Positions 1-64,000 of a DNA stretch of 64,000 nucleotides are shown piece by piece. The stretch's first letter is position 1. Each line of letters starts with the position of its first letter. Both the position numbers and the translations under genes were made by a program. The DNA lies in contig OZ029927.1 of assembly GCA_964023275.1 (NCBI GenBank), forward strand, positions 18,074,539 to 18,138,538, written 5' to 3'. The notes under the pieces are model-generated. The model did not search any database, was not told the origin of the DNA, and saw only the letters and a list, made by a program, of their open reading frames with translations. The stretch comes from Norana najaformis. Taxonomy: Eukaryota; Annelida; Clitellata; Crassiclitellata; Hormogastridae.

Positions 1-478
1 CATCTGCGATCGAGTTAAACGCCGCATGTGGCCTTGGCTACACGAAGCCACAACGGCTGCTAATTTCACATTTGCATTCCGTATATTTCTTGTCGGCAAG
101 AGCGAGGTTTTCCCGACGCTGGTTCCACCGATTTCTGTCATACGCTAACGGGGAGAGACAGCACATTAGCATCGGAGGGACAGTGGGGCAGCGGGCCTAC
201 GGTACCACGCCGGGCAATAGCTTATCGTTAGGCGAACAACAGGATTTGGTCGGTAACGCACCCGAGGCGCGGGTTGGAGGACGGCTTTGCGGTTATCAGA
301 AACTGCCAACAGTGTAGAATTTTATAGCAGCGTTCTACCGGATTATGCATGCATAACTGGGTTGCGACTGCGCGTCGGTTAATCAAACGAGTGGACCCTC
401 ATCGAAGCCACTGCTCTCCTCTCGCGGCTCCACCCCTTCGCTGTAAACAACGCTTGAGGACGACGCTTATGTAGGCAG
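1..478. other. Unassigned sequence, no recognisable gene
   Basis: This stretch has ordinary complexity and no obvious repeat structure. An 81-codon open frame on the plus strand (72-317) begins with TTG rather than ATG. I see no domain, signal peptide or splice pattern that supports it. It may be the edge of a repeat or of a gene lying outside the window. Confidence 0.3.
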
Positions 479-479
479 A

Positions 480-668
480 ATGGTCGGATGGACGGACGGA
501 CGGACGGTCGGACAAGCAGAGGGATGGACGGACGGACGGACAAGCAGAGGAACGGACGGACGGACGGACAAGCAGAGGAACGGACGGACACATTGGACAG
601 ATGGACGGACGGACGGACGGACAGACGGAAGGACGGAGGGACGGACAAGCAGAGGGACGGATGGACGG
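480..668. repeat. GGAC tetranucleotide array
   Basis: Tandem GGAC units are interrupted several times by a short AAGCAGAGG-type block, giving a higher-order pattern of about 30-35 bp. Frames on both strands are open only because the unit lacks stops (Arg-Pro-Ser-Val type repeats on the minus strand). Not a protein gene. Confidence 0.85.
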
Positions 669-821
669 GTGCTGTAGCTGCCGTGACAGCTGTTATCGCG
701 GGAACGATTTTGCTCTCTGCATCTGTACGGAACATGCGGTCTGTCGGTCTCTGGGGTCCTGTTCAGACCGAGCTGCTTCACTCGTTTTTTAGTCAGTTAC
801 CTAACTCGTCAGTTTATTCGT

Positions 822-878
822 TCATTAATTAATTAATTAATTAATTAATTAATTCATTCATTCATTCATTCATTCTGA
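822..878. repeat. TTAA and TTCA simple repeats
   Basis: About eight TTAA units are followed directly by TTCA units. This is simple-sequence DNA next to the LINE remnant at 955-1190. Confidence 0.8.
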
Positions 879-954
879 TTTCTGATTTCTGACGCATTTG
901 GTCAGCTAGTGTCACCAAAATCAGTAACTTAACCGGAACAATTGGTGAGGTCTT

Positions 955-1190
955 GGATGACTAAGATGTGAATGGACATCCTACCATGCCATGACATTGT
1001 CAATCCAACTTATTTTTGGTCTTCCACGTCTTCTATTTCCCTCGACGAGACCCAACATAACGCCAGCTTCAATAGTGTCCTGAGAGTGTCACATTACATG
1101 ACCGAAGTAACGCAGCTTGAGCGCTTTAATATGTCCCAACAGTTCGCTTTTTGTTCCAGCCAGTTGATAGACTCGTTCTGTGGCCAGCTT
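955..1190 (-). pseudogene. LINE reverse transcriptase C-terminal remnant
   Basis: Read on the minus strand from 1190, the frame gives the C-terminal tail typical of RTE-like LINE polymerases. It contains LRYFGHVM, then an IEAGVMLGLVEG stretch, then NRRRGRPKISWIDNV. Two in-frame stops are visible: a TGA after the GHVM motif, where an arginine codon is usual, and a TAG after MAW. No palm domain is seen upstream, so this is a dead fragment. The family assignment rests on the motif pattern; the exact clade is uncertain. Confidence 0.75.
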
Positions 1191-1734
1191 TTATGTCCAT
1201 GAAATCCGCTGCAACTTATAATATTATATTATATTATGTTATATTGAAACATTAGAAAAAAGACAACATCAGGAAATTGTACAATTCGAAATAGAAATAG
1301 AATACTATAAGTGTAGTATAATGTTCAATAGGTTAGCCCAAATGGACAAGTCTCGCTAAAACTGGGTTACCCTAATTACTATAAGCCCAATAACGTCGGG
1401 TTTCTTCTGTGTAATTGTGATTACAAGTCATGACATACTTAAGAGGAAAAAGCGGTGAGAAATAGACAATTTCTCAGTGTTAGGTGCAAGAGAAAACATT
1501 GATTATTTATTACCTAACAGACCATATGTCAAGGGCTTTTTAAAGTGATTGAGGGTTAATAACTTGGTCATTTGGGATGGAATGAGTTACGAAATATGTA
1601 AATGCCGAGAGAACGGCCGAATAAAGGCTAATCCCTAGTCTCAGAGATAGGGTTTGGACCCGTTTTGCTATGAAATCGCGAGCCTCTATGGGTTCCGATT
1701 TGGAGGATAAGAGGCTGCTCGAAACTCGAAGGAC

Positions 1735-2125
1735 ATGCATGCATGTATGTATGTATTCATGTACGTATGCATGCATATATGCAATTATGTATGAATGAAT
1801 GTATAGCTGTATGTATGTCTGTTTCTATGTATAATTATATGCATGTATGTATGTATATATGCGTGCATGTATGTATGCATGTATGTATGTATGTATGTAT
1901 TGATGTATATATGTAGTTTAGATATATGTATGTGGTTTATGTATTTATGCATATATGTATGTATGTATGTATGTACGTATGCTTGTGTGTATGTGTGTAT
2001 GTATGTATTGATGTATATATGTAGTTTATATGTATGTATCTGGCTTATGTATGTATGTATATATTTATCTATGTATGTATGTATATATGTATGTAAATCT
2101 ATTCATGTATTTATGTCTTTCATGC
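1735..2125. repeat. ATGT tetranucleotide array
   Basis: A long imperfect array of ATGT/GTAT units with scattered variants. It reads as Met-Tyr-Val-Cys repeats on the plus strand, which is a translation artefact. Confidence 0.9.
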
Positions 2126-2450
2126 ATAAGTAAACTTTTTTCTCATCGTTTCCGAATTTAAACAACATCGACCTGCCAGCAACATCAGCATCAGCATCAT
2201 CATCATCAGCAGCAGCAGCAACAGCGGCAGAAGGCGGAGCAATGGCTGCGTGAAATGATGGATCGGGTGATCGAGCGTGGATATTAAATAATTGAGTCAT
2301 TTATTTTGCGACACCTACGGGTCAGTGTTTATTTGGCGCATGATATGACAGTTTCTGGTTGTAGAGCGGACTGGGCATTTGATGAGTGGGCGCTTGTTTT
2401 CTATAGACGCTGGGTATCTCATATGCAAATGGTTTCTGACCGCTTTGCCC

Positions 2451-2708
2451 GTAAGGCCTAAGCCTATGCCTAAGCCTTTGCCATAGAAGCCTAAGCCTAT
2501 GCCTAAGCCTTTGTTATAGAGGCCTAAGCATAGGCCTAAGCCTGCTTTGAACTAAATGAAGATGAATGCAGCAAAAGCCGTAAGGCCCAAGCCTATGCCT
2601 AAGCCTTTGCCATAGAAGCCTAAGCCTCTGCCTAAGCCTTTGTTATAGAGGCCTAAGCATAGGCCTAAGCCTGCTTTGAACTAAATGAAGACGAATGCAG
2701 CAAAAGCC
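2451..2708. repeat. Two tandem copies of a 129-bp unit
   Basis: The block starting GTAAGGCC at 2451 recurs at 2580 with only a few substitutions and ends near 2708. Each unit contains several nested GCCTAA hexamers in both orientations, followed by a unique segment (GCTTTGAACTAAATGAAG). The two copies look recently duplicated. Confidence 0.9.
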
Positions 2709-2769
2709 ACAGGGACAGAGGCACAGGACAAGTCAAGGGAACTCAGAGTGGCTCAAAGGTATATAAAGA

Positions 2770-3350
2770 AAGATTGAGACCAAATGAAAAAGCAGAGTTC
2801 AAAGAGAGACAGAAAACCAACTTCAAAGAGATATTGAGGCATCATACAAACCTACATCGTACAATCATACAAACTCATCGATGCTCCACCACTTGCAATT
2901 TCTCCATCGGCCTTTCACTCAAAGCTGAAAACATTCCTCTTTCAGAGATCATATGCTGACACCCCTTCTTCCTCTTATCTCTCTCCCCTCTCCAACCCCA
3001 AACACCATCCCCCATAACTCCCACGCTGCCTCTCCGTCTGACTTTTGGATCTTGACCTGGAACCGAACACTTTTGCCTATCGATTTTGTTTTGACTGAGC
3101 GCCTGTGAATAATCTGGTCCCCGTGGCTTTCGTTGGGCGCTGTAGAAATTTTGGAATTACGATTACGATTGAGGCAGATCCAAGCACATTGGGAGACATA
3201 ATGTAACAAGCAGAGAGTTCAAAGAGATACAGAAAGCCAGGTTCAAAGAGATACTGAGGCAGATCCAGACACATCGGAAGACACAACGAAACAAGCGGCG
3301 AGTTCAAAGAGAAACAGAAAATCAGGTTCAAAGGGACATCGTGGCAGCGT
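2770..3350. repeat. Tandem repeat of about 85-100 bp, interrupted by a LINE
   Basis: Units built around AGTTCAAAGAGA, CAGAAA, TTCAAAGAGATA and TGAGGCAGATCCA occur at about 2785, 3205 and 3298. The first copy is split by the LINE-A fragment at 2842-3167. The second copy (about 3241-3279) shows the same segment uninterrupted. Confidence 0.8.
2842..3167 (+). mobile_element. LINE-A 3' fragment with 9-bp target duplication
   Basis: A 5'-truncated copy of the dispersed LINE-A family. It includes the end of the reading frame (the CTTTCACTCAAAGCTGAAAAC motif, compare 61280), the conserved GAGCGCCTGTGAATAA and TTCGTTGGGCGCTGTAGAAA blocks, and a GATTAC tail. It is flanked by ATTGAGGCA at 2833-2841 and 3168-3176, which I read as the target-site duplication. 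Plus orientation follows from the tail. Confidence 0.85.
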
Positions 3351-3904
3351 GAGACTCACAGAAGAACAATTCAGTAAAAGACAGAACGGTTTGCAATCTT
3401 ACCAGTAGTCTGGTCGAGGGGGGAATATGTATAAAACATTGTGACATACACATGGGCACAGACAAACACATAGACACACAACCACACACGAAGAAACACG
3501 CTGGAAAATGCATACAGGCATACATAAGCAGTCAGACAAACAGCAAGACAGACAGACAGACGGACAGACCGACAGAAAAAGGCAGAGTACACCAAAACTT
3601 TAAAGCAGACTGGCCCCTGCGCCCTTGAGCATCAGTTGAAAAGTCGCTCAATCGAGTAAAGTTTAATTTGCTGGATTGCTAGGATCGTGCACGCGCCTCA
3701 GTCGGAAGATTCATCCACACTTCCACATGGAGACAACGCTTATATTGGGGGCTTCTATGAAGACTTGCAACCAGGTTACCTATACCTTTACTGTCCGCGT
3801 TGCAGTAAATAACATAAATTATAGCATTAACTGTCACACTGACCGTTACATAAACTGTTACATTAATTGTTACATCGCGTCACATTATATAACGTTAAGA
3901 GGAG

Positions 3905-3990
3905 GGGAACAAGGAAGAACAAGAACAAGAACAAGAAGAACAAGAAGAATACGACGACGACGAAGAACAAGAACAAGAAGACGAAGAAGA
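3905..3990. repeat. Purine-rich AAGAAC/GACGAAG repeat
   Basis: Imperfect AAGAAC, GAC and AAGACG units lie on the plus strand. The frames across it give Arg/Lys/Thr runs with no domain. Confidence 0.75.
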
Positions 3991-4001
3991 AGACACAGCA
4001 A

Positions 4002-4445
4002 TCCCTTAAGCTAGCTCTGAGACGCAGCCATGGACACGAAGTGTTAGCAACTTAATGTTTCTTAGCCTCGATATATGTGCGCCGTTTGCCAATCCTCTCC
4101 CTCGCCGTATGACCTTCCCATAGACGATGTACGGTCAGTGAATGTACTCACAATAGCTGAGTTCGGTAGGATTCAGGTAATTTGGGGCGCTTAGTGAATA
4201 ATGTGTCTAATGAGATGCGTTCCTTAATGGCTGTCGACCTTTTGACCGGTCATTTCAAAGGACTCTGGGTCGAATCCGACTAATTGTGAGAAACGTGAAT
4301 GCGTTGTTCATGGGTCCCTCGCCGAATGCAAGGCTAGCCATCGAAGTAGCATTAGAGCTTTCGCGGTCGTCTCCACGTGACATCGGCAAGCTGTAAACCC
4401 ACTCAGTCCTTGGAGTAGGTCTGTCAGAATCGTTGTTCGTCACAT
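4002..4445. other. Unassigned sequence
   Basis: Non-repetitive DNA without a supported gene. A minus-strand open frame runs through it into the neighbouring CA repeat, so it has no independent support. Confidence 0.3.
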
Positions 4446-4446
4446 T

Positions 4447-4625
4447 AGCGACCAGCGATTTGCTTCTGAACCACACACACGCGCACACACACACACACAA
4501 ACACTCACACACACGCACACACAGACACACAAACAAACACACACACATACGCATACACGCACAAATACGCACACACACACAAACACTCACACAAACACGC
4601 GCACGCACAAGCACACGCACACACT
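4447..4625. repeat. CA-rich microsatellite
   Basis: Mostly CA dinucleotides with regular AA, GC and TA interruptions. The Thr-His or Cys-Val translations on either strand are artefacts. Confidence 0.9.
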
Positions 4626-4761
4626 GGGAATTGGAGTTGTACCTCTGCCGCAACACGACCTGTGCGGCTTCGTTTTAGAAAAACGCACCCGCCCTGCAAA
4701 CGCCCCCTGCATACCATAAAGGGGTTGCTTTCCATTTATTTATATATATATATATATGTAA

Positions 4762-4925
4762 TATGTACACGGTTTTCTACAGCGACCATATGGCTCCGAC
4801 CCTGCTCATTTTGTAATGAATTGATCTGGTGAGATCCTTCACCACCGCTGCCCATTTCAATGGGTGCCGCGACATTTAAGGTCCTCGTGTACGGACCGTG
4901 CTAGTCCAAGATTCAAATCTCTGTC
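4762..4925 (-). mobile_element. SINE S2 copy, 3' part
   Basis: The copy shares with eight other places in the window the blocks GTACACGGTTTTCTACAGCG, GAGATCCTTCACCACCGCTG and CCATTTAAGGTCC-like sequence, ending in a CGTGCTAG..GATTCAAATCTCTG block. Complete copies (for example 21635-21985) show a Pol III-type promoter at the other end, so this copy points to the minus strand and its tRNA-like head is missing. Confidence 0.8.
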
Positions 4926-5124
4926 TGTGTATTGCAAAGGAGTTGTTTCTGTTGATGTATCTACCCACTGTAAATTGGTTATTCATTTTGATTTGTGTCG
5001 GTTGAGGCTCAACGGCAAAACATCTGCGAACACACGTTGTACGCATTTCTCAAACTGTTCCCTCGCGCCATAGATCAAACTTCCCAGCGCACAGGAATAA
5101 CAAACAAACATACAGAATACGTAT

Positions 5125-5205
5125 GCATCGGCCGCAAGCAATAACGCACAAGGCATCAATCGATGGCGCACGACAATGACAAGCAACGATCTTCAACCGC
5201 TGGCC
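5125..5205 (-). repeat. Dispersed repeat R6 fragment
   Basis: The block GCACAAGGCATCAATCGATG with GGCGCAC matches, in the same or inverse orientation, segments at 9000, 25985, 28255, 39750, 43920 and 60655. The consensus looks like the 3' end of a retroelement; no promoter or coding part is visible in this copy. Confidence 0.6.
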
Positions 5206-5429
5206 AGGTGTAGGTCGAGAAAAGAGAACTCATGTTGCTAAATGCAATAGATGTTAGGTGAAAGGTCATTAGACTTAGGCCTGATGTATCTGGGTGTCTT
5301 TGGGAACTTCTTTAGACAGTTCCATCCCTGCTTACGCTTCTTTTGGGATCAACGACAATAAAAAGACCACAAGTTGAAACAGCCATCGAGATGTATGAGT
5401 CCCAGGACAAAGTTACCGACTAAGGGAAA

Positions 5430-5985
5430 ACATATAGCACTGATGCAAGCATACTTACATACCTACATACATTCATATATACATACATTTACATACATAC
5501 ATACATATACATATACATGCACGCATGCATACACACGCATAGACACCTACACAGATACTTACTAATTTACATCCATGCACATACATACATACATACATGC
5601 ATACATACATACATAAATACATCCACACATACATACATCCATCCATCCATCCATCCATCCATACATACATACATACATACATAAATACATCCATACATAC
5701 ATCCACACATACATACATCCATCCATCCATCCATCCATCCATACATACATACATACATACATACATAAATACATCCACACATACATCCACACATACATAC
5801 ATCCATCCATCCATCCATACATACATACATACATACATGCATACATACATACATACATAAATACATCCACACATACATCCACACATACATACATCCATCC
5901 ATCCATCCATCCATCCATCCATCCATCCATCCATCCATCCATACATGCATACATACATAAATACACAGACACACACACAAATAGA
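5430..5985. repeat. CATA/CATC tetranucleotide array with higher-order structure
   Basis: Runs of CATC and CATA alternate with AAATACATCCACACATACAT spacers, so that blocks of about 70-130 bp recur four times. The long Met-Tyr-Val-Cys and Trp-Met-Asp-Gly frames on the minus strand are translations of this array. Confidence 0.9.
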
Positions 5986-6164
5986 ATGATAAGCAGACGC
6001 GAGGATGGATGTGACGAACAGTCGACAGAAATCCCTTTTATTATTTGTCTGTAGATTTACGGAATGAAAATTCAATTTGTCACAGTTTACTTCCGACTTT
6101 GCACCGGGAATTATTGTCGACAGTTCGATGTTTATGGTTCTGTCTGCGCCTGCTCCTCCAAGAC

Positions 6165-6245
6165 AAAGCTCCCTCCCTCCCTCCCTCTCTGTCTCCCTTC
6201 CTTCTTGCTTCCCTCCCTCCCTGTCTCCCTCCCTCATTCCCTCCC
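6165..6245. repeat. CCCT-rich simple repeat
   Basis: TCCC/CCCT tetranucleotides with TCT interruptions. No coding support. Confidence 0.8.
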
Positions 6246-6349
6246 CAGTTGCCTTCCGGGTTCTATAGTCAGTATCCCAGCAACTATATATAGCAATAGA
6301 TACATAAGTAGGTATATAGCGTACTGTACATATATAGGCCTATGCATTG

Positions 6350-6560
6350 ATAGATATAAATGTCCTATTATATATATGGAGCAACAGAACAGACGCTTTA
6401 TATATACATATATTATATGCGCTGCTCCATATATATAATAAGACATATATAAATGTCCTATTATATATATATATATATGGAGCACCAGAACGCTTTATGT
6501 ATTTAACGCTTCTGTTCTGGTGTTCCATATATATATAATCGGACATTTATATATATATAT
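6350..6560. mobile_element. Nested palindromic AT-rich elements, MITE-like
   Basis: Two adjacent inverted repeats share outer AAATGTCC/GGACATTT-type ends and inner GGAGCAnCAGAAC arms. The second has GGAGCACCAGAAC at about 6479 and its complement GTTCTGGTGTTCC at about 6512, with a short loop between. The first is more degenerate (GGAGCAACAGAAC at about 6378, GCTGCTCC at about 6420). The palindromic design and lack of coding sequence fit a foldback or MITE-type element. Confidence 0.65.
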
Positions 6561-6974
6561 ATATCAGAGCAAATGAAATTTCGCTACAAGATGCTCTGAG
6601 ATCATCATTAATAATTATATATATATGTCGATATATTTATATATGAAACCTGTTGACGATGGTGAAGAGATATACACCTTCGGGTGCCACCTTGTGAGGG
6701 AAAATGTCTTCGTGTAAGTCTCACACGTGGAGGGCATGAAAGAACTGCGATTTAACCATAACTGTATGTATATAATTACATTTGTCGTTGTCTTCGTCGT
6801 AGTCATCATCATCATGACATCTGTTGTGGCTATCGTCGCCAGCTTCAGCAGTCGACGCATCATCGAGATATCAGGTGGATGTCATCGTTCTCGAGATGTG
6901 ACTTCGCCAGCTGTTAGGTAATCATCTGCTTTAGGCGGCAGCCCTCTATTGCTCTATCGTCATGCGCACCTGTT

Positions 6975-7110
6975 CCTCAAGCACCTACCTACATACCTAC
7001 CTACCTGCCTACCTGCCTATCTACCTACCTACCTACCTACGTACTTACGTACCTACGTGCCTACGTACCTACATACCTACATACCTACCTACCTATCTAC
7101 CTGCCTTCCT

Positions 7111-7146
<36 letters not shown>

Positions 7147-7651
7147 ACCTACCTACCTACCTACCTGCCTACCTACCTACCTACCTCCCTCCCTGCGTGC
7201 CTATGTACCTACTTACCTGCCTGCCTGAATGCCTGCCTGCTTTCCTACCTACCTATCTACCTATCTACCTATCTACCTACCTACCTACCTACCTACCTAC
7301 CTACCCACCCACCCACCCACCCACCCACCCACCCACCCACCCACCCACCCACCCAGCCCACCCACCAACCCACCAACCCACCCACCCACCCACCCACCCA
7401 CCCACCCACCCACCCACCCACCCACCCACCCACCCACCCACACGCCCACACGCCCGCCCGCCCGCCCGCCCGCCCGCCCGCCCGCCCGCCCGCCCGCCCA
7501 CCCACCCACCCACCCACCCACCCACCCACCCACCTACCTACCTACCTGCCTACCTGCCTATCTACCTACCTACCTACCTACGTACTTACGTACCTAAGTG
7601 CCTACGTACCTACATACCTACATACCTACATACCTATCTACCTGCCTTCCT

Positions 7652-7687
<36 letters not shown>

Positions 7688-7998
7688 ACCTACCTACCTA
7701 CCTACCTGCCTACCTACCTACCTACCTCCCTCCCTGCGTGCCTATGTACCTACTTACCTGCCTGCCTGAATGCCTGCTTGCTTTCCTACCTACCTATCTA
7801 CCTATCTACCTATCTACCTACCTACCTACCTACCTACCTACCCACCCAACCACCCACCCACCCACCCACCCACCCACCCACCCACCCACCCACCCACCCA
7901 CCCACCCACCCACCCACCCACCCACCCACCTACCCACCTACATACCTACATACCTACATACCTACATACCTACATACCTACATACCTGCATACAAACA
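6975..7998. repeat. Compound CCTA/CCTG/CCCA/CCCG array, 541-bp duplication
   Basis: Long blocks of CCTA, CCTG, CCCA and CCCG tetranucleotides follow in a fixed order. The order, including odd landmarks such as CTGCCTGAATGCCTGC (near 7220 and 7761), repeats with an offset of 541 bp, so the region is a tandem duplication of a compound microsatellite. Open frames of up to 377 codons (Thr-Tyr-Leu-Pro, Pro-Thr-His-Pro) are artefacts of a stop-free unit. The minus strand carries TGGGTGGG runs. Confidence 0.92.
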
Positions 7999-8004
7999 CT
8001 CCAC

Positions 8005-8245
8005 TTCCAAAGATTCTATCTTAATTCTTTCTTTTCCCCTTATCTCACTATCCGGTTCAACTCCAAAGACCATTCACCATAGCTTTCTGACTGTCTGCCT
8101 GCCTGACGCTTGGATCTTGACCTGGAACCGAACCCTTCCTGCCTATCGATTTTATTCTGACCGAGCGCCTGTGAATAAGCTGGTTCTCGCGACTCAGCTG
8201 TCGTTGGGCGCTGTAGAAAGCTCGAGCTTACGATTAGGATATATA
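8005..8245 (+). mobile_element. LINE-A 3' fragment
   Basis: Carries the LINE-A blocks CCCCTTATCTCACTATCCGG, TCTTGACCTGGAACCGA, GAGCGCCTGTGAATAAGCTG and TCGTTGGGCGCTGTAGAAA, then a short GATTAG tail and an ATAC microsatellite. Strongly 5'-truncated and non-coding. Confidence 0.85.
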
Positions 8246-8482
8246 GTATTGCATACATACATACATACATATATAAATACATATATACGTACTCACTGCA
8301 TATATACATACATGCATACATACGTATGAATACACCATCCCTGAACCTCTGTTACCGTTGCCTTTCTTCCACCACTTTGTCATGCCATCATGTCAGTCTC
8401 TCCTCGTCTTAACACATCATCTTCGTAACTTGGATTTCGAAGGATTAGACCTAAGAACTGATGTCCGCAGCGAAAACCAATC

Positions 8483-8700
8483 GTAATCGTAATCGTAATC
8501 CCAAGATATCTACAGCGCCCAACGAAAGCCGCGCCGCGGGGACCAGCTTATTCACAGGCGCTCAGTCAAAACAAAATCGATAGGCAAAAGAGTTCGGTTC
8601 CGGGTCAAGATCCAAGAGTCAGGCAGAGAGACAGCGTGGCAGCTACGGTGGGTGATGTTTGGGGCTGGAGAGCAGATACGAAGCTCCTCCTTTGTCCTTT
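8483..8700 (-). mobile_element. LINE-A 3' fragment
   Basis: Inverse copy of LINE-A. It starts with the complement of the tail, (AATCGT)n, then TCTACAGCGCCCAACGAAAG, AGGCGCTCAGTCAAAACAAA and the pre-tail segment. It is tail-to-tail with the copy at 8005-8245. Confidence 0.85.
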
Positions 8701-8744
8701 CTGCTCTGTCGCTTGCGTGATTTTCTTCTCAACTTACAGGTGGT

Positions 8745-8992
8745 AGGCATGCGTATGTATATGGTTGTATGCATCAATGTCTGTATGTATATATATATAT
8801 GTAAGTAAGTACGTACGTATATATGTATTTAGGTAGGTAGGTGGATAGGTAGGTAGGTAGGTAGGTACGTAAGTAGACAAGGCAGGCAGGCAAGCCTATG
8901 TGTATGGACTTATATTTTTCAAATTGTGTATCCACCACAGGATGCCTGTCTGTCTGTCTGTCTGCCTGCCTGCCTGTCTGTCTGTCTGTCTT
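8745..8992. repeat. GTAT, GTAG and GTCT simple repeats
   Basis: ATGT-type, GTAG and TGTC/TGCC tetranucleotide blocks separated by a short unique piece at 8890-8937. Confidence 0.8.
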
Positions 8993-8997
8993 AGTAG

Positions 8998-9120
8998 ACT
9001 GACCTTTTTTATATTGACCTGAATGCGTGTTGGCTTTTGAGCGCCATCGGTTGATACCTTGTGCATTAGATACCGGCACAGCAGAAGTTACTACTTACTT
9101 ACTTACTTACTTACTCATCC
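8998..9120 (+). repeat. Dispersed repeat R6 copy with ACTT tail
   Basis: TGACCT..TATTGACCTGAATGC, then GCGCCATCGGTTGATACCTT, GTGCATTAGATACCGGC and GCAGAAGTTACTACTTACTT. This agrees block by block with 25985-26072 and, inverted, with 28255-28345. The tail runs into ACTT units. Confidence 0.7.
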
Positions 9121-9312
9121 ACCTCTTCACCCATCCACTGGGCTGCAGCCGCTGTATCCGGTGCAAGAGCGATGGATGGTGCACCGCGGGACGGATACTG
9201 AGCTTGGACGGCTGCTTCCCATTCCATATGCATCTTTTGTAGGAAGATGAATCGCAAAGGGTTTCAAGCGGATGCAGATCCGAGTAGTAATGGTCGACGA
9301 TGCTTGCTCGAG

Positions 9313-9388
<76 letters not shown>

Positions 9389-9930
9389 CACACAGACAGA
9401 CACACAGACATACACTTAGACAGACACACAGACATACACACAGACACACACAGACACACACACACAGACACACACAAACACACAAACTCACAGACACACA
9501 CACACAGACACACACAGACACACAGACACACAGAGACACACACAGACACACAGGCATCCAGATGGCAGGATACATAAACTATTACACCCGCAAGCAGACA
9601 GAGACAGACAGAGAGACAGAGACAGATATTCAGACGGACAGACATGTACCGATACACAGATAGAACAAAGAAAGAAGGAAAGAAAAATGCAATGAGAGAA
9701 ATTGTGAGAGAAAGACATACGTACAGAAAGAGGCCGACATACAGACAGAGACAGACAGACATACAGAAACACACACAAACGCAGAGACAGACCCATTTGC
9801 ACCACAGACACAAGTCTGTCTGTCTGTGTCTCTGTCTGTCTGCCTGCCTGTCTGTCTGTCTGCCCGCCTGTCTGTCTGCCTGTCTGTCTGTCTGTCTGCC
9901 TGCCTGTCTGTCTGCCTGTCTGTCTGTCAC
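9313..9930. repeat. ACAG array followed by an inverted TCTG array
   Basis: About 20 ACAG units (9314-9388) grade into ACAC/ACAG mixtures up to about 9790. After a short spacer (9791-9812) the complementary TCTG/CTGC array runs to 9928. The two halves are complementary to each other and could pair. Confidence 0.9.
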
Positions 9931-10064
9931 AAACACACATGCACACAGATCGACTGTCTGAGGTTAAATCGAATCGAAGCAGATGTCACTCTGCTGATAC
10001 TAGAACTCCATACGAGGCGAAGACACGAGACAAGGACGAATGAGAAATGAATGCAAAATGTAAA

Positions 10065-10430
10065 ACATAAATGTACACGTTTTTCTACAGCGACCCTTTG
10101 ACCTCGACCCTGCTCATTTTTCAATGAATTTTTCAGATGAGATCCTTCACCATCGCTGCCCGTTTGTATGGGGGCCACGCCATTTAAGGTCCCCGTGTAC
10201 GGACCGTTCTTACCAAGATTTATGTCTCTGAAATATAGCCACTATTGGTATGCGAAACGGCATTCTCACGCATAGAGGTGCATTGACGTACGCTTTAACC
10301 AATGTAGCTAACCAGGCCAGCTGAGTTACCATGGCGACGATTGTGACGTTAATGTGTGTCAGGTCAAGTGAGGCGCCTTGACGTACCCTTCAACCAATGT
10401 AGCTCACTAGGTCCGGTTTGTTTCAGGGTC
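10065..10430 (-). mobile_element. SINE S2 copy with a duplicated head region
   Basis: From left to right: the S2 3' end (TTTTTCTACAGCGACC, GAGATCCTTCACCATCGCTG, CCATTTAAGGTCCCCGTGTA), the box B region (TGCGAAACGGCATTC, degenerate) and the box A complement (TTAACCAATGTAGCTAACCA at about 10297). After 60-80 bp a second TTCAACCAATGTAGCTCACTA block follows at about 10390. A doubled head is also seen at 21635-21770, so the dimer may be part of the family. Transcription would be on the minus strand. Confidence 0.8.
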
Positions 10431-10599
10431 GAGATGCAAAGGTCATGCAGGTAGAAAGACGGACTGACGGCAATAGTGATATGACTGTCGTGATAAGATG
10501 ATATATTTTTTTCAGCGAGTTTGACTCGAAAAATTCTGCAAGACTCGTAAGCTGCGTGGCCAACCTACCAACTGACACACCTCAGTTTAATTAATGAAC

Positions 10600-10870
10600 A
10601 GTTTTTATCATCGAGACAGCGGTTCGACAAACACTGCCGGTAGAAATCTCATAGTTCCCGCATGACGGTACAGGGCATACCGTGCTCTCTCGTGTCTTGG
10701 ACCGTCCTTCTGGAACAGTCTTCCTCTGGAAATTCAAACTCTTCCTCCTCTTACGGCTCAAGAAATATTCTCGGTCCATCTGAGACTCACTTTTCGGAAC
10801 TGCTAGATAGTCATGCAGCAGCGCCTTTGTGAGGCTTTCAAAATGCGCTATATAGGTTTTTGGATTAATA
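10600..10870 (+). mobile_element. LINE-F 3' end with polymerase C-terminus
   Basis: The frame from about 10677 reads RALSCLGPSFWNSLPLEIQ and ends at a TAG near 10806. The motif G-P-x-x-W-N-S-L-P is the usual C-terminal signature of CR1/L2-like LINE polymerases. The 3' UTR carries the shared module GCGCTATATAGG at about 10839, then an AT-rich tail. Upstream the frame is not open, so this is a truncated dead copy. Confidence 0.75.
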
Positions 10871-11019
10871 AATATATCAAATGAATCAAGGTCTTTGTAT
10901 TACAACGCTGCCTCCGTACCTCTACCCATTTTAGCTAGAGGGTTTCTCTTATTTGTTCACAAAAAGTGCGAACTTAATGACTACACGTTTAACGTAAGTC
11001 TTCGATGTTTCCTGGCCAA

Positions 11020-11215
11020 AGACAGTATACTTTGGCACCGATGTAAGCTTGGAAGCAAACGACAAGTCCTGAGATGCACTGGCCCCCTGTCCAGGACCTT
11101 GGGACTCGTCCACTGCCGACTCAAAGGCCAAGGAGCGGTAAAAACAGCGCGTCCCCTAAATTCCTCTAAGACGTGGGAGCTTTATTTTACAACACGTAAC
11201 CCAACTTGAAGAAGG
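11020..11215 (+). mobile_element. SINE S4 copy, body only
   Basis: Shares GGAAGCAAACGACAAGTCCT, ATGCACTGGCCCC and CAGGACCTTGGGACTCGTCC with 63150-63240. The tRNA-like head seen at 63036-63095 is absent or unrecognisable. Confidence 0.7.
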
Positions 11216-11439
11216 ACAGTCCCTTGAGCTAATCCCGAGAGGCAGTCGTGGTCATGAAATGTTATACGACTTCACTTTCTCTGTCTCGGTCTATGAGAGC
11301 TTACGGCCAGCCTCCTTCGCCGTCAGATTCTCCCACCATCGGTGTGTGGTCGGCGTGCTCATTTATTGATGAGTTCGCTAGGGGTATATGTGGAACATGA
11401 ATCTCGACATATCGGTTTATCCTGACGGGCATGTGAACT

Positions 11440-11580
11440 AATGAAGAAGAAGAAAAGGAAAAGAAGAAAAAGAAAAAGAAGAAAAAGAAAAAGCAAAAGA
11501 AGAAAAAGAAAAAGCAAAAGAAGAAAAAGAAGAACAGGAGGAACAGAAGGAGGAGGAGGAGGAAGAAGAAGAAGGTGGTC
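11440..11580. repeat. Purine-rich AAGAAA/GAAGAA repeat
   Basis: A/G-only tract of AAGAAAAAG and GGAGGA units, with all purines on the plus strand. The Phe-rich and Ser-rich minus-strand frames are artefacts. Confidence 0.85.
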
Positions 11581-11989
11581 CTTTCCTCTGGTGCCTTGAC
11601 CAACAGACAAATGTTTTAAGACAATCTGTGAGCAAAAGACAGTTCCTTCTAGTTGTTTAACAAACATTCGCCAGGTGGCAGCACACGACTGTCTAACGGA
11701 ATACATTTATCTTCTCCCAATTGTTTTGGTAGACAGTTAACCACACTTTTACTCTTGACTGAACATACGTTGTCGCTTCTCATGGTCAAAAATAATGAAT
11801 TGTGCTAAAAAACTGGCAGGTAGAATCTTACCTTTGGTTTAATTCTTTGATAAGTTTGGTACAGTTGTCCAGAGGAAGTTGATCTCAAGTTTGTCCTGGT
11901 GGGAATAAGTTTGAGTGGAATGTATAAGGTAGCAAGACTGCTCGTTACTAGATCTTGAAGCGCCCTGTATACAAGCATAGCACCCATTC

Positions 11990-12100
11990 AAACGGCCAGC
12001 GGTGGCGAAGGATCTCACCCGATTAATTCATTGAAAAATGTGCAGGGAGGAGGCCATACGATCGCTATAGAAAAACGTGTGCATTTACATTTACAAGGAC
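11990..12100 (+). mobile_element. SINE S2 3' fragment
   Basis: GGCGAAGGATCTCACCCG, TTCATTGAAAAATGTGCAGG and CGCTATAGAAAAACGTGTGC match the 3' half of the S2 copies at 18940 and 21635, in promoter-plus orientation. The head is missing. Confidence 0.8.
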
Positions 12101-12317
12101 AGCAGCTTTAAATTGGACCACAGCTGGAAATGAAACTCAATCTGATTTCAAAGACATAAGTCTGTATCTGGAAGATCTTGGAGGAAGCCGAAGAATAACG
12201 CTAGCAGCTGCAAGCAGCACAGATAAACATTTATGGGCATGTTACCCCTCAGTCTGCCACAAGTACTGAATTGCAATAGCCGAGGCATGATAAGACAAAT
12301 TAACGAATTCTCCATGA

Positions 12318-12575
12318 TCACCATCAAACACTCCTCTTCCACAAATCCTATACTGATTCTTCCTCTTCCCCTTATCTCACATTCCGGTTCAATTCCAAAC
12401 ACCATCCACTAGAGCCGTCTGACTGTCTGCCTGCCTGACTCTTCGATCTTGACTTGGAACCGATCCCTTCCTGCCTATCGATTTTGTTTTAACCGAGGGC
12501 CCGTGAATAAGCTGGTTCCCGCGACTTAGCTTTCGTTGGGCGCTGTAGAAGTCTCGAGCTTACGATTACGATTAC
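12318..12575 (+). mobile_element. LINE-A 3' fragment
   Basis: TTCCTCTTCCCCTTATCTCA, TGACTGTCTGCCTGCCTGAC, GTGAATAAGCTGGTTCCCGC and TTCGTTGGGCGCTGTAGAAG, then GATTAC units. One of the less degraded copies. Confidence 0.88.
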
Positions 12576-12739
12576 AAGTTACAGACCGGTGAATAGGTTA
12601 AAGTTTCCTCAGGAAAAGTAACAGGATTGTGTAGTGTTGGCAACATGATATTGCAAAAGTCAACTTGGAAGTCATAGTCACGCCTAGGCGACGAATTTTA
12701 TAACGCGCGCATCGCCACTCAGAAATGTGAATCTGAGAC

Positions 12740-12800
12740 GACGTATGTATGCATTATATGTGTGCATATATGTATGCATGTATGTATGCATGCGTGTATG
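12740..12800. repeat. ATGT/GCAT simple repeat
   Basis: Short ATGT/GCAT tetranucleotide run directly left of a TATAGCGCC module (12818). Confidence 0.75.
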
Positions 12801-12849
12801 TATCTGGGAATTGATATAGCGCCTTTTGGGGACCTCTCAGAGGTGCTAA

Positions 12850-13053
12850 CTCTATAAATTTTATAGCTTCGCCGATGAAGACAACGAGACGATGGTATTG
12901 ATGCGTCGGCTGTGGTCGTATCCGGCGACGAGTCAGAAACTCCAGGGCGTCATTGCACTCGATGTCCTGTCATTCGGCGCCGCTAATCTCAAGCCGGTCA
13001 GCACCGGCACGCGCTGGGACTTCGTTCCATCGTCACGGAACCTTCGAGAATGA
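12850..13053. other. Open reading frame of unknown status
   Basis: On the plus strand 67 codons are open between a TAA at 12847 and a TGA at 13051, containing ATGs at 12892 and 12901, with a balanced amino-acid mix and GC-rich third positions. On the minus strand a shorter frame (DALEFLTRRR, then IGEAIKFIEL) is also open. The left edge carries an inverted TATAGCGCC module (about 12818), which would fit a minus-strand LINE 3' end. I recognise no domain in either direction; this could be an exon or part of a retroelement. Confidence 0.3.
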
Positions 13054-13324
13054 CAGGCGACCACGAGAACGAGAGACGAGACAGGAGTCAAAATTCTCAC
13101 GAACGCTTCTTAGTCGATGCGAAGTCATTTACTTGGACCAATCGCCTTTGTTTGTCTGTCTGCGATTCCAGCTGTCCCACCCACTACCATTCCATTTCTT
13201 CTGCCTCGTGTCCTCCCTCCTTTGTTTCCTGCCTCATTCTACTTCCTTTTTCCACGAATTCATTATCCATTAATCCATCCATACGTTAGTCTGTCCGGCC
13301 GTCTGTTCTCCATCAATCCATTCA

Positions 13325-13410
13325 TCCACCCGTCCGTCTATCCATCCATTCATCCATCCGTCCATCCACCCATCCATCCATCCGTCCATACATCCATATA
13401 TCCATCTAAG
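13325..13410. repeat. CATC-rich simple repeat
   Basis: CATC/CGTC tetranucleotides from about 13325 to 13407. Neighbouring plus-strand frames run through it and are not supported as genes. Confidence 0.8.
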
Positions 13411-13504
13411 ATTAGTCAGTTTATGGCCACGGATCCTCTACATCTGCCACCGATTACCGTCTTCATAACGACTGACTGTAATTGTAGCTGTAAATGAAAA
13501 TTTA

Positions 13505-13725
13505 TATATAGCGCCTCTTAGCGCTTCTCTGTCTGTCTGTCTGTCTGTCTACGTCTGTCTGTCTATGTCTGTCTGTCTCGTTCTGTCTAACTTTCTCTCT
13601 CTTCCTCTCTCTCTCTCTCTTACTGTCTCTTTCTCGCTCTCTGAGTCTCTCTCCTTTTCTCCTTCTGTCTCTGTCTGTGTCTATCTATCTGTCTATGTCT
13701 CAATCTGTCTAGATCTGTCTCACAG
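13505..13725. repeat. TCTG/CT-rich tract
   Basis: TCTG and CT units follow a TATATAGCGCCTC module at 13503-13517, consistent with a microsatellite next to a retroelement end. Confidence 0.75.
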
Positions 13726-13739
13726 GCTTCTTCTTATAA

Positions 13740-14215
13740 CCGTGCACTGACTGAGCGGTTTCCCATTGGTTCACCTGAGTTAATTTGCGCGGGAAACGCT
13801 ATGTGCTCTTTGGTGTGCATCCCCGAATTTCCGCAGTGACCTTTGCTCCGTCGGCCTCACGGTCGTTTGTTTCAGGCAAATGAAGTCTTTATCAAAGAAG
13901 TCTCTGTCTGGCTGTGACTCCGCTGATCGATCTGTTTCGGGCTGAACTGCTGCGTAGTTTATTCAGCAATTATTATAATCAATCTTCGCAATTTACATCG
14001 TTTTATTAAACATAAGCGGGTGGCCTAATGATTGAATTTATAGTGCGCCCCATCCGAGCGAGAATCAACATTGACGGTCTAGACAGCCTATGGCTTAATA
14101 GTTCCAAAGAAGTTGATAAATCTCTTTAAGCTAACTCCGAGAAAAAGACCAACTGCAAGACATTTAATTTTCTTAACCTCGGCGTATGAAAATTGCAAAT
14201 GAAAGTGAGTGGCCA
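13740..14215. other. Unassigned sequence
   Basis: About 480 bp of non-repetitive DNA. I see no gene, element end or regulatory signal that I can support. Confidence 0.3.
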
Positions 14216-14218
14216 GTC

Positions 14219-14625
<407 letters not shown>

Positions 14626-14639
14626 ATGTGGTCCAACTC

Positions 14640-15440
14640 ATAACATTGTCAGTGTAGTTATTTTACTTCCTAGAGCATCAGTGGCACTCAAATCTTGAAC
14701 CATCATAGAGTCTTGAGTGGTATTTCAACCACGCTAATCGCTAGATTATCGCGCAACAAACCGAAGCCATTGATACAAATTAGTCAGTGCTGCGTGTCGT
14801 TTTCACGGTTGATAAGATATGTTGACATTGCAACTACATCGTAACAAGAAAGTGCAAAAGACGAACAGAATGGAAATACATCACTCGTAGGGTCATGTCT
14901 GTCCATCATCACATGCGTTCTTGCAAAGCTGATGTAAGTAGCATGCTCTAGAAAGTGTCGTTTAAATAATTGAAATTCTGAGTGTAGTCGTAATTCTTCA
15001 AAAGTAGCTCCACACGGACGATACATTACATATTATAAGCGTCTAGGAAATTCATTTAGCGCATTTTTGTGGTGCGCTTTCGAAGTCTATTCCACGTAAC
15101 TGTTTCGGTTTAATCGGTTCATTCAATCAATTCCTGTATTGGTTCAGTCTCTTCATTCAATCAGTTCGATTCATTTGTTTTGTTGTGAGCTTCGCTGACT
15201 GTCACTTGTTCACGCGGCGGTGGTTTAGCCTATCTGGAACTTTGAACTACATAGGTTTGTCATAGTTTCTCGAGTCCAGGTGCATGGCCAAATAACGAGA
15301 AGACTTCTGCAAGGACATATTGAGCTTAGACGATGTCGAGATGATTTGGTTTCAGAGAGCTTTTACCGTGTCTGACTTGCGCTAAACCTCGATGAAATTG
15401 AAACTCGTTGGTGCTGATTTTGAATCGACTCTTCCACCGG
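14640..15440. other. Unassigned sequence downstream of the receptor gene
   Basis: AT-rich non-repetitive DNA with no convincing open frame. It lies on the 3' side of the minus-strand receptor and could hold part of its 3' UTR. I saw no AATAAA signal on the minus strand close to the stop codon. Confidence 0.3.
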
Positions 15441-15785
15441 CAACCAGAATGTTCAAAACCCGTCCTGTTTTTCACGGAGAGACGGCAAAGACTGCAGACA
15501 GTGTTGGTGCTGTGTAGGTAGTTGAATGCAATTGGGTTCTTCTGGATCGTTCTTGCGACAAGAATTCTCAAAACACATCCTGTTTTTCAAGGAGAGGTGG
15601 TGACGACTGCAGAGAGCGTTGGTGCTTTTTGTACATAGAGGAGGAGTTCTGTGTAATTCTTTTAGAGCTTCCAGCTGTCAGAATGCTAGAAATTCGTCAT
15701 GCTTTTTCAAGCAGACTGCGAACATTTTCCATACTGGAGTCCTATGTAATTCGGTTCTTCTAGTGCGAAGATCTATAGCTGTCAT
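15440..15785. repeat. Three degenerate tandem copies of about 115 bp
   Basis: Units start near 15445, 15561 and 15677. They share CAGAATG, CATCCTGTTTTTCA, GGAGAG, GACTGCAGA, GTTGGTGCT and AATTCGGTTCTTCT. Copies are well diverged. The array ends about a dozen bases from the receptor stop codon (15797), so on the transcribed minus strand it would lie in the 3' UTR. Confidence 0.7.
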
Positions 15786-15796
15786 AAAGCGTCTAG

Positions 15797-16409
15797 TCAG
15801 CGACACAGCAATCGCGCGGTGTCATCTCGGAAGTTCTTATTCATGAACGAATAGATAACCGGATTTGCGACGTTGTTGGCGAAGTACATGTAGAAGATGG
15901 TCATGTTGTACGGGATCAGTTGCAACGCCATAAGAAACGCCGGCAGGAACGTGACAACGAAGACAACGGTCACAACGAACAACATGGCCGCCGTCTTCAG
16001 ATTCGCCATGCGGTTCAGATCGCGTTTCGTTGCCATCGAAATCGACTTGCGTCCCTCTTCCTTCTCGTTTCGTCCGCGTCCCTTCCCAAGATGGCCTCCC
16101 CCGTTGCGCTGAGACTCATTCGACCCGTCCGCTTCCACCGTAGTGATAAGGGTATCCTCCCCGTCCGGGCAGTACTGGCGTCGACACGGCCCCGTCGAGA
16201 CCACAAGGGATAGGCTCTTGCTCTTTGCGTTCTGTCGACGGGTACGCCTGGCGAGTACCGAACGATAGATTAGAACGTAGAGTACGGCGACCACGATCAG
16301 ACACAGTAGGTACAGTGCCGTGTAGCACTTCTGAAAAGTCAACTGGAACTGCGTGCTGACGACCAGCTCGTTCGGCTCGCAGCTTCCGGTGTAGGTAACC
16401 ACGACGTAC
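15797..16409 (-). other. Receptor coding exon 2
   Basis: Begins after the acceptor TTAAAATTCAG (AG at 16411-16410). The first base completes the arginine codon 252. It then codes for the end of the second extracellular loop, TM5, the third intracellular loop, TM6, TM7 and the short C-tail, and stops with TGA at 15797-15799. Confidence 0.9.
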
Positions 16410-19400
16410 CTGAATTTTAAAGATGGTAACAATTTTAAGAATAGTAAAAATTGAAAATGAAATATGAAAAAAACATAAAATGGATCTAGGAAGAAAGACT
16501 TTGACGAGTTCAAACTGTTTCAGAATCTAGTTTCATCAAAATCGCCGTCATCATCTTCATCATCATCTGTGGAGCGCCCCATTAGGAGCCTTGCCGTTTT
16601 CACAAAACTTTGCCACCAGCAAAGGATAGTGCGCGAACTCACCAACTCAAAGAGCCACGAAGCGAAGGTGCCGATAAAGAGTAAGGACGGACGAGTGCTG
16701 ACGACCGAAGAGGAACAAAATGCAAGATGGGTTGAGCACTTCAGTGAAGTCCTGAACCAACCAGCACCGAACAACCCACCGAACCTGGAGGGTGAAGAGG
16801 CAATGAAACAACCGAACATAACCTTGGAGAAGATAGATATAGAGGAGGTCAGGAGGGCGATAAGTGCATTGAAAAACAACAAGGCAGCAGGGATGGACGA
16901 GATCACAGCAGAAATGATAAAATGCGGAGGCAGGGCGATGGAGGAAGAGCTCACACATCTGTCCAATTTGGTATGGTAGAGCGAGGAGGTCCCAGAGGAT
17001 TGGAGGAAAGGAGTGATCGTTAAACTGCCCAAAAAGGGACCACTGAGCGATTGTAACTACTGGAGAGGCATAACATTGCTGTCAATACCAGGCAAAGTGT
17101 TCTGTAGAGTGCTGATGAATCGACTGAGAACAGAGGTGGATAGAACTTTGAGAGAAGAACAAGCGGGGTTTCGACCTGGGAGGTCATGCAACGAGCAGAT
17201 ATTCACACTAAGAAACATAATCGAACAGAGCAGTGAGTTCAATAGGGAACTGTTGGTAAACTTCGTGGATTTCAGGAAGGCATTTGATAGCATAAATAGG
17301 GATACGCTCTGGAACATAGTCAGACTATATGGAGTGCCGGAAAAGTACATAAACATCTTTAAAGCCCTGTATCGGGACGCCAGTTGCTGCATCAGAACAG
17401 AAAATGGCAACACATTAATGTTTCAAATAGTATCAGGAGTACGACAAGGATGCGTTCTGTCCCCATTCCTATTTGCCATTGTCATGGATTACATCATGAA
17501 AAGAGCAATGAACGAACCTACTTTTGGTATAGGATGGGGACAGGGGAGACTGAAGGATTTGGACTTCGCAGATGACATAGCCCTGCTGAGTGAAACACAC
17601 ATGGATATGCAGAGGATGACTACGAGGTTACAGGAGATGGGGGAGGGGGTAGGACTATGCATAAACAGTGCGAAAACAAAGGCCATGATCGTCGGAGACA
17701 CGGAGCACTCAAACATCAAGATAGGCCAGGAAACTATAGATTATGTTTGCAATTTCCCATACCTGGGAAGTTTTATGGAGAAGGATGGCGGCGTAGAGAT
17801 GGATGTCAAGACAAGGATTGGTAAAGCTGCATCAGTCTTTCAGAGAATGAGGACAGTATGGAGATCGGGAGCGTTGAGAAGAGACGCAAAGATACAGTTG
17901 TACTCGACATTGGTGTTGCCTGTGGTGTTATACGCGACTGAGACTTGGAAGACAACGGTGAAGACAACAAAACAACTGAATGTCTTTCATAGGAGGTGCC
18001 TACGATCCATACTGGGCATCTCATGGAGGGACCACGTCAGAAATGAGGAGGTGCTGAGGATGGCGGGAACGCAGGATCTTGAATATATCATCGCGGGGAG
18101 AAGAGGAAGGTTGGCCGGACACATTCTTAGACTACCGAAGGAGAGAATTGCGAGGACGGCGATGGATTGGGTACCGGAGGGTGGAAGACGTAAAAGGGGA
18201 CGGCCGAAAAACACTTGGAGGCGAGCTTTCAGGGGAGATCTGGAGCGGATGGGATTGGACTGGGACGAGGCGCTGGTGATGGCTGGTGAGCGCGTGGAAT
18301 GGCGAAGGCTTGTCGACCAATGCTCCGATCGGAACAGGAGGATCTAAGTCTAAGTAAGTCGTTCAGCTCGTAGCTCCCGGTGTAGACAAACACGACTTAC
18401 TTGGATTTAAAATAGTTTCCAATTTCAATTTCCAATAGTTGAGTTAGTTTTGTGTGCTTGTTTATGATCATTGTTTTGGTTAAGGTATGTTTTAGTTTTA
18501 GTTTTGCACTGGATGTCTTAAATGACATACTCTGGTTGATATATCTTAAGTTGATCATTTGCCTTATGCATATTTGTATTAGGTTACAGGCGTTTCCATT
18601 AAGCGGGACCTTTTTGAGAGGTACTTGAAGAGCGCTATATAAGTGCTTGTTACATTACATTACATTACATTACATTACCTTGTCCTTTTGGACCTGCCTT
18701 TTGATACCCTTGGAGATTTTATACGCTGTTCTTAAAAACATCTTTGCTTATTTGTTAGTTTGAACGGTTTCAATAGATGAACATTTAACTGAATTGAATC
18801 AGCACCCCAAAAAATAATAAAAATTGTAAACATGATGAAAATGAATAGGAAAAATTGATCCGGGAGTAAAGACCTTGACGGGTTGAAGGTGTTCCAAAAT
18901 CTAGTATCCTTAACTTTGCTGCCGTCATCATCTCGAGCCTCAGGCGTCTCTGTGTGTGGGGATGCCGGTTCGTATACCGACATAATGGCTACATTTCAGA
19001 GATAGAAATCTCGGGCTAGTACGGTCCGTACGCGGAGACCTTAAATGGCGTGGCACTTATTCAAAACGGCAGCAATGGTGAAGGATCTCACCCGATTAAT
19101 TCATTGGAAAATGAGCACAGTGAAGTCCATTATAAAACTATGTACATTTGCGTTTACATTTAATCGCCGGAGTTTTCTAAATCCCGAGGGATTATTGGTA
19201 CCTTGGGTATAGAATTGTAATTGTAATTGTAATTGTAATCTGACATTTATAAAGCGCCACTTCAAGAATAGACTCATCAGAAGCGCTCCCGACCCGAACC
19301 AGTGAGACCACTGGCAAATAATACAGACTTCAGGCGCTTGCGAAACTGCGGAAGAGACAAACTGAGGAATATTAGCCGAAGCTCTCGGGAAAGGCGATTC

Positions 19401-20448
19401 CAGCTATTGGGTCCAACATAGGCAAAGCAAAGAATATGTACATGAGAAGGAAAATGATTTGCTAGAGTGGAACCATGGAGATGGTGTGTTTCAAAAATAA
19501 AAATAATGCATGAGAGACAACAACGGCCTTTGTTTGCCACAAAGCATCGTTGGCAGTGTTCAGTGCATGTATGTATTATACTCACAGTGTATTTGAAGAA
19601 CCTCTTCACAGCGCACCTAAAGGCAGCGCTTTTGAAAGGTTCTTAAAGGCGCAATATAAATGCCTTTGTAGATCCGCCACTGAGTGTAAGTACCTGGCGG
19701 CACCATTATCCACTTCCAGTCCCTCAGAGTACCTCCTGAAGACCGGGTACACGCTCGTGTCCGCTTCGAAGTCACCGTAGACGACGTCGAAGGAACTGAC
19801 ATCTGTCGGCTGGTGCTGAGGTTCGGCGGATGAGGAGTCGTTACCTGCTCCGTTTGGTGACGTATACTCAAGTTTGTATACGCCGTACATGAGGGACACG
19901 CAGACTCCAATCGCCGCAGCCAGGAGGGCGAGAACGGCAACGCCCAGCTTAGCCCTGAAGACAGTCATCGCGTGGAGGAACGGGTGGCAGATGCAAAAGT
20001 AGCGGTCGATGGCGATGGCGACCATGATGAACGCCGAGAACGGGATGTTGGAGGTGATGAGAAACTGGTAGATCTTGCAGACGAAGTCCATCTCCACCCG
20101 GAAGTTGACGTACTCCATGTAGATCGTGTAGGGTATGACGACGAGGCATGTCACGAAGTCGACCAGGGCCAGGACGAGGATGAAGAGGGTCGACACCTGC
20201 TTGTCCTTCTTCTGCGAGAAGACGTACATCACCAGAGCGTTGCCCGCTGTACCTGTGAGGCTGAGCAGAATAAGGATCGCCATGACAGCGTACAATTCGG
20301 TGCGGTCCGTCGTATCAAGAGATGAGCTGTTGTTGTCGGTTGCTGATGCTGGGGTCCAGGTGCTGTAACCGTCGCCTCTTTCTTCTCCGTCGCCTGATTT
20401 CACGTCATTTCCTCTGAACAATGCCAGGGTCTCTTTGGTGATGTTCAT
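15797..20448 (-). CDS. Class A (rhodopsin-like) G-protein-coupled receptor, two coding exons
   Basis: Join 20448-19694 with 16409-15797: 1368 nt, 455 residues plus stop. A seven-transmembrane receptor of the plasma membrane, expected to signal through heterotrimeric G proteins. Visible marks: N-glycosylation sites near the N-terminus (N2, N39/N40), TM1 about 52-77 with GN at 69-70, TM2 with LALVD (D97), TM3 starting at C124, DRY at 148-150, TM4 about 166-190, a long second extracellular loop with C262 that should pair with C124, TM5 about 279-300, a long basic third intracellular loop (301-388), TM6 about 391-415, NPVIY at 434-438, and a short tail ending in Cys-Arg. TM6 reads TFLP where most class A receptors have CWxP, so the toggle tryptophan is replaced by phenylalanine. 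ATG at 20448 is chosen because an in-frame TAG lies just upstream (20459-20457); TTCTAG there could also be an acceptor for a 5' UTR exon. Ligand not predictable; a peptide or amine receptor is likely. Confidence 0.92.
16366..16565. repeat. Direct repeat copy 1 (receptor exon 2 start plus intron end)
   Basis: This 200-bp segment covers the first 44 bp of receptor exon 2 and the adjoining intron. It lies directly left of the LINE and is matched by 18360-18425 plus 18815-18935 directly to its right. Confidence 0.8.
16566..18359 (+). mobile_element. 5'-truncated LINE reverse transcriptase within the receptor intron
   Basis: One continuous frame of 592 codons (16569-18347) broken only by a TAG at 16977-16979. 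Motifs in order: NNKAAGMDEI (RT entry region), KLPKKG..WRGITLLS, EEQAGFRPGRSC, VDFRKAFDSI, GVRQGCVLSP, the catalytic FADD at 17565-17576, then the C-terminal HILRLP and RKRGRPKNTWRR segments. The endonuclease domain is absent, so the copy is 5'-truncated and could not act alone. The tail is a short TAAGTC-type repeat (18345-18359). It lies antisense to the receptor gene. Probably RTE-like, clade not settled. Confidence 0.9.
18360..18935 (-). pseudogene. Decayed duplicate of receptor exon 2 start and intron end
   Basis: Segment 18360-18425 matches 16366-16430 (CCGGTGTAG, CACGAC, GTTCnGCTCG and so on, about 80 percent by eye), and 18815-18935 matches 16445-16555 (AAAGACnTTGACG, AATCTAGT, GCCGTCATCATCT). 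A foreign piece (about 18430-18800) separates the two halves. On the receptor strand the acceptor CAG has become CAA and the second codon TAC has become TAA, so this copy cannot serve as an exon. The rest of the exon copy is missing at the LINE junction. Confidence 0.75.
18430..18685 (+). mobile_element. Retroelement 3' end with CATTA tail
   Basis: A TTTTTGAGAGGTACTTGAAG block leads to GAGCGCTATATAAGTGCTTG (about 18629) and then CATTA pentamers. It sits inside the decayed exon-2 duplicate and splits it, so it inserted after the duplication. No coding sequence remains. Confidence 0.65.
18938..19168 (+). mobile_element. SINE S2 copy
   Basis: Box B-like GCCGGTTCGTATACCGAC at about 18963 is followed by the S2 body (TTTCAGAGATAGAAATCTCG, CCTTAAATGGCGTGGCA, GTGAAGGATCTCACCCG) and the 3' end TTTGCGTTTACATTT. 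Box A is truncated. Lies in the receptor intron, antisense to the gene. Confidence 0.82.
19195..19545 (-). mobile_element. LINE-C 3' end with polymerase C-terminus
   Basis: On the minus strand the frame reads FAYVGPNSWNRLSRELRL, then LPQFRKRLKSVLFASG, the C-terminal signature of a CR1/L2-like polymerase. It is followed by a GCGCTTTATAAATGTC module and an ATTACA tail (19205-19240). Same family as 24060-24305. Sense with respect to the receptor, within its intron. Confidence 0.8.
19590..19665 (+). mobile_element. Short retroelement 3' end next to the splice donor
   Basis: GGTTCTTAAAGGCGCAATATAAATGCC carries the shared 3' module and lies within 40 bp of the receptor donor site (19693). No other part of an element is visible. 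Confidence 0.5.
19694..20448 (-). other. Receptor coding exon 1
   Basis: Codes for the N-terminus through TM4 and most of the second extracellular loop (residues 1-251 and two bases of codon 252). It ends GCCAG, followed by the donor GTACTTAC (19693 downward), phase 2. The original frame would run on to a stop at 19606, which gives a 280-residue truncated four-helix product if the intron were retained. Confidence 0.9.
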
Positions 20449-20514
20449 ATTCACCTAGAAGACATCAGACGCAAACAAGGTAGCTAACAACAATAGCACC
20501 ATCCAGAAATAACT

Positions 20515-20750
20515 AAAATCGTAATCGTAGTCTCGAGATTTCTACAGCGCTCAACGAAAGCTAAGTCGCGGGAACCAGCTTATTCACAGGCGCTCAGTCA
20601 AAACAAAATCGATAGGCAAAAGGGTCAAGATCCAGGAGTCAGGCACTCAGACAGTCGGAAGGCTACGGTGGATGCTGTTTGAAATTGAAGCGAGAAGAGA
20701 GATAAGGGGAAGAGGAAGAATCAGGATAAGATTTCTGGAAAAGAAGTGGT
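20515..20750 (-). mobile_element. LINE-A 3' fragment upstream of the receptor
   Basis: Inverted tail (AATCGTAATCGTAGT), TTTCTACAGCGCTCAACGAA, AGGCGCTCAGTCAAAACAAA, CGGTGGATGCTGTTTGAAAT. It lies about 60 bp upstream of the receptor start codon, so the promoter must be farther away or overlap it. Very close to 61070-61290. Confidence 0.88.
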
Positions 20751-20784
20751 AACTCCTGACAACGTATCTTACTGGTCCAATGAC

Positions 20785-20995
20785 ATTAAATTTTGAGACC
20801 TTTATCTGGTGAGGTCCTTCACCCCCGCTGCCCTTTTGAATGGGTGCCAAGCCATTTAAGGTCCCCGTACACGGGCCGTGCTATCCCGAGATTAAAATCT
20901 CTGAAATAAAGCCATTATCGGTATGCAAACCGCCGTCCTCACGCACAGAGGCGCCTTGACGTAAGCGTTAACCAATGCAGCTAACCAGTAGCATT
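20785..20995 (-). mobile_element. SINE S2 copy
   Basis: S2 body from GAGGTCCTTCACC to the head: the complement of box B (GGTATGCAAACCGCCG at about 20918) and of box A (TTAACCAATGCAGCTAACCA at about 20967). Transcription would be on the minus strand. Confidence 0.82.
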
Positions 20996-21009
20996 GGAGA
21001 TGTCAATTT

Positions 21010-21110
21010 ATGTATGTATGTATGTAGGTATGTATGTATCAGAACACTTGATATAGCGCCCATTAAGTATACCACAAAGGCGCTTATATGAAGGACTGAG
21101 AACACTGCAG
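21010..21110 (-). mobile_element. Retroelement 3' end and ATGT repeat
   Basis: An ATGT run (21012-21040) is followed by TTGATATAGCGCCCATTAAG, the inverted shared 3' module. The body of the element beyond it is not recognised. Confidence 0.5.
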
Positions 21111-21634
21111 TATATACCGTAATGAGGCTAACTGAATCAATTTTTGTTGAAAAGTTAGTACAAAAATATGCCTTTCGCACTACATAGCAGTCTACATTTT
21201 TGTTTGACTGCAATATGTCACGATGACGTCATGCAGGCGCAGTGACGCAAGCGACCAGCAGACGTCTTCGCAAAGCCCTCTTCAGATGCAAGGAAATCTT
21301 TCGATCCATTAGCATCGTTGCGCCCCAGGTGTATATACATGTTCCCGGCTGTACAAAACCTTGACTTCTGTTTACTCCTAAGTGACTATCGATACACGTC
21401 TGGAGTCGATCCAGCCGCGGTACCCACACTCCTTCTTCTGTTTACGAGACAACTTGTCGGCTCTTGATGGAAAAATTAATCAGCAAACGTTTACGAAATG
21501 TATCCGGCGAAGGTCTTACGAGCAAGTCCTTACGAAGAACTCGTCGAAATTACCGTTGCTAGGGTTATTTCTATGCTAATCTAAAATCGTCCGATCTCCT
21601 GATTTTCCCAGTTCATTACACCAAGCGAAGCCAC

Positions 21635-21985
21635 ACTACACGGCCTGGTTAGCTACACTGGTTAATAGAGCGCACTTCAAGGCGCCTCACTTGGCCTGAC
21701 ACATATTGACGTCACAATCGTCGCCATGGTATCTTTGCCTGGTTAGCTACATTGGTTAACGCACGTCAAGGCGTCTCTGTGCGTGAGGATGCTGGTTTGC
21801 ATACCGATAATGGCTTTATTTCAGATACTTAAATCTCTGGATAGCACGGTCCGCGCACGGTCCGCGCATGGCGTGGCATCCATTCAAATGGGCAGCGAGG
21901 GTGAAGGATCTCTCCAAATAAATACATTGAAAAATGAGCAGGGTCAAGGCCATGTGATATAGAAAACCGTGTACGTTTACACTAT
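21635..21985 (+). mobile_element. SINE S2, most complete copy, with two box A-like heads
   Basis: A first head (TAGCTACACTGG at 21650) is followed about 95 bp later by a second (TAGCTACATTGGTTAAC at 21744) and a box B-like GGTTTGCATACC at 21794. These match the A and B boxes of a tRNA-type Pol III promoter. The body then runs through GTGAAGGATCTC and GAAAACCGTGTACGTTTAC. This copy defines the family's direction. Confidence 0.85.
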
Positions 21986-21990
21986 ACTGA

Positions 21991-22202
21991 GTGGGACGCG
22001 GTGGTGTAATGGTACGGTCGTTGCCTCATAACCGGAGGGTCGCGGGTTCGAATCTGCCTTAAGGCACTGCATAGCGACCTTGGGCAAGCTGCTCACACAC
22101 AGTTGTCTGTGAGGAAGGCAACGGGAAACCATCTCACTCATTTCATCCCCTGATGGTATTAAGCCAATGGCCCTGCCTTCGGGCAGAGAACTCGTCAGCA
22201 TC
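21991..22202 (+). mobile_element. SINE S1, tRNA-derived
   Basis: Head GTGGGACGCGGTGGTGTAAT with box A TGGTGTAATGG (22002) and box B GGTTCGAATC (22045). The tRNA-unrelated body has TAGCGACCTTGGGCAAG, TGTCTGTGAGGAAGGCAACG and CCTGCCTTCGGGCAGAGAAC. The head does not fold as a full tRNA in this reading, so it is a SINE. Follows S2 directly. Confidence 0.88.
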
Positions 22203-22204
22203 GT

Positions 22205-22835
22205 ACACGCTAAGTTATTCTACCCAATGTAATAAAGCACCGAATAGCATTGTACCGAATCTTGTCACATCACATTAAGTCCGATAAGTACTTTACATTA
22301 CGTATTAATGGTTCGCCATCGTAATCTCCGCCTTTCTTGAAACGTTGTACAGACATACTTAAATGTAACTTCACCTTTATGTAGCGCCTTTTAAGACTCT
22401 CAAAGGCGCATCTCGCTAGTCTTAATTACCCTGGTGACATCAGCTTAGTCATGACGTCTTAAATATACTTCAGGGAGTCATGGCTTAGGCAGTGCTCGAT
22501 CGGCAAGAGCGGTCGTAACACGTCGGGTGATGTAAGGTGACGGCGAATTTATTGCAACACGAACGATATTTTTTCCGAATTTCCGACTTTACTCGCGGAT
22601 TGTAACTGCATGTATTTTTATGTAATGAGTCATTTATGTAGCGCCACATGCATGTACTTTCTCGTGTGATGGACCATCTTCCGAATGTAAAGATACAATA
22701 ATTTTCTATAGCGCTATTTCTTCGTGTTTTTCCATGTAGTTACTTGGGCCGACTTTCGGATGGAAAGTTAATTACCGTTACATTACCAGGTGCTCAGGTT
22801 ACGTAATATGCTCGGCTTATATCAAGACGCTATGT
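22205..22835. other. Unassigned sequence with retroelement fragments
   Basis: No gene seen. Short modules such as ATGTAGCGCCTTTTAAG (about 22380), ATGTAGCGCCACATG (about 22635) and TTTTCTATAGCGCTATTT (about 22713) suggest three or more degraded retroelement ends. Confidence 0.4.
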
Positions 22836-22837
22836 AC

Positions 22838-23527
22838 TGATACATACATACATATATACAAAACATATATTCATACATACATACATGCATACATATATTC
22901 ATACGTAAATATGCACATAAATACACACATATACATACATAAATCCACAAATTCATATGTAAATACGTTTATAAATACTAACATATATACATACATAAAT
23001 GCACACATACATACATACATATACACATAAAACGTACATATATACATACATATTTACATAAATACATTCGAACATACATTTATAAATGCCTGCACACTTA
23101 CATACGTACATACTTAATTGCATACATGCATACAATATGTATGTATCTATATATGTATATATTTTTGCATGCATGTGTATTTGTATGTATCTATGTATGC
23201 AATTACATGTGTATGTTTGTACGCGTGTGTTTATGCATGTATGCATATCTTTCTGCATGCATGTATTCATGTATGTGAGTATACATGTATGCATGTATGT
23301 ATGTATGTATATATGTATGTAAGCATGTATGTATGTATGTATGTATGCATGTATATATGTATGTATGTATGTATGTATGCAAGTATGTATGTATGTATGT
23401 ATTTATGTATATATGTATGTATGTATGTATGTATTCATGTATGTAAGTATACATGTATGTATGTATGTATGTATGTATGCATGTATTCATGTATGTAAGT
23501 ATACATGTATGTATGTATGTATATATA

Positions 23528-23558
<31 letters not shown>

Positions 23559-23575
23559 GTGTATATATATATATA
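22838..23575. repeat. CATA array switching to TATG array
   Basis: The left part (to about 23130) is CATA/TACA on the plus strand; the right part (from about 23140) is the complement, TATG/GTAT, to 23575. The switch lies at a short palindromic GCATACAATATGTATG. The Met-Tyr-Val-Cys and Ile-His-Thr-Tyr frames are artefacts. Confidence 0.9.
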
Positions 23576-23929
23576 TTTGAGAATTTTGTGCTTGAGACTC
23601 TGTGTCGATGACATGAGAAACATCTCTTGCGTCACTTTTCGTATTCATCTCACTTGGCGTCAGATTTTCAAGGCAGCGGACGGTACTCGAGTGCGTCTGG
23701 CCGAAAAGAGAATGCGGAGAATGTAGGCACGAAGAATGTCTTCACCCGAACGTGTAACTCAATCGGCGCAACTGGCTCCGAACTGCATTAGTAGATGGCA
23801 ACATCGCTGGAGGGCGCTATATTAGTGACGTCTCGTTGGGGTAGAGCCGTCGATAGCAGCATTTCAGGCAGCTCCAGGTCTGTCAGTAAAACGTGTCTGA
23901 TCTCCTAGAACATTTTCATTCTGCACACA

Positions 23930-24015
23930 TACACAAACACACACACATACACACATGCACACACACGCACACACACGCATACATACACACATACACACGC
24001 ACACATACACACACG
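23930..24015. repeat. CA-rich microsatellite
   Basis: ACACAC with TAC and GCAC interruptions. No coding support. Confidence 0.85.
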
Positions 24016-24059
24016 GAATTGCGACTTGAGCTCCTTTCTCTCCCCTCTCTCATGTTTTG

Positions 24060-24310
24060 GAATAGCTGACAGTACGTGACATAGAAGCTTTGTCTACGTT
24101 GGTCCCACTTGTTGGAATCGTCTCCCTCGAGAATTGCGACCAGAGCTCCTTTCTCTCCCCCTCTCAGTATTCTGCAGGCGCCTGAAGACTGTACTGTTCA
24201 ACAGCGATTTTACTTTTTCGGGTCGGAAGCACCTCTGTTGAGTTTATCCTCTAAGAGGCGCTTAATAAATCTCAAATTACAATTACAAATTACAATTGAA
24301 CACACTCACA
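24060..24310 (+). mobile_element. LINE-C 3' end with polymerase C-terminus
   Basis: The frame reads YVGPTCWNRLPRELRPELLS, then FCRRLKTVLFNS, followed by an AGAGGCGCTTAATAAATCTC module and an ATTACAA tail. It is homologous to the minus-strand copy at 19195-19545. A preceding partial duplicate of the CTCCTTTCTCTCCC block lies at about 24030. Confidence 0.8.
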
Positions 24311-24484
24311 CACATATAATTATATATTTGTCCTTGCATTATGTTGTTATGTTTAGGTCCAACATATCACTTACATGTACAATTATATCATACAATGTCA
24401 TATTATTGTCATGTTGTGTTAAGTTATGTTACCTTATGTTACGTTGTGAATATTATAAATATTACAAATATTAGTTGGAATGAA

Positions 24485-24487
24485 GAC

Positions 24488-24522
<35 letters not shown>

Positions 24523-24722
24523 GTTCTCTGCTCGAGGGCAGGTCCATTAGCAATATGCCACCTGGGGATGAGATGGGTGAGGTGGTTTCCCGTTGCCTTC
24601 CTCACAGACAATTGTGGGTGAGCAACTTGTCCAAGGTCGCTACATAGTGGCCTGAGGCAGATTCGAACCCGCGACCCTCCGGTTACGAGGCACAGACCAT
24701 ACCATTACACCACCGCGTCTCA
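24485..24722 (-). mobile_element. SINE S1 copy with GAT tail
   Basis: Complement of box B (GATTCGAACCCGCGACC at 24660), complement of box A (CCATTACACCACCGCG), and the S1 body. The tail, read on the plus strand, is about twelve GAT units (24488-24522), which shows that S1 ends in an ATC repeat. Confidence 0.88.
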
Positions 24723-25014
24723 CATTAGTTAGAATATTATAGTTAAAGTCGTCCTTGAGCTGCAGACTTTTATACAGACTCTGTATTTATATGAAATATA
24801 CGCAGATCCCATGTGCTCAGATGTTGAGGTAATCAACGGTATGTAGTCTACAGAAGTGAATACAGTAGTTTGTTTATGCACTGTAGGCCTATTGTATCGC
24901 GAGACAAAAGCACCTAATCAGAGACAGTTACACCGCACGATATCCAAGCTTACCTGAACGCAGTATATTTCAATTCACGCATTATTTCTAACACCATACA
25001 GACTCAAATGATCA

Positions 25015-25195
25015 TCTGCAGCAGCAGCAGAAGTAGCAGCAGCAGCAGAAGCAGCAGCAGAAGCAGAAGCAGCAGCAGAAGTAGCAGCAGCAGAAGCAGC
25101 AGCAGAAGTAGCAGCAGCAGCAGAAGCAGCAGCAGAAGCAGCAGCAGAAGCAGCAGCAGCAGCAGAAGCAGAAGCAGCGGCGGCAGCATCAGCAG
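25015..25195. repeat. AGC/AGA trinucleotide repeat
   Basis: AGCAGCAGAAGC-type units over 180 bp. The poly-Leu, poly-Ala and poly-Ser frames have no flanking support and this is not called a gene. Confidence 0.88.
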
Positions 25196-25499
25196 CATCG
25201 TGTTTATCTATGATTCCATATATAAAACAGCTTCTTCCGGTTTGTGTCTGTCGCCATGGTAACGCGTTCGCTTTTGTTAGCCTCATGACTAAAAAAGACT
25301 TTTCATTCGGGAGGTTTGCCTTCGGACAGAGGAGACCATTACTTAGTCTTTGTGTTGCTTTTGCCTGTCCTTTCATCCCTCCCGCGATATGTTTTGCAAA
25401 AAGCCCATCAGGTTGCATTATAGTCTCGCCCACACAGTCTGAGACATATAATGCAGCAAGTCTAAGGCCTCGTTATTTTGTAGGCCGACAATAGGCCTG

Positions 25500-25715
25500 T
25501 AGTGGGACGCGGTGGTGTATTGGTATGGTCGTTGCCTCGTAAACGGAAGGTCGGGGTTCGAATCTTCCTCAAGCCACTGCGTAGCGACCTTGGACAAGTT
25601 GCTCACCCACAATTGTCTGTGAGGAAGGCAACGGAAAACCACCTCACTCATCTCATCCCCGGGTGGCATAAAGTCAATGGACCTGCCTTCGGGCAGAGAA
25701 CTCATCATCATCAAT
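25500..25715 (+). mobile_element. SINE S1 copy
   Basis: GTGGGACGCGGTGGTGTATTGG, box B GGGGTTCGAATC at about 25553, the body up to CTGCCTTCGGGCAGAGAACT, then a short ATC tail. Confidence 0.88.
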
Positions 25716-25759
25716 AGGCCTATAGGTCAACTGCTAGATGTAGTTATTTCAGTGACCGT

Positions 25760-25900
25760 TCTAGTAACGCCATTGTATTTCAGAGATTTGTATCTCCCAT
25801 TCAAAGCTGGGGTAGTCGTGGTAAAGGATACCAGTCGGCAAATTATTTGAAAGACGAGCAAGGTCGAGGCTGCAAGGTCGCTGTGAAAACGTATAATACG
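25760..25900 (+). mobile_element. SINE S2 3' fragment, diverged
   Basis: TTTCAGAGATTTGTATCTCCC, GGTAAAGGATACC, GAAAGACGAGCAAGGTCGAGG and GTGAAAACGTATAAT follow the order of the S2 body with many substitutions. Confidence 0.6.
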
Positions 25901-25984
25901 CGCATATAGTGTCTGGTGTTAGAATATACTAGTTTTATGAGTGTGAAGTAGATATCATATGTCTGCTGTTTTCTGTCTGTGGTC

Positions 25985-26077
25985 TGACCTTCTGGATATT
26001 GACCTGATTGCGGCTTGGCTTTGGTGCGTCATCGGTTGATGCCTTGTGCATTAGACACCGGCGCATTAGAAGTTAAC

Positions 26078-26126
<49 letters not shown>

Positions 26127-26155
26127 GTTGTTGTTGTTGTTGTTGTTGTTGTTCC
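25985..26155 (+). repeat. Dispersed repeat R6 copy with ATT/GTT tail
   Basis: TCTGGATATTGACCTGATTGC, GTGCGTCATCGGTTGATGCC, TTGTGCATTAGACACCGGCG, then TTAACTATT repeats running into GTT repeats. Second well-kept copy of R6. Confidence 0.7.
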
Positions 26156-26519
26156 ATACGCTTCGGACAGCTACAATGAGCAAATTATTGCAGCCAGTTC
26201 GTGTTCAGAAGTGTATTGGCTGTTCGCGCACGCATTGACACTTGGCACTTGGCAATCCAAGACTTATTCTTGGCCGATCAATTAGAGGGGGATTTAACCT
26301 AAGTACTGTCACGAAACAGCAATTCTGCGAAATAATTACCTTTAGATTATTCATTCTTCACGTAATGTAGGACAGATGCTAATGTGGAAAGAATACTCAT
26401 GCAATAGTGTCTGGTAATTAATTATGCCGACTGCTGGCTTTAACCAGACAATGATGACTGACTACCATTACATTGTAGCTCTTTGTTGGGTACTTAAAGG
26501 CGTTATATTTAACTACTGG

Positions 26520-26815
26520 ATACATACAGACATAGACACCTACAACGCATATATATACATACACATATATACTTACATACATAAATATATATATACTCGC
26601 GTGTTCATCCTTCCATCAATCCATCCATTTATTCATCTGTCCATTCATTCATGCATACATAATATATATATATACATAATAAGCATGCATGCATACATAA
26701 TGACAAACATACATACATACATATATGCATACATACATACATGCATGTATACATACATACATACATACGTACATACATACATACATACATACATACATAC
26801 ATACTTAAACGCAAG
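26520..26815. repeat. CATA/TACA tetranucleotide array
   Basis: Array interrupted by CATC and ATAT patches. It lies at the end of a TTAAAGGCGTTATATTTAAC segment (26495), a possible retroelement end. Confidence 0.88.
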
Positions 26816-27599
26816 CATAAAAGCAAACATTAAAAGCCGCACAGAATATCGGGCTCAGCTGCTCTGCTACCAGATAAACTTCTTCTGTGAGTTTCTAGCC
26901 ACATTAGATCTCACACTCGCACATGGCATTGCGTTCAAGAATCTGCCAAAACAAAATCCGCGACAAAATATGTTCCATGTACAGATTAGTACATGCATGT
27001 AGCTAAACATTATATAGCGCATTTCCGGAACCTTGATCTTGACATGAGAAAGCAAAAATAGGCCAGCTTGTGGATGCCTGCATCGAAGCATTTATATAGC
27101 GCCTCTCAAGGACCTATCCTGCATAGTTTTGCCATAAATGCAGCATAAAGAGTATAGACCATGTTCGTGACTATGGCGGTATAAACTCCTTCCGTCTCTA
27201 CATGGAAGACTGCAGGTAAAATGACAGAGACCGTTGCACGCAAGTTTGACATATTCAATAATTCTGTGCGATTATAATTATTTATAACATGGATCGAAAA
27301 TGTCATCATGCTCATTCCGTGCTTCATCTTTATGCTAGACCTGTTTTAGCCAAAGCGGAAGCTCCTGTCTGTCTGAGATTAAAGAAAAATCGATGCTGTT
27401 TCATGATGCAGAAGAGGCTTAAAATTAAATTCAGCAGATTGGTCAAATAATAGAATGAGGAGAGGGTGAAGTTGAAAAGGTTTTGATTAACAAAACACAA
27501 GTTAATCATTCATGTATTTATTTATTTAAAGCACTCATTACATATGCGATGTCAGTAAATCTGAATTTAAGGCTTCAAGTTGTCAAGTGTTTCTGACTA

Positions 27600-27690
27600 A
27601 AAACCATATAATCTAATTAAGCTGGCAAGAAGCATTTTGAGAAGCGCTATATAAATGTCAAGCTACATACATACTCACTTACATGATTAT
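27600..27690 (+). mobile_element. Retroelement 3' end
   Basis: GAGAAGCGCTATATAAATGTC at 27638 is the canonical shared 3' module, followed by a short CATA tail. The body is not recognised. Confidence 0.6.
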
Positions 27691-27717
27691 TTATATAATC
27701 ACAGCATAGCATTCTAA

Positions 27718-27845
27718 TGTAAACTCCGCCACTGCCTTTGTTCGGATGGTGCCAGTCGGAAGCCTGGATTAAGGAGGAAGAAGACGCTAATCATCTTCGT
27801 TATGACACAGCGTCGTTAAACAGAAACTACAAACACAAGTTGTAA
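27718..27845 (+). repeat. Dispersed repeat R5 copy
   Basis: AACTCCGCCACTGCCTTTGT, GGTGCCAGTCGGAAGCCTGG, AAGGAGGAAG and CGTCGTTAAACAGAAAC match 45293-45410, 52005-52115, 60417-60535 and, inverted, 34300-34420. About 115 bp, no visible promoter, terminal repeat or coding frame. Confidence 0.75.
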
Positions 27846-28002
27846 TGTATTTGCCAATTTTTATCGCGCCCATTCAAGCAGAATCTAATCTAATCATCTG
27901 CAGCGCCGCTATAAAGATGCACAAGGTATCAGTCGATGATCGCTTCAAGTGAAATCGAAGTCAGAGAAGCTCGGTGGAAATCCAATTGGTAACTGAGGCA
28001 TT

Positions 28003-28111
28003 CAACAGTTGGGAACATTGTTCAGCCTCAAAATCATATAAATCTGTGAGGCACCAACAGATTTATATGATTATGTGGTCTCCAGAAGCTGAACAATGTT
28101 TCCAACTGTTG
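28003..28111. other. Long imperfect hairpin (foldback)
   Basis: The outer arm CAACAGTTGGGAACATTG plus TTCAGC (28003-28026) pairs with GCTGAACAATG plus TTTCCAACTGTTG (28088-28111) with one G-T wobble. The inner arm AATCATATAAATCTGT (28032-28047) pairs with ACAGATTTATATGATT (28057-28072). About 40 base pairs in total with a 9-base loop and an asymmetric internal loop. It may be a tiny foldback element or a transcribed hairpin. Confidence 0.75.
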
Positions 28112-28254
28112 TTTTACTGTTTTTTTTTGTGCCGAGGGGCAATAAGAAACAAGATATTGCGTAAATAACTAAACAATTAACAGCAAATATCGCGATCTAT
28201 TTCGGTTTTCGACTCTGCGCATGTGAAGCAGACGAGAAATAAACATAATAATAA

Positions 28255-28350
28255 TAATAATTAGCAACTTCTAATGCGCCAGTGTATAATGCACAAGGCA
28301 TCAACAGATGGCACACCAAAAAAAGCCACAATCAGGTCGATATCCAAAAC
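28255..28350 (-). repeat. Dispersed repeat R6 copy
   Basis: TTAGCAACTTCTAATGCGCC, GCACAAGGCATCAACAGATG and CAGGTCGATATCCAAAAC are the complement of 25985-26072. An ATA run lies at its left end, where the tail should be. Confidence 0.7.
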
Positions 28351-28439
28351 ATACATACTGTAGACGATAGATATACGATGAAGCTGGAATGATGAAGGCA
28401 GACTCCTATAGCTATATTACCTGATCCATTATACGAACT

Positions 28440-28530
28440 CACCATCACTTCACCCCTTGCAACCTCTTCGCAGGTCTCCCACTCAAAACTAAAAACTTTT
28501 GAGTTGCGCTAAATAAATGAACAGATAATA
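28440..28530 (+). mobile_element. LINE-A related fragment
   Basis: ACGAACTCACCATCACTTCA and GTCTCCCACTCAAAACTAAA match the reading-frame end of LINE-A (compare 61340-61290 on the minus strand), here joined directly to a TTGCGCTAAATAAATGAACA end. Confidence 0.6.
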
Positions 28531-28544
28531 CACATTATGCTTCG

Positions 28545-28840
28545 TCTGCTGGTTGGTTGACCTTGAATAATAATTCAACAACGTTTTCTTCGACTGCCTT
28601 TGCTTCTTCTGTGCTGCTGTAAGCCTGAAAAGTTACGTAACGCAGATAATCTCTCTGCTTCTTCTCTGCTGCTGTAAAGTTATGTAACGCAATGTTAATC
28701 TCTCTGCTTCTTCTCTGCTTCGGTAAAGTTATGTGACGCAATGTAAATCTCTCGAATTTTTCAGTGCCACACAAAAGCTGCGTCAGACAGCCCAGCTTAT
28801 TCACCGGTGCTTTATCAAATTAAGTCCGCAAAAGCCAGGT
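28545..28840 (-). repeat. Diverged LINE-A-like end with three repeats of about 50 bp
   Basis: GTAAAGTTATGTAACGCA plus ATCTCTCTGCTTCTTCTCTG recurs three times at 28630-28750. To its right, CAGCTTATTCACCGGTGCTT resembles the LINE-A block CAGCTTATTCACAGGCGCTC. A minus-strand frame is open across the repeats (17-residue periodicity), but I see no domain and do not call a gene. Confidence 0.5.
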
Positions 28841-28842
28841 TG

Positions 28843-29149
28843 TTAAACCTCTTGTTTTGTAATTTCTGGCCATTTATTAAGAGCTTCCAGAGCACTTGGC
28901 AAAGCCCCGTACACGTCGCTGGCTATATCAAGAGCTCCCCGGAGATTCAACGGAAGATAAGCTGTAAATATATTCTGAGCGGCGTCGGGTGGTTCTGTGA
29001 GCTTGTGTTGCATGCCGCGGAGGTTTGTTCCGCGTAGAGCGACGGACCGGCGCATGAATAGCCCGTTGATAGGTCGTATATCTGCATAGTTTAAAGCATC
29101 GTCGTCGAGACCTTCTGCTTTATACACAAGAATTCTGTCTACTGCTGTC
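28843..29149 (-). CDS. Possible coding exon of unknown function
   Basis: The minus-strand frame from 29149 to the stop at 28843 is open for about 100 codons. It has a balanced composition (residues such as NYADIRPINGLFMRR, then LNKWPEITKQEV at the end) and no low complexity. Its upstream end is interrupted by the MITE at 29150-29317, which shifts the frame if removed (176 bp with the target duplication), so the true start is unclear. I recognise no family. It could equally be a retroelement reading frame, because a LINE-A-like end follows at 28840. Confidence 0.3.
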
Positions 29150-29317
29150 CAGTGGCGGTTGCAGGTTTGATTGTGTGTGTGTGGGAGGGGGGCAAGAGCA
29201 TTTCCAGAGGGGCGCCACGTTCTCGCAGTCCACCATGAACGGGTCTGGTCTGAGGGGCGCCGGCATATAACCAAGAGGGGGCGAACCGCCCCCCGGCTAT
29301 AGCTAAATCCGCCACTG
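29150..29317. mobile_element. hAT-like MITE
   Basis: Terminal inverted repeats CAGTGGCGG (29150) and CCGCCACTG (to 29317) flank a 168-bp non-coding, GC-rich segment with runs of G. The flanking octamers CTGCTGTC (29142-29149) and TTGCTTTC (29318-29325) agree at six of eight bases, as expected for the 8-bp target duplication of hAT elements. Confidence 0.78.
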
Positions 29318-29384
29318 TTGCTTTCCTTAACACTTCCGCTAAAATGTGTGCGCACGTGTGTATTATCCATACATATACATGTAA

Positions 29385-29475
29385 GGGTACCCTTTGAGTC
29401 TTTGGATCTTCGAGAGGTTCTTAGAAGGCAATATATATGTAGAAAAAGGCGCTATATAATTGTGTATATACTTTA
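29385..29475 (+). mobile_element. Retroelement 3' end
   Basis: TTCGAGAGGTTCTTAGAAGG, then AAAAAGGCGCTATATAATTG (29441). The shared module again, without a recognisable body. Confidence 0.5.
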
Positions 29476-29619
29476 TCTGTTTGGTTGCGTGGTCTGCTAG
29501 CAGCCATGAAATAAACCGTATGCTCATGCGAAATGAACCAGAAGATATATCAGACGATCTTACCATATTGCTATGCTACAACTGCAATTGCAGTCTGGCG
29601 TAATGTGATGACTACGTTT

Positions 29620-29935
29620 GGCGTATTTATTTATTTATGTATTTATCTAACTAATTATTTTTTTCCGTTATTTATTTGTTTGTTTATTTATTTATTTAGT
29701 TATTTATTTAGTTATTTATTTAGTTATTTATTTAGTTAGTTATTTAGTTAGTTATTTAGTTATTTATTTAGTTATTTATTTAGTTATTTATTTAGTTATT
29801 TATTTAGTTATTTATTTAGTTATTTATTTAGTTAGTTATTTAGTTAGTTATTTAGTTATTTATTTGTTTAGCAATTTATTTAGTTAGTTATTTAGTTTTT
29901 TCTTTAATTCTTTATTCATTTATTTATTATATACT
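29620..29935. repeat. TTATTTAG octamer array
   Basis: ATTTATTTAGTT units of 8 or 12 bp over about 300 bp, with occasional GTTTGTT interruptions. Confidence 0.88.
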
Positions 29936-29939
29936 GATT

Positions 29940-30640
29940 AAAGCACGCATAACGCGCAACGTCAGAACACGTGAATGTGAGGCGCGGATGTATGTTCGCC
30001 AAGGGCTAAAATGGAATCATGCTTAATTGTGCTGACATTTTGCCAAACTGCAGTATTTATATCGTCGATATTTACCTGCACTATTAAAACTAATGGCGTC
30101 TGGCAGCCAGACACTAATGTAGTCAAAAGACTGTCTGGTTACCAAGCACTGAATCAGATATATACATAAAGATGTTAGTGTGGACTGTACTCAAAAAGGT
30201 GTGCTGCTATAGGTCTACATGACAGTGTCCCGTAACCAGATAACATGCGACCAAAACGTGCTGGTCACATTACTTTAAGAGTGGCGACCCTTGACTTTAT
30301 GTCTATCTTTGATTTTCTATTTGCACAGCTTGATTCGGAAGACGCTTTTTGAAATAACAATAAATAATCTGCCATCGGTTAAGAGTCCCAGCAGGGGCTA
30401 AATGAGGAGAGCAATCTATAATGTCTGATAACATATGGGTAGACACTATTTATATGAGACCGTGAGGTACTTGCGCACTCACCAAAGCGAGAAATCTCAG
30501 CACAAATATATGGACCTATATTTAAAGAGCGGAACAAGAACAGATTGGTAAGCCCCATGGGAGAAATCTATCATTCAGGAACGACAGACAGCTCTAAGGA
30601 AGAAAGGGGAAAGAGAGACTGTGAAGAACTCTGGAAGACA
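29940..30640. other. Unassigned sequence
   Basis: No gene, promoter or element recognised. Ordinary AT-rich DNA. Confidence 0.3.
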
Positions 30641-30649
30641 GTCGACTGG

Positions 30650-30760
30650 ATAGGCATATAAACATATAGACATATAAACATATAGGCATATAAACATATA
30701 GGCATATAAACATATAGGCATATAAACATATAGGCATATAAACATATAGACATATTAACA
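30650..30760. repeat. CATATAGG/CATATAAA minisatellite
   Basis: About seven units of roughly 16 bp (GGCATATAAACATATA), each half being a CATATA palindrome-like element. Confidence 0.85.
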
Positions 30761-30774
30761 TTTCCAGAGTGAGT

Positions 30775-31440
30775 AGAAAGGGAGATGAATGGAGAAAGAG
30801 TTAGAAGATCGACTGAGAGACACAGACAGAGAGACAGAGAAACAGAGACAGAGAGACAGAGACAGATAGGTATTTAAGTAGAGGTATAGGAAGGCAAAGA
30901 CAGCGAGAAAATAGAGTTGAACTACGAAAAGGGGAGAGAAATAAAGAGAAAGAGAGAGTGAGAAAGAAGGGCGAAAAAGAAAATTAGATACAAAAGGTTT
31001 TGAACAAAGACAAGCATAGAGTGAGGACATAAAGATTGAATGCGAGAAGATAGGAGAAGGAAAGATTGAGAGAGAAAGGGAGAGAGAGAGAGGATATATA
31101 TAAATATGCATAAATATATCTATATATGTATATATGTATATATAGAGGGGCGAAAATAAGAGGTGTACCACCCAGAGACAGACCAAGATAGGCAGGAGAA
31201 CACTTAGACCGAAGTGCGAAGAGAAGAGGGTTGATTATATAGAGGCAGAGAAGAAAACCAGACAGCAGAAGATATCGGGATAAAAGCGCAGGATCTTGAC
31301 AGGACGTGACCAGGAGAAAAAAGGCTACTGGTGAAGAAAAAGACACAGAGTAATACAGAGAACCAAACAAATTGACAAACAGTGTGACAAGCAGAGACAG
31401 AAAGTGAGTTAGATAGGAGTAATCAGAAAGATATTTGCGC
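30775..31440. repeat. Purine-rich strand-asymmetric region
   Basis: Long A/G-rich tract with GAGAGACAGA and AGAGAGA patches and an ATAT patch (31095-31145). Minus-strand frames (Leu/Ser/Phe rich) follow only from the composition. Confidence 0.65.
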
Positions 31441-31869
31441 ATGCAAGAATAAGCCGGATATTATAACCGTATGGCTATACCACAGCAGGTGAGAAAGAAT
31501 CGCAAGGCAGAATATTCATGTCGGCAAGCAAATACTTGCGAGCCTCAATATTATAGCATTAAGCAGAATGAAGATTGGAACGGAACTGCAAAGATCAAAG
31601 GCTAATCTGGATTTATTTTTACCAGTTCTTTAGATGCCGCCGCAGTCGCCGATTTCAAGACGAGAACCGCCAGAGGAAGGTTGATACAATCGCCAATCAG
31701 AAGCCATTGTCACTTCGATCAAAAGCGTCTTTGGGATTAGCATTCCACACATGCCACGACGCTGTGCAAATGTAAATGAGGCGCAGCCTAAATCTGATTT
31801 ATGGAAATTAAAACTTTTATGACAGAAAATTCTACAACACACAGTGCATATCTAAGGGTAGATGAAGAA

Positions 31870-31990
31870 CATAAATGAAAATGAATTTATCGGGAGAGAT
31901 CCTTCACCGTTTGAATGGGCGCCATGCCAATTAAGGTTCCCGTGCAGGGATCGTGCTAGCCCGAGTTTCGAATCTCTTAAATAAGCAACA
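31870..31990 (-). mobile_element. SINE S2 fragment
   Basis: GAGATCCTTCACC..GTTTGAATGGGCGCCATGCC, TTAAGGTTCCCGTGCAGGG and GATCGTGCTAGCCCGAG. The head and the 3' terminus are both lost. Confidence 0.75.
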
Positions 31991-32267
31991 TATACAACTT
32001 AATGCATTTCAGATGACATCAGCCTATGTTCAATAACCAACCTTTAGGATATTCACCAAAAAAAGAACTCACAAAGGTATCCAACATTGATTCAGAATAT
32101 TCTCATTCCTTTTGAAATTATATTTCTTGATACTTTCCGATTCTTTTGAAATTCCATTTCTTAATACTTTTTGATTGTAATGAAATTATCTCTTGATAGT
32201 GGCTCAACGGTAAGAGGTAACGATTCGGGTTGGCAGCAGTGGTACAAACCCTATGGACAGAAGCAAA

Positions 32268-32348
32268 ATATACATACATACAAACATACATACAAACAAA
32301 CAAACATACATACATACATTCATACATACATAAATACATACATAGATG
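32268..32348. repeat. CATA/CAAA tetranucleotide repeat
   Basis: CATACATACAAACA units over about 80 bp. Confidence 0.85.
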
Positions 32349-32907
32349 TACTCACATATCTAATGGACGTAGTAGCAACTCATACATGCATTTAATTGGT
32401 GCCATAATAGCAATTTTAATGGCACCATGAAACTATCTTCATGTAAGGACAAACATGTAATATGTCCATACATATCTAATATCGCGTGTTATATGTATCG
32501 TTAAGTTTATTTGTTTCTAGACTACGATCATGAGTGCATTCAACCGTGTCCATGTTTTTAAAACCATAGCAGAAAAAAAGGAAATTGCGCTATAAAAGCA
32601 GGCTTTTGAGGGTTATCGATAATCTTTAAGACCTCAATAGCAGGACATCTTGTATTGGGACTTGTCAGTCCATTCAAACGGGATCTTAACCTTGCTCTTG
32701 GCAGCCGGAGGTTCCCACGGTATTCAGTATTCACTTCAGGACATGCAATTAATGTCCTTACGTTTCTATGTTCTAACTCGTGCGTGACATTAACGGCGCC
32801 ACTAAAGCGTGTCGCGCTAGACGTCGAAATTTGCATTGTTCTGTACACAAGCAACTCAAGCATCACGTGCTCGCGTCAGGAAGAGTTCGCGAAATGCACC
32901 AGTACCT

Positions 32908-33345
32908 AGCATACCATCACCACCACCACCACCACCACCACCACCACCACTACCACCGCCACCACCACCACCACCACCACCACCACCACCGCCACCACCA
33001 CCACTACCACCGCCACCACCACCACCACCACCACCGCCACCACCACCATTACCACCGCCACCACCACCACCACCACTACCACCACCACCGCCGTCACCAC
33101 CACCACCACCACCACAACCACCACCACCACCGCCACCACCACCGCCGCCGCCACCACCGCCACCACCACCACCACAACCACCACCACAACCACCACCACC
33201 ACCGCCACCACCACCACCACAACCACCACCGCTGTCACCACCACCACCACAACCACCACCACAACCACCACCACCACCGCCACCACCACCGCCGCCGCCA
33301 CCACCGCCACCACCACCATCTCAACCGCTAAAATCATCACCCCCA
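32908..33345. repeat. CCA/CCG trinucleotide array
   Basis: About 140 CCA triplets with CCG, ACA and CTA variants. A block of roughly 95 bp (CAACCACC..CCGCCGCCGCCA) is present twice, near 33117-33190 and 33257-33320. Poly-Pro, poly-His and poly-Val frames are artefacts of the repeat. Confidence 0.9.
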
Positions 33346-33349
33346 ACGC

Positions 33350-34095
33350 CATCATAATAACTAAAATCGTCACCAAAAACACCACAACCTCTAAAATCAT
33401 CCCCACTAGCGCCACCACAACCACTTACACCACCAACCTCACCAACACCACCATAATTAGCAGGCACAGAGAAGGTTAATGCATGAAAAGGAAACTAAAT
33501 CGATATCACTCAGGCCTTCGCAAATGTCGATGAGTGCGTCCGTTTATTAGCGACAGTGTCTCAAAATATTTCTAACAGGTAGCTTACATTAATATCCCAC
33601 GTGGGTGTCATGTACGTGTCATAAAAAAACCAATATATAAATATACATATGTTTATATATATATACACATATAAAACATACAAATAATGTATACATGTAT
33701 GTATATACATGAACATCAAATGCTTTTCTTAGTAAACACTTGGATCGGTCTGAACAGTATGAAGAAGCATTTAAGCAATTAAGCAACACTCGTCAATTGG
33801 TACAAATTAACCAAAGACCCTAAGAGCGTAGAATTAACATTAAATATTAGTAAACAATTAGCAAAAATTAACATGGATATATATATATATATATATATAT
33901 ATTGTGGTCAAATAATATTGATAATATCAGCTTTGCCGTCACCGAAGTTAATTTGTTTAATTAACCAATTAGATTTCAAAAACGTTAATTCTGCTTCTTA
34001 CTGTAGATAGTGCAGCGGATCAAAAAGATTCTTAAATGCGCCGTGTTAGTTAACTACTTACAGACATACATATGCATGTATATAAGTTAGGAAGA
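33350..34095. other. AT-rich unassigned sequence
   Basis: Contains AT dinucleotide runs at about 33650 and 33876-33902 but no recognised gene or element. Confidence 0.35.
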
Positions 34096-34103
34096 CTCAA
34101 GCA

Positions 34104-34213
34104 TGTATGAATGCATACATACATACATACATACATACATACATACATACATACATACATACATACATACATACATACATACATACATACATACATACAT
34201 ACATACATACATA
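34104..34213. repeat. Uninterrupted CATA array
   Basis: About 27 perfect CATA units. The lack of interruptions suggests a young, probably length-variable tract. Confidence 0.95.
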
Positions 34214-34299
34214 CGTGATTGAGTCGTGAATCACGTTTAAAACCACCGTTACGCTATGCCAGTTGCTTCCAAAGATTGAGTTCAAATTCCTTCCTGCGC

Positions 34300-34420
34300 T
34301 GAGTAGTAGTTCCAGTGTTTAACGACATCTTATGGCATCAAAGGCCGTTGACGTCGCCCTCCTCCTTTACCCAGGCTTGGGACTGGCGCTGCCCGACTAA
34401 AGGCAGTGGCGGAGCACGTT
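34300..34420 (-). repeat. Dispersed repeat R5 copy
   Basis: TTTAACGACATCTTATGGCA, GCCCTCCTCCTTTACCCAGG, GGCAGTGGCGGAGC: complement of the copy at 45293-45410. Confidence 0.78.
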
Positions 34421-34579
34421 CTTTTTCACAAAATCTTAACCGTAGTCTGTATTATTTGTAATGCAAATTTATTTAGAGCCATTTCAAGGGAAATTCAAAA
34501 GATGCGCTTAAGTAACTGTACAAATTCGGTAAATGTATTTAGTTAAGTCGTTGTCCGCCAAAACTGATCTAAGCTAAAA

Positions 34580-34705
34580 TCTTCTATAGCGCCATTATCA
34601 TCATGCCCAAGGCATCCGTCGATGGTCGCTTTAAGTAAAAATCGCAATCAAAATCATAATCAGTTGGAGAAGCCGAGAAAGTGGTCGCTCAAGGTTGGAG
34701 AGGTG
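34580..34705 (-). repeat. Dispersed repeat R7 copy
   Basis: TCTTCTATAGCGCCATTATC, TGCCCAAGGCATCCGTCGAT, GGTCGCTTTAAGT and AATCAGTTGGAGAAGCCG. The family recurs at 41335, 44015, 54130, 60000, 60735 and elsewhere, always beginning with an inverted AGCGC module and then GGCATCnGTCGATG. Confidence 0.72.
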
Positions 34706-34848
34706 AGCATTCGCTTAGGCGTGTGAAACCGACTTATGTGATTTTGCAACCTGCAAAAAGCATCGCAGGCTGATCCCACGATTTGGAATTCCCAGAGCGA
34801 CTGATAATTGCAAATCTGTAATAAATTGTCCTTAATGCTGTCGCTTCT

Positions 34849-34931
<83 letters not shown>
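34849..34931. repeat. Perfect TG dinucleotide repeat
   Basis: About 41 uninterrupted TG units. Confidence 0.95.
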
Positions 34932-34932
<1 letters not shown>

Positions 34933-34999
34933 TACAAAGCTCCGAAACGGCCTTTAGCCACACGGGCTCGTTTGGGTAGCTTTGGGTACGTGAACGACA

Positions 35000-35222
35000 G
35001 CCTATAATCATAATCATAAACTCGAGATTTTTACAGCGCCCAACGAAAGCCAAGTCGCGGGAATAAGCTTATTCATAGGCGCTCAGTCAAAACAAAATCC
35101 ATAGGCAGGAATGGGTCGGTTCCAGGTCAAGATGCAAGAGTCAGGCAGGCAGACAGTCAGACGGCTACGGTGGGTGGTGTTTGGAATTGAACCGGAAAAT
35201 GAGATAAGGGGAAGAGGGAGCT
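35000..35222 (-). mobile_element. LINE-A 3' fragment
   Basis: Inverted tail AATCATAATCATAAA, then ACTCGAGATTTTTACAGCGC, CCAACGAAAGCCAAGTCGCG, AGTCAGGCAGGCAGACAGTC and the pre-tail block. It keeps the short, unexpanded GGCA site. Confidence 0.87.
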
Positions 35223-35227
35223 GTAAT

Positions 35228-35305
35228 TGTCACCAAGTCGTATAATTTGGTACCGGGGTGACTTGGAAAGCGGAAGGCAAGTCGTGTAATGCAGAACTTT
35301 GGGAT
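35228..35305 (+). mobile_element. SINE S4 fragment
   Basis: GTATAATTTGGTACCGGGGT and GGAAGGCAAGTCGTGTAATG match the S4 body at 63135-63185. Confidence 0.6.
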
Positions 35306-35459
35306 TTTGATGCTTTGTCACGATGCCGAGTCACGTCGAACAGAAGTCTTTTATTAATTAACTGAGACTCAACGTAGACCGAAACTGTAGTTCAGTAGTA
35401 CTGGAAAGTTCAACATCGTCTGAAAAGTTTGGCTTGGTCTCACTTAAAGAGTCACTTTC

Positions 35460-35760
35460 AACCTCCCGCTATTTAACTAGTCTGACACTCCATCGAGACC
35501 TGTTTCCCACTGTCTGGCACTCCTTCACATTGAGTCCTGTATCCCACTAGTAAACCTGTCTGGCACTCCATCATATCGGGTAAGTGTCCAAAGTTGCGAG
35601 CCGACGGCGCACCTCAGTTTCCCACTGGTAAATCTGTCTGGCATTCCCTTACATCGAGTCCTGCATCTCACTAATAAACGTGTCTGGCCCTCCCTCACAT
35701 CAGGTAAGTGTCCAAACTTCCCACCGATGGCGCACCTGCAGCTACCACCAGTGAACACCA
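35460..35760. repeat. Tandem repeat with 124-bp period
   Basis: The block GTAAGTGTCCAAA at 35580 recurs at 35704; around it CTGTCTGGCACTCC, GAGTCCTG, CATCTCACTA and GGCGCACCT blocks repeat in order. About two and a half copies, moderately diverged. Confidence 0.75.
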
Positions 35761-35974
35761 GAGGGCACCAACGGACGCATATGCTGACGATGACGACACG
35801 TGAGGCGAGGAACGCGATATGCTCTTTTGGGACTTTGTCCAAATACAACTCAAGGACTAGGAAAGGAGATGAATGCCTTGCAGACGTCCAGCTAAGTGAC
35901 AGGGACGGCGGTGGTTTATGGTGCAGTTTGTCGAGTTAGGCTGAGTGGATCCATCCTTTCTGAACAGCTGCTAT

Positions 35975-36114
35975 TGCTTCGTAATCGTAAACTTAAAATT
36001 TCTGAAGCACAACTCAAAAGCCAAGCGCAGGGCACCAATTTATTCCCGAGCGCTGCATCGAGTCAGTGGGGTTGTCCAAAGATCCTATGTCAAGGACCAA
36101 GTCTGGCTGCCAGA

Positions 36115-36189
<75 letters not shown>

Positions 36190-36245
36190 GGAGAGGAGCT
36201 GTTAGGGTGGGTTGTGTTTGAGCAGAGAGAAATTGGAAGGGAGAC
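35975..36245 (-). mobile_element. Diverged LINE-A fragment with GA expansion
   Basis: CGTAATCGTAAACTTAAAAT, CACAACTCAAAAGCCAAGCG, TTATTCCCGAGCGC and TTAGGGTGGGTTGTGTTTGA follow the LINE-A order. At the place where other copies read CAGAGAGACAG (for example 8640) this one has about 33 GA units (36119-36186). Confidence 0.65.
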
Positions 36246-36699
36246 AGCTTAGACAGTTTGTAGTCCCTTTACTGCACTTAACAAGAGTTTACCTCTTGGA
36301 AAAAATCATGATCAGGGATCATTTATACTCTTCCCGTTCCTCCTGCTCCTTTTTTTCAATTCCTCTCTCGGCTTCAAAATCTAATATGCAATTTCTGGCG
36401 ATTCCACAGAAGTCCCGATCAAGATGCGCTTAGGGAAATGGAAAAACTACTCATAACTGTTTACTGAGGCCATAATCAATTGAATTAATTTGTTCCCAAT
36501 CACTAGAGGTCTCCCCTATTGTTTTCGACCACATGTCGCATCCTCGTTTAGGTCGTGTCCTAGAATTACATGCACAGATGGAGTGACAGCATTCTCAACA
36601 CGAAGTGATTAAGCCGTTTGCTATTAACGAGGGTCTTCCACCTACCGTCAGGGCTCGCACTCAAACTGGAATGACTTCGATTAAGCAATGTCCTGATTA

Positions 36700-36707
36700 C
36701 TTACGGG

Positions 36708-36756
<49 letters not shown>

Positions 36757-37101
36757 GACAATTTATATAGCGCCGTAACACGGCCGAGGCCGAAGAAAAG
36801 GGCGCTGTACATAAGTTCAGGCGACAATAGAAAATTAACTACAGTCATACGATAATTTAAATAGAAACGTTTTAAGCCCTTTCTTAAAGTTATCCAAGGA
36901 TGGAGCATTCTTCACGTGGTCGGGAAGGCTATTCCACGCAGTGGGTCCGGCAATCGAGAAAGAGCTTTCGCCAAACCGCGTGGTAGACCTCGGGACCTGC
37001 AGTTGGTTCCTCGACGAGGACCTCAGCCGACATCTGTTCTCATTATCTCCGACTCGAATACAAAATTCGGGATATACCACAAAGACAAAACATGTTACCA
37101 T
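36700..37101 (-). mobile_element. LINE-D 3' end with polymerase C-terminus
   Basis: On the minus strand the frame reads SIAGPTAWNSLPDHVKNAPS, then LKTFLFKLSYDCS, with the stop near 36838. The 3' UTR contains the CGGCGCTATATAAATTGTC module (36757-36775) and an ATT trinucleotide tail (36711-36754). The copy at 43555-43830 is homologous over both coding and UTR parts. Confidence 0.85.
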
Positions 37102-37104
37102 TTC

Positions 37105-37540
37105 ATTTTCGTTTTATGGCGAGTTAAGAGCGATTGCTGAGATTCGATTAATTAAATTATACGTGACCTGATTAAACAGATTTAGAGCGAGGGCTGATTT
37201 GACTACTGTGCCTGGAGCACTGGCCGTTTCGATATTAGCTGCAGGTGCAGCTGATGTGTTTAGCTATTTGATTTTCTTTTTTCATTTTCTAATATCAAAT
37301 GGGAAAGTGTTTAATTAAAATAATTTTCTACACCTGAACGGTTATTTTGACTGATTCAGTCCAGCTAAAATACTTTCCTACATATTGTAGATGTCACCCT
37401 TTGGCATTGTTTAAATCAAACATGAACGCTCTTCGTCGGCTGATCCCACGGTTTGGAATTCCAAAAACCACTTAGGGTCTCAGTTCTCTCACAAATGATA
37501 CCCTACACTGAAATTACTTCTCATATGCTTTGTCTCTGCT
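37105..37540. other. Unassigned sequence
   Basis: AT-rich DNA without recognised features. The piece GGCTGATCCCACGGTTTGGA at 37438 also occurs at 34770, so part of it is a low-copy repeat. Confidence 0.35.
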
Positions 37541-37544
37541 CTTA

Positions 37545-37745
37545 ATACATGGAACACTAATACATGGAACATACAATGGAACATAAAATACATGGAACAT
37601 ACAATGGAACACACAATACATGGAACACACAATGGAACATATAATACATGGAACATACAATGGAACACACAATACATGGAACATACTATGGAACATAAAA
37701 TACATAGAACATACAATGGAACATACAATACATGGAACATGCAAT
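37545..37745. repeat. Minisatellite based on ACATGGAACATACAATGG
   Basis: Units of about 27 bp (TACATGGAACATACAATGGA plus a short variable piece) repeated roughly seven times. The Cys-Ser-Met-Tyr minus-strand frames are artefacts. Confidence 0.88.
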
Positions 37746-37911
37746 AAATATATTCTAATTATAGTGTAATGTTTATGTTCCATACACTTGTAGCTAGGTG
37801 TCACACACATCCGATGCAATTCGATGTCTTTTATTGCATATTCCGTATATATTTCAATACAATTAGGTTATTTTACTGCACTATATATGCCACACAATCC
37901 AGAACAGCTAA

Positions 37912-39125
37912 GTGTATTGCATTGTATCGCATTGTATCGCATTGTATTGTATTGCATTGCATTGCATTGTATTGCATTGCATTGCATTGCATTGTATTAC
38001 ATTGTATTACATTGTATTACATTGTATTACATTGTATTACATTGTATTGTATTGCATTGCATTGTATCGCATTGTATTGTATTGCATTGCATTGTATTGC
38101 ATTGTATTACATTGTATTACATTGCATTACATTGTATTACATTGCATTACATTGCATTACATTGCATTACATTGCATTACATTGCATTACATTGCATTAC
38201 ATTGTATTACAATGCGTTACAATGCATTACATTGTATTACATTGTATTACATTGTATTACATTGTATTACATTGTATTACATTGTATTGCATTGTATTGC
38301 ATTGTATTGGATAGCATTGTATTGCATTGCATTGCATTGTATTACATTGTATTACATTGCATTGCATTGTATTACATTGCATTACATTGCATTACATTGT
38401 ATTACATTGTATTACATTGTATTACATTGTATTACATTGTATTACATTGTATTGGATAGCATTGTATTGCATTGCATTACATTGTATTACATTGTATTAC
38501 ATTGCATTGCATTGTATTACATTGCATTACATTGCATTGCATTGTATTACATTGTATTACATTGCATTGCATTGTATTACATTGTATTAAATTGTATTAC
38601 ATTGTATTACATTGCATTGCATTGTATTACATTGTATTACATTGTATTACATTGTATTACATTGTATTGGATTGCATTGGATTGCATTACATTGTATTAC
38701 ATTGTATTACATTGTATTACATTGCATTGCATTGTATTACATTGTATTACATTGCATTACATTGTATTACATTGCATTACATTGTATTACATTGCATTAC
38801 ATTGCATTACATTGCATTACATTGTATTACATTGTATTACATTGTATTACATTGTATTACATTGTATTGGATAGCATTGTATTGCATTGCATTGCATTGT
38901 ATTACATTGTATTACATTGTATTACATTGTATTACATTGTATTATATTGTATTACATTGTATTACATTGCATTGGATTGCATTGGATTGCATTACATTGT
39001 ATTACATTGTATTACATTGTATTACATTGTATTGTATCATATTGTATCATATTACATTGTATTGCGTTGCATTGTATTATATTGTATTGTGTTGTATTGT
39101 ATTGCATAGCATTGCATTGTATCTC
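37912..39125. repeat. 1.2-kb pentanucleotide array (ATTGC/ATTGT/ATTAC)
   Basis: Almost pure 5-bp units with three main variants, usually alternating as ATTACATTGT. A landmark TTGGATAGCATTGTATTGC recurs at about 38307, 38452 and 38867, and an ATTGGATTGCATTGGATTGC landmark at about 38666 and 38969, showing higher-order duplication. All three plus-strand frames stay open for hundreds of codons because the unit has no stop on that strand. Confidence 0.95.
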
Positions 39126-39446
39126 ATTGCATCCGGTACAGATGCGCGTAAGCAAGCAGTTGCATATCATTTCTTGACAAGCTGTGTACAATCTGTCATC
39201 ATTCATTAACGAGATGGATGTTTGGAGCCATCATGCAGTAACCATTGGCGACGTGCCACCAGACAACTTCAGCAGCTGCCTCCATCCATGTGTGCATGAA
39301 ATGGGATCGGCATCAGCCAGTCGAAAAAATCGAGAATCACAGCCCGCGGCAACGGCGCCACTCAAGTCTGCTACGTTGGATGCAGTTCGACCTCATGGTA
39401 CAGGTCAAAGGGCGATTGGTGCAGAACATGACCTGGCATTTACAGT

Positions 39447-39662
39447 GTGTGTGTGCGTGCGTGTGTGTGTGTGTTTGTGTGTGTGTGCGTGTGTTCGTGT
39501 GTGTGTTTGTGTGTGTGTTCGTGTGTGTGTGTGTTTGTGTGTGTGTTCGTGTGTGTGTGTTCGTGTGTGTGTTCGTGTGTGTGTTCGTGTGTGTGTTCGT
39601 GTGTGTGTTCGTGTGTGTGTTCGTGTGTGTGTTCGTGTGTGTGTTCGTGTGTGTGTGTGTGT
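39447..39662. repeat. GT array with TTCGTGTGTG decamers
   Basis: The second half is a regular 10-bp repeat, GTGTGTGTTC, of about ten units; the first half is irregular GT. Confidence 0.9.
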
Positions 39663-39744
39663 GATCATCATCAATATGTTACTATGCACTTCACTGCATG
39701 ACAATAAAAATACAGCGCAGTAGAAGTCATGGCAATAACAGTAA

Positions 39745-39835
39745 TTAATAAATAATTAGCAACTTCTAATGCGCCGGTGTCTAATGTAAAACCGATAGCA
39801 CACGATGCAACACAAGCGCAGTCATGCAACGCCTG
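39745..39835 (-). repeat. Dispersed repeat R6 fragment
   Basis: AATTAGCAACTTCTAATGCG followed by CCGGTGTCTAATG, matching the start of 28255-28300; the remainder is degraded. Confidence 0.6.
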
Positions 39836-40139
39836 CAGAATTAGCCAACCATTCCACCACTTCCGACGTTTAAAACGGATCGGACATTTCCATTTGATGT
39901 TCGGCGATGACTCGAATTGATCCCCTGACAGTCAGACCACGTACCTAACACGATTGCTCATTTCTCATCGGTCAGATTTGATCTGAGTTTGACTTGTGGC
40001 GCGGCGGTGTCAAAATCAAAGCATTTTGAAGTCTGATAGGCAGGAGCTGAACAGTTTTCAACCTAAAGAGATCATGTCACTCTAAGCCTCGTCCAGCCTG
40101 TCTCAGTTAAAGAAATCGTGGTTGGCAATGTTGTTAGGC

Positions 40140-40205
40140 TTAAAAGCGATCGTTGACAGATGCCTTTTGCGTTATGATAACGGCGCTATAGAAGCTTGCA
40201 GATTA
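40140..40205 (+). repeat. Dispersed repeat R7 terminal fragment
   Basis: GATGCCTTTTGCGTTATGAT followed by AACGGCGCTATAGAAGC, the usual R7 end. Confidence 0.55.
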
Positions 40206-40218
40206 GTATAGACTAAAG

Positions 40219-40490
40219 ATATCAACACTTCATCTCCTGCAATTTCTGCGCCGGTCAAAACTGAAACCTCCCTCTTCCAAAAATCATATCCTGATTCTAC
40301 CTTTTCCCCTTCTCTCATTTTCCGATTCAATTCCAAACAAGAAATTCTGACTCTCTGCCTGCCTGACTCTTGAATCTTGAACTGGAACCAAACCCTTCCT
40401 GTCTATCGATTTTGTTTTGACTGAGCGCCTGTGAATAAGCTGGTTGCCGCGACTAAGCTTTCGTTGGGTGCTGTAGAAATCTCGGTTTAA
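40219..40490 (+). mobile_element. LINE-A 3' fragment
   Basis: CTTCATCTCCTGCAATTTCT (reading-frame end), CTCTTCCAAAAATCATATCC, GAGCGCCTGTGAATAAGCTG, TTCGTTGGGTGCTGTAGAAA. The tail is replaced by an AT dinucleotide run. It faces the inverted copy at 40555. Confidence 0.85.
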
Positions 40491-40493
40491 TTC

Positions 40494-40526
<33 letters not shown>

Positions 40527-40549
40527 AATAGAGCTATATATCATAATCA

Positions 40550-40790
40550 TAATAGCAAGATACCTCAAGCGCCTATATAAAGAAAGCCAAGTCGCGGGAA
40601 ACAGCTTATTCACATACGCTCAGTCAAAACAGATTCATAGGCAGGTAAAGACAGGTTCGGTTCCAGGTCAAGATCCAAGGTCAGGCAGTAGGCAATCAAA
40701 CGGCTACGATGGATGTTGTTTAGCACTGGAGCAGCGAGAGAGATAAAACGAGAAGAAGGAACGAGGCTAAGATTTGTGGAGTGGATTTGT
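40550..40790 (-). mobile_element. LINE-A 3' fragment
   Basis: Begins ATAATCATAATAGC, then AGCCAAGTCGCGGG, TACGCTCAGTCAAAACAGAT and the pre-tail region. The immediate 3' block is partly replaced by TCAAGCGCCTATATAAAG. Confidence 0.8.
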
Positions 40791-41124
40791 GGAGTAGAAG
40801 TGGATTTGTGAAAGCGTAAGGGATTTGTCGAACAGGATTGAATTTGCAGAAGAGAAATGGGTTTGCAGAAGGGAAACGTCGCAAATATCTTTTTAGTTAA
40901 AATTAGACGTTGAGGGCCAGCGTCTAATTGTAACAAAATGGTTATTTAACTCCGTGTTGGCTTCGCCGAGGCTCCGTTTAATGTTCGTAATTAATTTACA
41001 CTGTAAAGTCGTTCGCCAACGATACTTGGCTTCAGATGCGACGTATGGTCAGCTGGTGCTTCTCGAGTTAATCTGTCTTGGCATATCTACTTCAGTGAAT
41101 GCATAAATAAATGAATAAGTAATA

Positions 41125-41325
41125 AGTAAGTAAGTAAATCAGTCAGTCAGTCGATCAGTTAGTTAGTTAGTCAGTCAGTCAGTCAGGACAATAGTGTGTC
41201 TGACTGTCTGTCTGTCAAACGTGGGCCTATTGCGTTTAGTGATTGGACGCTCTGTCCACTTGTCGTGCTCGGGAGTTTAATAGTAGTAGTAGTAGTTGTT
41301 GTTGTTGTAGAAGCAGCAGCTGTAG
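41125..41325. repeat. GTCA/GTAA and GTA/GTT simple repeats
   Basis: GTAA, GTCA and GTTA tetranucleotides (41125-41190) and GTA/GTT triplets (41280-41312). Confidence 0.8.
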
Positions 41326-41334
41326 TAATAATAA

Positions 41335-41430
41335 CAGAGTTTCTATAGCGCCACTGTAATAATGCTCAAGGCATCAATCAATGGTGGCTAATAAACAAAG
41401 TCGCCGTGCTTACCAACTTCCAGGGTGAGT
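41335..41430 (-). repeat. Dispersed repeat R7 copy
   Basis: GTTTCTATAGCGCCACTGTA, ATGCTCAAGGCATCAATCAA and TGGTGGCTAATAAACAAAGT follow the R7 start order. Confidence 0.6.
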
Positions 41431-41734
41431 CTTTTTGAAAGCCAGGAGGGATAATCTGAAAGACATAGGAACAGCCTTCGGAGGAAATGAGTCCAGGAAG
41501 AGATGAGCTTCTAATCGAGTTCTAAATCCCGGCACAGACCATTAACTGAGCGAGGAATCATCGGCGTCGGTGGATCACCGTAGTCGATCAACAGAAGCAA
41601 GAGGATGGTTTTGGGCTGCACTGAAATGTCTGTATGTACTAAATTTAGATGCCGATGTCAGCGATGGGCGTAATCCCTCCTCTCATCTCCCCGTATTTTG
41701 TTTCAAAATTGGGAACCAGGACCAAAGACAGTCT

Positions 41735-41818
41735 CCCTTTCTGTCTGTCTCTCTCTCTCCCGTTCCCCTCTCCTTCCCTTTTTCGCTCTCTACTCCTCTC
41801 TATCTCTCTATCTATCTC

Positions 41819-41892
<74 letters not shown>

Positions 41893-42480
41893 GCTTTCTC
41901 TCTCTTTCTTTACCTCTATAGCTCCAGTTCTCTGGTTCGCTCTCGCCTCTCTCCCTGTCTCGCCCTATCTCTTTCTCAATCTACCTCTGTCTGTCTCTAC
42001 CCCCTGTCTCTCATTCGCTCCCTCTATCGCTCTGTGTGTCTCTCTCCCTCTCTCTTTCCCTCTCTTCATCTCTCTCTTTATACCTCTATAGTTCTCGTTT
42101 TCTCTCTCCCTCTCTCTCGTCTCTCTCTCTGTCGTCCTTTCTCTTTCTCACTCTGCCTCTATCTCTCTCCCTATCTCTCTCCTTTGTTCTCTCTCTTTCT
42201 CTTTCCCCCTCTCTCTATCTCTCTACCTCTCTCTTTCCCTCTCTCCCTCTTTCATTATCTCTCTACCTCTCTCTTTCCCTCTCTCCCTCTTTCATTATCT
42301 CTCTACCTCTCTCTTTCCCTCTCTCCCTCTTTCATTATCTCTCTACCTCTATAGCTCTCGTTCTCTCTCACTTTACCTATATCTCTTTCCCTAGCTCCGA
42401 TCTCTCTCTCCCTCCCTCTCCCCCTCTCTGTGTGTCTCTTTCTCTCTTCTTCTACCTCTTTTTTCTTTCTCTCGTCACCG
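41735..42480. repeat. Pyrimidine tract with TCTA array
   Basis: About 20 perfect TCTA units (41815-41891) within CT-rich sequence. A block of about 44 bp (ATTATCTCTCTACCTCTCTC) is repeated three times near 42250-42350. Ser-Leu frames are artefacts. Confidence 0.9.
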
Positions 42481-42837
42481 TTGTCGCCATGTTGCCGCTC
42501 AGGACAACCGTTGCCAACTGCCGACATGATTCATATGCAGTTGACGGCAGCGGGACAACTGATCAATGTGGCATTTATATTACATGTATGATTTATCAGT
42601 TGATTCATTTATAAAATAAAAAACAAAATAATTCTGGTGACACAATAACTGCGCCACGCAAATTCATCATATGTAATGACGTAATATTGGTCTCTAGACA
42701 TTTATATTGCGCCCTTGCGCTACTCTTATAAATATGGACGTAATAGTGATACGAAATCTGTAAATAACGACACAAGACATTGATCCATGACGTTCCAAAG
42801 GCCTACGTCATGAGCCACCTGTCCTTTCTCCACTAGT

Positions 42838-43145
42838 TTCTATAGGCACTCTCTCTCTACCCTCTGTCTCTCATTCGCTCCCTCTATCGCTCTGTGTGTC
42901 TTTCTCCCTCTCTCTTTCCCTCTCTTCATCCCTCTCTCTCTCTCTCTACCTCTATAGTTTTTTCGTTTTCTCTCTCCCTCTCTCTCTACCCTCTGTCTCT
43001 CATTCGCTCCCTCTATCGCTCTGTGTGTCTCTCTCCCTCTCTCTTTCCCTCTCTTCATCTCTCTCTCTCTCTCTCTCTACCTCTATAGTTTTCGTTTTCT
43101 CTCTCCCTCTCTCTCGTCTCTCTCTCTCTCTCTGTCGCCCTTTCT
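42838..43145. repeat. Two tandem copies of a 130-bp pyrimidine block
   Basis: CCCTCTGTCTCTCATTCGCT up to the ATAGTTTTCG block occurs at 42858 and again at 42989. A third copy lies 850 bp away at about 42003-42110. Confidence 0.85.
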
Positions 43146-43149
43146 ATAT

Positions 43150-43552
43150 ATCCGATTTCTGTATTCGAACAGCCGACAACCAGAACACAGATCACGTGTA
43201 CAAATGTCTGAACAACTGCGCACCACGCTATCTTGTAGACAGCATCAGGCCACACTATCTGATGACCCCAACTGACTGCGACTGCGATCATCAAAGTCTG
43301 CGAGTGTATTTGTACCGGCAACTAAGACTAGAATGGGTGATCGGGCCTTTCGAGTTGCTGGTCCGCGCGCCTGGAACAGTCTTCTGGCATCCATTCGGGA
43401 GTCCAAAAGTGTCAACCTCTTTTTTAAAAAACAGCTGAAATTGTATTTGATGCATAACTCTTAGTTCTTGGGCCGACTTTTGACTTTGTAAAGAACCCTA
43501 GAAGTAGCCTGCTACTTACGATGCTATATAAATTGTCGTCATTGCATTACAT
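43150..43552 (+). mobile_element. LINE-E 3' end with polymerase C-terminus
   Basis: The first part reads DHVYKCLNNCAPRYLVD; after a frameshift in the GAATGGGTGATCGGGC region the frame continues RAFRVAGPRAWNSLLASIRE and ends at TAG near 43465. The 3' UTR has ACGATGCTATATAAATTGTC (43519). The frameshift and missing upstream part make it a dead copy. Confidence 0.82.
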
Positions 43553-43832
43553 ATCGGCTACGGTCCTCATCGAGGAATCAACTGCATGTCCCACTGTCTT
43601 CCACGAAGTTCGGCGAACGTTCCTTCACTGTCGCCGGACCCACTGCGTGGAACAGTCTTCCTGACCATGTGACGAATGCCCCATCCCTGGACGCATTCAA
43701 GTCACGACTCAAGACACATCTTTTTAAGATGTCTTATGACTGTAGTTGATTTTTGAACTCATGTACAGCGCCATTTTCTTCGGCCTCGGCTGTGCTACGG
43801 CGCTACATAAATTATCTTATTCTTATTATTGT
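43553..43832 (+). mobile_element. LINE-D 3' end
   Basis: The frame reads FTVAGPTAWNSLPDHVTNAP, then LKTHLFKMSYDCS and a stop at about 43749. GTACAGCGCCATTTTCTTCG, CGGCGCTACATAAATTATC and a TTATT tail follow. It abuts LINE-E, so the two were probably inserted one next to the other. Confidence 0.85.
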
Positions 43833-43914
43833 TCAGAAACATTCTGTTTGTTCGTGGTCTTGCTTGTCGGGTCTGAGGAGTTTCTACTGAAGCAACGCAG
43901 CAAACTTCATGATT

Positions 43915-44235
43915 GTAATTACCTTTGAAAATGACCTGATTTTCGACCTGATTTTTGTGCACCATCAGTGATGCCTCGTGCTTTAGACACAGAAAAGTTA
44001 AAGTTGTCCCTTACTAATCTAGTCTAGTGACTTTTATTGCGCCTTTATCATAATTCCCAATACACCATTCGATGGCCCCGTCAAGTGAAATTGCGATCAA
44101 AATCATAATCCATTGGCGATACCAGATCGAATACCTACAGGTCAGAGAAACTGATGCTGATGGAGTAGGATCTGTATCGGTCAGCGATCAGCAACTGTCT
44201 TAGGAGGCAGAGGTGAGGCACACGACGTCTTTCTA
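43915..44235. repeat. R6 and R7 repeat copies in series
   Basis: R6 (plus): GATTTTTGTGCACCATCAGT and GATGCCTCGTGCTTTAGACA at about 43945-44000. R7 (minus): TTTATTGCGCCTTTATCATA, GTGAAATTGCGATCAAAATC, ATCCATTGGCGATACCAGAT at 44030-44130. Confidence 0.6.
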
Positions 44236-44239
44236 TCTG

Positions 44240-44600
44240 TATCCAACGCCACAATGTCATTGCCTTTAGAAGAGTACTCTTCCGGGTGGTCTTTGGGACG
44301 AGACCTGATTTTCCGGTAATAGAGTTTCCGCTGCTTAATTTAATTTCCTCATTCCAGGTGGATTATTCTTACTTTGGGTAAAAAAGATACTCTCTGATAG
44401 TTTAATACCCCATCGCTTGTCGTCGCTGTACACCATCGACGCTACTTGGTCCAGGAACTCTGAACATCGTGTCATCTGTCGGCTCTACGTGTGTGCGTGA
44501 GCCCACCACTGGTGACTTTTCTACAGATCTGTGCATTGTTTCGCTTGCTGACGTAATTTCTATTCTTAATTACATTTAACACCATTTAGGCTAAATTTAA
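44240..44600. other. Unassigned sequence
   Basis: No gene or repeat recognised. Confidence 0.3.
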
Positions 44601-44604
44601 ATGT

Positions 44605-44800
44605 ACATATACATGTGTTTTTATAGCGACTGTATGGCTCATTTTTCAATGAATTCATCGGGTGGAATCCTTCACCACCGCTGCCCGTTTGAATGGGCGC
44701 CACACCATTTAAGGTCCCCATGTACAGACCGTGCTAGCCCGAGATTCAAATCTCTGAAATAAGCCACGACCGGGACTCGAACCGGAATCCTCACACTAGG
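44605..44800 (-). mobile_element. SINE S2 copy with well-kept box B
   Basis: S2 body (GGAATCCTTCACCACCGCTG, ACCATTTAAGGTCCCCATG, CTAGCCCGAGATTCAAATCT), then CCGGGACTCGAACCGGAATC, whose complement holds the box B GGTTCGAGTCC. The box A side is lost. Confidence 0.85.
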
Positions 44801-44804
44801 GTAG

Positions 44805-44855
44805 AATGCGCTTTTGTGAGGTATTTAAAAGGCGCTATGTCAATGTCTGGACTAG
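44805..44855 (+). mobile_element. Retroelement 3' end
   Basis: ATGCGCTTTTGTGAGGTATT, then AAAAGGCGCTATGTCAATGTC (about 44826): the shared module with one change. Confidence 0.5.
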
Positions 44856-45289
44856 GCCTACAAACTAATCAACCAACTAATAAAAATGACGACACATAGT
44901 TCGTTTTTAATCGAGCAATAGATGATAAAGTCTGCAGATTAAGGCTCCACTGTATTCAATAACTTCGTAAACATCTTTAAGTTGTTGTTCAATTGTGGTA
45001 GGGTCTTTATGTCTGTGCGGAGGAGTGTGCGTGCATCGGTTCTGTGTAAATAAGCGCCACCTATGATGTTGATACTATTTTTAGTGATCAGTTGTAGCTA
45101 GATGGCGACTCTATTGTCGAACTCCATAATATTCATACGCTTTAGTAATCAGCCTCTTTCAATCGACGCCGTTACATGTCGTCCTTTATGAAATCCTGTG
45201 GATTTTGACTACAATATGCATGCGTGTAAGTATGAATGAATGCACGTATATATATGCATACATATATACATACATACGTACATATACAC

Positions 45290-45412
45290 ATAAACTCCGC
45301 CACTGCCTTTAGTCGGGTGGTGCCAGTCCCAAGCCTGGATAAAGGAGGAGGGCGAAGTCAACGGCCTTTGATGCCATAAGATGTCGTTAAACTTTGGAAC
45401 TACTACTATATA
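45290..45412 (+). repeat. Dispersed repeat R5 copy
   Basis: AACTCCGCCACTGCCTTTAG, TCGGGTGGTGCCAGTCCCAA, GGATAAAGGAGGAGGGCGAA, ATAAGATGTCGTTAAAC. Best-kept copy together with 60417-60535. Confidence 0.8.
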
Positions 45413-45724
45413 CACATATGCATATATACATAGATAGGACCCTCTTCTTCAACGCTATCAATGAGTCTAACAGGGTTCCGATAAAGCGATCAAACCCCTT
45501 TGATGCTACGCAAGAATCGGTAAATCAAATTACTTCGATGATTCATGGAGCGCCAGTACATGTAATTGCGCAACGTCTCAAGACTAATGTCTAGTAACGG
45601 CAAACACTACAATGTGGCCAGAGCGCTGAGAGACACAGCATGATGGCACGGTTATTGTGGACCGTGGAGTCACATTTGTCTGGTTATCATATAGGCAAAA
45701 ATGTCTGTCGTTTATCACCCATCT

Positions 45725-45805
45725 GTAATTACCCAATTGTAATTGTAATAAACCATTTGTATAGCGCCTTTAGTTCTTTCAGTAGCGCTCTATACTTTAC
45801 TATCA
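45725..45805 (-). mobile_element. LINE-C-like 3' end
   Basis: Inverted ATTACA tail (AATTGTAATTGTAATA) and CATTTGTATAGCGCCTTTAG. No coding part remains. Confidence 0.55.
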
Positions 45806-45815
45806 ATCAGATGGG

Positions 45816-46094
45816 AAAAGGTGTCTTTAAACGCTCTAGAGAATCTAGTACTCTCCGCAGTACTCACAACAAATAATTTATGCTATGTATAAGTACTTTG
45901 GCCACATTTGTGTCTACAGTATACTAAAACCAGAGAGTACTCTCAATATATATATATAAATATATATAACTTGTAAATATAGTCAAAACCCACAGGGTTT
46001 CATAAAGGAAGTGTGGGCAATGTACTCATACATGGCATAAATTATTCGTTCTGATTGCTGAGGATAGTACTAGATTCTCTAGAGACACCTTTAT
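45816..46094. mobile_element. Foldback element with arms of about 90 bp
   Basis: The left arm (45816-45910) and the complement of the right arm (about 46005-46094) share AAAGGTGTC, TCTAGAGAATCTAGTACT, AATAATTTATG, CATGTAT/CTATGTAT and GTACnTTG blocks in the same order, about 80 percent by eye. The centre is AT-rich, with GAGAGTACTCTC at 45933. No coding capacity; MITE or foldback type. Confidence 0.75.
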
Positions 46095-46110
46095 ATATTT
46101 ATATATATAT

Positions 46111-46112
<2 letters not shown>

Positions 46113-46165
<53 letters not shown>
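46113..46165. repeat. GA dinucleotide repeat
   Basis: About 25 GA units, close to the right end of the foldback element. Confidence 0.92.
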
Positions 46166-46166
<1 letters not shown>

Positions 46167-46459
46167 TGAAAGAGAGATAATGACATTGGATTTCTTCAAC
46201 ATGCTTAGGGAATGTAACTCTGTCTTGTGACTTCAGAAAATACTTTCAATAATATATTTATAGCCTACACTTGTATATGACTTCTACAACTCATCAATAT
46301 ATGACGTATTCATAAAAAGAAATTCCGGGTAAGTTGTTCACAAAATGAGATCTCGAATATATATATATATATATACATATATATCTATATATTCTATGTG
46401 AGTATTCCTGGCTGTGCATGACTTACGCTGCCTGCAGTACCTTGATCGATATCCTATAA

Positions 46460-46780
46460 AAGACGCGTTTATTAGGTTTTCCGACGACGAATTACTAGGC
46501 CTAAATGTTTACCACGATATTTGAATGCGTCCGAGCGGAGTGATATGCCACGGTATGCGACTGGAAACCGTGAGAAAATAGTTCCCATGATGCGGCCTGT
46601 CGCCACAAAAGATCCTCCAGTGAATCTACGAACTGCGTTCGACGATAATGCCCAGCATTCTAATGTCAAATGTGTCACCGGATGTTCATTCATCGTATTT
46701 CCGGTGTTACGACGGACGCCTCTCAACGCACCAGTCCTTCACCAGAGGTCTTTTCGTGTTCCTCTGTCTACTTGACCTTT
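46460..46780. other. Open frames on both strands, unassigned
   Basis: Plus 46521-46775 and minus 46726-46472 are both open for 84 codons with normal composition. Neither shows a domain, and two overlapping genes are unlikely. One of them could be an exon. Confidence 0.25.
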
Positions 46781-46803
46781 CTCTTCTCTAACTCGGTTCT
46801 GTT

Positions 46804-47065
46804 ATCGTAATTGTAATCGTAATCTCGAGATGTCTACAGCGCCCAACGAAAACCAAGTCGCGGGAGCCAGCCTATTCACAGGCGCTCAGTCAAAACAAAA
46901 TCGATAGGCAGGAAGGGTTCGGTTCTAGGTCAATATCCAGGAGTCAGGCAGTCAGACAGTCGGACGGCTACGGTGGATGGTGTTTGGGATTGAAACGAGA
47001 AGAGAGATAAGGGGAAGAGGAAGAATCAGGATAAGATTTTTGGAAAAGAAATGTTTTCAGTTTTG
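46804..47065 (-). mobile_element. LINE-A 3' fragment
   Basis: AATTGTAATCGTAATCTCGA, GTCTACAGCGCCCAACGAAA, AGGCGCTCAGTCAAAACAAA, GGATGGTGTTTGGGATTGAA and TTTTTGGAAAAGAAATGTTTTC. Reaches the end of the former reading frame. Confidence 0.88.
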
Positions 47066-47094
47066 AGCGAACCTTCCAGTCTAGACTAGACTAG

Positions 47095-47255
47095 GCGTTT
47101 ATTGAACACCAAAAAAGAGAAACAATTGAGGAAAAAGTCACTAATGGGCATCCAAAGGTCAGACCAAAAAGACAATAAGTCCAGCTAACCGGGTCACCTA
47201 ATTTCTTGGACAAATTTTAAGAGAGTACATTTAACATGTTACACGTTTCATCAGT
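47095..47255 (+). repeat. Dispersed repeat R8 copy
   Basis: ATTGAACACC, GGGCATCCAAAGGTCAGACC, AATAAGACAAnAnnnGTCCA-like and GGGTCACCTAAT blocks match 62750-62870 in order. The family is otherwise unknown to me. Confidence 0.6.
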
Positions 47256-47424
47256 TTTTTGCCATGTATTTGCAGTGTTACGTTAAAAAATTTTACAAAA
47301 CCCCCTCCCCAAAGTGGCAAACAATTAACACTAAAATTAATTACATTGTACAACAGATCATTTAATTAGTGTAACAAACTAAGACTCTCACCGCGTCTTC
47401 CTCGCCACGTCACTCTTACCTTCC

Positions 47425-47700
47425 CCCTCTCTCTCTCTGTCTCTGTCTCTCTATCTCACTCACTCTCTCTCTCTCTCTCTCTCTGTATCTCTATCTCACT
47501 CACTCTCTGTCTCTCTCTGTCTCTCTGTCTGTCTCTGTCTGTCTCTCTCACTCTCTCTCACTCTCACTCTCTCTCACTCTCTCTCTCTCTGTGTCTCTCT
47601 CTGTGTCTCTCTCTGTGTCTCTCTCTGTCTCTCTCTCACTCTCTCTGTCTCTCACTGTCTCTCACTCTCACTCTCTCTCTCTCTCTCTCTCTCTCTATCA
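47425..47700. repeat. CT-rich tract (TCTC, TGTC, ACTC units)
   Basis: CT dinucleotides with regular CTGT and CACT interruptions. Ser-Leu-Ser-Val frames are artefacts. Confidence 0.88.
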
Positions 47701-47874
47701 TGGTTTGTCCTTCTACTCTGAATTCCCTTCCCAGTTTTTCCTTTGCTTCCTATGGTTTCGGTTCACTACGTGGCCTTTTCTCTCTTCCTCTATTTTATGC
47801 AGCAAATCGCAACGAATTGCATTTTCAAACCGCAGACACGACTAGTATTCACCCAGATTTGTTAATTTGTTATT

Positions 47875-48235
47875 CACGTGGCGCTATATAATCTCATTTC
47901 GTGTCCGGCAAAGCGGGCACTGCGGCAAGAGCAAGAATGGACACACGTGTATATTAACCGGCATTAAAGGACAACTAATATCTTCCTGTGTATTATGGAT
48001 CGACCAATGGCGTGATTGATTGAGTGATTTCCGATAGACGGATTGACGTTTTGATGAAAGACCAGGATGCCTATCTTTCCACATATCCTGAAATGTGGTT
48101 CCTTCATTTCGTTCGTTCATCCGTCGTTCCATTTGATGTAAATTCATCCGCTTGTCCGTCGATCCGCACAGCTGCCAGTGTGTCCCGGATGTAAAAGGTG
48201 ACAGATGAAACGCTACAGTATGCGGTAGCACGACG
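47875..48235. other. Unassigned sequence
   Basis: Begins at GTGGCGCTATATAATCTC, a possible retroelement end. A minus-strand frame of 115 codons (48231-47884) shows no recognised domain and I give it little weight. Confidence 0.3.
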
Positions 48236-48237
48236 TT

Positions 48238-48478
48238 CCAACGGCGCTTAATATAGCGATCGTTTCAGGAACATATCCCACAGTTCTTCATGGTCCTCTA
48301 CCCAATGCATTAGGGACTTGCCACTCATCTTCAAACTGACGTCGGAACCAAATTATACGGGTAGGCGACAGAGGCAATCGTGCGTGAACAGCTTTCCTTA
48401 ATTACACGCCATCCACGAATCAGGCTTCAAACCTGCGACCGCAGGGAAAATTGTCTGACCATCGCAGAGTTTATCTCG
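48238..48478 (-). mobile_element. SINE S4 copy
   Basis: On the minus strand: box A-like GATGGTCAGAC (about 48467), box B-like CAGGTTTGAAGCC (about 48435), then TATAATTTGGTTCCGACGTC and GGCAAGTCCCTAATGCATTG, the S4 body, ending at GCTATATTAAGCGCC. Confidence 0.7.
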
Positions 48479-48589
48479 GGACATGATGATGACGGTTCAG
48501 AGGTCGTTAAGAGGAATTGACTGATACGACGAAATACAAAACAATAGAATAAAAAACAGAACAATACAATAAAAACAATTTAACATAAT

Positions 48590-48900
48590 TCAATGCAATA
48601 TAATACTACACTATACTGTACTAATCTGTACTATACTATACAAGACTATGCTATACTGTATTATACTACACTATCTATACTATGCTATACTGTACTATAT
48701 TATACATATACTATACTGTATTATACTACAAATACTATGCTATACTATGCTATAATATATTGTACTATTCTATACATAGGGTATGCTAAACTATAACCTA
48801 CTCTACTATGCTATACGTATACTATAATATGCTATGCTATACTATACTTTATTATAATATACAATACAATACAATGCAATACAATGAAATGCAATACAGC
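48590..48900. repeat. CTATA/CTATG pentanucleotide array, first
   Basis: ACTAT, GCTAT, ACTGT and similar 5-bp units with drift, ending in AATAC/AATGC units. Confidence 0.88.
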
Positions 48901-48904
48901 ACAG

Positions 48905-49330
48905 TGTCATACCACATAATGCAGCAACAAAAAATTACAGTTCCGACAAGGCAGACACTCATTTCCTCTTCGAACGGTCGTGTGTTTGCAATGGACATTA
49001 ATGACACAGTCAATTCTGGCTCAATTTGGTCATCCTGTGTGCAGTAGACCGTGTCGTCTAATTCCTGGCTTCACTCAATATAGTCACGCACCGCTGAATC
49101 GTGACAGCAGCAATCTCTATGAGTTAGCAACTTGCCCAGAGTGCTTTAAAGTATTCCTTACGGCAGTTTCGAAGTCACGGATTCGTAGCTGATGAACTGG
49201 AAAGGCCCTGGCATCAGTGTTTCAAAACGATCAACTAAGTCACGCAGTTCTACACTGTTGCTGAACGCTCGCAGACATAAACTGTCTGATGTCATCACGT
49301 TTTATGTTGCCTGCCGCAAGACACGAATCT
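48905..49330. other. Unassigned sequence
   Basis: Ordinary-complexity DNA preceding a retroelement end. No gene supported. Confidence 0.3.
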
Positions 49331-49430
49331 TATTTCAAAAGGCCACAGTAGTGTTCGACTACAGGCCACAGTTACTACATTTAAAAATAGCCCTTTTAAG
49401 AGGTCCTAAAAGGCGCTATATAGATATACA
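49330..49430 (+). mobile_element. Retroelement 3' end leading into the 22-bp array
   Basis: CTTTTAAGAGGTCCTAAAAG, then GCGCTATATAGATATACAG (49411), and the array starts immediately. Confidence 0.6.
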
Positions 49431-50032
49431 GATACATAAGCACACATACACAGATACATAGACACATACACAGATACATAGACACATACACAGATACATA
49501 AACACACATACACAGATACATAACACACATACACAGATACATAAACACGCATACACAGATACATAAACGCACATACACAGATACATAAACACACATACAC
49601 AGATACATAAACATACATACACAGATACATAAACGCACATACACAGATACATAAACACACATACACAGATACATAAACATACATACACAGATACATAAAA
49701 CACATATACAAATACATAAGCACACATACACAGATACATAAACACACATACACAGATACATAAACACGCATACACAGATACATAAACACACATACATAGA
49801 TACATAAACACACATACACAGATACATAAACACACATACACAGATACATAAAACACATATACAAATACATAAACACAGATACATAAACATACATACACAG
49901 ATACATAAACACGCATACACAGATACATAAACACACATACATAGATACATAAACACACATACACAGATACATAAACACACATACACAGATACATAAACAC
50001 ACATACACAGATACATAAACACACATACACAT
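49425..50032. repeat. 22-bp minisatellite, about 27 copies
   Basis: The unit is made of ACACATACAC and AGATACATAA blocks. Variants (CGCA, TACA, AAACACATAT) are spread in a pattern that suggests block duplications. The unit has no stop in minus frames, giving three long Cys-Val-Tyr frames that are not genes. Confidence 0.92.
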
Positions 50033-50039
50033 ACTTTTG

Positions 50040-50885
50040 TTACCAGACATATGATGTCTAAGGAAGCTAGCCAACGTCATTGTTTACAGATAGTACTTAA
50101 ACGATATCATCCGAATAACAAAAGTCGGCATTTTTTGCAATACTTATTTCACTCTTGACTGAATCACCTCCGACTGAATAAACCAACGAGGCTTAAAGTA
50201 CGTGTATCAGGTCGCGCTGCGGAGTCTGGTATAAGTTAATCGTATACCGACGCAGCAGAAATAATGGATCAGCAGCTGTTCCTTGGCCGATATCGTCCCA
50301 TCTCGGGCATCGAACAGCTATCAATCCATGGCACCGATTAAGATCCAGACCAGCGCTATCAAAAATCTGCATAATTCAGAAATAACGGAATACACATCGT
50401 TCGATAGAGTACCGTGACTGAACCCTCTCTCTATGCATAAATCGAGCCAGCTAAATCGTGGATATTTTCGGCTGAACTGCTGGCTTAAACAACGGTTGCT
50501 TCTGATTAAGAACCAATATAGATATCACTATAAAGAGCCCTATGCATAGACAAACAGGCGTAGACGAGAATACACAGAGGTATGCTCATACATACACATT
50601 GTTTGAAGCAGACGATGGACAATATTCCGAGCGTTCTGACGGATTTATGGATTAGTAAACACGCAGTTATTCTGAAACCGGTTTAACAAAACGTATTGAC
50701 CTATATCTCAGATCGAGCCTAGACTCATAAATAATTAAATAAGCCTTTCCCAATTAGCATCAGTTGATTATGCGTCCTAATATCGCGGAAACAACAATAG
50801 ATAGCTTCTGTGAATCGGGCCGGTTTAACAGACACTGCGATGCTAAATTTAACCATGACGTCAGCTTGACCTGCAGCATAGCCGT
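50040..50885. other. Unassigned sequence
   Basis: About 850 bp of non-repetitive DNA with short overlapping frames on both strands near 50760-50990 that run into the SINE. No supported gene. Confidence 0.3.
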
Positions 50886-50889
50886 CAGC

Positions 50890-51035
50890 ATGTGGGGCAT
50901 GGTAGCATATTGGATAGAGCGCTCGGCTTGTAACGCAGAGAGTACGGGTTCGAGCCTCCACTGAGGCTGTTTCTGTGTAGGGATCTCGAGCAAGTCCTTC
51001 GCTCACAATTTTTCTGCGCCATCGATTATTATTAT
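50890..51035 (+). mobile_element. SINE S3, tRNA-derived
   Basis: Box A TAGCATATTGG (50903) and box B GGGTTCGAGCC (50946) with GATAGAGCGCTCGGCTTGTA between, then the body TTCTGTGTAGGGATCTCGAG and AAGTCCTTCGCTCACAA, with an ATT tail. It pairs with the inverted copy at 51060. Confidence 0.85.
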
Positions 51036-51054
51036 TATATTTTGCATTTATTAC

Positions 51055-51216
51055 GCGGGCAAGATAAGTGAACCTGGATCTGAGGCACGAGGCAATTGTG
51101 AGTGAAGGACTTGATGAAGGTCCCTCCTATACAGTAACCGTCTAAGGGGAGGCTCGAACCCGTACTCTCCGCGTTACAGGGCAGCGCTCTATCGAATCGG
51201 CTATCGTGCCCCACTG
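51055..51216 (-). mobile_element. SINE S3, inverted copy
   Basis: Complement of box B (GGCTCGAACCCGTACTCTCC at 51153) and of box A, with a body that is longer and more diverged than the neighbour's. Tail-to-tail with 50890-51035, spacer about 20-30 bp. Confidence 0.83.
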
Positions 51217-51429
51217 CTGCTTAGTCATTACATGTAGATAGTGGCGCTTAACAAATGCAGAAATAAGAAATAATAACCTATTTTGCGGCTTCGACTTACT
51301 TAAAACTGTACAGTAGCACAAGAGACAGTACGACATCCATCTTAGTCTGAATACAGTTCTTATTACTGGTCAGCTGGGAAAACTGACCTACTCCTGCAGC
51401 CTGCAGCCTACAAGTATTTGCATAGCTAT

Positions 51430-51960
51430 TTGTATTTTACAGGCCAATTTATTGAACAAGAAGAAAGAAGCAACAACCAGGTAAAGACATTTGGTGTCCA
51501 ACAGCAAATTCTAAGGGAACCGGTGGTTTCGCTGTTACGACCCTCAATTTCCACGTGTAGCAATGTGGCAATATCTATCTCCATGCATGATTCCAAACAT
51601 AACGTCATCGTCTCTGTTTGGAACTCCTTGTTGGGTATTGCCCCCTCTTACTTGAGGGAGCTTTGCCTACCTGTCCGGTCCAATTTGGGACGTGCTTCTC
51701 TTCGCTCCGCTGCTAGTTGTAATCTACTAGTACCTCGCACTCGCACCTCGACCATGCAGCGTCGTGCTTTCTCTGTTGCTGGCCCAACCCTCTGGAATGG
51801 ACTTCCTGTTACTCTACGTCTTCTGCCCCGGGATTTTACTTCTATCTTCTATTCTTCTCTTAAGACTGTTCTCTTTCGCCGAGGTTGGTTTGGGAGCGCT
51901 TCTGAGTAGTTTTCTTGAAGGGGCGCTATATAAGTGTTCTGTATAAATAAATAAATAAAA
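51430..51960 (+). mobile_element. LINE-B 3' end with polymerase C-terminus
   Basis: From about 51612 the frame reads VWNSLLGIAPSYLRELCLPV, then RASLRSAASCNLLVPRTR, RRAFSVAGPTLWNGLP and LKTVLFRRGW, ending at TAG 51907. This is the C-terminus of a CR1/L2-like polymerase. The 3' UTR is very short: GGGCGCTATATAAGTGTTC then AAATA units. Upstream coding sequence is missing. The longest LINE C-terminus outside the receptor intron apart from LINE-A at 61053. Confidence 0.88.
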
Positions 51961-51999
51961 TATAAATAATAGAAAAGCAAATACAGCTCCCTATATTAT

Positions 52000-52118
52000 A
52001 ATAAACTCCCCAACAGCAGTGTTCCGGTGGTTCCACTCCGAAGCCTGGATAAAGGAGGAAGGCGATGCCAATCAACTTCGCTATGACGCAGCGTCGTTAA
52101 ACAGAAACGACAATAACG
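52000..52118 (+). repeat. Dispersed repeat R5 copy
   Basis: AACTCCCCAACAGCAGTGTT, GGATAAAGGAGGAAGGCGAT and GCAGCGTCGTTAAACAGAAA. Diverged at the left end. Confidence 0.7.
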
Positions 52119-52269
52119 ACTACATATTTGATAATAAAGAGACAATTTGTGTCGGCCTCCAGACCTAGACTGAAACTCATCTCTTCCTGCATGCATCGAC
52201 TCATTTCCTCTGTAAACTATTTCCATGTCATTCTCGGAATCCCCTCTTGGTTTTCGATCGACTCAACAT

Positions 52270-52668
52270 GAATTTGGCTTTATACCATACTGCACTATAC
52301 TAACTGTACTATACCATAAATATACTCTGTAATACTATACAGCATACTATACTCTACTCTACTCTATTCTACCATACTGTACTATACTGTATTGTATTTA
52401 CTATATTAAACTATACTATGCTATACTATACTGTACTGTATGTACTATACTATGCTATAATATACTGTATACTATTCTATACTGAATACTATACCATATA
52501 TTATATTATCTTATCCTATGCTATCCTATGCTATCTATGCTATACTATACTATACCATGCATATACTATCCTATCCAATCCTATACTATACTATGCCATG
52601 CATATACTATACTATACTATGCTATGCTATAATATACTATACTATGCTATGCTATACTATACAAAATC
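52270..52668. repeat. CTATA/CTATG pentanucleotide array, second
   Basis: Same unit type as 48590-48900 (ACTAT, GCTAT, ACTGT, CCTAT). The two arrays are 3.4 kb apart and may be related by duplication. Confidence 0.88.
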
Positions 52669-52679
52669 ACGCTGATTTT

Positions 52680-52870
52680 GCTTAACATCAACCATCGATG
52701 GATGCCTTGAATATTGTTACAGTGGCGCTACAGAAGTTGTCAGCTTAGGTTAGAATAGACGAAAGAAGCATCACCACATGTTGAGGTAAAGATAACTGTA
52801 ATCGAGAGCGTAAAAGAACTTTTGAAACTGCGCTATACAAATTCTAATTACAATTACGATTGCCTTCAGT
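52680..52870 (+). mobile_element. R7 end and LINE-C-like end in series
   Basis: ATCGATGGATGCCTTGAATA with TACAGTGGCGCTACAGAAGT (R7 type) is followed by CTTTTGAAACTGCGCTATAC, AAATTC and an ATTACA/ATTACG tail. Confidence 0.6.
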
Positions 52871-53239
52871 TTCAACTAACTTCAATTCCTACATTCATTC
52901 CTGATTAGCTTGTCATTTTACGCATTCGACTCGGCAAATCTGTGTGCAATAGATTACATACTTATTGAATAGCCTGTTTAATGTATTAATGCATGTATTT
53001 GCGTGTATATATGTATGTACATATGCATAAAACAAGGACTTGATATATACATATATCAATAAAATATTTGCACAAATGAGTTGCCGGTGGGCAGATACTT
53101 GGAAGCGTCGGAAGAAGAAACAGAAGTCGACTATAAAATCTATTGACCGAATTACAATTTATCAAAGAATGTGCACGTTCTAACTTCACAGACGACATTT
53201 ACATTCGCACCTGCACATCCGCCTACGTAAACGACTCCC

Positions 53240-53530
53240 TCCACACACACACACACACACACGAACAAACACACACACACAGACACAGACACACACGCAC
53301 ACACACAAACACATACAAACACACACACAAACACACACAGACACACACATACACACACGCACACACGCACACACACACACAAGCACATACACAAACGCAC
53401 ATACAGGTACGCACAAGCACACCCGCACACACACACGCACAAACACAAACACACACAAACACACACACAAACACACACACAAACACACACACAAACACAC
53501 ACACACATAAAACACATACACAAACACACA
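53240..53530. repeat. CA-rich microsatellite with AAACACACAC decamers
   Basis: CA with AAAC and GCAC interruptions; the right part is a regular ACACAAACAC repeat of about 12 bp. Cys-Val frames on the minus strand are artefacts. Confidence 0.9.
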
Positions 53531-53539
53531 TGTATTGTA

Positions 53540-54125
53540 CATATATCTGGATATATAAACTACTCCATGTATAGTCTGTACAGACGAGACAGATGTATGT
53601 AAAAATTATGCATTTATGATGAGCCAGAAATTTTTATCTGAGGCATTTTTTTGCCTCTGGCCTCAGCCATCAGAACGAATGTGCAGCTTCTGCACCAAAG
53701 GAAATTACAGCATCAATAATCGCCGACACATTTAAATTCTGCTTGGTTATATAGCGCACGACAGAACACTATTGTCCACCACAGTCTGGGCTCGAACGTG
53801 TGATTCCGATGGACGGAATGGAAACCTGTCTTCTCATTTGTCATGAAATATTGAAACAAAGCTCTGTTTTCATATTGAAATTCTATTAAGTATACATAAA
53901 CTATGTAGTGTTCACATATATGGTCTATATATATATATATATATGAAATATATAAATATATATTATAAAACTACTTAGGATATACGCTAGTATATCCTAC
54001 AGATTCTGCTCATATTATGTAAAAACGATGAAATATGTGTAAAATACATAGGTTTCAGAACAGATATTTCATTTTGCCATTACAAAGTGTTTGCAAATAA
54101 ATGTGGACATTTCCAGCGCTTTGTA
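53540..54125. other. Unassigned AT-rich sequence
   Basis: Contains TATATAGCGCACG at 53747, an AT run at 53925-53960 and no supported gene. Confidence 0.35.
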
Positions 54126-54127
54126 AA

Positions 54128-54225
54128 TAAATCTATTTTAGTCTGTTGATTTATATAGCGCAGTTATCACTGTACACAAGGCTTCAGTCGATTCTTTGTG
54201 TGAAGCAGCGTAGAAAATATTAGAA
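54128..54225 (-). repeat. Dispersed repeat R7 fragment
   Basis: GATTTATATAGCGCAGTTAT, TGTACACAAGGCTTCAGTCG and ATTCTTTGTGTGAAGCAG follow the R7 order loosely. Confidence 0.5.
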
Positions 54226-54414
54226 TACTTTGGAGAAGCACGCGGTCGATAAATATTATAGACAGATGGAGAGAGATAGATGCAAAAGTGCTATGCCTTG
54301 TATATATGCGTGTATACAACCCCGTGTAACAAAGCTATGGTTTCATTGCTACAGTCTTTGTATTTTAAACACGGGAGAAAGTTTACAATAAGCAGAACTA
54401 AATAATACTATACG

Positions 54415-54622
54415 CTTGAATGTTATACAAAGTTCAGAAGCCGGGAATAGAAAACGTTAAGAACGATAAACAGACTGGAAGAGGCATGTTTTGAGCTTGG
54501 AGAAAAAGATAGTCTATGTAAGAGGGTTGCGAGAATGCATGAAGAGGTAGAGAGTTCCAGTTAGAGGAACCAGCAATGAAAGCCGGCCAAAGACAAAACC
54601 AAGAACAACATATTGTCAACGC
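54415..54622 (-). mobile_element. LINE-G 3' end with polymerase C-terminus
   Basis: On the minus strand the frame reads LWPAFIAGSSNWNSLPLHAF, then YIDYLFLQAQNMPLPVC, ending near 54434. The S-x-x-WNSLP pattern marks a LINE polymerase end. It is joined head-on to a plus-strand LINE-A copy. Confidence 0.7.
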
Positions 54623-54892
54623 AGGTCTTTCACTCAAGACTGAAAACACTTCTTTTCCAGAAATCTTATCCTGATTCTTCCTCTTCCCCTTATCTCTCTT
54701 CTCGCTTCAATTTCAAACAGCATCCACCGTAGCCGTCCGACTGTCTGAGTGCCTGACTCCTGGATCTTGACCTTTTGCCTATCGATTTTGTTTTGACTGA
54801 GCGCCTGTGAATAGGCTGGTTCCCGCGACTTAACTTTCGTTGAGCGCTATAGAAATCTCGAGATTACGATTACGATACGATTACGATTATTG
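54623..54892 (+). mobile_element. LINE-A 3' fragment
   Basis: GTCTTTCACTCAAGACTGAAA, TTCTTTTCCAGAAATCTTAT, TTGAGCGCTATAGAAATCTC and GATTACGATTACGAT tail units (54863-54886). Confidence 0.9.
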
Positions 54893-55215
54893 AGCAGCGG
54901 CACTGCAGAAATGAAAAGATTTGCTTCTTATGAGTTTTTTTTGGTTTTGAAGAACGAATGACCTTAATAGAAGGAAGAGAAAGTTAGCAAATTGAGGACT
55001 GAGCAACTGTAGAATAAAGCTGCACAGATTTGCTTGTGATGAATCTTCTGGAGTGAATGACATTTGCTTCTGCTGGTGAGTTTTTTGTGGTGGAAAACAG
55101 TGTTTGTTCAGATAAGTGAAAGTCACCAGTAGGCAGAGCCGAACAACTGCTGAACACGAATGAAGAGATTTGCTTCTGATGAGTTCTTTTGAGGGTATGA
55201 AGGGCATTTGTCAAT
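54893..55215. repeat. Degenerate tandem repeat of about 110-140 bp
   Basis: GATTTGCTTCTnATGAGTTnTTTTGnGG-type blocks (shared core GATTTGCTTnTGATGA) occur near 54918, 55027 and 55168, each preceded by GAGCAACTG-like and followed by GAATGACATT-like sequence. Three or so diverged units. Confidence 0.65.
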
Positions 55216-55371
55216 CGGGGCGACATCTTTTGTCGACTTACAATCGAATCTTGTCAGAACGTTACCAATGCATCATTCGAAGAGAGAGAGCGCAAATTGA
55301 ACAGCAGCAGGTGTTCCGTGGGAGTCCGCAATTGCAAGGTCGTGCTCCAGGGCTCATCTTACATACACACA

Positions 55372-55376
55372 TTATT

Positions 55377-55419
<43 letters not shown>

Positions 55420-55454
55420 TCAGTGTTGTTATTATTATTATTTTTATTTTTATT

Positions 55455-55487
<33 letters not shown>

Positions 55488-55505
55488 GGTAGTGGTGTTG
55501 ATGGT
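55372..55505. repeat. AAT, ATT and GTT trinucleotide repeats
   Basis: About 13 AAT units, a short spacer, ATTATTATT and about 12 GTT units. Poly-Asn, poly-Ile and poly-Val frames are artefacts. Confidence 0.9.
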
Positions 55506-55639
55506 GTTGTTATTATTCTATTGCAATTTTAATAAGTTATGTAAATAATGTCGGAAGCGCCATCTCTAGAGGGTTCAGAGCGTGATGGCAATGTTCCGGA
55601 GAGCCAGATGGCATTTCCTCGTTGAACAGCCACCGAAAT

Positions 55640-55672
55640 CTTCTCCTCTTCCTTCTTCTTCTTCTTCCTCTC

Positions 55673-55703
<31 letters not shown>

Positions 55704-55866
55704 TTCTTCCTCTTCTTCTACTTCTTCTTCTTTTTCTTCCTCATCTTCTACTTCTTCTTCTTCGTCTTCTTCTTCTTCTTCTTCTTCTTCGTCTTCTTCT
55801 TCTTCTTATGTTATTATTATTCTCGTCCTCCTCCTCCTCCTCCTCCTCCTTCTTCTTCTTCTTCTT

Positions 55867-55897
<31 letters not shown>

Positions 55898-55931
55898 TGT
55901 TATTATTCTCCTCCTCCTCCTCCTCCTCCTT

Positions 55932-56004
<73 letters not shown>

Positions 56005-56038
56005 TATTATTATTATTATTATTATTGTCGTCGTCGAC
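55640..56038. repeat. TTC, CTC and ATT trinucleotide repeats
   Basis: TTC-rich (55650-55810), CTC (55826-55848), TTC, CTC again, TTC, then ATT (55960-56027). A TTATGTTATTATTCTC..CTCCTCC block is present twice (about 55806 and 55894). Confidence 0.9.
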
Positions 56039-56039
56039 G

Positions 56040-56543
56040 TCGTCGTCGACGTCGTCGTCATTTCAACTTTCTATATACCAATCGATAGTGAAATAACAAC
56101 TTCGTTATATTTGCATACGTTTTTGATTGCGCAGTGGGCCCTATTTGCCATACTGTCGTGCAACCACACCCGTTTATCGCCGTCTACCCTGCGCAGGTCA
56201 GAAAGGGCAATCGGTTTGAATTTAAATTTACGTGCTTCCCATTAACTTCCTCATGTCCGACTGGCATAAACTTATCGTGTTTATCTTGCTAAGTCAATAT
56301 GTTTTCGATTTGCTGCTCAAAGTTTAGCATCTTCGATTTATCCTCAAACACCAGGTGCTGTGCAATATGATTTGAACTGGAGTCTAGAATGCGATTGACG
56401 CAAACACGCAGCTCGGTAATAAAGACAAGGAGTTTTAAATGTTTTTCAAGTAGGGTCTACTGCGCAATCTACAGCGTATTCTAATATAACGAAGTTGTTA
56501 TTTCAAAATCGATATGTGTATAGAAACTTGAAATGACGGCGAC

Positions 56544-56545
<2 letters not shown>
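56040..56545. mobile_element. Terminal-inverted-repeat element of about 500 bp
   Basis: The left arm (about 56048-56150) reads GTCATTTCAA.TTTCTATA, ATCGAT, TGAAATAACAACTTCGTTAT, ATACG, GATTGCGCAGT, CCCTA.TTG. The complement of the right arm (56545-56440) repeats these blocks in the same order. The core of about 290 bp shows no coding sequence. Flanked on the left by ATT/GTC repeats and on the right by their complement AAT. Confidence 0.8.
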
Positions 56546-56546
<1 letters not shown>

Positions 56547-56608
<62 letters not shown>

Positions 56609-56683
56609 GTAATGGTAGTAGTAGTAGTAGTATTAGTAGTAGTGGTAGTAGTACTAGTAGTAGTAGTAGTGGTAGTAATAATA

Positions 56684-56714
<31 letters not shown>

Positions 56715-56745
56715 ATACTACTACTAATAATAATAATAAAATAGT
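56547..56745. repeat. AAT and AGT trinucleotide repeats
   Basis: About 20 AAT units, then AGT/GGT units and again AAT. Poly-Asn and poly-Ser frames are artefacts. Confidence 0.92.
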
Positions 56746-56759
56746 AATTCTACTACTAC

Positions 56760-57065
56760 AAACTGCGTAGACTGTTTAATACCACCATGCTCAATATTGT
56801 ACTGATATTGTCCAGTCTGTCTATTATCGACCGGCAGCCGTAGCACATGATTAGCGCGTGCTCAATCAAATCAATAACCCGATGACTAATGGAAATTTCC
56901 TACCCGAACGCGCACTTGAAACTTGCTGACCGAGCAGCGCAATACTACGTTCGCAATAACAAATCGAGGAAATCACGAAACAACAAGTGTAGAATTTCTC
57001 ATCCTTAAATCTCATCCTGTCCTTCCTGACTAGACGCACAACGACTTTTGTTAATTACCTTGTGT
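56760..57065. other. Unassigned sequence
   Basis: No gene or element recognised. Confidence 0.3.
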
Positions 57066-57068
57066 TAA

Positions 57069-57076
57069 CAAATGCA

Positions 57077-57139
<63 letters not shown>
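57069..57139. repeat. ACTT tetranucleotide repeat
   Basis: About 18 perfect ACTT units. Confidence 0.95.
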
Positions 57140-57140
<1 letters not shown>

Positions 57141-57467
57141 CTTTAGCTTCTCATTGAATGACACTCGATATACTGTCGGGCAGTTTTCCTGGCGCATGGA
57201 ACTGAGCTGATATACTATATTTCTTAATAAAATCTCCCCTGTATCCAAATAATACTGTTATGGCCGCCTCAAATACGCCATAGTACTAGGGAAGCCGAGT
57301 CCGTAGCGGGATTTGTGTCTATAATGGGTGAGCTTTTTACCAACAGAATCAGTTGTTAAACATAGGCGTAATTTTGGGGTTACCTGTTCCCACCATTTAC
57401 CGAAACCCCAATTTTTAAAACCGAAATGAATAATGCCCATTAAATTTTTAATGAGCCTGGCATTTTG

Positions 57468-57655
57468 TTATGACGTGAGGCAGGTGGCTGATTGGATAGA
57501 GCGCTTGGCCTGTAACGTGGACAGTACGGGTTCGAGCTTCTTTCCCTGAGATAGTTTCTGTGTAGGGACCTTTAGCAAGTCATAAATGCTCAGCGCCATC
57601 TATTAATGCTTTGTCATTAAACAGTTGCTCTTTATAAATGAAGAAATAATAATAT
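57468..57655 (+). mobile_element. SINE S3 copy
   Basis: Box A-like TGGCTGATTGG (57486), GATAGAGCGCTTGGCCTGTA, box B GGGTTCGAGC (57527), then TTTCTGTGTAGGGACCTTTA and GCGCCATCTATTAATGC. Confidence 0.83.
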
Positions 57656-57659
57656 CAAC

Positions 57660-58610
57660 TTTTTCATACTATTAGTAAAAAATATGACGCGAAATATGAA
57701 AGTTTAAAGCAGACCTTATAAAAAGTGTAGTGGTTATCTTTGGCTCAGACCGGTGGTTGTTGGTCCTGAATGACCGTTTTTTGCCAGTCTCTCAACAAGT
57801 CATGTTTAGTCTTCCTCTTCCTCTGTGAATGAATTGAATAGTTCTTCCAAGCTGTTTAGGTTCTCCTTGAGCCGTTTTCGTCACTGTCTTGTGGCAGGCG
57901 TTACTTCTGTAAGTGTTTTTTTCTCGGTATAAAGCCGACGTCTTGTTTCTTTTACGTGAATCATGTAACCCTTGTAAATATCTCAGGAAATAAAACCAAA
58001 TTTATCATAAAATTCTATCTTATTACATAAGTCTAGACAACCTGCAACAAACATACATACTGTACATACATGCACATACATACGCGCAAACACTCATGCA
58101 CACATATACATGGGCTACATTTTCAGCATAGTTTGTCATCCGCAGGTGAGGTGCGTAGTAATTGCCACACGACGAACTAAAATTATAACACCTGCCAATC
58201 CACGGCGGACGAGAATTACGACACCTGTCAATCAGCGAACGCTAATGGTTCAATCTGAACCGACCTTGTCTGTCAACGAGCAATGGGTTCCCGTCAACAG
58301 ACGCAGAACATTCTCATACACCAAGAGTATCCGAATATCATAAATCGACAGTCGAGTACTCGTCTTGCTTCTGATCTGTGCCGCTGCACTCATGTTTTGT
58401 GTCTGTCGTAAGATGCCGCTAATGTCGATTGAGCTTCCCTTTCCTCGTCTGAAATGCGACGCTCAGTCCCATATCGATTCTTTGGTAAGATGAGTGCTTT
58501 CGTAATCGAAACTGTAAAAACTTGTTTTCTTTAGTTTTTACTGCTTTTAAGTTTTCACCATCCCGTGCTCCTAGATACAAGAGTTTCTATCAAGGAGCGT
58601 TTTACTTTAT
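57660..58610. other. Unassigned sequence
   Basis: About 950 bp. One 77-codon plus-strand frame (58110-58343) covers an imperfect direct repeat (CACCTGCCAATC.. and CACCTGTCAATC.., about 39 bp apart) and shows no domain. No supported gene. Confidence 0.3.
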
Positions 58611-58611
58611 A

Positions 58612-58815
58612 ATTGTAATCGTAATTCCGAGATTTCTACAGCGCCCAACGAGGACCAGCTTATTCACAGGCCCTCAGTCAAAACAAAATCGATAGGCAAA
58701 AGGGTTCGGTTCCAGGTCAAGAACCAAAAGTCAGACGGAGAGACAGCGTGGCAGCTACTGGGGGTGGTGGTGTTTGGGGTTGGAGAGGAGAGAGAGATAA
58801 GAGGAAGAAGGGGTG
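58612..58815 (-). mobile_element. LINE-A 3' fragment
   Basis: AATTGTAATCGTAATTCCGA, TTTCTACAGCGCCCAACGAG, GGCCCTCAGTCAAAACAAAA, AGACGGAGAGACAGCGTGGC. Same subtype as 8483-8700 (CAGCGTGGCAGCTAC block), and lacks a short segment after CAACGA. Confidence 0.87.
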
Positions 58816-59164
58816 TATATCTGTATATGTGTACTGTGTGTATACATAATTTTAACAAAATAAGCAATCCTCGCCGAAAACGATTTGGAGAAACTCAGCG
58901 GTGTGCCATCCCCAGAATAATCATATGAAGGCATGACCGTACTGTCTTTGGATGCGCCCTTGTCTAGACACGTACACGCATAACCTACATATAAGGGACA
59001 TTGTTATTGGTAATAAAACTTGGCCTCTTTAGTTCTTTCTTCGTCGTCACTTGTTGATGTGAATAGCAGTCAATGGCAATAATTAATTATGCGGTAAAGG
59101 CTTGCTCAAGATGTCAACATATTGTCTTCGCTGGAAACTCTAGCATGCATTTTGCGTTAGATCT

Positions 59165-59300
59165 AAGCTACTACTATTAACAATGATAATTATAATAATG
59201 TTATTATTATCATAATTATAATTAATAATAATAATTATTATTATAATGTTATTAATATAATGATAACAACAAAGAAATGATAACATATTATTAATAACGA
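59165..59300. repeat. AT-rich low-complexity DNA
   Basis: AATAATTATTATAATG-type sequence with local self-complementarity. No unit large enough to define. Confidence 0.75.
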
Positions 59301-59399
59301 TCAGAAATGTGGAAAACAGAAGCTCTTCTTGCATTAATAAACATTAATTTGATCGTGACTGCACTCAAAAAACATTTTCAGTAACCCGATATAAATTAA

Positions 59400-59510
59400 T
59401 TCGGCATTTATTAAGCGCCACAATCTAATGGCAGAGCTTCAATCCGTGGCAGTGAGCAATTATGAGTGAAGGACTTGCTCAAAGTCCCTAACAGTTGCCT
59501 TGCAAAATAC
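59400..59510 (-). mobile_element. SINE S3 fragment
   Basis: TTTATTAAGCGCCAC, GAGTGAAGGACTTGCTCAAA and GTCCCTAACAG match the body of the inverted S3 at 51055-51130; the head is missing. Confidence 0.6.
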
Positions 59511-59589
59511 CCACATCCGCTTTTATAAAACTACACTCCATACATTTTTAGTATCGTTAAGATCTTTGTCAAAATTGTAATCAGCTTTT

Positions 59590-59920
59590 GCATGTATTCC
59601 ACCAACTGATACCCTGTGCATTATGACAACGGCGCTATAAAAGTTACTATATCTGGTTACTTATTTAGCTCCTTTTTGAACCTCTCTGAAACGACATAAC
59701 TGACCTAACGAATTGCGACATGGCCTTAAAATGGTCATTGAGCTCTCTCTGCCCGTATGGTTCGAATTTTTAGTGGAAGATTGCTCCAGGGAACCGTTCC
59801 AAGATTCACTAGACAATAAAGCAGAATATGCTCGAGTCGTCCTTCGCGGGCGCAGGACCAACAAGTCCCCGCAGGCAGCAGAGCGGAGTGATCGCCGATC
59901 CGCTGTGGCCTGACGTAATA
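59590..59920. other. R7 end and unassigned sequence
   Basis: CCAACTGATACCCTGTGCAT with ATGACAACGGCGCTATAAAAG (59605-59650) is an R7-type end. Beyond it short frames are open on both strands (59661-59913) without recognisable domains. Confidence 0.4.
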
Positions 59921-59994
59921 ACGAGCGAACTGTTCCCTAGTGAACTCTTAGGCAGTACCCACTAATCGAAGCCCGGAGGAAAAGAGTACAACAA

Positions 59995-60220
59995 TGGATA
60001 TAATTCTGGCCTCGTCTGGAAGCCAATGCGATGTGTCTCATTCCCAAATCGATATGCAATCATGATCAGTATCGTAACCAGTTTGCGATACGTACCTGTC
60101 GGAATTCGACCCGGCTTCTCCAACGGAACATGATTTTGGATTGCGATTTGACTTGAAGCGACCATCGACTGATGCCATGGTATTATGATAACGGCGCTAT
60201 AGAAGTCTTTAGAGTAGATA
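59995..60220 (+). repeat. Dispersed repeat R7, long copy
   Basis: CTGTCGGAATTCGACCCGGC, TTCTCCAACGGAACATGATT, TTGACTTGAAGCGACCATCG, ACTGATGCCATGGTATTATG and ATAACGGCGCTATAGAAGTC. This is the complement of 60735-60890. Confidence 0.75.
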
Positions 60221-60414
60221 TGTATAGAAAGGTGGAACATGCCCCGCGCTGGTTAAGTGCAACTCCCTGGAATAAATTTTCGCCGGTTACTCCAGTTCTA
60301 CCCGGGGTTCTTATCTAATATTTCAAAAAAGATTTTGCACCACGATCTCAAAGTGCATTTAAGAGAACAATCGTAGTTTTCTGCTAAAGGGACAGAGTGG
60401 TCTTAAACAATCAG

Positions 60415-60538
60415 AACAACTCCGCCACTGACGTGTTCGGGTGGTGCCAGTCCCTTGATTGGATAAAGGAGGAGGGCGACGTTAACGGCCTTTGATGCCG
60501 TAAGATGTCGTTAAACGTTGGAAATTACTACTAACGAA
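60415..60538 (+). repeat. Dispersed repeat R5 copy
   Basis: AACTCCGCCACTGACGTGTT, GGGTGGTGCCAGTCCC, GGATAAAGGAGGAGGGCGAC, GTAAGATGTCGTTAAACGTT. Confidence 0.8.
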
Positions 60539-60649
60539 TAGAAAATTTACTTAGTCAGTTTTTCAGTATTTCCAAGTATTGCCAATTCTCTTTTATCATT
60601 TCGGACTCAACTTAAGACTTGTCTGTTCAGCTGGTTTATCCACCGGAGG

Positions 60650-60745
60650 CTGGCAACCTGCCTCCATGGACTGACCTGGGTATGAATTGATGACGGCTTG
60701 GTGCTCCATCGGTTGAGGCCTTTTACATTATCTAATATAATCTAA
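60650..60745 (+). repeat. Dispersed repeat R6 fragment
   Basis: CTGACCTGGGTATGAATTGA, TGGTGCTCCATCGGTTGAGG and CCTTTTACATTATC keep the R6 order; the tail is TCTAATCTAATC. Confidence 0.6.
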
Positions 60746-60747
60746 TC

Positions 60748-61000
60748 TAATCATAAGACTTCTATAGCGCCGTTATCAAAATGCCCAAGGCATCAGTAGA
60801 TGGTCGCTTCAAGTCAAAATTGCAGTCAAAAATCATAATCCGTTGGAGAAGCCGGGTCGAATTCCGACAGGTCAGAGAAACCAGAAGCCAGGCTACGGTG
60901 GGTAAGTAAGCTGAAAGAAATGTGTCTTTAGTTTAGACCTGAATGACATCAAAGAATTGACAGCATTAAACACTAGCGCTATAGAAGTTTCTAATGAATA
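60748..61000 (-). repeat. Dispersed repeat R7, long copy
   Basis: GACTTCTATAGCGCCGTTAT, GCCCAAGGCATCAGTAGATG, GGTCGCTTCAAGTCAAAATT, CCGTTGGAGAAGCCGGGTCG, AATTCCGACAGGTCAGAGAA. A further AGCGCTATAGAAGTTTC end in plus orientation lies at 60975. Confidence 0.75.
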
Positions 61001-61049
61001 ATAATAAAAATAAGCTTAAGATCGTTTTTGGTTTCGGTCCTTCGGCTTC

Positions 61050-61660
61050 TTCGTAATCGTAATCGTAATCGTAATCTCGAGATTTCTACAGCGCTCAACG
61101 AAAGCTAAGTCGCGGGAACCAGCTTATTCACAGGCGCTCAGTCAAAACAAAATCGATAGGCAAAAGGGTCAAGATCCAGGAGTCAGGCACTCAGACAGTC
61201 GGACGGCTACGGTGGATGCTGTTTGAAATTGAAGCGAGAAGAGAGATAAGAGGAAGAATCAGGATAAGATTTTTGGAAAAGAAGTGTTTTCAGTCTTGAG
61301 TGAAAGACCTGCACAGAAACTGAAAGAGGTGAAGTGTTGGTGAGTTCGTATGATTGACCAGACAACTGTCGCAATTCTGGCGGGAGTTTATTCCAAAGGG
61401 GTGGGGCAGTTATGGCTATCGAGCGATTTCCAAATTTTAAGGATGAGGTGACGGGAGGGCGAAGAAGTGTTAGGACAGATGAGGAGCGGGTTGAACGGAG
61501 TGGTTGGATAGTAAATAATTGACGAAGATAGGAGGGTTGGGAGGATTGAAGTGTGTTGTAGGTGAGGGATAAGATCTATACTGATTGCGTCGAAAGCGTT
61601 GCAACTGGAAATGTGGTTTTCTTTAGAAGAGATCATCGACTGATGCTTTTGCATTGCGAA
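61050..61660 (-). mobile_element. LINE-A, longest copy, with polymerase C-terminus
   Basis: Starts with (AATCGT)n tail complement, then the common 3' block. Beyond 61330 the minus strand keeps coding sequence: LFTIQPLRSTRSSSVLTLL, then RSIAITAPPLWNKLPPELRQ, then VFHSRLKTLLFQKSYPD, interrupted by stops upstream. This shows that LINE-A is a CR1/L2-like LINE and that the many shorter copies are its truncated 3' ends. Confidence 0.88.
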
Positions 61661-61664
61661 AACG

Positions 61665-62200
61665 GTTCTATGGAAGTTTTCAGAAAAGCTTTTGAAAAAG
61701 AGACGTCTAACTCACCATGACTGTGCTCAGTGATCATGCGTGCAGACGAACGAATAGTTTTATGTAGCGCCCGTTTCTGCTACTCTACACAAACTGTTGC
61801 TGAGTATTCTCCTTTCGATGCGAGCGAATAGTTCGGATTTCTCCCCTAGGCTGTGCCAGCAAAGAGGGAACTGCGGAGTCTATGCGGGAGAAGGATAGAA
61901 ACTCAATAGACGAGCTTAATATACCAGCAGCGCTCGCTCAGCTCTGATCTCATCCCAAACACCGAGGCCGGCGCTGCGGCTGCTGGGGTTCGGTGCGGTT
62001 GGCCGCGCGCAAGGTGTGAACAATCAAACCGCATTAGGCGAGGTAAGGCATGCTGGAATCAGCCTATGTGACAACTAAGTAAATAAGGAAGTAAAGCAAA
62101 TGTTAACACGCCATATGTCCATCGACTGAGCGAGGAATAGTAGGCGTGGACAAACACCCAAACAGTTAAATACATCATGACACAGCAAACAAGTAAAGGA
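61665..62200. other. Unassigned sequence
   Basis: Contains TTTTATGTAGCGCCCGTTTC (61757), a likely retroelement end in minus orientation, and otherwise no recognised gene. Confidence 0.35.
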
Positions 62201-62204
62201 AGAT

Positions 62205-62592
62205 GCACAGCCACAAAGGCAGACAACACAGAATGACACTCAACCACAAAGACAGACATACAGAATAACACTCAACCACAAAGGCAGACAACACAGAATG
62301 ACACTCAACCACAAAGACAGACATACAAAATGACACTCAACCACAAAGGCAGACAACACAGAATGACACTCAACCACAAAGACAGACATACAGAATGACA
62401 CTCAACCACAAAGACAGACATACAGAATGACACTCAACCATAAAGACAGACATACAGAATGACACTCAACCATAAAGACAGACATACAGAATGACACTCA
62501 ACCATAAAGACAGACATACAGAATGACACTCAACCATAAAGACAGACATACAGAATAACACTCAACCACAAAGACAGACAGACAGAATGACA
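62205..62592. repeat. 32-bp minisatellite, about 12 copies
   Basis: The unit combines AAAGACAGACATACAGAATG and ACACTCAACCA. Early units alternate with a GGCAGACAACACAGAATG variant; later ones are nearly identical. No spacers lie between units, so it is not a CRISPR array. Confidence 0.93.
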
Positions 62593-62668
62593 GCCGGATA
62601 AATAAGGAGACGACGCTAATCATCTTCGTTATGACGCAGCCTCGTTAAACAAGAACTGCTTTTACTTC
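62593..62668 (+). repeat. Dispersed repeat R5 fragment
   Basis: GCCGGATAAATAAGGAGACG, CGCTAATCATCTTCGTTATG, ACGCAGCCTCGTTAAAC: the second half of R5, most like 27718-27845. Confidence 0.7.
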
Positions 62669-62739
62669 ATCGTTATCGATATTTCAATTAAGGAATATCT
62701 TCAGGGAGAAGTTTCGATAACTTCGATGAACTGAATCAA

Positions 62740-62965
62740 ACTGGAAATCTATTATTGAACACCTCAAGCAGAATATTAATAGGCATCCAAAGATGAGACC
62801 AATAAGACAACAGCTTGTCCATCTAAGAGGATCACATAATCTTTTCATGAAAGATTGGAAGAAGGTATTTTTAGCAGCTACATATTACATGAGTTTTCTT
62901 TAATTGTGCAAACTTGTGCAATGTTCTGTGGAGTATTTTTTCACATAACATTAGCCCAAATATGG
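62740..62965 (+). repeat. Dispersed repeat R8 copy
   Basis: ATTGAACACCTCAAGCAG, ATAGGCATCCAAAGATGAGA, CCAATAAGACAACAG and GGATCACATAATCTTTTCAT correspond in order to 47110-47240. The AT-rich part beyond 62880 is present in both copies but diverged. Confidence 0.6.
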
Positions 62966-63029
62966 CTAGTTTTTTACATAATTTTTTTAACTGGCACATG
63001 GTTTATGGGTAACTTAGTAAGAGTTTTTT

Positions 63030-63290
63030 GTGTGCGGCACGGTGGTCTATCGGTAACGCGTTTGGTCAGTGATCTTGCGGTTGCGGGTTCGACTTTCTGT
63101 AACGATCCTTGGCAAGTTGTATGCGCACCAAGCAGTATAATTTGGTACTAGGTAAACTGGGAAGTAAACGGCAAGTCCTGCTATGCACTAGCCCCGGGTC
63201 CAGGGCCTTGGGATTCGTCCATTTTCGGCTCAAGGGCCAAGAAAAGGAGACGTCTCACTTGAGGGATGTAGGACATACTTTACTTTACTA
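63030..63290 (+). mobile_element. SINE S4, complete copy
   Basis: GTGCGGCACGGTGGTCTATC with box A TGGTCTATCGG (63042) and box B GGGTTCGAC (63085), then the body CCTTGGCAAGTTGTATGCGC, AGTATAATTTGGTACTAGGT, AAGTAAACGGCAAGTCCTGC, GGGCCTTGGGATTCGTCC, and an ACTTT tail. Confidence 0.85.
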
Positions 63291-63354
63291 GTTAGTCATC
63301 AGATATGCAATTTCATACAGTTGATCCAGGGATCACAGAGATCGGGGTCTTGCG

Positions 63355-63430
63355 TTATCAGGTCGGGAGCACTTCTGAGTAGTTTTAAAGGTGCTATATA
63401 AATATGAAATTACGATTACGATTACGATCA
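63355..63430 (+). mobile_element. LINE-B-like 3' end with GATTAC tail
   Basis: GGGAGCACTTCTGAGTAGTTTT matches 51890-51912 (GGGAGCGCTTCTGAGTAGTTTT), then GGTGCTATATAAATATGAAA and TTACGA units. It links the LINE-B end to the tail type of LINE-A. Confidence 0.7.
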
Positions 63431-63599
63431 CAGTGAAGAGCTGTCTTGTTCCGGATCGTTGTTAACTACTTTATCTTGCTCACCAAGCTGTCAAATGCTA
63501 CGAAGGATAAAAAGTTTAAAAGTAACGAGTAAAAAAGATGTCTGAAAGTACCATGCGTCTTACGGGACATCAAAGCACGGCTTGGTTCGGTGTCGAGTA

Positions 63600-63880
63600 T
63601 CAGACAATGTGTTCATTAAATTTCCAATTGTGCTTGTTCTTTCCGGCGTTTCCGGCGTCGTTAGCGTCCACTAATCCCTCCGGAAATTGAACACGGCGCA
63701 CAGCTCCACCGGAACTGGCCGGGCCATCTTTGTCAAGTCCAAGCAAGCAGCGTTTAGTATGCAGCAGACGTTTTCCCGCCAATATCGGCTGAGTCAGTCC
63801 GGATTCTTGCGCGATCTCGTTCTTAGCCGATTTTCTGTCACCCACTTCGTCGTTTGCCGGATTTTCCGGGCGCTTGTTTT
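63600..63880 (-). other. Open frame of unknown status
   Basis: The minus-strand frame is open from about 63877 to a TGA at 63600 (81 codons after a GTG; no ATG start), with a polar, charged composition and no repeats. The plus strand is also open over much of it. No domain recognised; possibly an exon. Confidence 0.25.
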
Positions 63881-64000
63881 ATCGTCCGATGTCCTCGTGT
63901 GAAGCCCCAAAAGACCCTTTTACAGCAGACAGAATGTATGAAGATTGCTGCAGGCCTACAATGGCCTTTCTGACTAGGCTTTAAAGAAGGCCGACAGGTA

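Follow-up and report, generated by a model that had tools for sequence, protein, structure and literature searches.

The window analysed here is a stretch of 64,000 nt from the genome of Norana najaformis (GCA_964023275.1, a 608 Mb assembly in 17 contigs; OZ029927.1, positions 18,074,539-18,138,538 of the forward strand). It contains a rhodopsin-family GPCR gene on the minus strand, with two exons that correspond to the first and second half of the Pfam 7tm_1 domain. Profile positions 1-132 are covered by 19606-20454 (exon 1), and profile positions 146-260 by 15797-16399 (exon 2). The acceptor of exon 2 was read off the sequence as CAG/G at 16410/16409, and the donor of exon 1 (AG/GTACTT) was placed by eye. 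Going outward from exon 2, the receptor intron consists of an inner copy of a direct repeat, a 51-bp spacer, a LINE and an outer copy of the same repeat (Table 1). As predicted originally, the exon 2 that lies beside the LINE is intact, with an open frame, a 7tm_1 match and its acceptor in place.

Table 1. Features of the receptor locus (positions within the window).
Feature	Position	Strand	Basis
Receptor exon 2 (second GPCR half), intact frame	15800..16409	-	Open frame; Pfam 7tm_1; acceptor
Inner repeat copy: first 42 bp of exon 2 and 3' end of the intron	16368..16571	-	Alignment
Spacer, 51 bp, neither LINE nor repeat	16572..16622	.	No match clearly above shuffles
Young 5'-truncated RTE-type LINE (putative class), RT region, tail TAAGTCTAAGTAAG	16623..18358	+	Translation; Pfam; sibling comparison
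Exon-start part of the outer repeat copy, with CAA for the acceptor CAG and TAA for the codon TAC	18359..18412	-	Alignment
Block confined to the outer copy: dispersed repeat interrupted by 64 bp	18413..18809	.	Similarity search; array detection
Outer repeat copy, intron part	18810..18954	-	Alignment
Receptor exon 1 (first GPCR half)	19694..20448	-	Pfam 7tm_1; sequence

The same intron also carries, at 19213-19428, a very abundant, young short repeat of a SINE-like family. Among the matches scored for this repeat (40 of 4794 candidates), 39 of 40 others share 98-100% identity with it along about 200-218 bp, and the remaining one shares 80%. Long microsatellites are numerous across the window (e.g. 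6983-7987, 37913-39122 and 49424-50031). At 1005-1205 on the minus strand, a weak tblastn match to the C-terminal part of the LINE (36.8% over 68 aa, E 4e-4) may be an ancient remnant of a related element.

The LINE translation is interrupted by one in-frame stop (TAG at 16977-16979) and contains an RT domain of non-LTR type (Pfam RVT_1, 3.1e-34), with the R2 and LINE-1 RTs as best PDB matches and group II intron-type RTs among the weaker ones. An apparently full-length sibling of about 3.17 kb (L033, LINE extent 3171 bp) encodes a single frame of 994 aa with an AP-type endonuclease (Exo_endo_phos, 1.3e-8) and an RT (RVT_1, 1.4e-34), as in RTE elements of about 3.2 kb. The tail of the window LINE consists of short AT-rich 3' repeats of the TAAG type. 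We call the element RTE-type, an assignment suggested by its RT domain, by the frame and endonuclease of L033 and by the 3' tail. From Rte-1 of C. elegans, a direct repeat of about 200 bp is known. In all 12 siblings that reach that far, the match begins at 16623 (query position 58), and the same start was observed again in the seven of these in plus orientation; the LINE was therefore delimited as 16623-18358. A search for its relatives in viral contigs confirmed none.

The original prediction described a long direct repeat of the exon 2 edge around the LINE, and alignment of both halves bears this out. In the exon-start half (16368-16421 and 18359-18412), the copies share 81% identity over 54 bp and score 68, whereas none of 500 dinucleotide shuffles exceeded 31.5. 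The intron half (16428-16571 and 18810-18954) scores 119, against 50.5 for the best of 500 such shuffles. With the halves joined and the inserted block left out, the copies are 79.3% identical over 188 ungapped columns, with six gap events, a K2P distance of 0.244 and 39 differences (19 transitions and 20 transversions).

The outer copy was also predicted to have lost its function as an exon. Both marks of this loss, the CAA in place of the acceptor and the TAA in place of a codon, are present in the alignment; another AG sits one base beyond the lost acceptor. Seven of the 42 bases in the exon part differ between the copies, of which six change the encoded residue (including one Cys codon that became Tyr) and one is silent, which points to decay rather than selection. 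Judged by its letters, the outer copy would be a dead 42-bp exon edge running into an antisense LINE, and if spliced at the old site its first codon would be a stop.

The block that interrupts the outer copy is largely a dispersed repeat of about 310 bp, matched at 18426-18612 and 18677-18785/18800. Between these parts lie 64 bp (18613-18676) that contain a TTACA array and are absent from the scored relatives of the repeat. Among the 40 matches scored out of 616 candidates, near-complete relatives are 80-87% identical to the first part and relatives of the second part 78-94% identical; the best near-complete relative reaches 87%, and the closest locus is partial, with both parts matched piecewise at 90 and 94%. 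How far a repeat has diverged from its nearest sampled relative gives no more than an approximate date for its insertion. Most simply, the dispersed repeat would have entered the outer copy in the interval between the duplication and the arrival of the LINE, while loss of an originally present block from the inner copy is conceivable. Part of the block (18612-18665) also matches the flank of the LINE sibling L032, with 96% identity over 54 bp.

The two junctions of the LINE differ. According to the original prediction, the repeat copies directly adjoin the LINE on either side. This holds at the 3' side, where the last base of the tail (18358) is followed at once by the outer copy (from 18359), but at the 5' side the spacer of 51 bp separates the LINE from the inner copy. 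None of the 12 siblings that extend this far contains the spacer (16572-16622). Had the LINE split an intact outer copy, the spacer should resemble the exon, but against 14500-16420, including exon 2, it scored 22.5, with a mean of 21.3 and a maximum of 33.5 in 300 shuffles, and such a simple split is therefore rejected. The spacer was equally poor as a continuation of the intron of the outer copy (17.5; shuffle maximum 29.5), as a piece of the inserted block (19.5; 24.5), and as upstream LINE sequence of the siblings L003 and L010 (17.0 and 21.0; 25.5 and 28.0). Compared with the 39 sibling loci, its best score was 29.0 on the plus strand (L016), against a 95% level of 28.0 and a maximum of 33.0 for shuffled spacers, and 24.0 on the minus strand. 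Scores against the LINE body were 14 and 18 (shuffle maximum 21). Given these scores against LINE and siblings, an inverted LINE piece produced by twin priming is unsupported as the source of the spacer. At the junctions of the LINE, no target-site duplication of its own was found by a test that reaches 7 bp from the 5' junction and would therefore miss one lying beyond a longer filler.

Siblings of the window LINE were used to survey the duplications made by its family. They comprise all 39 other matches among the 40 scored of 101 first-look candidates, a sample biased towards young and long copies. Against a control of 600 mismatched flank pairs, 26 of the 39 siblings exceeded the 95% level, at which about two are expected by chance, and 13 fell below it. 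Hence, the lack of a detectable duplication at the window LINE is not rare. Duplication lengths, based on BLAST ends with a possible error of a few bases, were 8-15 bp in 18 siblings, 20-29 bp in three and 39-381 bp in five. The five long duplications (39, 41, 46, 87 and 381 bp) are flush, and their copies are 94-100% identical. They are as similar as the youth of the element predicts, in contrast to the repeat in the window. The longest, a 381-bp direct repeat of 99% identity that is flush on both sides, surrounds a copy without its 3' end (L045, C6:15626387-15631542). The 3' end is likewise missing in L049, which has a duplication of 46 bp, and in a third copy, L044, which has none above the control. 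Loss of the 3' end may thus be associated with long duplications. In another, long sibling (L040, C4:12931500-12937308), a second 45-bp LINE 3' tail occurs about 56 bp upstream of the start, at 1575-1619 in LINE orientation, where one element was inserted near the end of another.

The LINE and the repeat differ strongly in age. Siblings covering the whole LINE range from L031, with 10 mismatches in 1722 positions and no gaps, to L041, with 112 differences in 1719 positions. On a tree of the 11 of 39 siblings with full cover, the window LINE has five private substitutions in 1722 bp, one of which created its stop, and a terminal branch of 0.0036. If the repeat had been born with the LINE, 1.35 differences would be expected in the 188 columns, whereas 39 were observed (log10 P about -42, and still about -15 with the age of the LINE set at 0.02). 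This count of substitutions is independent of the dating of the dispersed repeat. The nearly open frame of the LINE agrees with a young age, since a change of 10% per lineage introduced a mean of 6.4 new stops, and at least two, in 200 simulations. With 39 against 1.35 differences, and a K2P distance of 0.244 against a branch of 0.0036, the duplication must be many times older than the LINE.

We therefore favour, with a probability of about 0.82, an old local duplication that comprised the start of exon 2 and the end of its intron, decayed into a pseudo-exon and was later invaded by a young 5'-truncated RTE element. The age gap thus supports what the original prediction had listed as an alternative, an older exon duplication invaded later. 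In the proposed sequence of events, a local duplication would first have copied the start of receptor exon 2 together with the end of its intron. The dispensable outer copy would then have decayed, losing its acceptor, gaining a stop and taking in the dispersed repeat. Recently, reverse transcription of RTE-type LINE RNA at the left edge of the surviving part of the outer copy would have yielded a 5'-truncated insertion. We infer that the duplication originally reached further into exon 2, and that the LINE insertion probably deleted this further exon sequence, which would have lain between 16622 and today's junction. Such a target-site deletion is suggested by the 51 bp left of the LINE, which do not continue the exon of the outer copy. 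A trace of the missing exon part was not found elsewhere in the 64-kb window either, which makes the deletion an argument from absence. The flush 3' boundary then needs no coincidence, since the insertion itself would have cut the outer copy there. On this account, the repeat is ordinary genome wear and not a giant insertion scar; the LINE did not make it.

The reading first proposed for the repeat, a genuine target-site duplication of roughly 200 bp made by the window LINE, with the 51 bp as 5' filler, is refuted by the ages and exceedingly improbable. Its geometry is possible for the LINE family, as siblings make duplications of up to 381 bp, and a target-site duplication would likewise leave the outer copy in flush contact with the LINE tail. 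Filler has precedents as well, with extra 5'-junction nucleotides in 14.6% of 5'-truncated L1 insertions according to PMC2912911. Against all this stand 39 differences where about 1.4 are expected, six gaps in the repeat although the LINE aligns with its nearest sibling without any, and a dispersed repeat within the outer copy that has no close relative among the 40 scored.

An old repeat around a young body could also have arisen as the long target-site duplication of an earlier RTE element, whose body was later replaced by gene conversion or by insertion of a young element into its tail. This scenario would explain the old repeat, the young body and the flush 3' end at once; long duplications occur in the family, and the second tail of L040 shows that insertion near the tail of another element happens. 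But a remnant of the older LINE is not visible, the spacer has no LINE match, and conversion would need to span the entire 1.7 kb, so that we regard this scenario as unlikely. A still smaller chance is given to a fusion of paralogous receptor genes in tandem, or of two haplotypes, whether through a deletion associated with the LINE or through an assembly error. Such a fusion would likewise leave two diverged copies of one exon edge around the LINE, but the outer copy, with its stop and lost acceptor, is not a working allele. Moreover, tblastn turned up no further convincing remnant of either receptor exon in the 64-kb window (all other rows E >= 0.53), and an assembly of only 17 contigs speaks against an assembly error.

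In tandem exon duplication followed by decay, one copy remains functional while the other loses its splice site and frame. The receptor locus fits this pattern, as one exon copy works and the other has lost splice site and frame; it differs in that a LINE has cut the decayed copy, of whose exon part no more than a 42-bp edge survives. The element itself resembles the RTE element SR3 of Schistosoma mansoni, for which PMC1291365 describes TAAG-type 3' repeats and duplications of 10-12 bp. Shared with SR3, as described there, are a length of about 3.2 kb with one large frame for an AP-type endonuclease and an RT (in L033), a very short 3' end in TAAG-type repeats, copies in introns, and short duplications (here 8-15 bp in 18 of 39 siblings). 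Unlike SR3 in that account, the window LINE is 5'-truncated to the RT part, and its family includes some very long duplications, up to 381 bp compared with 10-12 bp. For L1 in HeLa cells, 5'-truncated insertions often come with target-site deletions or with duplications that are either extremely long or very short (Gilbert et al., cited in PMC2912911). A 5'-truncated copy with a probable target-site deletion, or with a long duplication, recalls these radical changes of the L1 target site, although the window LINE belongs to a different clade and is a germline copy known from the occupied site alone.

There is a slim chance that the LINE family recurrently makes duplications of 39-381 bp and that the repeat in the receptor intron is the refilled fossil of one of them; if so, long RTE duplications would be a recurring source of partial exon duplications. 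Under the favoured history, with an old exon duplication and a later LINE, the locus illustrates that an apparent giant target-site duplication can arise jointly from a duplication of long standing and the recent insertion of an element; comparison of the element with its siblings gives the date that settles such cases. The sibling survey further provides a measured spread of duplication lengths, with a long tail, for one RTE family.
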